Shown here in pieces: positions 1 to 64,000 of a stretch of DNA of 64,000 nucleotides. Both the position numbers and the translations under genes were made by a program. A model generated the notes under the pieces. That model did no database searches. It saw nothing but the letters and a program-made list of their open reading frames with translations, and was not told the DNA's origin. Within the stretch, counting starts at the first letter, position 1, and the number at the start of each line of letters is the position of its first letter. Source of the stretch: Penicillium oxalicum (Eukaryota > Ascomycota > Eurotiomycetes > Eurotiales > Aspergillaceae); assembly GCF_001723175.1 (NCBI RefSeq), contig NC_064655.1, positions 744,001-808,000 on the forward strand, written 5' to 3'.

Positions 1-901
1 TTGGGAGATCTGTCTTCTCAGCTCGAGAAATCCGACCCTTTTCCTCTTTTTTTTTCTTTTCTTTTCTTGCAAGTTCCAGTCTGGATGGATAGCCGTTCGG
101 GAGTTCCTGATCCCTCCAGGGCTAAACTGCCATCTTTTGGTAGTAATAAGATACGGATGCACTGTAGTTTCAGCTCTCTTTATTGCGGACCCATCGAGCC
201 ACGCGACAGTTCCTGAGAAAATCTTCACTGAATCTGGGGATTTTCACACTCGATACCTTGCCATTTCGGAGACAAGGAGGTGTACCCCCAAATGTCAATG
301 TCCGTCTCGAGGTGTCACAAAAGAACGAAGCTCAGAACGTCGACACGGAACGGTCTGAGGCGGCGCAACTGTACTTTTGGAGAGAGGGTTGATTCGGCTG
401 CGCATGGCGTAGATCACGGTCAAATGGACCGTCGGCAGATGCACGCCAAGGGGGGGGGGGGCCATCTTGAAATCCAAACGTCTAGGGGGGTTGTGTGCAT
501 GTGCAGTACAATTCAGTCATACCCGCATCATCTACTGCACTACACCAGAGATGCAACAGGGAAGGTCGCTGCCCTGAGCCCCAAGGCAAAATGATCAAAT
601 CAAAAAGGACCCAAATCCGACAGTTGGGAGTCGGGACGCCCTAGACCCCTCGCTAAGAACGCACGAAAGGGCGGGAAAAGCAATAAGCCCGAGGGATCGA
701 CGTCCGATCAGGTTCGGTGCGATCGGCCGTTTATGGGGCTTTTGGGTTTGTTTATGTGACAGGTGTAAGCAGGATCTGCACTAACCGTAACCGAGGTGGA
801 CGGCCACATTCCGGCCTCCCAGATGGAGTTTAGCGTAGAATACAATTGAGACTCGACCTACTCTCCCGGTGCCATCTGAGAGAGAGACAGAGAAGGGGGG
901 T

Positions 902-927
902 GGGGGGGGGGGGGGGGGGGGGGGGGG
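902..927 (+). repeat. 26-nt G homopolymer
   Basis: An uninterrupted run of 26 G, preceded by six more G and one T. It lies in non-coding DNA. It could be a true homopolymer or G-quadruplex-forming element, or partly a sequencing or assembly artefact, because run lengths of this size are error-prone. Confidence 0.8.
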
Positions 928-2770
928 ATATTCACATCTGATTGCAGTTTGGGGAGAGAAGTGGAGTGAGACCTCACTGGCACACACATTATGTCTGTGT
1001 ACATAGATTGTACACGACGATGTAGTGCGCATGGCACAATCGGTTCGACTCGAGACGGTCGATCTCAAAAGGCAACGCCACATACAAATGAGGTACACCT
1101 TCGAGAACGGTCTTGCTTGACCAGAGAGCAAAGATAAACTCTCCAATGGCCGTCATTTGCAACATTCATCCCGATGTCCAGCACACCGGGACAGTGATTC
1201 TGATTGATTGAATCTGGACCATCGGGAAACAGAAAAATAGAAAAACCATCAACTCATTTTAACATCATCTTCCAGCCAACATCAAAGTCCGATAACACGT
1301 CAAAATGCTGGTGCGTGCGAATGTATGTCTGCATGGTCAGTGTGACCCCGGTTGCCTCCTTGTGAGATCATGTCTGATCCCTGGCTCACGGCAGTCAGTA
1401 CAGTACGAGCAGGAATACAGGAGAGAATTTACATCTGTACAAGATGCATGTACCAGTGTACCAGTGTACCAGTATAGCGTGGATGGGAGACCACTTACTC
1501 TGTAGGTGATTGCACCGCTATGGGAAGTGGAGTCATCGCTCGCGTGGAAGAATCGTCATAGCGGCTCCACTCACAGGGTTAATCTCCGAGACCAAAAATC
1601 TAAATAAAGTGACCGTCCGAAGAGATCCAATCAAAAAAAAGTAAAAATTTTGAAATTCCCAAAGGGGCAGCTCTAAGGAAAGAGCCAAGCGCCAAGATCA
1701 GAAAATCAATAAATTATGAAAATACAAACCAAACGAGAAAGTGAAATAAAAGGAAAATACCCAATGTGGCCCACCACCCGAGAGACTGACTCGAAGTATA
1801 ATAACGCTCATGGTTGAAACCTTCCACTCCCCAGTAGACCACTAATCAAAATAAGCTTTGGGCCGGACTGTCTCACCTCAGAGTTGAGAGCACATTGCAA
1901 GTCAAGTACGCTCCCGGGCAAGCAGTCATCGATGTGAATGCCCTTTCTTTTTTTTTTTGTTACTTTTTTTTTTTCGATTTCCGTTTCATTTTGGGAGAAG
2001 ATTATGCCCTTTTGCTTGATTTCAGCCTTTGGGACCCTTGTAGAATTGACGCCGGATGGATCGCTCGATCGAATGATTGAGGTCTGGATGCACTGCTGGA
2101 CACCCAGCTCATCAGCCGGACTGGTTCTGAGCCTCGACTAGGCAGAGATGGGGGGAACCACTCAATTTTTGAAAAACGCTCGACCCAAGGTGTGCGAGTT
2201 GGGAGTTGGCCCAAGACGTATGTGCTCTTCCTGTGAGCTGCGCAGAAAAGACCGCAATCATGACCGGTGTCTCGAACTATCACGGAGACATGTTTGCACA
2301 CAGAATGTTTCACGATCCACACAATGGGACTGCTCGGTACCGTCCTGGATTCAACCTACCGGCAAAGCGAAGAGAAAAGGGAAAGATGAGCGCGAAAGGC
2401 ATGAATCAAAGGAGTCGAGTGGGGGAGAAATAAAAAGAAATCCAGAATCCCCAAATCAGCTCTCCTTCCTATACCAGGGCTTTGTCGAAAAGCGGAGGGG
2501 GGCTTAACCGGCATCGCCCGCGGGCGATCATCCACGCGAAAACCCAGCCATCTGGGCATGGACGAGGGAGGGCAATGGTGCAGTTTGGAACGGTGACATG
2601 GGGTGGAGGGGGGGGGGGGGAGGACTAACCAAGCTGTGAGCACAGAGCCCTGACTATCGTATCAATAATCATTTAATCATCAAATGGAATTGGGGGCGAT
2701 ACTTTGGAAAATGATCAAAAAGGATAAAAAATCAAAATATTCTGTCCTTTTTTTTCGTTGAAATAGGGGT

Positions 2771-2793
2771 GGGGGGGGGGGGGGGGGGGGGGG
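2771..2793 (+). repeat. 23-nt G homopolymer
   Basis: An uninterrupted run of 23 G, about 470 bp upstream of the mtfA-like start codon. A 13-G run lies 150 bp further upstream (2608-2620). Confidence 0.8.
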
Positions 2794-3265
2794 AAGAGGA
2801 GGAAATGGGTATAGAAAAAATCGAATTAATGGAAATTCCGGAAAGAATCATTATGAAATAATACCACAAGACTGGAAGAAGTGGATCACGGAGGTGGACG
2901 TGGACGTGGACGTGGATGTGGTGGAAGTGGATACGCTGGTGGCCACTGATGCTCGGCGGGTGGGTTGTCCCTGGTTCTGGGACTGACCGTAGTCGCCTCA
3001 GATCGTCTGGAGTCGCTTCCACTCTGGCGCCTCCCCCGGTGGACGATGAAGAATGTATAAACCCCCTCGTGTCTCCCCCTCATGTGCGTTCATGTGGAAA
3101 TTCGTCGATTTCAAACTCCTTTTCATCCCACCTTCCACCTCTCACAACTCTCCCCTTCCCACACCTTATCGGTCGTGACTAAATCTCACGTCCCAATTGT
3201 ATCACTCGACGACACTGATTCCGCACAATTCAACGATCCCAACGGACGAAGCATCTAGTCCGACA

Positions 3266-4255
3266 ATGGATTTGGCCAGCCTGATTCACGGTGCCGCTCC
3301 GGTGCCCAAGTCATACAGTGAAACATATGGCAAGCGATCACGACAAGCACCTCTTTCACCACCTGCCGAGGAACGTCCGAAATGCGCCTTGCCCTCCATC
3401 TCATCATTGCTCGAAGGAGCCAACGAAGCTCAGCACTCAGCCAGTGAGTCCTCCTTGTTACACACTCTCTACCCCCTCCCATTCTCACCTCGACTTGAGT
3501 TCTGATCACTGACCATTCAACCAGAACGGCAACGCCTGAGCTCCCCGATCTCAAAGCGTGATGCTCGCTACGATACCATCTGTCTGCCTCCCACTCCACC
3601 TCTCCGGCCTGGTTCAGGCTCGGGCTCTCGCCATGGTAGTGCGGTCCACTCGCCCGTGGAGATGAGCTCTCCCAGACATCCTTCACCACATGCGCACCGC
3701 TCGTCGGTCTCCAGCAACGGCAGCTCGATCGGCTCTCAATCACACCATGCTCTCCCTCAAAATTACTCGCATGGTCCCTACGCATCTCCCGCTCCCAGCG
3801 TCTCTTCCACCTCTTCTCACTCCTCCTACACCTCGCCTGTAGAAGCCACCCACCCTTCCACCTCGCCACTTTACTACTCGCGTCCTCCACCTGTCATCAA
3901 CACGAATACTCCCGCCTCCACACCACCCGCTCACCCCGTCAGCGCCCAGAATGCTTCGGGCTTGATCTCCCCCGTGACTCCTGCGTGGCCTCATCAACAT
4001 CACCACTACTTCCCTCCCACCAGTGCTGCGCCTTATCAGCAGAATCATGACCGATATATCTGCCGCACCTGTCACAAGGCCTTCTCTCGGCCTTCCAGCC
4101 TGCGCATCCACTCCCACTCCCACACCGGCGAGAAGCCATTCCACTGCACACATCCCGGCTGTGGCAAGGCATTCTCCGTGCGCAGCAACATGAAACGCCA
4201 TGAGCGAGGCTGCCACTCGGGACGCCCTGCAGCTCTGCAGGCCATGGTCTCTTAA
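3266..4255 (+). CDS. mtfA: C2H2 zinc-finger regulator, MtfA-like
   Basis: Model: exon 1 3266-3443, intron 3444-3524 (GTGAGT...CAACCAG), exon 2 3525-4255, giving 302 aa. The splice restores the sequence SAKRQRLSS. The N-terminus starts MDLASLI and is followed by SPPAEER and ALPSISSLL. A long Ser/Pro/His-rich low-complexity region spans roughly residues 65-235. Two C2H2 fingers follow at about 240-292 (CRTCHKAF...H-S-H, then CTHPGCGKAF...H-ERGCH). This architecture and these motifs match Aspergillus MtfA as I remember it: a nuclear regulator of secondary metabolism, proteases and development, about 330 aa in A. nidulans. The gene stands alone. The start is chosen because MDLA is the conserved N-terminus; an earlier in-frame codon would add 23 unconserved residues. 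FlbC-type regulators are an alternative but fit the N-terminus less well. Confidence 0.8.
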
Positions 4256-6825
4256 GACAACAAAAAACCCCCTTCAAAAAAAAACACAAACCATTCTCAT
4301 CACAGGAAATGTTATGTATTGAACGGATCTCTTTTGTCATCTTTTTCCTTTTTTTTCCCTTTCTCCTTTTTCTGGTCAGACCTGGGCTTGCTTTGCCAAC
4401 TCGGTGGATGCTGATGGCATTTTGGTTACCTTGATACCCTGAATATGTACGATTTTTTGTGGCTTTGCACTTTCTTTTGTTCATTATTATGCCTTTCCCC
4501 CCCATGCCGGGGGAACCTGGCGGTGGATATATTTAGATCGGCCGTGCAAGCCACGCAAAGAGACTTGAATATAACGAAATAACGGACTCTGATCAATTTT
4601 TTTTCTTCACCAGTAATTAACTAAATAGATCATTAACCTTTTGCACTGTATGTCTGATGGGTCCATCCTATTCAGCCAGTTTATGATGCCCCTTCCAGGT
4701 GAGTGGTCCCGCCCCAGTCGCCATCACCTATGATATCGTCGACCATATCACTGCTCTGTTTAACTGTTCTGGAGAATCCCATCGATCTCTCGAGGAGTAC
4801 AAGGTTTTGAATTGAATTCAATCGGTCTCTGGGTGAAGACAAAAAAGGAGCCAGAACCTTGGATCCAGACGGTCGTCGACTGGATAAGCTAAATTCCGCC
4901 TTCAGCATACCTGGCTCGCCCTCAGTTCAATCTTCGCGAATCAACAAATGTACGAATTGATTTTTCATTCCCTAGATTTTTGGGGGAAAAAAATTGGGTG
5001 TACCGACACCCGCATCATCTCGATAGATTCGAAGATCAAAAAAAAGTCAAGTGTCTTTTGACTTTCTCTCGAGCGAAGCGAAACTTGAAACGTTTTGTCT
5101 ACCGATATTTGACTTTACCCGTACCAACATCGACTCCTGTGGATCGAAACCACGATCCGCGAGCTTGCCTATGGGAACCTTCGTGAAGATTCCCAAAGAT
5201 AAGTCTTGAGCATGCCCCGACCACAACAGAGAGCCAGGCGTATGTTTTGTTTTTCTGAAGGGGGGCCTTTTGACTTGGAAAAATTGTCGAGTCGCCGGCA
5301 TCTTTCTCCATATTACGATGTCGTTTGTACAGCGCCCATGCTTATTCCAAGAATCATCAAAGAGCTCCATACTCGATTAAGTTCCCAATGTCTTAAAAAG
5401 AACCACACACACACACACTCTCTCTCTCGGAAAAATCTCGGAAAAATTGCAATCTCTCTGAACTCCTCCTGTCGCTCCAAAACTGGAGGGATCAGGTCTA
5501 ACCAAGTTACTAGATTTGGAAGCTGGTGATCTATCGATGAAATTGCTACAGTGCAGCACACGTACATTGATGATCCTGTGTTTCAATGGACGTGCTGTAT
5601 GTCAGGTGCCCGTCCCACTTCAGACAAGTTCGAGTTCGAGCCCGAGACCCAGTTCTCCGAGGATCATTGTTAAGGACCTGCAGAATCCGGAGACTGATCA
5701 GCAACGAAAGAGTGGTTCGGGGGGGGGGGAGATCACACGGGTTCCACACTCCGTTCTTTTTTTTAGAGGGGGGGGGGTTCCTTTTCTTTTTGTGGGGGTT
5801 GAGAAAATCACTTGTATGGGATTGGGGCTTGAGAGAATCACTTGTATGGGATTGGGGCTGATCAAATCAAGATGGATGGGACACAGGGCGCGCGATCTGC
5901 AAAATTGATGTGCACACACAACCGAGTCGATGATAGATGGAATATAGAATTGATTGTAGGTGTAATATTTGAACTTCATCTCAGTATATGTATGGAGTTC
6001 ATAAGTACCCGAATACAAGGTTGGAAGTATGTACCGCCCTCTAAAAGTCGGAGGAGGCGGCTTGGAACGGAAGCACCTTCTATTTTCGTATTGACATCAA
6101 CGATCCCTGCGTTGGCTTACAACGGGGAGCTTTGGAATTAAATTTGGATGAGAACGACATAGATGTGCTCCTGCTCCACATCAGAGTTCGTCTCGGTTCA
6201 AGCTACCTGTACATGAATTCAGTAGAATGGCTCTTGTATCGTACACGCAGTGTGCACGGTTTGTACGTATTTATCTGGGGTGTTACAGTGTACAGTGTGC
6301 TCAAGTTGGATTGCCGAGGCAATTTGATTGATGGAGAAATAAAAAATGGGCTGACGCTTGACGATCTTCCAGTTTGGTAAATCCTGGTCTCCACATGAAG
6401 ATTCGAAACGAACCACTGTGACAATGTTTTCAACGGGAGAGTTTCATCGCAAGTGGAACGAGGACGGAGTCGTTCGTGTCGAGGAAAATAACCATATGTT
6501 GAAACTGTTTCAGGAGCCCGTGGCTTGCAAAGATGTTTTGTCATGGTCAATGTTTCGATTTGCGCAATTGACACTGATGACGCCTGGCAGGAGAAGAACT
6601 CCGGTTTCCTTTAGTCGAAGCTCAGTTGTTGTCCATAAAGAAGTTCGAAACAGGAGGATGTATCGACGCAATGATGAAACTGGGTTGCCAAAGCGGAAGA
6701 CCGCTATCGGACAGCAGGAAAGATCCAAGGGGGATACATGTTCGTATGCTTGTCGTAGATCATCATCCATCCGTCCAGTCCAAATCCGCATCTAACCCCC
6801 CCCCAATACACCTCTTCAAGGTTCG
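4256..6825. other. intergenic region, no gene recognised
   Basis: This is 2.6 kb between the mtfA-like gene and the 3' end of the lipase gene. Frames are short and lack domain motifs. It contains a CA/CT microsatellite near 5404-5430, short G runs (about 5719-5728 and 5768-5778) and a 30-bp direct duplication at 5801-5860. Confidence 0.6.
5801..5860 (+). repeat. tandem duplication, two 30-bp copies
   Basis: Copies at 5801-5830 and 5831-5860 differ at two positions; each contains the core CTTGTATGGGATTGGGGCT. The repeat is non-coding. Confidence 0.85.
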
Positions 6826-9800
6826 TCACTCGTCGAGTACTCCTCTCGCCAAAGCCGCTAGACTTGTTTCATATCGCGCAGGGTTGTGATCACTGAGCAT
6901 CCCCGAGGCAAACCTCAATTCTCCAAAAAAGCCCTCAACATCACGCACGAATCGCATTTGTACACGGGTCGCCGGCCTTCCAAGTCTCGGGTAACTGTCT
7001 CTCCCAAATTCAGGTGCTGCCGTGAACGCTTCCCTCTGCAGGACGCGCGTTGTTTCAACTACAAAAACTTCTCCGGGCGGCACCAGCTTGGGTGCACGCA
7101 TTTCATCCCGGAGGAGACCGAGCGTGTCCCACGCCCACGAGTCTTCGCCGACGCCATTGCCAGCGTGGAGGACATGGGGAGGCTGATCGACGTAAAATTT
7201 GTGCATGATGCTCTGGCGGAAGCTCTCGTGTAGTCGTTGACGGACGCGTGATTTCGCGCCGGAGACGTCGCGTTTGAACATTGACGCAACAGCGTGCATG
7301 TCATGAAGAATTCCGAGTGATAGACAGGGAACGACGTCAGAGCCGTTCACAATCGTCGTGATAAGCCCGCGCGTGGCTCTTCTCAGGAAAGGGGACATCA
7401 CAGCGGGCGGTCCGTAGGCGTAGACATGAATAGGTCGCCCGGTTGGTAGGTCATAGATGGGCACGACGTCGCTCGTTGAAGCAGTAGGCACTCTTTGTCT
7501 CAACTCGATGTCATCGGTAGTTTGATTTGCCCGGGGGAATGGCTTGTACGAGGCCGTCACAAATGATGTGCCTGTGAGAGAGCCACTGGGCTCTGAAATT
7601 AGAATCGCCAACAAAGCCGCGACACCACCCCCCAAAGAATGGCCACAGAGAACCACACCGTAGTCTTGAAATTCTTCCAGCGCAGCGCGCAAAGTGGTCA
7701 TCACACGGCCACCACCCCCCTCGAGCAGCCGCTTGGCCGAGGCGTGCATTCCTTTATGGACTTTCCAGCTCTTACCCTGCCATTCCAGGTCGTCATAATC
7801 GCAGGTCATATCTGTGAGAATGTCTTCAAAGCCCCATGTGCCGCGAAGGGTCAGAACGAGCGCTTTAGACTCATGGTCAATGGAGAGATAGTGGACGAGA
7901 GGGAACCCACTCTCAGTCTCACCAGCAGCATTCGTCCCCCCAGCTGGATCAACAAAGGAGGAAAGTAGAATCGTTGCGGACGGCAGACCGGCATAGTCCG
8001 AAAAGGCATCATGCTCATGACGATCCGACTCACACGCAGGAAGGCCTTTTGTGCTCTGTGTTGCTCCCATCACCTTGAGCGCATTTGCACCATAAGATGC
8101 AGAGGAGAAACGACAGAAACGACGGATATTCTGAACGAAATGCCGACCGGGAAAAATCCCCGGTACATGGCCATCCCGATGTAAGGCCTGCAGTGTGCTC
8201 ATATCTTCATAAACACTCTTACGAGGCCGATGCGCCAGGACAAGTGATGATTCAGACCCCGCTGTTGCTATCGAGTACATACTAGGTGTGTATGATGGTG
8301 ACCGCCCATACGTCGCTGAGGAGCTGGGTCGATGATCATTCGCGGAGAGTCTTCCATCAGTCTCCAATTTTGTCAAAGACAAGGAGCTACTGCTCCGAAC
8401 ATGTGTCCTTGCATTTATCGGCGACCCAGGGCGAGTGTCCGCTTGACGATGCGAGAAGCTATCCCTGTAGCTTGCCCGGACTTCATGTTTCCTCTCGCGC
8501 ATAGCAAAGTGTCGAGGCGGAACACTGGTATGATCAGAACCGTCGCCCTTGAAGGCGTATTTATCACTGGCGGTTAACTGACCAGGCTGCGGATGGGGCG
8601 CTTTCCTTGATTCCTGATCAGGCGTGGGCACCATGGACCGGGAATGATATGATTCGTTTCGACCTGGCCTTGGGTTCAAGTGCGTGGAGTAGAGTACTCT
8701 CATTTTTTGGAAATTTTTCGCACCTCGTTCTGAGCTCTCCCCGGGCAGCGGATCTGGCGTACTCCGAGCAGATGGAGTTTTTACGGTCGACTTCTTGATG
8801 GAAAGGCTCTTTGTCGTAACAGAGGTTTCTGATTTAGCTCTCTTTGCTAATCTTGTAAATGGGTCCTTATCACACAGTATTTCCTGGCTCTGATCTTTGT
8901 CAACTTCTGTGATGATAGGATTCTGTCGAGCTGTGGAATTTTCAAGCGGAGATGTTATATGAGGGCCTTTTCGGTCATCTCGTGCGGTTTCTGTGAAGTT
9001 TGATGCATGCTCCTTAGTCGCAGTACACGGGAGATTGTGTATGTGAGTTGGTTCCGAATTGAGCGAGTTCGTACGGGGGCGTAGCTCTGTGCTTTGAGAC
9101 TTGTTGAAGGCGGTCCGGAAGACAATTGTATGTCTGGGAAGTCTTTGACTAACTGGCGCTCCGGCGTTGTACACTTGATCATGGTGGAATCTTTCCGCGA
9201 TGATAGTTGTACCCGGAGGAGCATCAAACTCTGTCATGTCGTCGTCAAAAATGTCCACTGTCACGGTGCGCGCCGTAAGTAGTTCCGATTCAATTGTCGC
9301 ACGGCAACCTGATGGTAATTGTTTCATGATGTGCGACCGAATTTCCTCGTCGGAGATTTCTTGTCCACTGTCCAAGGATGGGAGAGAGCCAGGAAAATCC
9401 TCCGGGTTGCTCGCACGCCTCTGTATGGCTTCAAATGCTTCATCGTGTTCCGGCATGGCGAATGACGCACTTCCTTCACGAAGGGTTTGGCGTTCAATGT
9501 CATCCTCGAATTGCACTCGATGCGCTCCCACTACATCGGCTCTTAAGCCACTGTCGAGAATGACCATGTCCCAGACGACCTCGTCACCGCCATCTTGGCG
9601 AATTCTCCGCTCGGTGTTCTTCTTACCCCATCGCTGTAGGAGTGCGAATCCTACCGATCCCAGGAAGAGATCACCCACTCCGATATCCTCATTGCTCACA
9701 GAAGTGTCGACCGAGCGGAATTCACGACGAATGAGTGTAATGATAGCTGCAATCGCCCTCGAAGATTCGGTAGATCCCAGGATCGCGTCTAGAGTAGATA

Positions 9801-10317
9801 AGAGCGCCTGGGTAAAGTTGGCAACGGACGCCAATGTCGTCGATGAGAAATGAAATGAAGCGGCAGCAAAAAAGGATGCCGAGGTAACGGTATTATGAAG
9901 AATGCCCAGCTATTTGAAAAGAATCAGCTTCCTGCCTTTAGCATGATAGTACTCAAGGATGCGTACACTTCGTTCCAAGAGCGACTCCACCTCTTGTCGA
10001 CCATGTTCATCTCCACTGCGGACGGCAACGTCTCTCCCGGCTCGAGTCAAGACCCCTTCAATAACTGCTCGGCCTAATTCCAGACCTGTCAAGGTCGTCG
10101 CACGAGCTCCATCTAAAGCCACTCCCCCGAAAAATGTTCCAACCCGCAACGACAGCGATGTTGATTGAGCGACCAGTGAGACTAGCGATGCAACTGGTCG
10201 AGGTAAGAGGGTACTGCCGGACGTTGCAGGTACATGACTTGCATTGGTGTCCGGGCGTATCTGCACTTGTTGCTCGAGTGGAGGACTTGGGTCGGGTTCA
10301 ATTGATGTCACCAGCAT
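6826..10317 (-). CDS. class-3 lipase, sn1-diacylglycerol-lipase-like
   Basis: Model: exon 1 10317-9967, a 57-nt phase-0 intron 9966-9910 (GTACGC, branch CTGAT, AATAG), exon 2 9909-6826; 1143 aa. The join reads LLERS-LGILHN. The C-terminal third holds the alpha/beta-hydrolase core: a DAGL-type segment (LTLRGTWGFEDILTD), the nucleophile elbow GHSLGG with Ser near residue 874, YAYGPPAV, and NGSDVVP carrying the likely catalytic Asp. The N-terminal part has an Ala/Ser-rich, partly hydrophobic stretch (TSASFFAAASFHFSSTTLAS). The middle is a long low-complexity, Ser/Arg-rich linker. This matches fungal lipase_3 proteins related to diacylglycerol lipase, which are usually about 1000-1200 aa. The expected role is lipid or membrane acylglycerol hydrolysis. 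The start is the first ATG of exon 1; an upstream in-frame GTG was not used. Confidence 0.8.
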
Positions 10318-10728
10318 AATGTTTGACACATCAGAAGATTAAAGATTGTACATCAAGGCGTGGTTATATAGCAGAGGAAACGATAGACTCGCATCCTGAG
10401 AGTCATTCGATCTAATTTCGGGCCTTGACTGGCTGCTTGACGACTTAAAGTGGAAGCGTGTCCTGGCATTTTGCATGGCCCGCAGGTCCCTGTGACATGT
10501 GATTCTCAACAGCTGCATTCACGGGATGACGTCGGGAATTGTTGCTCTTGATTTTTTTTTTTTATCTTTCTTTTGATTTATATTTTTCCCTGGTTCGAAA
10601 CCTCATTTCGTGATGGGCTCTAGAGCTTTCTTTTCGTCTCAGATCCTACGACTACAGGCTAGGAATTCACATGCTAGATGATCTTACTTTATTAGACGAG
10701 TCCGCTTGATCTCGTTCGGCAACTGAGT
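10318..10728. other. spacer: lipase promoter and 3' end of the hydroxyacid oxidase gene
   Basis: About 410 bp with no coding frame of note. It contains T-rich tracts near 10550-10600. It should hold the lipase promoter and the 3' UTR of the downstream-facing neighbour. Confidence 0.6.
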
Positions 10729-12155
10729 CTATAGCATTGCCTTGACATCGCCTCCGTGCTGCACCTTGCGTATCACGGTTCGGTTACAATCAGCCACCGT
10801 ACGAATCCCTGCCAAGCCCATGCTTTGCCAGAAATCGGCGAGGAGGCCTTTGAAGACCTGTTTGGCCCCGTCGCGTCCACCAATTCCCAACCCGTAGATC
10901 ACCGGTCGGCCCACTAGGACCGCTTTGGCACCCAACGCAAGTGCCTTGATCACATCGACACCTGTGCGAACTCCCGAGTCAAAGAGCACCGTCATTTGGT
11001 CACCCACCGCATCGACGATTTCTGGTAGAACGTCCAGAGATCCGATCGCCCCATCAACTTGGCGGCCTGCTCTCTACTGTCAGAACCCCTGCGTGCGAAG
11101 CGGAAAGGAAGGGAAGAGGTCGACACTTTCACTTACCACCATGGTTTGAGACCACAATCCCGTTGCATCCGTACTCCAATGCCTTCTTGGCATCATCAAC
11201 GTGCTGAATTCCCTTCAACACGATTGGCCCGGCCCAATGTTTGCGTAGCAGGGCCAGTTCTTCCCATGTATGCGCGCGACCTGACGCGATATGGCTGAGC
11301 CACGCTCGCGAGGCACTCACAATGTCGTCTTCAATCTTGCATCCATTGGCATCCTCGAATTTGGCCCTGAAGACTGGATCACTGAAGCCAACTTGGCACC
11401 CAACTCCCTTGATGAACGGCACATAGCCATTGTCTAGATCGGCCGGTCGCCACCCTAGACTCCACGTATCGAGGGTGACCACAAGCACGGAAAAGCCGGC
11501 CGCCTGGGCTCGGCTCAACAGGGAAATGGTAACGTCGTCGTCGTGAGGCCAGTACAACTGGTACCATCGATCTCCGTCATTGCTTGCTGCCGCGACTTCT
11601 TCAATGGTGCTTGTGGAGGCTGTGCTCATGATATACGGCACACCAACCTCCTCGCAAACTTGCGCCAATCCCGCCTCCTTGTCTTCGTGGAAGATCCCCT
11701 GCACGCCAATGGGAGCCATTAGCAGCGGATTTTTGTACTTTCGGCCGAATAGCTCGACGGAGACATCCTGTTCATCCATCTAGATCCCCAAGAGGGCACA
11801 GTCAGCACCTATGATTAAGGCAGTGGTTGACAGGGAAGTTTTTGAAGCTTCAAACTGACATTCCGTAGCATCCGCGGCAAACTGTTGCTCCTGTCAGCAT
11901 GCCCGTTGAATCGGACAGAGCAGAGAAAGCCGAGGAGACTCACAGTTTCCATTGTCGAAACGCCAGTCGGTTACTATCCATCGTTGCTTTCTCTCCCGCA
12001 CCCCCAGCAACATAGTTGAAGGACCGCTCTCCAAGAGCCTTGCGAGCTTTCCCCTCGAGTAACCGGGGATCCGTCGTCACACTGGGCAGGATGCCCATGA
12101 GAGAGCCCTTCCCGTAGATCTCATTCTGATAGTTCCCATACGTTTCGTCGGACAT
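10729..12155 (-). CDS. FMN-dependent 2-hydroxyacid oxidase (lactate oxidase/monooxygenase type)
   Basis: Model: exons 12155-11944, 11890-11860 (only 31 nt), 11779-11137 and 11066-10729; introns of 53, 80 and 70 nt with GTGAGT, GTCAGT and GTAAGT donors; 407 aa. FMN alpha-hydroxyacid dehydrogenase family motifs are clear: FNYVAGGAG, LPRMLRN, MAPIG, STASTST, YQLYWPHDD, VLVVTLDTWSLGWR, IVLKGIQ, the active-site signature SNHGGRQVDG (catalytic His and Arg), then LFDSGVRTGVDVIKALALGAKAVLVGRP. There is no N-terminal cytochrome b5 domain, so it is an oxidase or monooxygenase type rather than cytochrome b2. The likely substrate is lactate or another 2-hydroxyacid. It is divergent from an MFS carrier across 841 bp, suggesting joint uptake and oxidation of a carboxylate. 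Confidence 0.88.
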
Positions 12156-12996
12156 TGTGAAGGATTGCTGGCATTCAGTCTAAGGGAATATAGGAGGAAA
12201 AGGCTGATTCCCAACCACGAGAGCTTGGGCTCAAGAGCTAGACCCCAACTTTCCCCCCATTCCCCGTTCCCCATCCATTCCCCAGCGGCCAAGGTGGAGT
12301 CTGCCGATAAGCCTCGGTCACTTGGAGGCTTATGTAGTGTCAGCCACGGTCTATGGTCTCTGTAGATGCGCTGGAGATTGCAGCAAAGCTCCGGTCAGAG
12401 TAAGAGTGCTGTATGATCTCTGCATGTGCAGGATACGCTCGATCTTCCACAATCTCATTTGACAACCATCAGGGTATGGGGGTGACATGTCAGAAATACA
12501 ACTCAGATGTCGACGGTTCTGCAGAAACTTGGGTACCATCTCACCCTACGGTCGCAAACCATCAGAAGCCCGTGCACCGTACACAAACTTGACTCTGTCT
12601 CCTGACTGAGGCATGAATCGTGCATGAGTATTTGAGTAGCCTAAAGCAAAAGCAGTGCGAACAAGTACAGTCCACCGAGCAAGTAATGGTCACCCTCCTG
12701 AAAGGGTTCTCCTGGTCTGGCAGGCCATCCCGCTTTTCGCCTTGGCGCTTGGCGATTTCAATGAAGGGCTTCCGCTCACCAGCAAACTTTTTCACTTCCC
12801 CCAGCATTCGCGCTCTAATCTCAATCTCACCCCTCTCAGAAATTCGATATGCAAGGAAGTTGAACGGCCTGTGTGACTCACGTGGGTAGACCTGCGGAGA
12901 ACTCTCAGCCAGCAGAGAGAGAAAAAAAAATAAACCAATCTTCCTGTCGGTCCTGGTCTTCTTATCGCAGGCACGGAAAGGCTGAGCCATTCAGCG
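12156..12996. other. bidirectional promoter region between hydroxyacid oxidase and MFS carrier
   Basis: 841 bp separate the two divergent start codons. A 142-codon open frame on the minus strand (12562-12990) has no recognisable domain and is most likely chance. No specific operator was identified. Confidence 0.6.
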
Positions 12997-14619
12997 ATGT
13001 CGAAGGATCCGTCAAAGCCCGAGCCAAGGCAGCCGGAGCATGACCTGGCAGATGAGATCAGCTCAGTCCCGACTGTCGAGGAAGAGAAGATTGAAAGAAA
13101 TCTGATGAGGAAGATTGATTTACATATCCTTCCTTTTGTGGTGCTGCTCTATTTGTTCAGTTTCCTGGATCGCGGTACGTCTGCTCTTTGGTCCAAACGG
13201 GCGACCCCTCAGTCGGCACGTGAAAGGCCAAAAGAGGCTGGAAGTGACTAATGCGTCGTAGTGAACATTGGAAACGCGCGACTCTACGGCCTGGAAGAGG
13301 ATCTGGGTTTGGTTGGCAACCAGTATCAAGTTGCCGTGTCGATCTTATTCGTCACTTACTGTGTAGGTTAACTCTCATTGTTTCTTTCATCCCGGAAGCA
13401 AAAAGGCGCTGACAATGTTCTCAAGCTCTTCGAAGTGCCATCCAATTTGGTCATCAAGAAATTGACACCGTCGCGTTACATTGCGGTCATCTCCGTCTTA
13501 TGGGGGATGATTGCCACTCTCACGGGAATCTGTCAGAGCTATGGTGGTCTCCTGGCTTGTCGTGTTCTGCTCGGCGTCGTTGAGGCGGGGCTGTTCCCCG
13601 GTTTGATGACTTACCTGACCCTTTTCTACAGCAAGAGGGAAATTGCTCTGCGAACGGGGTACCTCTTCAGCAGTGCCGCCCTCGCAGGCGCATGTGGTGG
13701 TCTCCTCGCCTACGGGATTGGTTTCATGGACGGTATTTCCGGACTCCGTGGATGGCGTTGGATCATGATTATTGAAGGAATTCCCACCGTGATCATGGGC
13801 GTGATCACTTGGTTCTTTTTGGCGGATGAGCCAGACACGGCATACTACCTCGACGAAGACGAAAGAGCACTCGTCGTCCGTCGCCGCAGCCGCTACGTGG
13901 GCCAGACGGCATCCGCGCAGAAATTCCACTGGGCAGATGTCAAAGAGGGCGCACTGGACTGGAAAATCTATGCTTTTTCTATCGGGCAGTTTGCCGTGGA
14001 TACCATGTTGTACGGGTACAGTACCTTTTTGCCCACGATCATCAAGGGGATGGGTCGCTGGTCTATCCCCGAGGTGCAAGCCTTGACGATCCCCTGTTAT
14101 GGCCTCGGGGCAATTGTCTATCTCATTGTGGCTTGGCTGAGTGATCGCACTCAGCGTCGAGCATTGTTCATCTGCCTCTTCAGTGTCATCTCGGTCATTG
14201 GATATGGTATTCTCATCAGTGACGCTTCCGCGGGGGTGCACTACTTTGGTGCCTTGTTGGTGGCCCTGGGCCTGTACGTTACGGTCGGACTTCCGCTCGC
14301 CTGGCTGCCCACGAACCTGCCTCGATACGGAAAGCGCACATTTGCCACCGGACTACAGCTCACATTCGGCAACATCAGCGGTGTCATGGCCCCTTTTCTA
14401 TACAAAAACGCAGAAGGGCCTCGATTCATTCGTGGCAACGCAGTCACCCTGGCCTTGGTGGGATTTGCTGGTATTCTCTACGGCATGATGTGGCTCTACT
14501 TGAACGCTGTGAACAAGCGCCGCGCTCGGGGGCTTTATGATGAGAAGATTGTCTCTTTATCCGAGGCGGAGATTCAGGAGCTTGGAGATCGTAACCCGCG
14601 CTTTCGATACAGCACTTGA
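12997..14619 (+). CDS. MFS transporter, anion:cation symporter (Dal5/allantoate permease-like) family
   Basis: Model: exons 12997-13174, 13262-13362 and 13426-14619; introns 13175-13261 (GTACGT...GTAG) and 13363-13425 (GTAGGT, branch CTGAC, CAAG); 490 aa. The family signature FSFLDRVNIGNARL is created by the first splice, and TYCLFEVPSNL by the second. The rest shows about 12 hydrophobic segments: GMIATLTGICQ, CRVLLGVVEAGLFPG with LTLFY, the loop WFFLADEPDTA, and the C-terminal half from ALTIPCYGLGAIVY onward. ACS-family carriers of fungi take up organic anions such as allantoate, nicotinate, pantothenate, tartrate or other carboxylates at the plasma membrane. The substrate cannot be read from the sequence; the divergent hydroxyacid oxidase suggests a hydroxycarboxylate. 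Confidence 0.85.
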
Positions 14620-14949
14620 CCGGGGTGTAGTATTCTGATGCAGCATGCAGCAGCGCCAATTTTCATTTGAGGGTGTTGATCATGGCGATCTTGAATCTAT
14701 CCTTAGATCTATAGACTACTTGACGAATTTCAACGGCCTCCTCACCGGACACAATTTATTATACGTTCCCGAGATTGTCTATGCTCTATGAAAACCGCAT
14801 CCGTGAATTCTTGGCTTGCTTCTTTGAATGACTCCTCCGCCGCCGATCGATCTCAAAGTGGCTGACGCCCACTGTGCAGGATAGGTCTTGGCGGTTCGTA
14901 GTCTCTTTGAGCGCAAGTGGATCGTCGACCTCCAATCCTGCGTAGTCGC
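14620..14949. other. short spacer, no gene seen
   Basis: About 330 bp between the MFS stop and the proposed phosphatase start. No coding signal; it should contain the MFS terminator and the phosphatase promoter. Confidence 0.5.
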
Positions 14950-16791
14950 ATGTATGCCAAAGGCCGAACAAACAGTGAGTGGGCTTTGGTGGTAACATCG
15001 AGGTCGCCAACTTCGGAGAAAGTTGTTTTGAAGATTTTACAGAATGTCCAATTCTGAAAGCATCTTTCTCTTTCCTAACTGCCATCTTGGCTCTGTTGCT
15101 TTTAGAATTGAAGACGGGATGCGCCTCGTTGAATGTCAATCACACGTCCTCGATATCGCGTGATGACATCTCCACACCTGCCACACGCTGCGCTACTTGG
15201 GAAAACCTGTTAGACCGACTCAGGGTAAATGGAGACGTTGAAGCCAGAAAATCTCAGACGCGATGGAATATCTTGCATCATCTCGGAGGGAATGGACCGT
15301 GGATCAAGATGTCCGAGGACGATGAAACAGCGCAGAATGTCTCACCACCTCTGGGATGTTTCATTGATCAAGTGCATATGGTATGTGACTGGAAACATAC
15401 GTCAGCGCCAACGGTTCCTCCTCTGAGTTGAAGCCTAGATCTCGCGACACGCGGAACGATACCCAACCCCTTCTGTCGGAAGACGTATGGTTACCTCTCG
15501 CAATGTCCAATCTCGAGTTCGCTAGCGCTAAACAATTCCAACAGGCCATCTCAGCTTTTTGGAACGGGTTCGCAATTTGAAATCACCTTTCAACTCTTCG
15601 CTCGAGTTTTTGAACAACTGGACATATTTCACCGACAACCCAGAGCGAGATTTTGGCCAGTTGACTACTACGGGTCCCTATGCAGGGGCCTTGACTGCTT
15701 TCACCACAGGAGTGCAGTTCCGAACTCGGTACAAGGATCTGCTTGGCCTCGGATCCTCGATTCGTTTCTGGGCAAGTGATTCTCAACGGGTAATTGATTC
15801 AGCTCGTCATTTTGCAGCAGGACTATTCGGCCTCGACTGGGAGACCAGGGGTGCAGCCGAACTTGAAATCATCCCGGAAATTTTTGAACGAGGTGCAAAT
15901 ACTCTTACTCCGGGCAACACATGCCGCCGGTACCTTGAGGACTCTGATCATGGACATGAGAATGGATACACGATGCTGGGGAAATATCAAGACTTGTACA
16001 CCCCTGGAATCTCGCAGCGATTGGTTGCTGAAAATCCCAGCTTCGGCAATCTGTCCAGCACGGAAATTTACGGGATGCAGGAGATGTGTGGGTTCGAAAT
16101 CATGGTTCGTGGACACAGTTCTTGGTGCTCTGTCTTCACTGAGGATGATTGGTGTCACTTTGAGTATGCTCGTGACATCAAGCACTACTATGGCTCTGGG
16201 CCAGGCAATCCATACGGCGGAGCGATGGGTTGGCTCTGGTTGAATGCCACGACGGAACTACTTCAGGCTGGGCCTGAAGCTGGATCATTATTCTTCAGTT
16301 TGTAAGAGAGGCTCTTTCCTTCCCCTCTCTTTCCTATTTTCTTTTTGCTGTTTATGCCGACGGGACACCCGGCTAATGGCGGAAATCTACCAAGCGTTCA
16401 CGATGGAGACCTTTCTCCCCTTATTGCCGCCCTGAATCTCTTCGATGATCCAATTCATGCGCCGCTTCCACTTCAGAGTATCCCAAGGAGCCGACAATGG
16501 AAGTCCTCGCAAGTTTTACCTATGGGGGCGAGGCTCTCACTTGAACGGATGTCATGCCGTAAGGCGGGTGGAAGGGATGATAGCGATGAGGTGTACATTC
16601 GCATCAACATGAACGACAAAATCCTGCAGTTACCTGGCTGTAAGGCAGGCCCTGGTCTCACCTGTTCACTGAGAGAGTTTGCAGACTACGTTTGTACTCG
16701 TGAAAACGTGGTTGGCAAATTTGATGATGTTTGCGGACTGGAGGGACGTGCTGAGCGTATTCCATTCTTGCGCCAACAGGGCAAATCCTGA
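14950..16791 (+). CDS. histidine acid phosphatase (phytase/acid phosphatase family), probably secreted or membrane-anchored
   Basis: Model: exons 14950-14974, 15043-15380, 15439-15484 (46 nt), 15545-16301 and 16395-16791; 520 aa. Exons 2-5 are well supported; the tiny first exon (MYAKGRTN) is tentative. A hydrophobic segment near residues 17-30 (FLTAILALLLLELK) is a signal peptide or type II anchor. Family landmarks: HHLGGNGPW, a phosphohistidine site RHAERYPT formed by the second intron splice (canonical RHGxRxP; His at about residue 125, with Ala in place of Gly), and the proton-donor pair in FVHDGDLSP (about 391-392) formed by the last splice. Cysteines in GLTCSLREF and DYVCTRENV fit the C-terminal disulfides of fungal HAPs. 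The expected role is extracytoplasmic release of phosphate from phosphomonoesters. Confidence 0.85.
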
Positions 16792-17378
16792 CGACGAGAG
16801 CAACTTCTGATCGGCTTGAGTATGAGATCGACAGGTGCAGGCCCAGGATAATGGTGAATAATGATGCAGAAAATCCTTGAGAGTATTCACATTTCAATAT
16901 GTATCTCATCTTCGAAGAATAGTTTCTCTGTGTGTGCCAGAACAACCTAAGGTTGGTTGAGCCAGGAGTAGCACGATTGGAAGATTTCATTTGTAGTGAG
17001 AGTCTAATGATCGAGAGTTCGGTAAACGCCAAGGTTCAACCCTTTGAAGCTCGCGAAGAGAGTCGATGACTGAATTCAGTGTTCACTCCCAATAATGATC
17101 GACTCTTTTCTGACGAACCAATCCATCGTGTTAGTTAGGGTGATTGGAACATTTCCCGATTACTGCGACGAGGACAATGTCCAGCTGGGCGCAGCCACGT
17201 GATTGGTAGCCCGGCGAACCAAGCTGTGTTTACTAAAAAGTTTCCCTTCAACGACCGCTGCCAAACCAAACCCAATCCGCGCTCTGCGCTCCCACAAGTC
17301 GAAATCACTTTCATACCCTACCTCATATCATTTCATACCTTCCAGCTTCAAATCAAGATTTTACGGATTTCAAAAAGG
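16792..17378. other. intergenic region
   Basis: 587 bp with no supported gene. It contains a CCACGTGATTGG element near 17194 (an E-box CACGTG next to a CCAAT box in reverse), about 180 bp upstream of the next start codon. This is a plausible promoter for the following gene. Confidence 0.5.
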
Positions 17379-18779
17379 ATGGAGTATCACGCCGTGCCGC
17401 CCGAGGAGCGCGCAAGAGACGAGAACGGCAACTTGCTCCCTTGGGGCTATGTCTACAAAGAGTGAGTCGCAAGCATCGGGCTGAAGAGAGATTCCTCCCT
17501 AGATCGCTCTTGCGTGTTTCGAATTGAAATTTGCTTTTTACCAAAAGCACGAGAGCAAGGAGTTGACCGGCAAATAATCAGTGAATCCCGCAACCTTCGA
17601 CGACCACCAGAGGAATCCGGACCTTTTGGCAAGAGGAGAAACGCCCGATATGAACGGTCGCGCACACGAACTGGTACCCCAGCAAAGCGCGAGAACCCCA
17701 ACGTGGCCGAATTTGGCCGTCTGTTTGCCCAGCAGCAAGATGAAGAGCGACCCGCCGGGCTTCCCAAGTCCTCATCATCAGGGAGCCTGGACGCAGGGCG
17801 CAAGCACACCGAGAAAGTGGCGACTGAATGTATTCTCTACGGATACAAGGCCAAGGATGGAGAATGGAAGGTGATTGACAAGTACGAGCGCATCTCGCAA
17901 GGCTTTATCTGCGAGGATTACCCGCGCAGTGACCCCAACTATCCGAACCAGTTTGGCCAGCTGATGAGCGGCGGGGATGTCGTCATCCGGACAAATTTAA
18001 CCGCGGACGCGAATCGCAAATCCAAGCGCTACGCGGGCGGATATCACTGGATCAAGGTCACCTTCGACTCTTCGCAAGCTGCCGATCGGGCCTGTTTCTT
18101 CTCACCACAGGAGGTTGACGGACATTTGGTCTTTTGCGAACTGTACGAGGGCCACGGCCCGGCGGAAGATGTTGCCATTCCCGCCGACTCGGTGAATGCT
18201 GCGAAGATGCGCAGCAAAAATGCGCGCACGTTGACATCCACACATTCATCCACGTTCTTGTCTAATGCAGGCAGCATGGATGGACAACCTTCTTCCTTCA
18301 CCTTGCCCCGGTCCTTCGGCATGAACAACCTGTCCAGCGTGGCCGAGCCCGAAAAGGAGCTGTCTTTCGACTCAACCACCACTACAACGGCAACTTCAGG
18401 AACGGCAACCGCAACCACAACCGCAGTCTCAACGGGGATCTCGTCTAGCTTCGGAAGCTCTTCATCGTTACAACACCGCAGCGTGTCTGACGCTCAATCA
18501 AAGCCGGACTCTGATTACATGACGCATATCCCTACCGTTCGCCGAACGAAGCTCCGCCCACTCACCGAGGCCCTTCCGCCGGGCCCCACGATGACTGAGC
18601 GTGTTCTCCGATCCATCCCCATCCTCAGTTGGTTTACAGGCGATATTGTCGGTGACGGACCGCAGTTGAAGGAGGATGGAACCTTTGACCATGATAAGTC
18701 GGGTGTATATTGGCGGTTTTGGTGGATGCTCGATCAGCTCCTGGGAACGGATATGTGTGGATTGAAGGAAGATTCATAG
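17379..18779 (+). CDS. RRM-like (Nup35/Nup53-type) domain protein, candidate nucleoporin
   Basis: Model: exon 1 17379-17461, intron 17462-17581 (GTGAGT, branch TTGAC, AATCAG), exon 2 17582-18779; 426 aa. The N-terminus is charged and Arg-rich. At about residues 100-220 lies a globular domain beginning TECILYGYKAKD and ending HWIKVTFDSSQAADRA and GHLVFCELYEG; its beta-alpha-beta pattern resembles the atypical RRM of Nup35/Nup53 proteins. A Ser/Thr-rich linker follows. The conserved C-terminus contains a helix (MTERVLRSIPILSWF) and an aromatic stretch (YWRFWWMLDQLLG), reminiscent of the membrane-binding end of Nup53-type nucleoporins. The assignment rests on this overall resemblance only. The safe call is a conserved RRM-like protein of unknown function. 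Confidence 0.5.
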
Positions 18780-19625
18780 AAGGATTCACGTGGTACATGT
18801 CTCCAGTCGGAGTCGACACGATGTGGACAGATTTGGTTGAAAGATGGGGTCTATCCAGCTTGAAAGCACTCCCATTCCAACGCTCGATCCAAATGACCGA
18901 GACACCACTAGCGGGAGCCAAGGATCGAAAGCAGATGTCAAGAAAAGAAGCATTTACGAGGCGTCATGATTCAGGTTGGGGTTCGATTTGTCTTTGTCTT
19001 TGGCTATGGTGTATGATAGGAATCGTGAATATTGCAATATCACCTCATGATCAGACAGCTCTGGTTTCTGGGAGGGGTTTCTTACGCTCATTCCGTCTCT
19101 CGGGGCCCTTCTCATGTACTATAAGAGGAAAGGCTCGCTTTTTCTATGTCAGATTCAAGGTAAGTCCGGCCGTTGATCTGGCTTAGGTACCAGGCATATC
19201 AGATGGGAATGGACCATCACGGTGTCGTGTTTAAGCTCCCTGCCTCAGACGTAGATTGACGATTGAACAAGGAATCAATCCTGCTCTGGATCCTTCCTCC
19301 ATGAGTTCTCTGACTGTGTCATGGGCCGGGCACTTGTCTACATAGATGTACTCGCTGTCTCTGCCTACTCTGTGGGTCATGACCCACCATTTTACCATTT
19401 TCATTCATGACCGGTGGAAACAACGGCTAAATTTGAGTCTCTCTCATTCCGATTCAAGACAAGAGAGCATGGATGCAAATCAGGGTTTCAAGTTTCTTAT
19501 AGAGAAAAAAAGAATCTTCAAGGTACAGAGAACATATTTTCTTCTAGCAAGACACCGGAAGGTGGTTGGATGAGGGAGGTGTCATGTGGTTACTTTGTTT
19601 GTTGCGAGACATCATGGCCATCGCT
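18780..19625. other. convergent 3' region
   Basis: About 850 bp between the stop of the RRM-like gene and the stop of the NAC beta gene on the opposite strand. Only short, domain-free frames are present; expected to hold both 3' UTRs. Confidence 0.5.
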
Positions 19626-20867
19626 TTACTCGACCTTGCTCTCGAAGTTCTCACCCTCGACCAAATCGGGGATGTCATCCTCCTCGTCGTCCTTCTGGCC
19701 CTGGGCCTTCTGCATGTTCTGGTAAGACTCGGCGAGCTTGCGGAGGGAGGCAAGGCTGTCGGGGCCGAGCTGGTTCAGGATACCGGGGACGAGCTCGGTG
19801 AGCTCCTTCTCCTCACCGTGGCCGTAGAGAGCGAAGGTGTTGGAGGGGACGGAACCGTGGACTGGTGTGAGGCAAATGAGCTTGTTAGTGGGTCATAATC
19901 TTCTTGGGTGTCGAGTCTCATTCGTAGTGATTTGGCAAGACCAGTGAACGGAGAACCCGCCAATTGGACGAGTCGCCCATATCAGGTCACCGAGGTAACC
20001 GACGAGGGGAGGGAAAGGTACTCACCGCGGGGAGCACCGAAGTGGATGACGTTGCCGTCCTCCTTGAACATGTTGACCTCCTCAATACCCTGGACGGGCT
20101 GGACGTTCAGCTTCTTGAGGGTGGCCTGGAGCTTCTTGTCATCGGCATCGGCGGTGCGGTGCACCTTCTTGACCTTGCGGCGGGGAGTACCCTTGCCTCT
20201 GGTGTGTGGAGAAAACAGCAAGTTAGTGAGGAATTCTTTTGCTCCTGGGTGGATGCGCCTGATAGAGGTGTGTCGGAGGGAGAGATAGTGAGAGTCCGGG
20301 GAGATGCAAGGGCTCGGCGAGGTCAGTAATCGCTGCGTGTGTCGAAGATGCACTGAACTGTTCTCCGATTTCTTCAGTGTGCGGCGTCGGGCTAGCCTCT
20401 GATATTGCAGATAGGTTCCAGTCTAGGATCGATCTTTTGTGACGCCGTCGCACGAGTTCCTCCTCCCTCACTGCACTCCAGTTGATCGAATTGGGAAGGG
20501 AAAGTGTTGGTATGGCAAAAAAGCGAGGTGTTTCCACCCAGTGTGGAAGATGATACGTACCCTATCCGAGAAAATCAAGACATTAGTTTAGTGATCAGGA
20601 GATGACGGGCGATCGAAAAGCAAGAAGCTTCTTTTCACACACGGCAAGCTAGCTCCAAGGTGCTGGGAGAGGATCAAAGTCCGGCGATGCAATGGGGATC
20701 CTCTGCGATTCCACCCGCTAAGCTCGACCCATTGAAATCTCCCAACACGTCCCCAACTCCAGCTTCCGCGGTCCAGATGCAACTTTCCATCCTGCCTCCC
20801 CCTTTCGAAGATATCACGTACCAATGCGCACGCTCTGCTGCATCTTAGCCAACTTGGCGTGATCCAT
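19626..20867 (-). CDS. egd1: nascent polypeptide-associated complex subunit beta (NAC-beta, BTF3/Egd1)
   Basis: Model: exon 1 20867-20822, a one-nucleotide exon at 20561, exon 3 20198-20026, exon 4 19861-19626; 151 aa. The protein starts [17 protein letters not shown] and [12 protein letters not shown] follows. It then has the NAC domain ([46 protein letters not shown]) and an acidic tail ([16 protein letters not shown]). NAC-beta binds ribosomes through its basic RRKVKK motif and, with the alpha subunit, contacts nascent chains. All introns have good signals: GTACGT/ACTAAT/GATAG (20821-20562), GTACGT/ACTAAC/CACCAG (20560-20199) and GTGAGT/ACTAAC/CACCAG (20025-19862). Without the extra G the frame after exon 1 fails or a conserved Gly is lost; see the separate entry. 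Divergent from the FSH1-type gene. Confidence 0.9.
20561..20561 (-). other. egd1: candidate one-nucleotide exon of the NAC beta gene
   Basis: On the minus strand the context is TCTCGGATAG|G|GTACGTATC. An acceptor with branch site ACTAATG about 20 nt upstream is followed by a single G and then by a consensus donor. Exon 1 ends one base into a Gly codon and the main exon starts two bases before a GGC codon, so exactly one base (modulo 3) must come from between. The single G gives GGA-GGC-AAG, i.e. the IGGKG motif conserved from fungi to human BTF3. The alternative is one long intron using a tandem acceptor (CAGAG|GC), which keeps frame but encodes IGKG. Confidence 0.7.
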
Positions 20868-23036
20868 TTTGACGGGTATGAGGGTGTTGAAAGAGGGGAT
20901 CTAGAGGTGCGACCCGTTAGCCGACTGGTGTGGAGAGCCAAGAGGCCAAAAGCGTCAATCCGAGCGATCGAGGAAGAGCTGAATCAATCGTGGCAGACGA
21001 AAGCCGACGACGAGGAAGATCAAGCGTACCGGGTTGATTTGAAGGTGGTGGTGGGAGTGGTGGTTGAGGAGGGGTGGATGGAACCGGAGAGGATTCGCAG
21101 GTGTTGGTTTGTCAGAGGCGGTTGATGATGCGCATCTCTCGAGTTTTGTGTGGGGGGGGGACAGCACCCGCCCAGTTGGTGTGTTCGCTAATACGCGGCC
21201 AAACGACGAGACCACCGCTCTAATAGAACTTCTACGCGGTAAAACATCTTTTACAGGATCATCTTTTTCATTCTGTATGAAGCTGGGGGGAGTGGGCAGA
21301 TATTTCGCAAAGTATACGTTGATCATGAAGGGCGCCTCCGTGGCAGTGGCCCATTTGATTGTGGGAGTCCTTCGTCCTCGACGGGAGAGTTGTTGCTCGG
21401 CTAAACCCTAACGGACGATTTCGAGATGGATCAGACTGTCACCAAAACCCGTCCGGTCTGCACGACGGAGTATGATAGCACATCCCCGTACACTTCTTCT
21501 GGAAAACTAAATGAAGGGCATGTTTCAAGGAGTGTGGTTCTCTTAAGTTGACGCGTAGGGTTGTCCGTCCACACTGGTTGATCTTGAGTCCTTCAACATC
21601 TTGGTTCACGTCTGGCGGAGGCCCGATTTTCAGCCTCGTGGTCAGCTGACTCTTGCTGACCGCTCTGGCAGAATCGACGGGAGTACTGGTTGCGTCGACT
21701 CACTTCCCTTGTGTCAACTGATTGGGTGATTGAGCGATGGTACAAGCGGACGCATTTGAGATCTGACTTGCGAGGACGATTGTGTGTGTGCCATTGGTGA
21801 TCTGGAAAGAGTCCAATTGAAGCTGGATATCATTCAAGTTGCGTATGATTTCATGTCAAGTCCAAGGTCCACCCAAGTTGTTGACGATGGGACCCATCCG
21901 TAATTGCAGCAACCGGCAACATAGAGGTCCAGCAACTCCCATGTGTGCTCGAAACAAGAGGTCTTTTCTTTTTTTTTCTCTCTCTTTGCCCCTCTCTATC
22001 CATTCATTTGTGCAAATGATGGGTGGAAGTGGTCAAGTGTGAAACTGAGTGTGTTGCAGACGTGGTCCCCCAGATAGTGAAGAAGGCAGAGTCGGTTCCG
22101 GTGGACAATACTGTCTTTCAGGATTGTCTTCTGAGACTGAGATATCCACCAAATAGGTTGGACCTTTCATTTGGTATAGGATATAGGTATAGTCGTCTGA
22201 CCGATGCTATTCTTTGGCGGGCTCTATAAGGCCGTGGAGTTGGGATGAGATGTCATTCTCTTCTGACCATTGCGTGTCATTAGTTAAAGGGATGGCACCC
22301 CCGGGGGTGTCGTGATGTATATCGTGTCTCTGGTCCCCGAATGCTCCAGGCCGGCACTCAGCCGCATCAGACCATTCCAGCCGCCCACACTCACATCGTT
22401 GCATCGCTTCGCTGCGAGTGTGTCATCCCCGGCAGATGGACAGGAAGACTCCACTCCACGTTTGCGAGGACCTCCATGTGGATAGATGGCCTCCAAACCA
22501 AATCTGTCTTCGAATCAACCCGGGATCCCTTGTCCACTTGAAGGCTCATCACTTGGAGTCAACGATATGCTCACCCCCTACCCAGGCCTTTAAGCTTCAA
22601 TTGCTCGCTTCCTGGTGCATAATCTGCCAAGGACAGGACCACCACTTCCCTCCATTGTTGGTCGCTCAGATCTCCTGTGGGGGAGGGTGGATGATTCATG
22701 CATCAGCAGTGCTGACAGCCTCACACAAACGCCCACACACACACACACACACACATACTTTCTCCCTCTCTTCTCTCTCTCTCTCACCATGCATGTGAAC
22801 TAGTAACAATAGAGTGTTATCCAAACCCTATCCACCAATAACTCAATACCATCGACTACTAGACTCATCGCTCGAGCCCAAGTTCTGTTTATCTACCTGA
22901 CTCTGACTCTGACCCTGGCCCTGACCCCCGATCCAAGATTTAAATCTCATCTCTGCGGGAGAAATCTACACAGCTCTTTGCTCAATCATTCTTCCAACTT
23001 TTTCCCTCCACTTCTCCGACAACATTCCTCTCCGTC
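20868..23036. other. long bidirectional intergenic region
   Basis: 2.2 kb between the divergent NAC beta and FSH1-type genes. No gene was recognised. It contains a CA microsatellite at 22734-22755, a 10-G run near 21151-21160 and CT-rich tracts (21965-21990, 22760-22790, 22975-23030), the last being typical of fungal core promoters just upstream of a start codon. Confidence 0.55.
22734..22755 (+). repeat. CA microsatellite
   Basis: Eleven CA units in non-coding DNA, about 280 bp upstream of the FSH1-type start codon. Confidence 0.9.
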
Positions 23037-24063
23037 ATGCGCTTTTTGTGTTTACACGGTGCAAGCACCAATTCCGAGGTAAGACGGCACGCCCCCCCAC
23101 CCCCCTCCCCTCCTCTTCTCTCCCATTGGAAGGTATCACATAATGTTATTTAATGAATATACCCGACTCTCCAAGTCGGGATATTTTGAATCAATGCATG
23201 TCTTGAGCTCAGCTAATCTTTTCGTGTCGGGGGGGTTTTGTTTTCCTGGGTAGATCTTCCAAATCCAAACGGGAGGATTGCGTCAATCTCTCGAGGAAAA
23301 GGGACATTCATTCACTTTTATCGATGGCAATGTTCCCTCGAGCTGTGAAGAGGGTAAGTCGGTCAAGCTTTGGGTGGTGAGACCGATTGAGCGGATGACA
23401 TGCACTTTTATTCTATGCGATTCCTTCGGGTCTTCCTTTCCTCCTTTGTCCAGGCTGGAAAGGACCACGAGGAATAAAGGGGGTCAACAAGAAAGAAAGG
23501 GCGAACAAAAAGAAGAGGGGGAATTTTAGGAACCACAAGCTGACCGAAACCAACTACAGGACTCGAGGGCGTCGTAGATGGGCCGTTCTACAGTCACTAC
23601 GTGCGCGACCCCGCTCTGCCGGGTGTCCAGCTCGCCGAGGCCTTTGAGCACGTCCAACGTGCTATTCAAAAAGAGGGTCCTTTTGACGTCGTCATGGGCT
23701 TCTCCCAGGGTGCCGCACTCGCAGCGGCGCTCATCGCCCACCACGCCAAAGAGAATCGAACGGGCCCACCCTTGTTTCGCGCAGGTGTCTTTATCTGCAG
23801 CGCGCGCGCCGTGGGAGAGCTCCGGGCTGGAGCGCATCGAGAACAAACCCGACACCTGGGCCATCAATATCCCGACGGCCCATGTGGTGGGTAAATTGGA
23901 CTCGTTGTACCCCGAAAGCATGAAATTGTACTCCATCTGCGAGCCGTCCAAGGCGGCTCTGTGGGATACCGGATCCAAGCACATGATCCCCTTTGATCAG
24001 AAAAATAACCAGGGCATGGTCCAAATCATTGAGGAAACAATCGCGAAAGCAATGAAGGATTGA
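23037..24063 (+). pseudogene. FSH1-family serine hydrolase, reading frame disrupted
   Basis: Exon 1 23037-23078 (MRFLCLHGASTNSE), intron to 23253, exon 2 23254-23353, intron to 23559, exon 3 23560-24063. Family features: LCLHGASTNSEIFQIQT, FIDGNVPSS, and the nucleophile elbow MGFSQGAA. The open frame from exon 3 runs well to FRAGVFICSARA (about 23810) and then loses similarity. The expected continuation (SSGLERIENKPDTW, WAINIPTAHVVGKLDSLYP, and GSKHMIPFDQ with the catalytic His) is in the +1 frame to the stop at 24061-24063. The shift falls in an alternating GC run (23799-23810) and equals one surplus base. No intron of workable size explains it: the only GT...AG pair in phase would be 16 nt. 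Either the gene is inactivated or the sequence has a one-base error; the rest is well conserved, favouring error or recent loss. Confidence 0.65.
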
Positions 24064-24322
24064 AAGGGAAAAAACCATTCAGCCGCGATTTAATTCTATT
24101 GGAAGAAGATGCGCCTTTTGCGCGCCACTCGGGTCGCAGCTTGCGCCCGTCCTCCAGGTAGCCCTGTTGTCTCCTCGTTGGGAACTATATGTTGGCATGC
24201 ATATCACAGTTGGGATCACAAAGGGGGATGAGCGTGGAGAAAGGTGGCCATGTCATGATGAGCAAGAAACAAACAAGGGAGTGAATAATGGAAGCAGCAA
24301 CGAAATGAACGCATTGGATCTG

Positions 24323-24457
24323 TTACTTCGCCCGTGGCTTCCTTTCTTGGGGCGCGTACTTGGCCCATAAGACCGCAGCGAGTAGAATGATCAGCCCTAG
24401 AGCCAGTGCAAATCCCCAGCTTGCCCGTCCGGAGCTGAATCGATCTCCTTGATCAAG
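24323..24457 (-). other. in-frame 44-codon extension after the thioesterase stop (candidate readthrough tail anchor)
   Basis: Directly after the UGA stop (24460-24458; context CTA TGA CTT) the same frame stays open for 44 codons to TAA at 24325-24323. The extension encodes a polar linker, a hydrophobic helix (GFALALGLIILLAAVLWA) and a basic end (KYAPQERKPRAK), the layout of a C-terminal membrane anchor. The last exon before the stop contains no GT dinucleotide, so splicing out the stop from within that exon is not possible. Confidence 0.5.
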
Positions 24458-25564
24458 TCATAGTCCAGCCGTCGCCTGCCCATCGCCCTCGGGGGGAATG
24501 GTCTTCTCCAGGAATTTCTCAAGGTCGGCAATCTCGTCGGGGTCCGCAGAGTGTCCCAGGTCGCTGGATGAACTAGTCAGTCACTCAAGTCTCGTCGAGA
24601 AGGCGTCCCCAAATTCAAGAAAAGGTAAAACACGTACGGATACTTGTTAAACGAGACGTCCTCGAGGCCAATTTCCTTGAGCATCTCTGCTGAGCGTTCG
24701 CCATACGCAAAGTTGACGACCTCGTCATCCTCACCGTGCGCCAAGAAGAACGGCGTGTTTTTGTTGGGCCAGTTCTCCGGGACAAAGGTCTTGATCCGGT
24801 CGCTCAACAGGAGATAGCATGAGAGACCAAACACCCCGCCGATTTTCTCCGTACCGGTAACACCGGTGAAGACAGACATGGCACCTCCTTGGGAAAACCC
24901 GCCCAGGACGATGCGAGACGGCTTGATGCCCTTGTCCATTTCCTGCTTGATCAACGAGTTGAAATATTCGCGCGATCGTAGGATACCGGGTTCATCTTGG
25001 CTGCGAGCGTTTTTTTGGAAGTCGAGCTGTACAGTATAAGACAAATTGTCAGTCTCCGCGAGCTCTCTCTCTCTCACACCCACTCACACAGTTGCCCAGG
25101 ATCTGGGAAGTGAAGAAAATAAAAGCTTACGTCGCGGCCTAAATTGGCAATATCGTACCATCCGGGCATGGACATGCCAAAGTTCTACCAGATCTGTGAG
25201 TAACCTCCTTTCTGTCTCGGCAGATGGAAGCGTACCACTGTAATGGGAATGCTGGGCGCATTAGGGAAAATGAAGGCGACCTCGTTGAATTTGCCGCGCC
25301 GACGCCAATTTTGGGCCAGAGACATCCTGCGTCCGAGTCAATGGCTGTCTTGGGAATCGATGAAAGGGCAACCGATCATCTTGGATCATACCATCCTGCA
25401 CCACTGTAAAAAGAAAAGAAATTCCAGGGAGGTCAGCTCGGGTTTTCAGTGTCCCAGATGGTCCATGTTCAGCACACATACGAATCGCCCAGCCCGTGGG
25501 CCATGATAACGGTCGCAGTGTGCTTGGTGAGAGCAGGGACCACGTAAGGATTCCGGGCTGCCAT
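24458..25564 (-). CDS. acyl-protein thioesterase / carboxylesterase (APT1-like)
   Basis: Model: exons 25564-25482, 25403-25392 (12 nt), 25326-25236, 25184-25131, 25026-24638 and 24563-24458; 244 aa. Introns have GTATGT, GTATGA, GTACGC, GTAAGC and GTACGT donors, and every junction keeps frame. Motifs of the APT1/lysophospholipase family are in order: VIMAHGLGDSGAGW (oxyanion region), FIFPNAPSIPITVN, MPGWYDI, nucleophile GGFSQGGAMS (Ser near 125), LAHGEDDEVV with the catalytic Asp, and DLGHSAD with the catalytic His. The enzyme should depalmitoylate or hydrolyse acyl esters of proteins or lysophospholipids in the cytosol. It is convergent with the FSH1-type gene. The frame continues beyond the stop into a putative membrane anchor (separate entry). 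Confidence 0.88.
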
Positions 25565-26206
25565 GTTGATGGTTTTATAGGTAGAATATGTAACGGTCTT
25601 GGGAGTTGACAGAGATATGTGCACCACTCTCGGGGAATGAAAGAAAGCAAGAGGTGTATATCCGATGATGATTCTGGTCCAAAACCTCGGGCGATTGCGT
25701 CCATCCCGCAAGAAGTGGGGATTGATTCTGCTGGATATGAAAGACGGTATATCGGGCGGTAAGAATATCCAGGGTCCGGACGCATCCCCGATCTCGCTTT
25801 CTCAACTAGGAAATCAGCTCTTCTCGGGCCATGTTGAACCTGGAATTTCAGGCTTCCTCAGAAAGAACGGGTATCTTACAAGACGGACTCTCGGATATTG
25901 TGGTCTGAGAGGATTGAATGCTTTTTCTGCCATCTCTTTGAGAGAGTAGTAATTTGATTACTATCATAAGAAGATCTGGTAGTCAATAACAAACATGTCC
26001 AATTAAGCGCAAGTAAGGAAAAACCATATGTGGGCCGTGCATGGATCGATTAACCACGGCCACTGGTACTTCAGGACGTTCAGACCCTAATCCTATCCCG
26101 ACACTGCAATTCCTTCCATCGACAACTTCAGACAAAAGATTCCCTGTGTGAGCTTGGTCACCAAAACTAGCAAAGTTACAAACCCTCAACCTGGTCGATC
26201 TTGATT
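25565..26206. other. spacer: thioesterase promoter and 3' end of MARVEL gene
   Basis: About 640 bp without a supported gene. Confidence 0.5.
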
Positions 26207-27096
26207 TCAGACATGAGCCTGCTCGGCACTGGCCGGCGTCACACCTGCCGTCTGACCAGGGGGAACTGAAGTGCTTCCGCCTTGGTTGTACTGATCTGGC
26301 TGAGGAGGCTTCTCTGGATGGACGATGTGACCGCCCTTTCGGTAATAGCGGGCCTCGAGGTAGATATTGAGAGTTTCCAAGCAGAGGCCACACAACGTCC
26401 AGAAGCTTCATGACGGGGGGAGCATTGGAACAAACGTTAGGAACAGATTGATAATACGGAACGCACATGAAACTGGGTCGTCCGTAATCGGGTGCTGGTA
26501 AGAGATGGAGATTGACTCACAATGAAAGAAAAGTAAAAGCCTGAACCGAATTTCGTCTTCTGCAAGCATTACTCACAGTCCAACTGAAGTAGCTGCACCC
26601 GGCACCGCCGAAGACATTATCAGTCTGGGCGATGAAGATGAATGCGGACAGCCATCTAGTGGAAAACGAGTGGAAAAAATCTCTTGTTAGCCTTGCAGCC
26701 CTGTGAGTCATGGCGAGACGCAAAACGTATCACACGAATCTCGACTTGGAAACTCACAGAGCATAAAAGATAACATCCAAAGGGAGCATATAGCCTTTGT
26801 TGTTCTTCATGCACGCAGTGAAAAGGGAAGGAATATAGAAGACCGTAGTCAAGACAGCCTGTTGAGAACCTGATGTGTTAGATTAAAGCGAGGGCAGAGC
26901 GAGGATACAAGCAGTGTGCTAGAAGCAACCCGGAAAGAGGATTCCTTACGATGACCAGCGGAAAGACAGCCCGGTAACCCGTGACATTATGATCGACTAT
27001 CCATGCAGCGAGAGCCAGGGTGATGACTGCACTGATCCAAAGGAGTAACCGAACTACAAATAGTATGGGCCGGATGACCTCTGCATGAGCCGACAT
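26207..27096 (-). CDS. MARVEL-domain four-TM membrane protein
   Basis: Model: exons 27096-26950, 26858-26758, 26655-26521 and 26405-26207; introns of 91, 102 and 115 nt with GTAAGG and GTGAGT donors; 193 aa. The four hydrophobic segments are: residues about 10-32 (ILFVVRLLLWISAVITLALAA), about 41-62 across the first splice (GYRAVFPLVI-AVLTTVFYIPSLF), about 77-92 (LDVIFYALWLSAFIFIA), and about 116-138 (VQAFTFLSLFFWTLCGLCLETLN). The extracellular loop before the last segment has the usual pair of Cys (GAGCSYF and NACRRRN) seen in fungal MARVEL proteins. A cytosolic Pro/Gln-rich tail follows. Function is unknown; such proteins are thought to act in membrane apposition or trafficking. Confidence 0.75.
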
Positions 27097-29947
27097 TGCT
27101 GCTGATTATGCGAGATGTTTGTCGTCTGATAAGATAAGATGGATAATACGGCGGCACAGTGGACGAGGAACTTGATGGATTCGATGGCAACAACTTCAAT
27201 CATCTTCGAGATTGCACGAATTGCTCTATTTAAACTAGACCTCAATATTCATCGCCTCAATTGGAAGTCCGGGGTCAGACGAGGTGACTCAGGGTCAATG
27301 ACGCTCTCAACTACCAATTCTCACTCTGAAAGGGTGTCAGGTCTCTGGGTCCGAGAGCTTACAGCATGAGCATCGTAAGATCAACAACAGCAACAGTGGC
27401 CAGAGCTTGAATCTTTTTGTAGGGCGATCCATGGGTCGCCCTGTCGTTAGCTATTACCGTCAGGGAGAAGTGAAGACCATACCATTGATTCGCTTCTTCT
27501 TCTAGGTCTTCTCCAGCGGGCTTAGCCTGTAACTGTCACATCTCTAGGTTCCAAGCGGTTTCTTTCACATGTCCTCCTCGAGCTATTTCTATTGCCTCCA
27601 GACATTCCCACTGGACAAAAGATAGCGTGGGTTCTATATAGAAATACATTAGAATGGCTATAGTGGCTCAAATACAGGAGAATGATCCCGTTTGATTGAT
27701 CGGATATACTTTTACAAACATGTTAACGAGAGAATTCGGCCATCATCACCGCGACGATGGAGAATGCCCTTGAAAGTTGGGTCACACTTGGCAGATCACA
27801 AGATCATCGATTTTCATGCAGTTCTGAATTTTGATCGATCATATGTAAACGTATGATAGCTACCGAGAGCCAGGTCTTGCTTGTGGCGAATCGCGCCACG
27901 CCCGTGGGTGCAACAAATAACCTCGGTCGCTCTGATCATCAAAGTTTGGAGGCGCCAACATCGCCGTTATTTGGACATGAGCTCTTGAAAGTCAACTGAC
28001 GGGGCAAGCAGGTAAAACAATTTATTTGTCAGCTTAGACGTTATCCTGCTGGTACTGAGCAGATATTCGCCTGAATGCTCAGCGAACCCGCCCTTTCTCC
28101 CAGCGAGTCCAGCCAAGATCCTGTCACTCGACAGGGCCCTTTTGATGATTGGGGTTTTTTTATCTATCAATGTACAGTACATGTCTGTAACAGTAATCGG
28201 TTTCTTTACTGAGATGGTTCGAGTCACATACTTTATTAGAGAAGGCAGAAATGACGGCTCTGTAATGTGTATTGAGCTGTTAGGTTTTGGACCACTCTAG
28301 CACGGATTGACCCCCCACCCGCGTACGACACACCACAAGCTTAATTCATCTTCAGAACAGCACAAGCTCATCTGTTTATTGCTATATCATGCTCTTCTTG
28401 GATGCCTACTGGGCCTCTGGTAGTGCAGTATGAATAGTAGTTTTCCCCTGGGCGATGACGGAGCTTATTGACGTAAGTCAACAGTACTGCGATGGTCGCG
28501 GCGAACCTGTAACCCGAAAGAAAGCCTTACTCCCAGTTAAAAAAAGAAGCATCTCCAGACGTCATTGAAGCTATCACAATATGCGTAACTACCAGCCACG
28601 AGAGCTTCAGGAATGGCTGATCAAGCTCTGAAAACGACGTTGCAGTCTATCCGAAGAGAGAAAGAAAGCAAGAAAAGAAAGCACCAGCCTCCTTGTGATC
28701 TCTCAGGTTGTTAGAGAGAAAAGCACTTGACTATCATTCAAGGAGGCTGGAACTGGAACGGCATGAGGACGGTGACTCAGTCTCAACCCTCGTACCAGGC
28801 AGACAAGCACTCGCCAAAGGGTGGGCATGATTGTAGGCATTAAACACGTCAGAAGCGCGTGGTTTCATCAAGAAAAAAAAATGACATTCTTGAATGTGAC
28901 TCGCTGCACTGGAAAGCCGAAGAATGTGGAATGTCCATCTGGTAGGCGAGCTATGAGTGACTGTCCGCAAGACCGGAAGGAAGGTGGAGGCTGTCACAAT
29001 CTGCCAGACACATTCCACTGCCCCCTTTGGAATAAAGACATTCTCACCACCCTCGAGTTATGCTGCTAGGCTGTAAACAGCCCTGAACACCCATAATTAC
29101 ATCACTCATTCAGATCCGATGCTTCCAGTAGGTACTGGGGGACAGAACAGGAGGTGCCTCACTGTGAATCATTTTAGTCTTGTGAATTCGTGACTCGGGT
29201 TGAAAGTGTCTTTTCGCGAGGTTATCAAATTAGTGCTTAGATGTTTTCAAAAAGAGAATGTTTGTTTATTTGTTTTGACCTTCTTTGGACAAATGTTTTG
29301 CAGGTAACCCTCGTCATGTCACCGTCTGCCACGCAGTCCTCTCATGGTAAATGAGGGAGGGTGGGGGAAAAGCTGTGGAAGCTGTGGATATCCCAGTGAC
29401 AGATGTCAACTTGCACCCTAGGGAAGTTCCATGCATCTTCAGGAATGCTGTCAGTCGGACAGGGAGCGAATCAACGCCACAAAAATCCCCCCGGATATGC
29501 TTAACCGTAAAAGATCGACGCTGTCGGATGCTCCGCTTGATGTTGACACTCGCATGTGGCCCGCTAAGGTTCACAGCCGACGGCCGGATGCGGCTCACCA
29601 GTTGGTTTGAAGGTATTCGGAGTGCGGGATGTTCGAGTCTCACACTCGAAATTGGGCCGGGAACGGAAGTCTCAGATGATTGCAAATAAACAGCTATACA
29701 GAGCAGGATGTGTTGGTCGTCTACAAAGTGTCAAAAGAAAAGCTATATTAAGGCCTCGATCTCCCGGTCTTCAGTGCTCATTCATCACTCATCAATCCAT
29801 CAATCCATCAGTCTATCAAACAATCCTCTTCCACTCATCTCAACTTGATCTCAAGTGTCTCATCATCAACTACCTTCATCAATATCTACCAATCTATCAC
29901 ATCTCCACTTTTCCAATCTTTCTTCCCAATCCCACCAACCCGTCAAA
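27097..29947. other. 2.85 kb intergenic region, no gene recognised
   Basis: Only short, domain-free frames occur, for example an 86-codon one near 27967-28227 and 112-123-codon ones near 29314-29689 on both strands. Just upstream of the secreted-protein gene there is a TATA-like element (CTATATTAAGG, about 29743) and an ATCAATCC-type short tandem repeat (about 29788-29825) in a C/T-rich leader. This looks like a strong fungal promoter. Confidence 0.55.
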
Positions 29948-30367
29948 ATGCAGTTCATCAACGTCGCCGCTGTTGCCTCCGCGCTCTTCTCTACCGTGGC
30001 CTTGGCCGCACCCGCTGCCGAACTCGGCTGGAAGCCCCAGACTGCCACCGTCCAGCTTGCCAACGAGCAGAGCGGTGCCTCTGCCAACGTGGTCATCCCC
30101 ATTGACGGCATCTCTCGACCCGTCCAGGAACTCTGGAGCCACACCGCGATCTCCGCCGAGCACCATGGCCTTGTCTTCGCCTCCAGCGCTCAGCTGACGA
30201 CCTTCCAGCAGAGCACCGTCTGCACCATCACTGAGGACAGCCGCCACGTGGATGCCAAGCTGGACGCCGAGAAGACTTGGGTCTCCTTCGGTAATGCTCC
30301 CATCGAGCTTTGCGCGGCTCTAATCACCTGCCACTGCGAGGGCGAGGCCAAGCAGCACTCTCACTAA
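29948..30367 (+). CDS. small secreted protein, function unknown
   Basis: Single exon, 139 aa. An N-terminal signal peptide is evident (MQFINVAAVASALFSTVALA, cleavage probably after ALA-AP). The mature part is about 120 aa with four cysteines, one in STVCTI and three close together near the end (LCAALITCHCEG), then a short acidic/His-rich tail ending KQHSH. Codon choice is strongly C-ending, unlike the surrounding non-coding DNA, which supports a real and probably well-expressed gene. The ATG follows a CAAA Kozak-like context. I do not recognise the family; the His- and Cys-containing end could bind metal, but this is a guess. Confidence 0.75.
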   Translation: MQFINVAAVASALFSTVALAAPAAELGWKPQTATVQLANEQSGASANVVIPIDGISRPVQELWSHTAISAEHHGLVFASSAQLTTFQQSTVCTITEDSRHVDAKLDAEKTWVSFGNAPIELCAALITCHCEGEAKQHSH

Positions 30368-30980
30368 GCTGAAGACTGTGAAATGATCAAGTGATCTCGT
30401 CTGCTTCATCTGTCCGATCTGATTAGATCCGATCTTGTGCATACGGTGTTTTTTTATCTCCCCTTTTCTGGGGTCATTGACATGCGTGCATCATCATTGT
30501 TTTCTGTCTGTTATTGCATTTATATCTTGCATTTTTGCATTTTCTTTTCTGGGGCATCTTTGGTGATTGAAATAGTTTGTTTGCTTTCCTCAAGCGGTCT
30601 CTTCTTGACTGTGAGCTTGAATGCATTTGTTGTCTGCATGATCGAACTTCGTGTCCGAGGCTGCTTTGCATACCTAATGTTGAGAATTAAAGGGCTCGTC
30701 CGTACTATACGATATACTTATCAGCACAAAGTCTCCGGGGCTCAGCGCTGCGAGATAAGGTTATTACCCAATCGATATCTGTCTATGTCTTGACTCTTTT
30801 CTTTCTTTCTTTTTTTTTTTTTTTTCAAATAGTCTTCAGTACAATGATTGGACTCTGGTACACGACTAAGATATCATCATTGATGCGCAAATCTAGAGTA
30901 TCCATGGCGCTGGTCGGTGACAAGTCCAAATTATGTTATCCAGCAGAATCACAAGATCAAAATGCGTTCCACTCACTTAC
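30368..30980. other. convergent 3' region
   Basis: T-rich DNA between the stop of the secreted-protein gene and the stop of the acetyltransferase-like gene; no coding signal. Confidence 0.6.
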
Positions 30981-32446
30981 TCAAGCCTCCGCCAGCCTCC
31001 CCAGCTCACCTCTCAAGTAACCAATCGAATCTTCAACCAGGGCCGCGTCAACCACACCTTCCTGCCACGTCACAGCCAGTACCATACAACCGTCACCACC
31101 CGTCACGACAGAAACACCAATTGCATTTCCAATGACACTCGCACACTGGGAGAACACCATGCCTTCGATACGTGGCTTTTCAGGACCGAATTCACATGAC
31201 AGAGCCCCGATATTGGAAACCTCGTAGCTCTTATCGCGCTCACATCCCAGCTTGGAGTAGCAGATTTCTTGCTGGAAATTACTGACATATCTCAAAAGAT
31301 TAGGGCCTCCATCGCGCCCTTTACGCTGCAGGGCTGCTTCGATGGTCTGTCGCGAGCGTCGGGCTTCGGCCCAGGGAAAAACATCCGTACCGGCATCACC
31401 GAGTGTGGCGGTGCGCGTGTATGACTCTTCAAGGTCGGTCACGTAGACGCCTATGACCTCGTCGGTAATCTCATCGGGTAGCCAACGCCGACAGGAGATG
31501 GCACCGGAACAGTTGAGGTAGGTATAGTGATCGGGGAGATGGACAAAGAGCGAGCGAGCAAGGGACGTCTGCAAAAGCGCCGTGATGGTCGTTTCTTCTC
31601 CACGGCACACTTTTCGAAGTGAGGTGACGAGGGACCTGGAGAAAGAGACCAGGCGGACCAGGGTGCTTCCTTCGGTTTGGATCTTGCCTCCACTCCATAG
31701 ACCGGGATGCCTGGGAGAATAGACTTTTGCTTGGAAGATCTTTTTGGTCAGGAACCATAGAGAAAGTGGCATGGGGTGAATTTGCTCTATGTTGGGCAGC
31801 ATTGGCCGAGAAGGGGACCGGATGAGAGAGTTGGGCTCCATGCTTTGGGTTGCGGCTGATTCAAGAGCTCGGAGGAAGGTCTGGTGAAAGGCTTTACCAG
31901 AGGTTCCATCACCCAATGCATGGTGGAAGACAAATGCGGCTGTGAATCTTCTTGGATTGGACGGATCAGTGAGCACACACAGTCTCCAGTATGTGTCTGG
32001 TGCTGAGAAGGGCGTGTTGTGCTGCCTTTCTAACAGAGCTTGCAGTTCAGGATCTGGGACAGGATTCCCATCCTCAGTCACAGCTGAACTACCACCTAGC
32101 TCGCCTACTTTGAAGGAGACCGTCCGATCAAGGTCAATCTGGGGTAATCGGACAAAGTAGGGCTGTTGCGTATCATCCGCAGCGGGAATTGCGGACAGAG
32201 CGGGATGCTCGGCAATTAGTGACTCGCACGCATGGTATACGTAATGTTTGAGAGACAGGTGGAATGTATCCGGCAGAACATAACTCGCAGTCACTGCGAC
32301 ATTGAGATAGAACCCAGCCTGGTGACGGGCCGTCGAGTACTGTTCCAAACGACCTTGAAGCCCGATGTCAGACTCAGACTGAATGATGACCCATGGGGAC
32401 GCCGCCACAACTCACCGACTGGTCGTAGTTTCTCAAGTCCTTCCAT
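30981..32446 (-). CDS. alcohol acetyltransferase-like protein (AATase family, condensation-type fold)
   Basis: Model: exon 1 32446-32416 (MEGLEKLRPVG), a 62-nt intron 32415-32354 (GTGAGT, branch CTGAC, CAAG), exon 2 32353-30981; 467 aa. The splice gives PVGRLEQYSTARH, the typical N-terminus of fungal AATase-family proteins; an in-frame GTG inside the intron is not the start. The catalytic motif HxxxDG is present as HHALGDGTSG near residue 140. C-terminal family features include LRYVSNFQ, YEVSNIGALS and VIGNAIGVSVVTGG. Members transfer acetyl groups to alcohols or related acceptors. It lies downstream of the copper locus but faces away from it; no functional link is evident. Confidence 0.75.
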
Positions 32447-33131
32447 CTTCTATGTTTTTATAAAAGAAGCATTGCAAGAATTTCGAAAATGGCTCGTATC
32501 TTTTCTCCTGGTTCACAGAGTGAGACAGTCTGCCGACGCCTAGCATGATCACCACGTGACACAGACGGAGTTGTTTTGGTTCTTCGGCATGCGCGGGAAG
32601 GGCCGCGGACACCGAACTTTTGGGGCTAACAACTCTGGCAGGACTCGGCATTTGAACCAATTTGAATTCATGCCATGCAGATTCTTTTCAGCTATGCCTA
32701 CGGGTTTATCCTACGATTGCGATAGTATCTAGTGGAATGACATGTGAATAAACCGCTAGAGCGTTCAAAGAAAATTTGAATTCTCTCATTCCACTAATGT
32801 CATACGTTTATTTATTCGAAAAACCTGGCTCTAATTTCAACTTGCGTAAAGCTCCATGAGAATGAGGAAAACTCAGAGGTAAAGCTGAATTCGTCCATCT
32901 CGAGCAGAAATGACTTTTCCTTCCACCCTTGCATGCAACTTGAGATGGAGGCCCGACCTTGAATGCTGGTCTCGATGATATTGTTTCTAAGTCATTATAC
33001 AAAATGCCCCCAAATGACATGTGTGATATCATTAAATTCATGAATGTTACTCGCCATCAAGGGCATCAGGCACTGGGAAATCGCTCAAGTGGGAGATGCC
33101 GCGTAGCGATGAGACCTGAATGCATTTTCTC
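32447..33131. other. intergenic region
   Basis: About 690 bp containing the acetyltransferase promoter and the 3' end of the BIM1-like gene; no gene seen. Confidence 0.5.
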
Positions 33132-33911
33132 TTACAAAACTGCGAGACCGCCAACAAAGGCCGCACCAAGCACCCCCCATGCAGCGGTCTGTAATGGCAC
33201 AGCAGCCCCCTTCGAGGTCGAGGTGGTGGTAGAGTTCGACTCCGAGCTCGACCCTTGCGCCTCGCCAGTGGCGGTAGATTCGTTGGCATTTCGCTGAGCA
33301 GCTGCACTAGGGAATGGACTGGCCACCATGTTGGTGGCGTTGTTGCAAGAAGAGGGTTGCGAGTATTTCACACTAGAGTCGAATTGAATATCGGCACACT
33401 TTTCAAGATGTCAGCGCGTGGGCCATCAGGTAATACCCGCTTCTACTTTTTCCATTCCCTTGAAAGATGTATCTTGCAGAAAACAATGTGTGTGACTTAC
33501 AGCGTAAAGACCTCCAGTGGGATCACCGTTGCTCTGTACCTGCAGAGTAGCATTCATACCATCCGTAATGTTCACCCCGACCAGTTTCTCACTAAAATCG
33601 ACATGAGGCAGACAGAATTGGCCGAGACCGTTCAATTGGAACGTGTGCACGAGGGTAACATTGTAATTATCGCCGGGGTTGGTGCCTAGCGCAAGAAGGA
33701 CCTCGACCGCAGTTCGGCTGTGACCCATGCGAAGGGCAAGTGGGAATGAGCCCGAGATGGGCACTTTTGTTCGATTCGACGATTGACTGAGACCGCCACA
33801 AGGGAATTGATCCATAGTGTCTTCATCAAAACCACGGGACTCGGGGTATTGTAGGCGAAAGTGAGCAGCGGCTAATGGCGCCAGGGCCAAGGAGAGAAGA
33901 GGGAACTTCAT
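33132..33911 (-). CDS. GPI-anchored BIM1/X325-like copper-binding protein
   Basis: Model: exon 1 33911-33501, intron 33500-33399 (GTAAGT, branch CTGAC, AAAAG), exon 2 33398-33132; 225 aa. A signal peptide (MKFPLLSLALAPLAAA) leaves His17 as the mature N-terminus, followed by FRLQYPESRGFDED and DQFPCGG. An N-terminal histidine after cleavage is the hallmark of the LPMO-like X325/BIM1 fold, where it helps bind copper. Further conserved elements are GSFPLALRMGHS, LGTNPGDNYN and GQFCLPHVDF, with cysteines for two disulfides (one completed by the splice, A-CADIQF). A Ser/Thr-rich linker and a hydrophobic C-terminus (AAWGVLGAAFVGGLAVL) indicate GPI anchoring. In Cryptococcus, Bim1 assists Ctr1-dependent copper uptake under copper limitation. 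Here the gene lies 1.5 kb from a Ctr gene, in line with that role. Confidence 0.82.
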
Positions 33912-34285
33912 GGCTTTTTGGGATGACGGGGTTGGCGAGTGATGATGAAGAGGAAGTGATTCAAGAGATAAAAGTCAAAAATTCCCAAGCAGCAATTGAG
34001 GAGTGGGACAGGCCAAATCTCACAAGAAGGAGGATGAAGACGGCAGGTAATAAGAAGAGTGTGTTGAGAGTCTTGCTTTGAACTGACGCGAGGAAATGTG
34101 CCTGAGTCATTTGCTTTAAATACTGTCAAAGATGCCGCATATGCAATGCACATAATTTATCAAGCACACAATATCTCATCAATTAGTCGACCCGGTCTAT
34201 CATGTGCCTGATTTTACCCTCATAGAACAATAAATGCGAGCGCCAGGTCCGAGCAGCTCCGCTGGATTCGTGGTTGCTCAGGCAT

Positions 34286-34357
34286 TGTCCGAGCTTTCAG
34301 AGCGGGGGCACATGTATGAATTTCGGTGTCCAACGCATCTCCGCTCTGGCTCGGACA
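34286..34357. repeat. imperfect inverted repeat
   Basis: The left arm TGTCCGAG (34286-34293) pairs with CTCGGACA (34350-34357), and AGAGCGG (34299-34305) pairs with CCGCTCT (34341-34347), with a 35-nt loop. A further GTCCGAGC occurs near 34246. The spaced CGG/CCG words could be binding sites for a Zn2Cys6 regulator or a hairpin. Confidence 0.7.
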
Positions 34358-34542
34358 TTGAGCTGCCAAGGCTTAAAGCTATTATTTTATGTTGATTATC
34401 CGCGATACAGAGGATTGGACCTGCTGTTTTCAGGCGCCTGATGCAGCAGCTCGAGTGCTTGCAAAACCATGGACAAGCGCCCCTCCCCACAAAAACGGCG
34501 GTCCTGGCAGGGCCGGCATCAGGCTAGTGCAGATTGAGAAAA

Positions 34543-34550
34543 TTTGCTCA
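34543..34550 (+). promoter_or_regulatory. candidate Mac1-type copper-deficiency element TTTGCTCA
   Basis: It matches the yeast Mac1 consensus TTTGC(T/G)C(A/G) exactly. It lies about 630 bp upstream of the BIM1-like start. A related GTTGCTCA is at 34273-34280 (about 360 bp upstream), and TTTGCTCA recurs at 35102-35109. Not tested for excess over chance. Confidence 0.35.
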
Positions 34551-35426
34551 TAAGCTCTCATTTGCATGCCCCAATCCTTCCCTCTAAGATCAAGGAAGAG
34601 CCAAGTGTGGCGATGGTCTGTGTTGTCAATGGAAATAAGGACTCCGACAGTCAACATGGAGTTCAGCGAAGAGATATCTTTACTGAGATGCAGTCTACTA
34701 ATACCACCTCAAGGCTGGGATTTGTCGCCCCGAGACCTCCGAAAAGCCACATGTGTTTGCATGCCACGCTTCGTGGACGCAGCTCAAGGTGAGTCTGATG
34801 CTCGATCACAAATTCCAATTTCCCAAATGACCTGGGCCCCCACATCAGGCCAGAACCTAGTTTTTGGCCCGGTAATCTCGATCCCACGGTGCGTTGTCAT
34901 TCATCTCATATTGGACCCAATCTGGGTAATCATTGATGTCTCGTTCAACGATCTTCGAGCTTTGGTCAAATCGATGAACACTCCAGCATCAGATGAATCA
35001 AGACATGGGCCGTGCGGATAGTGGCCCAGAACGGGACTAGCGTGACTAGTGGAGCCTCACTCATCTGCACAGCAGACGCTAATCCATAATCGGTTAAATA
35101 ATTTGCTCAATTCTGCTCACCACGGACATGCAATGCTCACGCATGCAGAAGTGCCAGACTCCCAGCGGTCTCTCACCAGTGGATTCTACGGTACTGTCGA
35201 GGCACTTATCTCGCAAGTTCATCGGGGTGCACTTGGGGGTGGTAATCAAATTATGCGAAGAAGTCGTCATCGAGTTTCGTATGTAAATGCCAACGCCAGT
35301 TCATGCAATAGTTGTGTATGCGAGACATGTCTTTCAAATGCTCGAAATACAGGTGGTCATCAATCATTAGTCTCAGGTCTCATCCGAATGAAGAGACCAA
35401 TTGGAAGAAGATGTCGAGCCATTTCC

Positions 35427-36118
35427 TCAGTGATTATGGTCATTCCACTGGATGTATCGACCGACAGCCAATTCGCCAATAAAGGCACCGGCGAGCACTG
35501 AGCAAAAGTAGCCCACATTCATCGTCATGACGGCCAGCATGCTGAGAGAGAGAAAGAGTAAAGGCAACTGTCAGCGCGTCATTTCCACACAATAATCCGG
35601 CAAGCACAGTCAAATACGTACAGGAGATAGGAGACCCCAGCAATGAAGAGGAAAAGGATTGCCCGCGGCACATCCACGCTGAATCGCCATGGGATTGGCC
35701 CATGAGAGATGCTGTGCACGATCTTGACACTTTCCTCCACACCTTGCGCCGTCACCAGCGAGGCAGTCTTCGCATCGGGATCCGCGTTAATACGTCCCGC
35801 CTCGCTGGTTTTCCCAGCAATGGCAATATAGCGACGGTTCAGGTGATGGATCAGCCAGTGACGCTCCATGGAGGCTTTGAAAGCAATCAGGCATCGGTCG
35901 ATGATCGCGAGGACAATAAGAAAAATGCACGTTGCGGCGTAGGTCCCTGATGAGGAGGGTGCCCAGGCGGATGAGAACAGAGGTGTGTCGTGGGCATTGG
36001 TAAAGACCATGGCCATCGTCATCATCGATGAGGTGCTAGAAGAGGCACTGGACGATGAAGAGCCGGAGTCCATACCGCCCATGTCCATGCCGCTCATAGA
36101 ACTGTGATCATGATTCAT
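35427..36118 (-). CDS. Ctr-family copper transporter
   Basis: Model: exon 1 36118-35622, intron 35621-35542 (GTACGT...CTCAG), exon 2 35541-35427; 203 aa. The N-terminal domain is Met/His-rich (MNHDHSSMSGMDMGGMDSG), as in high-affinity copper transporters, followed by a poly-Ser stretch. TM1 is near residues 59-77 (TYAATCIFLIVLAIIDRC). A basic cytosolic loop follows, then TM2 (AILFLFIAGVSYLL). TM3 carries the Ctr selectivity motif MxxxM, created at the splice (LMLAVMTMNVGYF), and the GxxxG packing motif (GAFIG). The tail ends with HNH. The protein imports Cu(I) at the plasma membrane, probably as a trimer. It shares a 675-bp promoter with a divergent metalloreductase and lies near the BIM1-like gene. 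Confidence 0.92.
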
Positions 36119-36793
36119 TGTGAAGAACTGAAATAGGAAATTTGATGCTCGATAGGGTGAGATGGAAAGCTGGGTAAGTTGGTGTACAAAAAACCAAATG
36201 ATTCAGGACAACGAAAAAGCTTTCTTTAGAGTCGTGGACGCGAGATGGTAGCGCAAGCTTGTCTCGAGATCGACCGAAACGGCAGCCAAGGAAAATGACA
36301 CGATGGTGTGGCCGGGGAGTGGAGGCCGTTTGAGCACATTTAAGTCAGTTTCCTCGACAGGGCCGAGAGGGTGGACTTGCCGGATTGCGGGTTCTCACTA
36401 CTCAGCCATCGATGATCACTAGTCCGGTTCCACCGTACTGTACAAGCAACATGAATAAATCACCTTTGGGAGTCTCCGTTTACATGTGGGAATTGGATAC
36501 GAACGTAAGTAATGCGGGACAAGCGGGGCCAATCCTGACTCCGTTTCCACTTGACAAGCTGGCACCGACGGGGATATGAGCACTTTATTGATAAGCAAGC
36601 TACACTCGGACACTCGGAGGCTGGGCTACGTGAAAATGCTCAGTTCAACTCTCCGGCACACTTTTGAAATCAGGTAGCGAGTGTATTTTGCAAAGGGGTC
36701 TTGCTCCTTCCTCGAGAATTCAAGGGGACCAGGCAGGCAAGCGCATTCCGTCATGCGAAATCACTCCCTTTGATCGCTCCGAATCACCCCATA
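36119..36793. promoter_or_regulatory. shared bidirectional promoter of Ctr and metalloreductase genes
   Basis: 675 bp between two divergent start codons. It contains TGTGCTCA (minus strand, 36331-36338), AGTGCTCA (minus strand, 36577-36584) and AATGCTCA (36635-36642), all sharing the TGCTCA core of Mac1-type copper-responsive elements. No other gene is present. Confidence 0.6.
36331..36338 (-). promoter_or_regulatory. candidate Mac1-type element TGTGCTCA
   Basis: It lies 213 bp upstream of the Ctr start and 456 bp upstream of the metalloreductase start. I recall this octamer as the motif reported for Aspergillus Mac1 at copper transporter genes; yeast Mac1 sites share the TGCTCA core. Confidence 0.5.
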
Positions 36794-39001
36794 ATGGATA
36801 TGATGAGTGACATGCCCATGGGCTCAATGTCTATGGGCAATGGGGCACCCAGCCTTCTGACGATGCAGAAGATGTATTGGGCTGTCGTTGGGAGTGCCAT
36901 CGGTCTAGCTACGATCGTCAACATCCTCAACCGGATACTGGCTCGACATCGGTAGGGCCTGGAAGATATGCAACACCTTCCAAAATGTGAATTGACAATT
37001 GACGAGGATTTTAATAGGCTGCAAGATACGTCTCTGACACCCGCAAAACCCAAATCCTTCTTCTTCAGCACATATGCGACCATCACTGCCATCGTGCGCG
37101 AAGCCGGCTACGCGACCATCCATCCTCTGACGGTGGGCAAGTACACTTTCCATTTTCCGCCTCTCGGTCCAGTTCTGATTGTGCTCGCCAATCTCATCAC
37201 GATCCTTGTTCTTTGTTTCTACAAGCTAGACACGTACGATGTCTGGCAATGGGAGAACATCGGCTACAGCACTGGCTGCATTGCCATCTGTCAAATGCCA
37301 CTGATCTTCCTGCTGGCAGGAAGACAAAACATCATCGGCTTCCTCGCTGGAATGAGCTACGCCAGTCTCAACTGGTATCATCGATGGGTCGCGCGGACTT
37401 TGTGGCTCACAGCAACGATTCACATGTGTTTCTGGTTTCGTGACTGGGGGCGATATGACTACATCGCGTACGAGCTGGCCAACGATGCACTCCCCCGGCG
37501 TGGATTGGCCGCGTGGTGCATCTTGACTTTTATTTTGATCACCTCCCTTCGTCCCATCCGCAGCTTGAGCTACGAGATCTTTGTTTTGCAGCACTTGATC
37601 ACCTTCATCGGGTTTCTCGTTGCCGTATGGATGCATGTCCCCGCCGAGGTCAGGGCTTACATCTGGATTCCTATCGGTTTGCTTGTGTTTGATCGTCTGG
37701 CACGATATCTCTGGGGGGCCTATGTCAATATTGCTGTGTTCCATGGGCAACAAGATGGCAAATCAAACCGTTTGTGGGCGCACTCGGCAACTTTCACCCC
37801 GATGCCCGGAAACGTCACCCGTGTCACGATCAACAATCCGCGGGTTCAGTGGCTGGCGGGACAGCACGTATTCTTGACATGCCATTCTATTGCGCCCTTA
37901 CAATGCCACCCTTTTACCATTTCCTCGCTTCCTGAAGATCAAAAGATGGAGTTTTTCATCCGCGCAAAGACGGGAGCCACCAGGCGCCTGTTTCGATTCG
38001 CTTCAAAGAGCAGAAGCAGCTCGAGCAGCTCTGCAGAGGTATCAGCTGCACAAGATCGAGTAGTCTTCATTGAGGGCCCTTATGGGGCTGTCCGCCCTCT
38101 GCGTCAATTTGATAGTGTCATTCTTTTAGCCGGAGGCACGGGTGCAACGTACACTGTTCCCCTGCTGCGGGATATCGTGTCGGTATGGAGAAAGGAGAGG
38201 TTGAGTGAGACTTCTGAAGGCCTGGTTCGAGCCAAACGCTTGGCCGCAACCAAGCGGATTCGATTTGTTTGGGTGATCAAATCCCGGGCACAGCTCAGCC
38301 TTTTTGAAATCCAACTACAAACGGCCCTTGCTGATGTGGCTGAATGTCGATCAAGGCAGCCGAACTTTGTGAATGAGCTCGAAATTAGCATTTACATCAC
38401 CTGTGACGAGAAGCTGGAGGGACTCAATCCCGCCGCACCCGCACTCGCACCTGCGTTCACGCCCCTGGAGGCCGCGCAAGTATTCATCGCCGGCGATCAG
38501 CAGAGCCTCCCCAAAAAGAGTGGAACAGTCGAAAAGGACCAGGTTGGTCTACGCTCAATGTCCGTGGGGTCGTCGTCCTCATCTGCAACTCCGGCCATGG
38601 TTGGCAAGGGCTGCCTGCCCGGTGGCGGATGTTGCTGTACCACACAGATTATGGACGAAGAACAAATTGATACGTGCGTATGTACGTGTTCAGGACCAGT
38701 TCGAACCGAAACTGCGACCCCGGAACGCGACAGAGTTGATGAGAAGAGAAGGACATCCCTGGAAAATTTCGCTCCATCATCCATGGCCTTGCCCATCTTC
38801 GCGGGTCGCCCCCATCCGCGAACGATTATCCGCAAAGTTCTTGAAAAAGCGGAAGGGGAGAGTGCAGTGATAGTCTGTGGTCCTCAAGGGTTGAGCGACG
38901 ACGTGCGTCGGAACGTGGTGTCTTTGAGCGACGAACGTGCCGTGCACAAGGGTACTGGAGCGCAGGGAATTTATTTGCATGTCGAGAACTTTGGCTACTA
39001 G
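36794..39001 (+). CDS. ferric/cupric metalloreductase (FRE family) with Met-rich N-terminus
   Basis: Model: exon 1 36794-36951, intron 36952-37017 (GTAGGG, branch TTGAC, TAATAG), exon 2 37018-39001; 713 aa. The N-terminus MDMMSDMPMGSMSM is Met-rich like a Ctr ectodomain. Multiple TMs follow. Heme-ligand histidines lie in the ferric-reductase core (WLTATIHMCFWF and LQHLITFIGFLVAVWMHVP). The FAD motif HPFTISS is near 349, an NADPH motif LLAGGTGATYTVP near 425, and CGPQGLSDDV near the end. Between the two halves of the NAD domain lies a Cys-rich insertion (CLPGGGCCC near 584 and CVCTC near 606). The enzyme reduces extracellular Cu(II) or Fe(III) at the plasma membrane. Divergence from the Ctr gene points to Cu(II) reduction ahead of Ctr import. 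Confidence 0.9.
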
Positions 39002-39700
39002 CGAAAGAGCGGAGCTCTACCACTTGGATGGTACATTTTTCATTTTTGCATATAACAATTTCCTTCTTCTCGTCGTGAGGAGAGACGATGACATGAATTG
39101 ATGATCTAGAGTTGCCAACAATGTGGAAGTCACCTCGACATGTTTCCACAAGACTTCCAGATCTTTTTTTTGGACAGTACGCAGATAAGGTATTTCTCAT
39201 ATGAATTATTGAAGCCTGTAACTGTTTCCCATTAATCTCAGTCCCGATTCAACCATTCTTCATCCATTTTGCACTAAAATCATCTCGCGCTGAAGAAAGG
39301 CCGGGCAAAATACCACCAACCTGTCGGTTCGAAGGGTACCCAATCAGTAAAATAAATTTCCATATTCAAATAGCGCTACATATTCGATCTAGACAGTCAG
39401 CTGGATTATCTGCTTTGTCTAGAAGCATTCCTTCGAGGATAATTTGAAGTACCAGTACTTTGTTTACCCACTGTTCGCGCCAACCCCAATTGGGTTTCCG
39501 GCACATGACATCATCCGGTTCAAATCCACTTGACAGCAAACGTCGAGCTCCGACCGTCCGCGTCCATACGACCTCAATAAGAAGCTTCAAGCTGACCACT
39601 TCATCCGCACCACGACCAAGAACGGAACCTTCCATCCCCCTAACGTACCATTACCTCAAACTTCTGTCCTTGACACAATCTCACTTGCAATTTCGCCAAA
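39002..39700. other. intergenic region
   Basis: About 700 bp with the metalloreductase 3' end and the Fmp46 promoter; no gene seen. Confidence 0.5.
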
Positions 39701-40451
39701 ATGTTCCGCTTCGTAAGTCCTATCTCAAATCAAAACCAATGCATCACCCAACGCATCCTCGACGAGCTCGACTCATATCGGGGGTAACCGCGCCTACAAA
39801 CTCACACTAATACCCTGTGCTTTACTCAGAGTAAAACCCTCGACCCAATCACCCTCTTCCACTCTCCCTCCCTCGCCCCCTCCACCCGCGTCCTCAACAT
39901 CCTCAAACAAGCGTCCATCGCCGCCTCGGAAACCGCCACTGAAGACCAAGCCTCCGACCACACCGCGCACGCCAAGCAACAGCGCGGCGAGTTCGAGCTC
40001 GAAGTGACCACCGCCCCGCCAACCACGGACCAATTGCGCAGTATCCTGGACTATATCAGTCCTGTGAGTGGCGGAGCCGGCGCGGCGCCGGAGGGCAAGG
40101 CGAGCTATGGAGTTGGAGAGTTGATCAAGGGAGCGAGGGATGCCGAGGACGCAATCAAGCGGTACAAGGAGGATCAGGAGAGATTTGTGAGGCCGGTGGT
40201 ATGTTGAGAACAATTTTTTCCCTTTTTTCGTTTTCTTTTTGAGTACCATTTGATTTTCCTCTGGTTTATACGTTTTATTGCACCTGTTCCGGAAACGTGG
40301 AAGAAACTGCTCCTTGTCAACTGCGCTGAACATATGCTAATTGCCAAACTACTTGTTTTCGCAGACCGTCGACTGGGTGAATGGCCGCGCCGTGATTGGT
40401 GACAATGAGTCGGAGATTCTGCGCATGGTTCGTCAGCTTCCTGAGAACTAG
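39701..40451 (+). CDS. mitochondrial redox protein Fmp46-like (DUF1687, thioredoxin fold)
   Basis: Model: exon 1 39701-39712 (only MFRF), intron 39713-39829 (GTAAGT, branch CTAATAC, CTCAG), exon 2 39830-40198, intron 40199-40364 (GTATGT...TCGCAG), exon 3 40365-40451; 155 aa. Family features in order: TLDPITLFHSPSLAPSTRVLNIL, FELEVTTAPPTTDQLRSILDYI, LIKGARDAEDAIKRYKEDQERFVRPV, and across the splice TVDWVNGRAVIGDNESEI. This matches the Fmp46 family of small mitochondrial proteins with a thioredoxin-like fold (155 aa is in the family range). No Cys pair is present, so a thiol redox role is not evident from the sequence. Confidence 0.85.
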
Positions 40452-41312
40452 TGGACTTGATAAGCTCGGGTTGTCCTTCAGTGTTAATCGACCTATACCT
40501 TTGATTTGATATCCGCTGGCCTGTTTAGGACTGAGGAGGATACAGTGTTGAGAAACGCGGTGGTGTTGACGAGACGATCGAGAGGAGAGAGAATGTACGA
40601 ACATTGAGGATACTCTATGATTTACTCTATCAAAAGGAAGAATAGTCATTTGTCGATCAGACTGGATCTCCTTGAAAACCACTAGCTTGCTGGATGTCGA
40701 TTCCAAGAAAATAAAAAGGTATGGTCTGAACTCATCTGCTTCATTGATGCTAGTAATCATACAAATGTCTGTCAACGCTGAGCATCCAAGGTAAAATAAA
40801 ATGATGCAAGAACAGGAGACGGGGGGGAAAGACGCATGCCAAAACGGAAGAATAAACCGTGTATCAGATACGCTTTGCTTGAAACCGGTGGAAGAGAAAA
40901 CTGGCGCAGCGAAGCAGAAAAAGTGAAACGCATAGAAACTGCCCAGTAGTGTACTTCGGGGACGACCGAAGAGAAAGAAGACGTGGGTGAAGAGAAAAAG
41001 GAACAAAAAATCGAATATATGGACGAGGAAGAAAAAGGAGGGCAAAGGTAAAGATAAAATGGCGCCATTAAACTCATACTCAAGCGCGGAATATCCCCAC
41101 AGGAACGATTTTTCAGACCAAGATCCAGCTCGGTAACGGGGCAAATCTCCCAACGCCAAAGACGGAGAGAGTGAGAAAGGGGGGGAGAGGGGAAGAGAAG
41201 GAAGCAAAGAGGAGAAGGACCAGGAGAAAGAGGAGGAAAAGATGAAGAATGGGCTTGAAACGCGCCAGACGGGAGCGTAGGAGAGCGTAGCCCTCTCACG
41301 CCTGTTACGAGC
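40452..41312. other. convergent 3' region of Fmp46 and SidB genes
   Basis: About 860 bp. An 890-nt open frame on the minus strand (40317-41207) overlaps this stretch, but it is Phe/Ser/Leu-rich, comes from a polypurine/polypyrimidine bias and has no domain; it also overlaps Fmp46. Treated as long 3' UTR or spacer. Confidence 0.6.
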
Positions 41313-43535
41313 TCAGAAAATAGTCCCAAAGGATCCGTCCGTCGCGATCGGTTTGCGAGGCGAGCTGCGCCCATTGCCGTCGACTGCCGGCTTACGGTGC
41401 CTGTAGTGTAAAAGATGTCAGTCGGAGATTCCAGTGAGAGGCTTCCGCTCCACATCGCCATCGATGTGGGAGGGAGACCAGGGGAAGAACAACACCATAC
41501 CGGAAGGTAAATCCAACAAACAAGCCCTTGTTCATCTTCTCATCCCGCTCGGCCATCTCTTCAAGCGCACGCTGCTTGTCGTACACCTCCTTGTATTTGG
41601 CCATATCAGCATCGTTGTTGAAGTCGTCAAAGTAGCCGGCATCCGTCTCCGAGTCCAGCTCCGGAACGAATGGCGCCCGCTGTTCGCGCAGTCGGGCAAA
41701 GTCGACCTCGGCAAAATAGTCGTGCGCGTGGATTTCCTGAATGTTCTTGAATCGGGTCTCCTTGGCGGCCACCAGGGTCGTGATCAGGTCCCACGTGCGT
41801 CGCGACAGGAAATAGTTAGGATCTTCGTACACGGGCTTTCGAAGGACCTTTTGCCATCGCTTCAGGTTCTGCCAGGTCTCGTCGACGGTCGCGCCCGCGA
41901 AGGGAGGGTAGCCCGCCAGAGCCTCGAAGAGCATGCAGCCCAAACTCCAATAGTCCACCGTAAAGTCGTACTCGTCCCCCTTCAACACCTCGGGAGCCAT
42001 GTAATCGGGGGACCCAACGATGGACTTGGCATAATTAACCTCGCGCTCCCGGAGCGAACGATACCCCTGACGGCGCTCGGCCATGGTTCGCTGTTCCATG
42101 GGTCGACCAAAGGGAACGGGGGTATTGCCGACCTCTTCCAGTTTGACCCGCATCGATTCAATCTTGCCCGGACTCAGCATCCCCGCCGCCAGACCAAAGT
42201 CGGTCAGTTTGACATGGCCGGTCGAATCGATCAAGAAGTTTTCCGGCTTGAGATCGCGATGGATGTAGCCTAGCTGATGCAAGGCGTCCACACAACTGAA
42301 CATCTCCGCAATGTAAAATCGAGCGTGTCGGTTGTGCAGGACGCCCGTGTTGTTGAGGAGAGTCCGGAAATCGCCGCCCGGCACATACTCCATGGCCAAG
42401 TAGATCTGGTCGTCATCTTGGAAGGCGTACAAGAGTCGCACAAGCCATTCGCTCTTGGCCGCCGTGAGAATATCGCGCTCCGTCAAGATATGTCGAATCT
42501 CGTCGAGCTTGAAGAGGAGTCGCTTGCTCATCACCTTGAGGGCGCAGACCTCGCGCGTGTCTTTTTTCTGTGCCAGATAGACCTGTCCGTATCCTCCTTG
42601 GCCCACCTGAGTCAGGATCTGGAAATCATGTTGACGGAGACGCGTGCGCCGCTTGCGCAAGTGTGCGCGCTCACGACCGAGATACTTCAACAGAGCGGGT
42701 TCATATTCCTTGTTGGGCGTCGTGGGGGGCTCGGGGTACGCAGCTTTGAATTGGGCGTGTCGGGTTTGCCGATTATGGACGTAACTGAGAAGATCAAAGT
42801 AGTGGTCGAGGAAGTCTGGTCATCAGAAAACTTGATGTGAGCAAAAAGGGGGGCAAAAAACAGTGTCCCACAACGCTCTATGAAGCCTCGCCCGCCCCAA
42901 CGTTTGGATCGGGTCTGGCTTCTTCCACCTTGGTCTCGCGCTTCTTCCGGGGGATGCCACTTACAAAGTTGAGTCACGTTGACCAGTCGCTTGACGCGCG
43001 GCTGCTGCAATTTTTCCAATTCCTCCGGGGTAAGCCCGCGCAGTTGAACCTGGCGCTTGGAGGTATCGGCTTCGCGCTGTTGGTACGGCTCATGGCGTGA
43101 GATGGCCGCCGCGGTGGGCTTAGAGCCGAGGTCCTTGGGCAGTCGTGTGCTGGTCGGAGGTGTGTTTTCTTTATTGGCCTTGCTGCTGCGACTGGGACTG
43201 GAAGGTCGCTGGTGAATGACGCTCTCGGTGAAGGTCTCGGGCTGGCTCTTGTCGGGGGTAAACATGGGGTGGTGGAGGTAGTTGTGAGTGGATTTGTTGG
43301 GGGAAGTTGGTGTCAACTTGAGCGCCTTGTCGAAGACATTTGGGAGATCCAACGATCCTGGTGGCGGCCTGGATTTACTGGGGCTCCCCTGGGGGGTTTG
43401 TGTTGGACTGGTGAAGCCATGTTCGGCGGGGGTGGAGGGGCGATCGAAGGACTCGCCGCGGGTATGCAACAGCGGCGGCGGGTTGGGCAGCCGCAGACCA
43501 AGTCGCTCAGAGTCGGCGACCACGTCAACAGCCAT
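41313..43535 (-). CDS. sidB: septation kinase of the NDR/LATS family (SidB/Dbf2)
   Basis: Model: exon 1 43535-42965, intron 42964-42816 (GTAAGT...ACCAG), exon 2 42815-41501, intron 41500-41401 (GTATGG...CTACAG), exon 3 41400-41313; 657 aa. The N-terminal 190 residues are Pro/Ser-rich. The Mob1-binding basic helix follows the splice (YFLDHYFDLLSYVHNRQTR). The kinase domain has GQGGYGQV (about 262), catalytic Lys in CALKVM (about 284), HRDLKPEN, DFGLAAG, a long NDR-type insert before the activation loop (AKSIVGSPDYMAPEVL), and the hydrophobic motif LFVGFTFR at the C-terminus. This is the terminal kinase of the septation initiation/mitotic exit pathway, needed for septum formation in Aspergillus. 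Cot-1-type NDR kinases differ in the N-terminus and insert, so Dbf2/SidB is preferred. Confidence 0.9.
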
Positions 43536-46500
43536 CGTGAGAGAGGAGAGGAGCGCCGAGCTGGAGGGAGTCGATGAGATAAGAGAGGGATCGCACAGAG
43601 CGGGAAGAGGAGAGTCGAGGTAGGATCTCCGGTCTGGGTTGATTGGGTTGGGTTGGGTTAGGCTGAGGTGAGTTGAGTTGAGCAGGGTGAAACCCGCAGG
43701 TGGAGGAAGGAGTCTTCTGTCGAGAGAGGAGGGGGAGAATCAGGAGGACGGTGTGAGGTGTGCAAGTGTGGAAGAGTGCAAATGAGTAGGTGTGCAGAAG
43801 GAGTATGAGAGTGTCCAGAATCAACAATATGATGATCCTCCAACTATCGGTTGTGTACCCGCAGGTCGGGCCAGTTTGCAAGGAGCTGGATGTACTCCTG
43901 CAGTTTGTAGATGAAGCAAGACAGGACGATTTGCTGTCCACTCGGACCCGCCCTTTTTGTTTTGTTTTATTTGTTCTTCTCGGGGGATTTTTGGGTTTAT
44001 TCTTTGAGTCTTTGTCTTTTTTGAGATCAATAGTGAACCTTTTATTTGCTCTGGCGAGTACGTGCACCCCCTTGATCTCAATGAGGGAAATAATATACAG
44101 TGCCGATGGACTTCTGCTGTTGTTCTCCGCATAATCTTCACGCCGACCAGGAATTTCTCTTTACAACTACCACTACCCGGACAACCAGACCATCGTGCCT
44201 GTGGACGACTTCAAGCACGTTTACCACTGCCTCCGCTAACCTCGACGTCTTCGATTCTCAAAGACTTCCCGGGAAAGACTCGCGCGAGAACCCGATACTA
44301 CTGTATGACTGGAAATGGTTTCCAATGTCCAAGATAGCCACTGGACAAGACTCCAGCCTATCTTGGCGGGCTGACATCCGGCTTGTATGGATGGTGATTG
44401 GGTTCTGGACCGACGCAGGTCATTTCGGGCTGGGCTGAGAACAGGTGGATCGGAAACGGGGCTGAAGTGGAAATGGAAGTCAAAGTGGCTGGGCAGCATC
44501 CATTCACATGGTCGAAGGGCCCGAGAGAATGATGATGGACGATAATTCTTTCCCCTCACCCTGCGGTGGTCGGACGACCAGACTGGTAGAGACGGCCGAG
44601 GGCAAGATCTTGTCTTACACTTCTCCACCATTTTGACGCTTCTCGACGGCCCAACAAAAGCTATCTTCTTACTCTTGACAAGCACAATGCGCAAGGTGCC
44701 GTCCTTGTCTCGTACCGATCACATTGCGGATTGCAGCACCATTTTCTGACTGACATGGATATTGCTGGACCACGCCCACGTTGGTAAATCTTTGTGGCCC
44801 GCATGAATCAACCTGAACAGTGACGCCCTCTGCTTCAGTTCTCTCATCAACAGTATGAGCCCTTCTTGAGGACGATTGAATTTCAGAGTCATCTTGGGTG
44901 CCTGGCCTAGGTCCGAGTCCGGAGACCTCGTAAATTTGAGGGTCTGATTTGTCCTGCTGAACCTGCTGAACCCTTCCTTGGTCGATCAGCTCCACTCCGA
45001 TCGAGCGACGCAGGAGGATCCGGTCCGGAGGTACGGTATTATTGGTGGTGTCCGTTCTTCATGGCTCCTTTTTCCCGTCGTTTCGGTCGCCCATTGCTGA
45101 ACAGATCAGCCTGGAGAGGGAAATCAGATCCCAGATTCCAGTGTTGAAAGGACAAGAAAAAAGAGATGACATCAAAATAAAAATTCAAAAGCCAATTGCA
45201 GTCAAAGATGAGGCAAGTAAATCTCCGACCCTCTTGACGCGTCCCACTTTTTATTTGCTTTTCATCCGTCCCTCGCTTGAGCCTCTTCGTCGGAACAAAT
45301 TCCCAGTTGGACTCTCCCTCTCAACCGAGTCCCACGACCGGTTCCTCTAATTTCCCCAGGGGCTGCCACTCACATGCATGCACACCATGCTTTCATGAGT
45401 TGCTCGATACTACGAGACCATGCATGTTGCCTTTGTTCGCCCCTCTCTCTCCCCCCCCCACCTCCATCAAATACATTAGGTCCCTATTGATGTTGCCCCA
45501 GCAACGCTCTCTCACACACTCTCCCACGTCACGAAAGTGCTCTTTTCCGGGCGCGTAGTCTCGGTATTTTCGCATCGCCTAACTGATCTTCTCTTCTTTG
45601 GCGAGAGCCCACCCCGTCGCTGAGACAAGCGGGATAGACATGAGCGCATCTGGAGAATTTCTGCGAAGCTGGTTGCTTGTGTACCAAGCGGGAAAGAAAA
45701 ACAAAGCAAAAATCCCACCCCAGGACCAATCCCGTTGATCTCTATACTAATGTAACGACAATTCCACAAGCGGTCTGTCTATTGCTCTCCCTCGGAAGTA
45801 TGGCATGAAACTATCGACAGAGAGAATTCGATCGTCGACCAAGTTCCAACCAACCCGCGAGGCCCCTCCCCTGTCGCAATCCTTTTTGAGTTTGATCGAG
45901 GGCAGCTGAACCTGGCGTCGCGACTCCACTTCCCAGAGATCCAGCCCGAATCCACCTTGAATGGGATCCATCCTCCGTCCCGAAGCTGTACGGTAGCTGT
46001 GTCGAGGGAAGACAAACCCCTCCCTAGAATCTAGATCCTGCCTTGACGCTGGGGGGGATCATGGACAATTCCCCTAATATTTTTGGGCTGGCTTTTTGAA
46101 TACTGGAGTCGCGAAACCAACGTGAAGCCGGTGAAGTACACAAATGGATAAGCCCATCTCCAAGACCAGGATATGAAATGTGAGAGCGGCCCAGCAGCGC
46201 AAGGATCCCCCTTGTTCAATCACTCCTCCCCGGGGTTCCGGCTCCGGGTCCAGTAGTGGCCCAGGGCAGCGGCCACTGGCTACCGCGATTATCCCGACTC
46301 ACCTGGAAAAGCTGCATCTGTTTTCTCTCCCCCTCGAGGCCGGAGAAATTCATATGACTCCATTTCCCCCCCCCTGGCTTCCAGAAGCTTGCAGTGATGA
46401 GTCTGCTGAGGAATAATGACTAGTTAGTGAGTCTTGTGAGGCATCCTCTGTGTAGATGTAGGGATGGGGACCGGCCCAATGCCGTTGCCATGGATCCGGT

Positions 46501-48009
46501 CATCGACGTCCATCCATTGTCCAGCATTGGAAATCACGCGCGGCACAAGTCAAGCATGAAAAAGCCGGGAAAAAAATAATCAATAATCAAGCATCTCTAT
46601 GTGGCGATGACATTCATCAAGTGCAGCGTAGACTAGTCCGGTAACTATCCACCATCAAGCCAAATGAAGCTCGCGGGCCGTGGGCGCGATTGAGAAGGAA
46701 CTGAGGACATTATGAAACATTCACAATTTCACACGCGTTGGTGAGAGGGATCTAGCTCCCAACAGTACATGCATACCCGAGACGAGAGTCTTCCTATCAT
46801 GAATCAAACGGTCAAACGGTCGGGTTCTGGGTATTTCCTCAATTGCTTCATCCCAGGACAAAAGGATATCTCTCAATGGCAGGATCAACAGACGATACGT
46901 AGCAGATACACGCCTTCACCTTTCCATTGCCATCAATTGTCCACCTTAGTAAGTTGGTGGCTCTTAGGTCCGGCTAGAGCTACAGTAGTAATAGAAACCA
47001 GAAAGTCGGTTACTAGGTGACTCCCTACAATAGGCAAGGCACGTTCACACGCACCCCACACAGATGTAAACTGACAAGTGTAAACAGTACAGGGCACAGT
47101 GAAGAGCTTGTCCGCCTACTTTGTCCCGGTACCATATTACCTAGTTTCCCCTCAAGTCATGCTCGACCGTCGAATAGTTGAAAGTCTTTCAACTTGAATC
47201 ATACTGCTTCTACTTGATCACCATCAGTATAGTACCAAATTCACCAGAGGAAAATCCAGGAATTAGCGGAAATAGAAAGTATCACTTCGTCTCCTGCCTC
47301 CCACATCATGAGCATACCAACCAAACATGAACTCCTGCTTCGGGAATGGAAGCAGACCACCAGGGCTGGAATCTCTCGATGGATTCATCCAAGGCACGAG
47401 GGGCCCGGCAAAGAGAGAAGAGGGGGGAAGCGGGGACGTCTACGGCTCGATCCATGGATCGAGCCCACTTCCAATTTCGCAAGGGCCACAATGTCCAACA
47501 GGCTGCAGGATTATTATTACAACCCATTGGCATTGTCGGCTGGTGGCAGACTGGCCCGGCTATAATGATAAAATCACGCCTGTTTTGTTTATCCTCGTAC
47601 TAATTTCGGATCTACAGTAAGACTGTCAGAAGTGGTAACATTCTATGAGAGGGTGGATCCCGGTTTTGTCTACTTTATTAGTAGGGTAGTGACGTAGTTC
47701 ATAACACTTTTCATTCTCATATGTGGCGGCAGTTTTAAAATCGAGATTTTACATTCTCGGCCCCTCCAGCAAGCTGCAAGTTTCTTCCAGTGTGAGCTAT
47801 TGCTGCCACTTCATTGAGAGACCGGTCATTCGGTCCTTTTAACCGTTCATGTTCATGTTCATGTTTATGCTGCATCTCCGGCGCGTTCACCAGTCTGTGA
47901 AAGAGGCGGATCCCGTCAGTCATCCACTATCATGGTATTCACAGGTTCTTGATATCTTTCTCACCTTGACTGTGTCTGAGGCTTTTTTGAACCAGATATT
48001 CCCAAACCA
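43536..48009. other. 4.5 kb gene-poor region upstream of sidB
   Basis: The first few hundred bases are the sidB leader and promoter, with GGGTT-type short repeats (about 43640-43665) and purine/pyrimidine tracts. No frame beyond shows recognisable domains; the longest (44236-44694, 152 codons, and 44669-44995, 108 codons, both minus) are of unclear status. A GTTCAT short tandem repeat lies near 47846-47870. Confidence 0.5.
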
Positions 48010-48468
48010 TGGAGGGGGGAGAGAGAACACCCCTGTAGAACACTAATCCAAAGCCATCTGTAATCAATGAAATTCCGGCTCCCTTGAAAAAAGAAAACAC
48101 ATCTCCCGGCGACGCAGTCACTGTTTGGCCCATCTCGTCGGAATTCTCGAATTGGTCCTCGAGAATGATCTTCATCTCCTCATTGGTGTACGTGTACGTA
48201 AGTGGGGTACCTTTTTCGAGCCAGGTAGAATCCGCAGATGATAGGTTTGTCGGGATTGTTCATGACACTGAGAAGATGGAGTCAGGTGAAAGTGTGATTC
48301 GATAACATGATACCCGTGCGGTGTAGTCCTGGGCAGTGACCTCAGCAGTAAGGGAGATTAGACCACGCATCTGGCGATGATGTCGCCCAGAAAAGCATTC
48401 TCGTTGGCAATTAGAAGTGATTTGAAGGTTGATTGGACCTTGGCGTGGTGGGTAAATGGAACGGACAT
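48010..48468 (-). pseudogene. decayed cupin gene (EutQ/ethanolamine-utilisation-like small cupin)
   Basis: The minus strand encodes the recognisable start MSVPFTHHAKVQSTFKSLL with ENAFLGDIIA (48468-48371). After a gap (48370-48268) follow NNPDKPIICGFY, TNEEMKIILEDQF and GQTVTASPGDVF, the order seen in small fungal EutQ-type cupins of about 130 aa. Two lesions break it. The splice donor expected after ATCGCCAG reads ATGCGT instead of GTGCGT (first base at 48370), while the acceptor TTCTCAG is intact and in phase. A one-base surplus near 48223-48225 shifts the frame between GFY and the TNEEMK segment. Several conserved residues near the end are also replaced (FKG for PKG), and the frame runs past the usual C-terminus to 47939. 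No other copy is seen in the window. Confidence 0.7.
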
Positions 48469-49912
48469 GGTAAATGGGATGATGGAGACTGGAGTGAGGA
48501 AAGACGAGCATAAATCACTACTTCTGTGGAAAGAAACCATTGCGATGGGACGGTCTGAGATGGACGAAACTTCACGGACTGCAGAATGCCCGTAGGTACT
48601 ATGAGATGAGGAGGACGACAGCTGGACATCACTAGCGAGTTGGTCCTCTTATACCACCTTGCCCAAAATTCAACAGATGCGAGATTGGCCAGATAGGGGA
48701 CTTTCACTTGACATTCAATTGATGACCATGCATCTCGACTCTGGAGACCCAGGGGTCCAGACTGGGAGACAGTCATCTCATCTATTCCACTAATCGTGCA
48801 GCTGTCAAGTATCGGGTTCATTCACGTAGCCGGCTAAGCTTGCAGAGAACGAACCATCACAAGCCGCAGCTACATGCCCTTGATCGATGCAGTTGCTGAA
48901 ACCGAGAAAGGCTTTTCAGTTCGGAGAGCTTTAGAATATAAACACCCTTGTTCAAATGCTACGGTAGGAACTGAATCTATTCGATGGGTCGGTCATGGAT
49001 GTTTATTACCTACCTAGGTATTCCATCTCAAGCCTACGCTATGGAAAGAACCGATGCCCATTACCTGGATCGTCCGGGCATCCATGAAGATCGCAATTCG
49101 GCGGTGACAACTATGACATTCCGATACCTACTAAGATGTGAATGTTGATTTTCTGGCATTACCACGAGCTACGTTGACCTCGTATGACTTGCTCCATACG
49201 TCCAATGCCTACGTGTATTGGCAAAATTTCAAGCTTCCAATCTTTTCTGGCAAAAAGACGTGCGCACGCTTCACAGATAGCGACTTCCCCAGTTGATCGC
49301 GATGGGGTAACATAAAGGATCTTATGCCCCAAAACAGCTAGTGTTTGCATGCGGATTCCTCGTGGAAACCTTGACCTAATGAAGTCCAAGGGGATGATCT
49401 TCGTGGATTGGGACTTTGAACACAAATGGGGCCTATTTTGAATCTTTCGAGAATTGAAATGCAACTCTTTCAGATATTTGCACATCCAACCTCACAATGA
49501 CGATGAGCACATTGGGCGATTTCCCATTATCTACCACTGCTCTTGACATGATCTCCGCACCCGGACTTATTCAGCAGCCGTCGCTCCGACCTGGAACGAC
49601 TTCATGCGGGATCGTCTTCCCCACTCGTATCCTGGCAGCTCCAGCGCGCTTCAGCCCGGTCAGAAGAGTGTGGACTGTACAGGTACTAGCCGCGGAGCCG
49701 AGCGCTATCTGATTTGACAGTCGGATGAGCTACATTTGTACCATTGGCAGGATATGCCGGGCGTGGTTTGACAATAGTAGCTCAACGCATCCAGGAAGCG
49801 TGCATTTCACTGTGTTGTGTTGCCAGAAACGGGACTTGGGGAATGATGTCCGTGTTCTTCTCCGTGCGGCTCCAACAGAACATGCTTCTTCTGGTGTCTC
49901 TCATTGAATGCA
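48469..49912. other. intergenic region before the Zn2Cys6 regulator
   Basis: About 1.4 kb; no gene recognised. Short frames near 49159-49485 (minus) and 49497-49712 (plus) have no domain. The end of the stretch should hold the promoter of the regulator. Confidence 0.5.
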
Positions 49913-52332
49913 ATGACAAATCTCGCGAGTCCGCCATCAGTACAAAAGATGCCCGCTCGTCGGAGCCGTGCCTCGGCCGCTTGTCTCTTTTGCCGATCTA
50001 AAAAGGTGATGCCACATTTGAAAACTCTCAGACCCAGGCAAGTCCTTCAACTGATGGATGACATGTGTTCGAACCTATCCAGTTGAAATGCGACGCCCAG
50101 AAACCCGAATGTGGTAATTGTCGGGCCAAGGGCGTAGAGTGCGAGCAAAGTAGTAATCGATACAAGCCGAGGTCTGTCATTCATCCTCGCTCCAGTTGTC
50201 GGAGCTAACCACTTGCCGTCCAATGCTTTTCTAGGCCAACCAATCGCCGAATCTCTCAGTTGGAGCATGAGAATGCAGTACTTCGTCAAAAATGCAACGA
50301 GATGCAATCCGGATCGGGTGCCTCTGAAAGAATTGACTCGATCACACCAGATGCGTCAACGGGTACTCCACATCAACCTCGGAGCGTGTCAATGACCGCT
50401 CCGTCTCTTCATGGGTCATCTCCGGCCAGAGGACCCCAGTCAGTCCCAAGCCGGGGCTTGTCGCATCCAGAGGCACCCGGGACTCAAGACCATCGCCGTG
50501 GCCCATCATTGTACCATGGGCCGACAAGCATAGTCTACGACGACACCGCCCATTCTACAGGAGAAGACGAAGGAACTAGCGAGATTCAGTCTAGCGCGAA
50601 TGAAGAGTATGCCCGCAAGCTGCTCTTTGCTCAGACTGCAAGGCAGAGTAAACTTAATCGCAAAACCTAAAACACCCATCGCATCTTCGACTGACTCGGC
50701 ATTTCTTTCAGGACAACTAGAGCCCCTGGATCTAGCGTATGGCAGACTTGACTTTGATGGCCTCGACCCGGAGCTGGGCATGCATCTTTTAACGATCTAC
50801 TGGAGCCGTCAACTCTACACGGCTCAAATCATCTATCGTCCGCTATTCATGCGGGACATGGCTTGCGGTGGCCCATACTTCTCGAAGCTTCTCCTCAATG
50901 CCATCTTGTTCACGGTCTCGAAGCATTGTCCCCGGCTTGAATTGCGCTCTGACCCCGATGATGTTACAACGACGGGTTGGAAGTTCCGTCAAAGATTCAC
51001 CGAGCTTCTCCGCGAATCTTTTGATAAAAGCGAGATAACAACCATCCAAGCGTTGCTTATCATGTCAAACTCACTCTTTTCACGATGTGACGAGCGCAGT
51101 CTATCATGGCTTTACGCAGGAAATGCCTTTAACATGATCATCGATCTGGGCCTCCACGTGCTTCCATCTTCCAGCCAGATGCCCGCAGAAGAGCTAGAGG
51201 TTAGGAAACGAGTGCTGTGGGGCGCTTACAGTAAGTAAACGAGGAATACCGCAATGTCTTGCTGTTGGTTGTTTAACACTTTTGTAGCAATCGACAAAAT
51301 TCAATGCCTGCTTCAAGGGAGACCGCCCTTGCTACGACAGGTCAATTTCAAAGCCTCGCTTGACTTCTTGGATGAGTACGATGAGCTCGATACGTTCAAA
51401 AATTTGACCTACAGCGCCATTGGTCAGGAGACGGTGATACCTTCCTACAACGTCTCGCTGTTAACGAAATTATGCGAACTATCTATTATTTCGGAGCGTA
51501 TACTCTGCGAGCTCTATTCGGAGTCTCAGCCCCGGGGCCGGGACCGGCACTCGAGAATATCCACCGAAATAAGCTCAGATATAGATCGCTGGCGTTCGAA
51601 TTTGCCACACGAGCTCGATTATCTCTCGTACCCGCGGGAAGGCGTCCTTCTGCCACAGGCTTTTTGTCTTCTGTGTGTATCTTCCGTCCCCATAATTGGT
51701 AACGACGATAAATACTGAACGTTGGCAGGGCCTTGTCAAATGCCTTGATGATCCTCTCACAACGACCGCTTTTTACAAACGCCTCTCAGAGTCACATTCA
51801 CAACTCGACCTCGGCTTACGAAGCCGTCAGCAAGTGTACGGCTGCTGCCAATCAGATCGCTCAGATTCTGCGTGATTATTCTCAGCATTTCTCAATCACC
51901 TCGGCTCCGTACATGCTATCCTATGCCACTTACATCTGTGCCACTATTCACGTCAGGATCGCCGCTCAGAAGGGCCGCGGCTCAGCCTCCTTCAATTGCT
52001 TGCTTCTTTGTCGCAATGTTCTTCAACAACACCTCCGGCTATATGCCGCTGCGGGCAAGGCCATGGGCAATCTGGATAAGCTCATAGCTCACCATAAAGT
52101 TCTTCTCACTGAAGACGATCAGCTTGGTGCTTCTTTGGCGAAATTTGACCACCAAATATGCCCACGGAATCTGGTTGACTTACCCGAGATGTTATTCACC
52201 CCTATTCAGGACGCTGAGATTGGTTCCCCGCAATTGAACTGTGGACTATCGGATCTTGATCTCGAGGCCATCGCTCAAAGTTTCCGGCTTGATTCGGAAT
52301 TGCATTATTTAATGCACCCTGTTGGGATCTAG
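49913..52332 (+). CDS. Zn2Cys6 fungal-specific transcription factor
   Basis: Model: exons 49913-50005, 50083-50171, 50235-50647, 50712-51230, 51288-51672 and 51729-52332; 700 aa; introns of 56-77 nt with standard donors and acceptors (one is GTGTGT). The DNA-binding domain CLFCRSKK-LKCDAQKPECGNCRAKGVEC is split by intron 1 and has the C-x2-C-x6-C-x6-C-x2-C-x6-C spacing. A short coiled coil follows (ISQLEHENAVLRQKCNEM), then a Ser/Pro linker. The middle-homology (fungal_trans) domain begins around residue 235 (LLTIYWSRQLYTAQIIYRPLFMRDM). It carries LLIMSNSLF, WLYAGNAFNMIIDLGLH and, across intron 5, LLALSNALMILSQRPLF. It faces a dehydrogenase/epimerase gene tail-to-tail at 110 bp and is the likely regulator of the sugar-acid cluster. 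Confidence 0.88.
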
Positions 52333-52442
52333 AATTATTTCAAGGGAGGGGAACTAAGAAATTTCTGGATTATGTCCCAGCTCGTGATTACCTCATCTCA
52401 AGCACCAGGCTAAAAATAAAATTCAATTCAAGTCTCCCGAGA

Positions 52443-53360
52443 CTAAGCAGCTTCTTCATAATGCATCTGCCAAGGATGCTCTTGGCGGAAACCCAAGAGT
52501 TCCTTGATCTTCTTATTTGAAATTGGTGCATCCCGTGGTCCCATCTCTTTGGTGAACGGAACATTTGGAGATACCCGCTTAAGAAATTCGGTCGTTGACG
52601 GGGTGTAATTGGTGATCTCGTCATTGACAGCATTGAAAATCTGAAAGCCCAGGCCATCTTTTTGAACAGCAAGGTCGCACATCTGTCCCAGGTCTCGGGT
52701 ATCCGTGTACGACCAGGCGTGTGGTGCCCATGCGTCAGGGTTCTTCACATAGTCGTCGAACATCTCTTCCTTGTATTCTTCCGGTGCCACCACTCTGCCG
52801 ATCCGCAGCGCGTAGATGTCGTTCCCAAATCGCCGAGCAAAGCCGCGAGCAACACGCTCGCCGCAGATTTTGGAAATGGCATAGGTGTCCATGGGGTTGG
52901 CGTCGGCTTCCTCATCCACGGGATAGGAGGGATACTCGACATCTCCCTCTGCATAGCTTACACCATACACCGTGATAGAGCTAGCAGTGATGATCTTGTT
53001 GATACCGAGTCGACATGCAGCTTCAATGACGTTGTATGTGGACACGGTGTTTCCACGGAAAGTTTCATTGTCCGGGGCGATCATATTGCGCGAATAACCA
53101 GCCAAGTGAATCACCGCGTCGGGAAGACAACGCAGAGGCTCACGAAAGGGCTCCGTCAGATGGAAATGAGAAGTGAACGCACTATAGACCTGACCACTGT
53201 CTGTCAGGTCCACACGTAGCGTGTGCACACGCCTGGCCAATTCGCCTGACAACGGCGTCAAGTCGAGATTCAGAATATCATGGCCCTTTTCCAGGAGATA
53301 GGCGATTATATGCTGTCCCGCTTTACCGGAACCTCCGGTCACAATAATGCGTTTTCCCAT
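52443..53360 (-). CDS. NAD-dependent epimerase/dehydratase-family (extended SDR) protein, possible sugar/uronate dehydrogenase
   Basis: Single exon, 305 aa. The N-terminal Rossmann motif is IIVTGGSGKAGQHI; AVIHLAGYSR follows, then Ser in ASSITVYG and the catalytic YxxxK as YAISK near residue 170. RIGRVVAPEEY and SYTDTRDLGQMCDLA are typical of the extended SDR (epimerase) class. Length and motif spacing also resemble uronate dehydrogenases, which oxidise aldoses or uronates to lactones with NAD, but the substrate cannot be told. It is divergent from an IlvD/EDD dehydratase over 801 bp and convergent with a Zn2Cys6 regulator, so a role in oxidative sugar or sugar-acid catabolism is likely. Confidence 0.82.
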   Translation of the reverse strand: MGKRIIVTGGSGKAGQHIIAYLLEKGHDILNLDLTPLSGELARRVHTLRVDLTDSGQVYSAFTSHFHLTEPFREPLRCLPDAVIHLAGYSRNMIAPDNETFRGNTVSTYNVIEAACRLGINKIITASSITVYGVSYAEGDVEYPSYPVDEEADANPMDTYAISKICGERVARGFARRFGNDIYALRIGRVVAPEEYKEEMFDDYVKNPDAWAPHAWSYTDTRDLGQMCDLAVQKDGLGFQIFNAVNDEITNYTPSTTEFLKRVSPNVPFTKEMGPRDAPISNKKIKELLGFRQEHPWQMHYEEAA

Positions 53361-54161
53361 TGGGGTTTCGGTGTCTCGAGCTCACGGCAATCTTGGCGCA
53401 AATTGCACAAGGCCGCCCGTGGATCGATATGCAAGTGTAGGAAGATGAAGAGATTGCGAGGACTTTGCGGAATACTGATCTGGACAGCTCAGGGGTCAGG
53501 ATGTGAATATCAATTCAAGATCCGGCAGCTATGGAGCTGCCTCCACTCCGTCACTTGGATTACTTTCCGTCAACTCGGATATGAATGCGGGGAGGACTTT
53601 CTTCGGGACATGACTCGCCGAGAATAAGCTCAAACAGCTCAATCTGCGCATGGCGTGTCTGGCCCAGCTTTGGAATTGACAGAACTCGAATGAAGATCCC
53701 CTGAGGAGCCTCTCTCCCTCTCTCTCTTTTTCCCTTTTGTCCTTTCATGAAGTTATCGCGGTGTCTGGGAAAAGTTTCAAGACCATGCCATGTTGAATAC
53801 ATTTACTCGTCATCCCGGAGCGTCTTTGCCCGAATTGCAGGGATCTCGGTTGAAGAGTCTGGGGAAATGCCGAAAATTCCACATCTTTGATTGGTTCGAT
53901 GGACTGTCAAGTATCCCCAGGTCTGGTGACATTCTCGCCGCGCGCCAATAGGAAAATCACATTCCGAGCCTGAATGAGTAATTCCCAGACGTCCGGCTAG
54001 ACTCGCGCCCGACGAACAAGCAATAAAAGACACCGACAGGCCAGCTACGAATACATGGGAATTGTAGTGAAAGAGGAGCACTTGGGCCTTTGCTTGAGTC
54101 AGTTCTCTGTGGGTCACTGTAGCTGCCGCGTCGAAGCTATTCAAACCCCATTCTCCGAGCC
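53361..54161. promoter_or_regulatory. bidirectional promoter between epimerase-family and dehydratase genes
   Basis: 801 bp between two divergent ATGs; no coding signal. CT-rich tracts lie near 53710-53745. Individual regulator sites were not identified. Confidence 0.5.
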
Positions 54162-56270
54162 ATGTCTTGCTCTCAAAAGTCCTGCGAAGGCTGCTCATGT
54201 AGCAGCAGCAACGCTACTCGACCCCCAGTTGAAATTGAAGATTGCATCAGCGAGTTGCAAGCACTGCGGCGACGAAATCAAGAGTTGGAGACTCGTTTGG
54301 GTCTCACTTCAGAACAAAATGCACCTACCATCACCAAGACGCCCGGTCGCACTCTCCGATCCGCGGCATGGTTCGATTGTCGTAGCGACCCCGGCATGAC
54401 CGCCATTTACATGGAGAGGTATTTCAATTTCGGCATCACACGAGAAGAGCTGATGTCTGGCAAGCCGATGATTGGAATTGCGCAGTCGGGGTCGGACCTT
54501 GCACCATGCAATCGACACCATATTGAGCTGGCGAAGCGGGTCCGGGAAGGGATTCGCACAGCTGGTGGCATTGCCATTGAATTTCCTACACATCCAATCC
54601 AAGAGACTTCACGGCGGCCAACTGCCACTTTGGATCGCAATTTGGCTTACTTGACTTTGGTGGAGATTCTGACTGGGTATTTCCTCGATGGAGTGGTGCT
54701 TTTGACAGGATGTGATAAGACAACTCCAGCATGCCTCATGGCTGCTGCTACTGTGGTATGTGTCGTTGGCATTGGGAAGAGAGATATACACGCAGAACTT
54801 TGAAGGGGGATTTTTCACTGACAGCGACTCATAGAATATTCCAGCGATTTGTATGAACGTTGGGCCCATGTTGAATGGCTATGCCAAGGGCACGCTCGTA
54901 GGATCGGGTGCTGTGTTGTGGAAAGGTAGAGAGATGTATGCTACCGGTGAGATTGACGAGAATCAGTTTATGGATTACATCTCTCAAAGGTAAGAGAGCA
55001 CTCGGCTCTATGATGAGTTTCCAGAAAGTTGTGTTCCCAAAACTGACGCAAACTACACAGTACGCCTTCTGTGGGACACTGCAATACCATGGGAACTGCA
55101 TCGACAATGAATGCCCTTGCAGAGGCGCTCGGCATGGCTCTTCCAGGCTCCGCCGCGATCCCTGCAGCTTATCGTCACAGAGCTCAATGCGCTTACGAAA
55201 CCGGCAAACGTATCGTGGAAATGGTCGACCTTGACCTCAAACCTAGCGACCTGATGACCCGCCAAGCGTTTGAAAACGCCATTGTTGCAAACGGAGCCAT
55301 TGGCGGCAGCACCAATGCCCCTATTCATCTGAATGCCATTGCCCAACACATGGGGGTGGAGCTGTCCATGGACGACTGGGATACGATCGGATCACGAATC
55401 CCTTTATTATTGAACATGCAGCCGTCGGGTGAATATCTGGGGGAAGAATATTTCCGGGCTGGGGGTCTACCGGCCATCATGGCCGAGCTTCTGGATGCGG
55501 GTAAACTTCATGGGGATGCGCTGACCTGCAATGGTCGCACAATTGCCGAGAATGTCAAGGATAAGCATTCATGGGATCGGAAGGTGATTCGTCCCTACGA
55601 TGATCCATTGATGAAAGATGCAGGATTTGTTCATCTCAAGGGGACACTATTTGACTCGGCCATCATGAAGACCTGCGTCATCTCCCCCGCGTTCCGTCAA
55701 CGATACCTGTCCAACCCCCAAGATCCAGAGGCCTTTGAAGGTCCAGTGGTCGTCTTCGACGGCCCAGAAGATTACCACAGCCGCATTGAAAATATGCCCG
55801 AGATTGACGACCAGACGGTCCTGATCATGCGTGGCGTTGGACCTCTGGGATACCCTGGTGCCGCCGAAGTGGTCAACATGCATCCGCCAAGCCAACTTCT
55901 CAAGAAGGGTGTCGACGCCTTGTTCTGCATCGGCGATGGCCGCCAGTCTGGAACGTCGGGGTCCCCATCTATTCTCAACGCCAGCCCAGAGGCAGCAGCC
56001 GGTGGAAATTTGGCCATTCTTCGAAGCGGAGATCGGATCCGCATCGATTTGCCAAAGCGACGAGTGGATCTTCTCATGAGCGACGAGGAGATTCAGGATC
56101 GGAGAAAGGAATTCTTTTCCAAGGAGTACCCTCTGGTTCCAAGTAGCACGCCTTGGCAAGAGATCTTCAGACAGGAAACAGATCAACTTTCGGCTGGGAT
56201 GGTGTTGAAGAAAGCAGTCAAGTATCAACGTTTGGCGCAGACCAATGGTCCGCCGAGACATAATCATTGA
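54162..56270 (+). CDS. IlvD/EDD-family dehydratase, probably sugar-acid (aldonate) dehydratase
   Basis: Model: exon 1 54162-54755, intron 54756-54834 (GTATGT...CATAG), exon 2 54835-54989, intron 54990-55060 (GTAAGA, branch CTGAC, CACAG), exon 3 55061-56270; 652 aa. The Fe-S cluster and active-site motifs are [33 protein letters not shown] and [10 protein letters not shown]. The C-terminal loop [21 protein letters not shown] is the form seen in sugar-acid dehydratases rather than in the valine-pathway enzyme. Such enzymes convert aldonates to 2-keto-3-deoxy acids. Unusual is an N-terminal extension with a Cys-rich start ([13 protein letters not shown]) and a predicted coiled coil ([19 protein letters not shown]). 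It is paired with the divergent epimerase-family gene. Confidence 0.87.
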
Positions 56271-56737
56271 GAATGGAGGGGCATCGCTGCTCTTGTGCAT
56301 GTGGTTATGAAAGTGTGACTACTTAACTGGAATACCCGTCAATCGATTCAGTTCAAACGAAATACCGGGCTCGTAGTCTTGACCTTGGATGATGCCTGGA
56401 TCACTGATACCAAGTATTCCTGTGACAACATCTCGTTGCGGATCTGGTGGAATCTGTAATCACTCAATCGTTTGATCACATGTTTTACCGCTGGTCCCCA
56501 CGAGACAGAGACGAGCAATACGTAAAGGCCAATCAACACATTTAAGGGGCCGAACCGAAATAAATTGAATTCATTGGGATAGTCTTTCATGTCAAGGTCT
56601 TCGCCTCGCATTAGTTATCACGCACCTTGAGGGTGCGAGCCTTATCACACGCGCGGATCGGGGAACAGTAACCCCCTGCCTTGGAGTAGAGCCATCAAAG
56701 AGACAATATAAGTGTAAATGATACTATATATTAATAA
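56271..56737. other. spacer before tRNA gene
   Basis: About 470 bp containing the dehydratase 3' end; AT-rich TATATA sequences lie at 56724-56731, just upstream of the tRNA. No coding gene. Confidence 0.55.
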
Positions 56738-56833
56738 GCGAGTTTGGCCGAGTGGTTATGGCGTGACGTTTAGGTAATAAACATTACGACCGTCATGGGT
56801 ACGCCCGCGCGCGTTCGAATCGCGTAGCTCGCA
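56738..56833 (+). tRNA. tRNA-Leu (anticodon UAG) with 15-nt intron
   Basis: Folded by hand. The acceptor stem GCGAGTT pairs with AGCTCGC (56826-56832), with discriminator A at 56833. The D-arm is GCC-GAGTGGTTAT-GGC. The anticodon stem TGACG (56764-56768) pairs with CGTCA (56791-56795). The loop carries anticodon TAG at 56771-56773 and an intron at about 56775-56789, one base 3' of the anticodon. A long variable arm (GGGTACGCCC) marks a class II tRNA. The T-arm is GCGCG-TTCGAAT-CGCGT. CCA is not encoded. Introns in tRNA-Leu(UAG) are known from yeast. Confidence 0.9.
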
Positions 56834-56841
56834 TTTTTTTT
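56834..56841 (+). terminator. RNA polymerase III terminator
   Basis: Eight consecutive T directly after the tRNA discriminator base. Confidence 0.85.
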
Positions 56842-57574
56842 CTTCACGTCGCCACTCCGAACTGCCATGTCGTTGATGTATATGGGGTTTGTTTGGCGGG
56901 GGGAGATCGTATCAATTTCCAGAATGTAGCTGTCCATACTATTCCTTCTAGAGCCGGAGAAGATAGTTTTCGGGCGAACCCGTTTAACTAAATGCTCAGG
57001 GGATCTCCAAGCACGCACGTGGTGTTGATCCCGGTCCAGCGCTGGAAAGAGGGATGGTTGCATGGAATATCGGGCAAGGCGGGATGGATTAGTAGCTTAT
57101 TATCTCTGATGATAGAAGAAGAGGCCCTACTAGCATCGATTTTCAATTCGCATGTGTGTCTTGGAGTAGAGTCTACTGGCTTTCTCAAGCTGTTTCACTC
57201 TATTCACATTGAATATGCTAAACATGGTCCGTGGTTGCAAAATGGTGCGGAATATCCCTGTGGACGTGAAGGGTGTCATGGAGGGTCCAAAGTTTCGAGA
57301 ACCTTATGCTCCTTACGTTCAGCCAGTGTCCACAAATAGGAAAAACAAGATCAGATGAGCGGCGGGCAGTGCTACATACTTTCACACCGTCCAAGATCAA
57401 GACACGTCATGGATTTAAAAAAAGATAAAAGACAAAGCAATCATGTCGCAGCGGACCAGCATGACTCGCGGAAAACTTCGTGTGCACCCGGCCCCACCAC
57501 TAATCACCCCAACAATTATCCATTTGGTGGTTTTTTTCTCTACTTCCTACACTATCTCTATAGCCTCAATTGAG
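56842..57574. other. spacer, no gene recognised
   Basis: About 730 bp between the tRNA and the transposase fragment. Frames up to 115 codons (56992-57339) have no domain. Confidence 0.45.
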
Positions 57575-57874
57575 ATGCAATCCGGAGCAGATCGTAGGCA
57601 AGGGGCCGAACGTTCGGCCGAGCAGCGTGCTGCAATCGTACATGCATTGAAAAATAAACTTTCTACCCAGGCTGAGCTCTCCCGCAAATTTGGTTGTCAT
57701 CGCAATACTATAGCTAATACATACAAACGCTGGCAGGAACGAAATGACACGGTATCACGCCCAAGAACCGGAAGACCCTCCTGTCAGGGTAAAGCGCTAG
57801 ATACTCAAGATCATAAGCGCCCATCAAAATTACGAGCGGAAGCACCGGTCAAGTCAAAATCGAGCAGGACTTGA
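57575..57874 (+). mobile_element. fragment of a Tc1/mariner-type transposase (helix-turn-helix part)
   Basis: A 99-codon frame beginning MQSGADRRQGAERSAEQRAA encodes an N-terminal helix-turn-helix: a first helix with IVHALKNKL, then the turn STQAELSRKFGCHRNTIANTYKRW and an Arg/Pro-rich linker (SRPRTGRPS). This resembles the DNA-binding end of fungal Tc1/mariner-superfamily transposases. The catalytic DDE/D domain is missing, as the frame stops shortly afterwards and no further similarity follows. No terminal inverted repeats or target-site duplication could be identified by eye. It lies 740 bp from a tRNA gene. It is probably a relic; a domesticated HTH protein is a weaker alternative. Confidence 0.6.
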
Positions 57875-58133
57875 TGGGAGATTCGTGTGCAAAGACTCAC
57901 TTATCGTTAGATGTCTCACAGACTCGTTTGATTAGTGTAATATACATAGGAGGTTTTCTTTAAGCGTCTCTGCCCTGTTCTCGAAAGAAGTCGTCTTCCC
58001 TGTCCAAGATGACTGTATTTGCATAGACGAGGATTGGACATTTGCTCAAATTTTCATACAAATGATCCGTGTTCCTGCGAACGAGTCGTTTTAGAGAGAC
58101 AAATCTCATATCAATCAAGGAAGACTATCCAAG
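57875..58133. other. short spacer
   Basis: No gene seen between the transposase fragment and the regulator pseudogene. Confidence 0.5.
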
Positions 58134-60332
58134 TTAGTTTAAATAGCACAAGGTAAAAGCCAGGGAAGTGACAGGCTTACCTTTCCATCCCCATTCATTC
58201 ATAATATTGATCCAATGAGACCTGCTGCGAATACTCCTTTCAAAGTCCATATTGATCAACGGGGAGATTGTAGAGGATCTTCGAGACCAACGATGTGCGA
58301 CATTGGCGGTGGCAGATGGGAGATGTCTTTTCACTGGCTTCTTGAGAAGGCCACGAAGTGATTGATGGTTGTTCAGACTTTTCTCTTTGCTGGCAAGATC
58401 TTCAAAAGGGAAAGCTGATCTCCTTGTGCCATCAAAGCTGTGGCTTGATGAGCTCAACTCCACAGAGATTGGTGCTTGCTGCGGCGAGTGGTCCCCCTGT
58501 GACGCTTTGAATTTGTCGCGTCGTGACCAGACTTCTCGGATCACATCCAGACAACGATCAACCCCACCAATCATAAGTCGGGATTGAATGATGTTCAATC
58601 GTCCAAGTACCCATTTCCGATCTTCTGGCGAGTACGCCTCGGCACCCGCCGCCAGAAAAGGGAACATCTAGATTATCGTGGTGCGAGACGTTGGTGGAAT
58701 GGTCGCTAACAAGATCAAAATTTATTGGCCAGACTTTTGATGGGCTCAGACGGTAGCTTTGGTTCCACTTGATTCAAGTAGAGAACTGTGGCCCAGTGGT
58801 AGGCATGCGCGAGTTGAATGCTATGTTGAACCTCGGAGCTGGAATCTTCGGGGGAATCGAAACAGCGTGGCGGTGTCCACTGCTCGAGGAGAGCTTTCAG
58901 GTCCATCGCTTGGGAAACAATAGACACCGAGTTTTCAGCCATCTTCCACATATTTTGCACAAGCTTTCCAGCTTTAACAATTAGAGGGAACAGAGTTGCC
59001 GCACATCCCATCAATAGATCGATCTCATGGTCCGCATCAGTTGGTAGATGGAAAATAGAAGGATTTAATCCTGGGCTCCAAATTTTTTGAGAGAGGCCAG
59101 CCTGGCGATCACATCCATGTGCTGTACAAAAATCGGATTCGATGCAGCTCTTATGGCTGAAGTCCGCCTTGAATTCTCCAGCATGCCATCCTTGTTCGAG
59201 AAAATCACGGAGGTATATTTGTTGAAGCGTATTGCGAGCATCTCTGGACCATCTGGAGCCAGCGTAGGCTACCTTGGCTTACTCAGAAAGCCCGAAGGAG
59301 GACCCTGGGATTTGTTGAACACTAATCCAAATGGTGCAAATTCCGACTGTAGTTGGCAAGAGCTTTCCAAGATATCCTCGCTGTCGTCCTTTAGTAACTC
59401 TGAGAAGCTTAGAGCTTCATTTTCGGCGGCCATTTCGGGGGAGGAGCCATAGAGGCAGAGACGCTGTGAATTTGGGTGAAATTGTTCTTGCACGAACGTA
59501 AAGTCATCAAAAAGCGCAGGCAATTCATCGTTTGATTCTGAAAATGACAAAAAGCCTAGACATTGCGAGTCTGCTGATAGCGACACATTGCCCAAAATCG
59601 CGTCTTCATTACTCGGAGAGTTCTTGCACTTGTGTCGACCGATTCCGTTCGAGGGGTGTGTGTTCATCCTTGGTAATATGTCGGAACATTGAGGTGAGTC
59701 GGTGGACGATGAATGTGGCGACGAGGTGGTAAAACTGCCCGTGTATAGGGCAATCGGTGGGGTTGTCCGCTCAATCGTTGGAGGTGTTGAAAAACAGTCT
59801 GAACCAGAAATCGAATCAATTTGCAACGAGGAAAGGGTTTCTGAGCACAAAAGTAACTTATAGGTTAATTAGCAGTACTCTTCCAAAAGAAAAATATGCA
59901 GAGACATGTTCAAATCACCTGTCTTGGTACCCGGCGCGTTCACTCGTGCTGACGCTAGGGTACTTTCCTCAAATGGCCGCCATTTATAATGCTTTTTATA
60001 ACCACCACATGAGACCTTACAGCGCTGACACTGCTTGCAGGTGGGTTTGGTCTCATCGCACTTGAATCGCTTCGCTTTGCAAGTAGTACAGCCTGAGAAT
60101 AGAGCATTGGCGACTCGTCAGTTCATCACAGGATGCAACAGCACGGATATAGGGAGCGCTTCTCACAAAGCAGCGTAATGATCAATCTTAATGGTTTGTT
60201 GAAGGAGGGGGCGCTGTATCTAGCAAGGGAATATATACCTTTGCGGCTCTTGGTCTGTTTTGGCTTTTCAGAAGCAGTGGCGATCTGCTCTGCCCGTGGA
60301 ATTGGCCTGTGAGGCTTGCGGTTTCTGTGCAT
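58134..60332 (-). pseudogene. broken Zn2Cys6 transcription factor (fungal_trans_2 type)
   Basis: The 5' end looks sound: exon 1 from 60332 (MHRNRKPHRP) to 60239, intron to 60093, exon 2 60092-59919 with the complete zinc cluster (CTTCKAKRFKCDETKPTC-KQC-QRCKVSC), intron to 59841, then exon 3. The C-terminal half keeps family signatures but in three different frames. KDGMLENSRR and MDVIARLA are in frame one. DHEIDLLMGCAATLFPLI, SSEVQHSIQLAHAYHWATVLYL and PIKSLANK are in frame two. LATIPPTSRTTII, MFPFLAAGAEA and VDRCLDVIREVW are in frame three. Lesions: TAG at 59271-59269 (possibly avoidable by a small intron), an apparent large internal deletion between the ENSRR and MDVIARL segments, a one-base loss in an A6 run (59083-59088), a one-base loss near 58717-58724, and TAG at 58670-58668. 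The end (INMDFERSIRSRSHWI, NEWGWK) is still recognisable. Confidence 0.72.
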
Positions 60333-62035
60333 AGAGACAGATGCAATTGACCCCAGAGCGGATGTGAGGATGAAAGAGGATGGGGGACCAACTGATGAGA
60401 TAAAAGGAGACAAGAGCGGATTGGGAGGGATAGCAAGCGCCAATGTTGCTGGTATTTGTGGAACGTGACTTTCAAGATAGCCGGAGATCGGGAGATCGGG
60501 TGTGCAAAAGCCAAGATAGGGCGATAGGAAGAGCGAATGAGAGTGAATTAATGATCTTGATATAGTTTCCAGAGAGCGACAGCGTGATAGTGAAACGATT
60601 AGAGTCGGAACTTAACCAGTCACCAGACAATCGTTCCTGTGTGCGTAGAAGATAAGAAGAAGATGCTACGGAGATGCTGGGGACTGTAGACACTCTTGAG
60701 AGTGACCACACTGAGAGACAAACTGTGTTTGCGGGGAAGTTAGAGTTGGCGGTACCATTGACCGTTGATGGAGCTCAATCTATGATGAGGTAGAAGTTTT
60801 CAGAATCTTGATGGGAGGCAAATGCTAGACAATCATATGGGTGATTTATTCTTACATGAATCTTGTATTAGAGGATTAGGGCGTCGATTTACAAGGACGG
60901 TTGAGGGGATGGGTGCATTGATATCGAAAAAGGCGCAGCTGAAGACTGACCGGCCGTGGAGTCACGACTATCGGATCGGAGGTAGTTGGGTCTCAAGGAA
61001 TGATATTTCATCTGTACATGTACTTTTGCCAGATCTTCTCAGATGAAGTAATCGTGGTGTCCACCTGTGGTGTTGTGATGCTCATTACTGGATGTACCTA
61101 TTGGGGATTTTTTCTACCGCAGTGATGATGTTATCTCGCTGGCACGTGCGGGGAAACCCATAGCCACACATCTCATGGATCCAGTCTGATCCGCTGGCTC
61201 TCATCCAGAGAACTGTATGAAGCTGGCGTGGGTATTCCCAACCAGACAAATAAGCTTGGCTTTTGATCTGTACTCCAAGTGCTAGAGCATCTTATACTGC
61301 ATGCCAAGCGCGGTGTTTTTGGAGAAGCTGCGGGGATCTACACCGTACCATGCGGGGAAAGCCAATCCTCCACAAGGTGATGAAGGCTTCCAACAGTCAG
61401 CACTGTTGGTATTTGATGCTATAAAATGGATTTTATTGAGTTAAAAAATGACTTGGAAGTGGAATAGAAAGAGCATTTTTCTCCCGTATAAATACCACAT
61501 CCGGGCCGAGCGAGGTTGTTGGGCTGGACATTCCAACACCTCACTTGAGTGGGGAAGTAGTCTCGCCGTAGATACTCCAAGTTGCAATACGAACGTAGCC
61601 CTAAATGATTGATGTGTGCCTACCACTTCATCAAATTCAAATCTCATTGTAACATGCTTATTTGATTGACATAGAAAGACTCACTCGGTCTGAGTTGGGG
61701 GGGAGGGGTAAGCCATACAGGGTTGTGGCAGTCCTGCGGATCCATACTCTCGATGAAGACTGGGGATCTTCTACTGCAGCCCTTTCAACTAATACGCTAT
61801 CGTCCATGCTTTCATGTCCTGAGATCTAGCCTATGCTATGTCATTACAGTCTACAAAGCTTACTAGGTCTTACTAATCATAAGAAAGTGAAAATCGACCA
61901 GATGCTAGGGTGGATTCAATCTGGTAAACTATTTACAGGAGGACATGACCAGGACCAGCCTCGATCACTCCTTGATCCTTTTCCACCAACCAGACCACCC
62001 AGACCACCACCACCATCACCACCAGAGATCACCCT
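60333..62035. other. 1.7 kb intergenic region
   Basis: No gene recognised. A CCA/ACC short tandem repeat lies near 61984-62024, next to the 3' end of the following gene. Confidence 0.5.
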
Positions 62036-63171
62036 CTACCTCCACTTCTTTCGAGGCGCAGGCGGTGGCCCAAAGGACGCCGTCCATTGGGGTGTGATCA
62101 CCCGCCCGTCCTTCGTCAGAATGGGGCCAGGGGTCTCTGGCACCGGCAACTCCTCCTCTTCACCTTGGGCCTTGGAGCCCCAGTCGAGTTTCCCTCGAAG
62201 CTCATCCCCTTCCAGCGGCTCATCCGCTTTCCGCTTCCCTTTCCCACCTCGTTTGACCGGCCCCATGGTCGGGGTGTCAGCCGCCGCAGGGTTCTTCTCG
62301 GCGTTCTCCATTGCCACGTCTGTCGAGGCAACAACCGGCACGGAACAAAACACGGTTGTGCGGGCGGGGACGGGTTCAATGGCCGCGGGCGCCTCCGGAG
62401 CATCCTGCATTTCCACGTCTTGTGAGTAAGCAACTGGCGCGGAACAAGACACAGTCGCATCAGCAGAGACGGGGTCAGTGGCCATGGGAGTAGGCTCTTC
62501 TGACTCGCAGGGGGCGTAGTGGTCGACACGACCAGCCGTGCTGCCTAGGTACGCAGCCAACGCGCGGATAAGAACGACCCACTCTTGTTCGAAAGAGAGC
62601 GGGTGGAAGGCGAAATATCCACATGCGAGTGGATGTTCGGCGACGGAGGGGAGGAGGCTGTCAAAGTAAACAGGGAGAAGGGCGGCGAGGTAGGCCTCGC
62701 GGAAAGCTATGAAGTGGGAGAGATTGTTAGTCTGATGGGTCACAAATGAGACAAGGTGTGAAAGAAGGTAAGAGATAACATGCAATGAAGTGAAAGGAAG
62801 AAGAGACTGAAGGAAGCTGAGGTGAAGTACAGAGAGAAGGAGGAAAAGAGGATAATATGAGACTAATGTAACAACTTACCAGCACCAGGGAGCACAGGGT
62901 GCATGCCGAGGAAGAGGAAGTCCGGGGTCATGACCATGCGCATGTACCACGGTGAAGCAGTACATGGGCCAACGACGCATACTAGGTGCGCCATCAGTTC
63001 TGTGACTTGCCAGGCCACAACCACCAGCGAGGGCTCGTCTGAGGCAACCTGCCCCAACACCTGACTGAAAAGTTCAGTCTGGCCCAAGAAAGAAGGGGCC
63101 ACATCGGGGTATCGGCAGACCAGCTGCTCGACATCGGCCCGGGAGAGGAAACGAAGGTTGGAAGAAGACAT
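62036..63171 (-). CDS. hypothetical protein with internal tandem duplication
   Basis: Model: exon 1 63171-62880, intron 62879-62707 (GTAAGT, CATAG), exon 2 62706-62036; 320 aa. I do not recognise the family. The N-terminal 180 residues look globular (MSSSNLRFLSRADVEQLV, FLFLGMHPVLPGA, FREAYLAALLPVYFDSLLP, GYFAFHPLSFEQEWVVLI). The C-terminal half is Ala/Pro/Glu-rich and contains two near-identical units: VSADATVSCSAPVAYSQDVE then VPARTTVFCSVPVVASTDVA. Each ends in an acidic, Pro/Ala-rich stretch. A basic patch (VKRGGKGKRKADEP) that could serve as a nuclear localisation signal follows, and the end is PPPAPRKKWR. Codon usage is C/G-ending and the splice junction keeps frame, so the gene is probably real. 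It may be lineage-specific. Confidence 0.6.
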
Positions 63172-64000
63172 TTTGAGACGTTGGTGGGTGTCAGGAGAGA
63201 AGACGATCGGTGAAGAAAGAAAGAGTGAGAGCTGGGTGTGAGATGGGTGATGTTTATACCCAAGAGAAGAGGGAAGTGACACGCTACTAGGCGAACATAG
63301 AATCCGAACAAACATCGCGACCACGATGGCTTTCAAAGGAGTTCCTAAAGAGGAAATGAGGACCTCAAGACAAACATTCAAGAGTCCAGGCTGCTTCTGA
63401 CTCAACCAATGAAGAGCCGCATGGGAATACTCATAGGGCCCGGTAGCCAACGAGGCGGCAACAACACAAGATATTGGTACAGGCTGTAGGCAGTAGCCAG
63501 GTAGAGACAGAATCAAATAGAAATGAATTCAGCCTTGAGCATCAAGTGTCTCTCTCTACATTCAGGCATCTTTGAGCAAAAGGTACACGAGATAGTGACT
63601 TGGTTAGGATCAATTCTCATTGCACAAGCGCCATATCAAAGGAATATCAGAGCTGCGAGTCAATAAATCCTCTATTGAGACTGAAACTAAAGTGAGGTTG
63701 GAAAGAGTCACCACAGTGCAAAGACTCACCCCAGACAGGTGCGGATAATGAGAGCTTCGCAGGTCAGAAGACACAATCTTAGCCTAGTTTAAGCTTATAC
63801 TGTATCTAGTCACGATGGAAAGTGCCAAGTATCTTGCAAAAGCTTAGATCAATTCTTGAATCATCTAGAATTTCTGTGTCTCGTCTCGAGCCTGTCCCTT
63901 TCTGCCTAGAGGTAAAGTTTATTTCATGTGCTTCGTAGAGACTCACTGTACGCCTGAGCTGAGTTTCCTAATCTAGTCGTCTGTGTATATGCCTATCGTA
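63172..64000. other. end of window, no gene recognised
   Basis: About 830 bp upstream of the hypothetical gene; it should contain its promoter, with a TATA-like GTATAAAC on the minus strand near 63255. No other feature was supported. Confidence 0.5.

Follow-up and report, generated by a model that had tools for sequence, protein, structure and literature searches.

A probable single-nucleotide exon in egd1

The minus-strand gene at 20867-19626 of the window (the 64,000-nt stretch of DNA analysed here, on contig C6 of the 30.77-Mb genome) is the Penicillium oxalicum gene egd1/BTF3 (NAC beta), and analysis of its sequence points with high confidence to G20561 as a constitutive exon of one nucleotide, whose flanking GT-AG introns would be removed sequentially. 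Joining 20867-20822, 20561, 20198-20026 and 19861-19626 gives a 151-aa product that aligns with human BTF3 over residues 1-147 (E 6.5e-49), VRIGGKGT being identical. This product possesses both features that mark NAC beta/BTF3/Egd1 proteins: the NAC domain (PF01849, E 7.3e-14, within exon 3) and the N-terminal IGGKGTxRRK segment; the ribosome-binding RRKxxKK segment lies just after IGGKGT. The second NAC-domain match of the genome (G000:C6:1003024-1003110, E 6.1e-6) is presumably NAC alpha (egd2).

In the order of transcription, the gene consists of exon 1 (coding sequence 20822..20867, 46 nt), of which 15 residues match the N-termini of BTF3 and fungal NAC-beta proteins and which ends with ATT G, one base into a glycine codon; intron 1 (20562..20821, 260 nt), from GTACGT through a CTAAT branch motif (20586-20582) to GATAG; the predicted exon 2, the single G at 20561, second base of the glycine codon GGA; intron 2 (20199..20560, 362 nt), from GTACGT through CTAAC (20226-20222) to CACCAG, its minus-strand sequence running on from G20561 as GTACGTATC; exon 3 (20026..20198), starting with A-GGC, where A is the third base of the glycine codon; an ordinary intron 3 (19862..20025, GTGAGT...CACCAG); and exon 4 (19626..19861), ending with a TAA stop. 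The presumed branch adenines at 20583 and 20223 lie 21 and 24 bases before the last base of introns 1 and 2, respectively (22 and 25 by a second count). An Rfam search over 19400-21400 (E up to 5) gave no match to a snoRNA, or to any other RNA family, within the long introns.

The initial annotation had proposed this lone G with its own acceptor and donor, and reading of the minus strand together with a scripted re-derivation matched it letter for letter. Including G20561 gives IGGKGT; joining exon 1 directly to A-GGC leaves the message one base short, and omitting G in favour of the tandem acceptor AG (CAG-AG, 20197..20198) gives IGKGT, with loss of a glycine kept in human BTF3, as was also claimed. 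In the 623-nt interval 20821-20199 there is exactly one AG-N-GT of any N, namely GATAG-G-GTACGT, in which N is the required G. As expected of a single-nucleotide spliceosomal exon, one base stands between AG and GT, each of the two canonical introns has a branch-site motif, and the base is needed for both the reading frame and the conserved protein sequence.

Splicing models were enumerated by pairing GTs in about 20835-20791 with AGs ending in about 20230-20176, either directly or through one middle exon of up to 150 nt. The direct in-frame introns in these ranges are three, and none produces IGGKGT: the first removes VRIGGK, the second encodes IGKGT (150 aa), and the third yields IGTGKGT by way of the weak donor GTGATA. 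Among the 221 in-frame models that contain a single middle exon, only the single-nucleotide exon yields VRIGGK/IGGKGT, and the same model alone has consensus sites throughout (GTANGT donors, YAG acceptors and an upstream YTRAY).

Splicing in fungi is commonly attributed to intron definition. Each flanking intron of G20561 would likewise be recognized in this way, in line with the argument of Guo and Liu for APC11. The acceptor GATAG of intron 1 and the donor GTACGT of intron 2 are one base apart and could not both be occupied at once, from which we infer sequential removal. If intron 1 were removed first, ATTGG/GTACGT would result, and if intron 2 were removed first, GATAG/GAGGC; either order would be workable, and G20561 would complete the glycine codon G-G-A, restoring the frame and the conserved IGGKGT.

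Frequency of the motif in the interval and the genome

The motif YAGGGTANGT occurs at 280 places on both strands of the 30.77-Mb genome, or about 0.003 per 623 nt, and CTAAY-N4-30-AGGGTANGT occurs at 11, or about 1e-4 expected per 623 nt, both counts being possibly lower bounds. Dinucleotide shuffles of the interval (n=20,000) contain YAGGGTANGT in 20 cases and the motif with CTAAY in none; a relaxed form (YTRAY, GTRNGT) appears in 7 of 20,000. Reversed-pattern controls exceed the real counts (660 versus 280 and 38 versus 11), which speaks against genome-wide enrichment of the motif; its weight lies in its presence inside this egd1 intron. No general class of such exons in the P. oxalicum genome is indicated by the motif. 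The version with A, C or T in place of G has 17 matches (two overlapping), compared with 81 in its reversed control.

Besides egd1, two of the 11 places, both with AGGGTAYGT and a branch motif, were inspected. One (L023, G000:C1:3875221-3875251) looks non-coding, and the other (L024, G000:C6:392922-392953) seems to lie in the coding sequence of a sugar-transporter-like gene, judging the translation by eye; neither resembles a single-nucleotide exon. A splice-site profile derived from 269 kb with regular expressions was dropped; its scrambled-donor control gave 95 versus 88 for the real pattern.

Probable traces of the exon in protein records of relatives

Three protein searches, of which the best 120 of 4,025, 4,509 and 4,809 matches were taken, supplied 276 distinct NAC-beta records. 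Judged by the source column, 188 of these count as named and 88 as unnamed; the unnamed ones come solely from jgi, lgn, ena or merc, with P0144 added, and five records named by jgi only (P0079, P0129, P0136, P0156 and P0269) were placed among the unnamed. We take the tags lgn and merc to denote assembled read collections. Junction classes were assigned by regular expression, and the splice junctions of relatives were decoded from the protein records; one scan (of eight) of viral_contigs found none of the relatives' DNA. P0144, a uniref-only entry that bears the name 'Transcription factor BTF3' and is assigned to the firefly Photinus pyralis, shares 127 of 132 core residues with Purpureocillium NAC beta and probably reflects fungal contamination of insect data.

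The 188 named records listed comprise 32 with a clean GG, 49 with one residue between the glycines (G-x-G), 8 deletions (six lacking one glycine; P0113 and P0155 lacking GGK), 80 with other inserts, 17 in which exon 1 was not recognized and 2 unmatched; 84 of them (assorted inserts, missing exon 1 and other) fall outside the record-by-record readings below. By a looser test, GG directly precedes K/R-GT in 48 of the 188, of which 16 are not of the clean form. Some named records that read GG may reflect ordinary introns, in which case the single-nucleotide exon would possibly not be universal.

The inserted residue of the 49 G-x-G records listed is T in 19, I in 16, D in 7, E in 2, H in 2, and K, S and N in one each. 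These are the residues that would be encoded by donor bases +3 and +4 together with the base that opens the following exon, such that T would correspond to GTACGT, I to GTATGT, D or E to GTGAGT, K or N to GTAAGT, S to GTAGGT and H to GTCAGT. The simplest reading of this pattern is that gene finders preserved the frame by splicing at the donor's second GT. The form is found also in Sclerotinia (Leotiomycetes) and Alectoria (Lecanoromycetes). In P0105 (Bachmanniomyces) and P0234 (Stictis) it is G-H-G, which would imply the unusual donor GTCAGT.

A second trace begins 17 of the 80 other-insert records listed, from 11 genera, with G-Y-V; the next commonest triplet begins three. A lone G followed by a GTAYGT donor and read through would be translated GGG-TAY-GTN, or G-Y-V, and read-through from exon 1 into GTAYGT would give G-T or G-M, which suggests that these models read the lone G on into its donor. 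The records belong to Penicillium (P0003, P0044, P0063, P0076), Aspergillus (P0054), Emmonsiellopsis (P0263; Eurotiomycetes), Colletotrichum (P0124), Pyricularia (P0125, P0135, P0137), Drechmeria (P0146) and Lasiosphaeria (P0195), the last three genera being Sordariomycetes, Fusarium (P0152), Stachybotrys (P0175), Trichoderma (P0209, P0216) and Tothia (P0266; Dothideomycetes). P0098 (GCV) and P0118 (GYI) are similar and were left out of the 17. Of the P. oxalicum records, P0001 (PDE_03431) is 150 aa long with one glycine missing, and P0002 is 215 aa long and includes translated intron-2 sequence as far as exon 3; under the single-nucleotide exon reading, both are wrong.

GGK or GGR is present in 87 of the 88 unnamed records listed, the exception being P0240. 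Their reading frames span the protein without a break, and the contigs are mostly short (long ones include P0009, 3,389; P0170, 5,203; and P0206, 15,518), which suggests that most are probably cDNA. As a view of the mature message, these 87 relatives have GG, although no record among them is a known P. oxalicum cDNA and position 20821 might supply the base instead. The query of one search held only one glycine, so the GG of its matches is not due to query bias. P0170, which reads TGGKGT, is identical over a core of 132/132 residues to P0209 of Trichoderma asperellum, whose model reads GYVAKSQQ..., and to P0181 of T. atroviride, whose model carries another insert; P0021 is identical to P0027 of Rasamsonia at 134 of 140 residues, with IGG in P0021 and IGIG in P0027. 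Named partners at least 95.5% identical exist for 18 unnamed records listed; given up to five partners for each, in 14 none of the partners is clean GG, and four (P0071, P0079, P0104 and P0246) have a GG partner. Because contiguous reading frames with GG occur in such close relatives, ribosomal frameshifting was set aside. The comparison with related species suggested by the initial annotation, carried out through protein records, reveals the fingerprints that a single-nucleotide exon would be predicted to leave.

Alternative readings of the junction

The best surviving alternative, though improbable, is one long non-canonical TA-AG intron (20820-20199), in which U1 would pair with GTACGT and cleavage would occur one base downstream, keeping G20821. 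Because positions 20821 and 20561 carry the same base, a GGA GGC cDNA fits this intron and the single-nucleotide exon alike, and the unnamed records that read GG are compatible with it. However, the TA-AG intron would make a coincidence (about 1e-4) of the interval's only AG-N-GT, complete with branch motif and full donor, and it leaves unexplained the G-Y-V of the named records listed, which implies AG/G/GTAYGT inside the introns of 11 genera. Sequence signals and G-Y-V records together strongly favour the single-nucleotide exon.

Direct splicing of 20821-20197 through the tandem acceptor GAG, which is in frame, uses a strong donor and is the annotation of the public model P0001, is still less probable: it passes over the first CAG for GAG two bases on, and its IGKGT protein is short of the glycine found in human BTF3, whereas 87 of 88 unnamed records listed keep both glycines and just one glycine is missing from only 6 of the 188 named records listed. 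Use of a donor four bases downstream (20817, GTGATA) with the CAG at 20199 would also stay in frame, giving a 152-aa protein with IGTGKGT, and has its counterpart in the G-x-G form annotated in 49 of the 188; but GTGATA is weak by consensus count, the inserted residue is not conserved among relatives but changes in the manner expected of donor letters, and GG in all but one of the unnamed records listed speaks against it, which makes this reading highly implausible. Equally implausible are a longer cassette exon, named by the initial annotation as one of the findings that would overturn the lone G and represented by 220 other in-frame models (single middle exon) and the inserted sequence of P0002, since none of the 220 has IGGKGT or full signals; and a sequencing or assembly error near the junction, which is very unlikely in this single assembly given that the records of many genera show similar trouble.

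Relation to known single-nucleotide exons

Exons of one nucleotide are already known, and egd1 is, with high probability, a new, central and apparently old place for them. As the only enumerated model that keeps both the frame and Gly-Gly, the one-base reading is supported, but its uniqueness is not, given the precedents in APC11, VPS55 and CYP621A. The CYP621A exon of Fusarium (Nelson and Syed 2026, PMC12940212), by its own account the first for a fungal gene, resembles that of egd1 in that it is a single G in AGGGT, the middle base of a glycine codon within a conserved motif in a filamentous fungus, at a phase-1 boundary unable to join a phase-2 exon, with public models that are wrong. It differs in belonging to a P450 said to be rarely expressed, in being reported from Fusarium and in having SRA reads as proof, whereas egd1 is a housekeeping gene in which the exon, predicted here from sequence, apparently spans several classes.

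In Arabidopsis APC11 (Guo and Liu 2015, PMC4674806), a constitutive exon of one nucleotide likewise lies between AG and GT and is required for the frame; there the organism is a plant, the base is A, and cDNA and protoplast substitutions are the proof. Intron definition with sequential removal was argued for it in that paper, so the statement that the egd1 exon challenges exon-definition models was too strong. The one-nucleotide microexons of plant VPS55 and APC11 (Yu and Li 2022, PMC8831610) are deeply conserved and absent from reference annotations, as that of egd1 would be, and differ in being from plants and in their RNA-seq and RT-PCR support.

Two related systems are more distant. A mitochondrial rnl gene in an Ophiostoma study (PMC12308204) has a one-nucleotide exon between two adjacent introns in a fungus, but these are group II introns with an unrelated mechanism. 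At a ratchet point of recursive splicing, AG is followed at once by GT and no base is retained. The egd1 site, with one base between AG and GT, is not of this kind: one coding base is kept, although recursive splicing with zero-length exons (PMC5126111) resembles it in that the acceptor abuts the donor and removal is necessarily sequential. In a literature search that covered few subscription papers, the pairing of nascent polypeptide-associated complex with microexon or micro-exon was not found, nor was egd1 together with intron, exon and Aspergillus.

With egd1, an exon of the minimum possible size would be found in a core gene of housekeeping function, and not only in a rarely expressed P450. 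Many public fungal NAC-beta models would then have a wrong N-terminal junction, with effects on structure and phylogeny, and egd1 could serve as a benchmark for gene finders.

Possible age and origin of the exon

The traces in protein records suggest that the single-nucleotide exon is old: its range most likely takes in Eurotiomycetes, Sordariomycetes and Dothideomycetes as a minimum and probably extends over much of Pezizomycotina. We lean towards its presence in the common ancestor of leotiomyceta (meaning here Eurotiomycetes, Sordariomycetes, Dothideomycetes, Leotiomycetes and Lecanoromycetes) or of all Pezizomycotina, with retention by selection since. An ancestral exon of this kind would be the most widespread single-nucleotide exon reported in fungi, and broken in most of the named models listed; should its distribution be as broad as these records imply, the genomes that carry it would form a natural series for following retention of a one-nucleotide exon, order of intron removal and rate of loss.

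A past duplication of the donor is a possible source of the lone G, unproven and not claimed here. The donor contexts 20840-20780 and 20580-20520 share GGTACGT, because both sites are donors, and then ATCTTC in both; the two contexts align better than shuffles (P 0.0015, n=2,000), and for the whole introns P is 0.053 (n=300).
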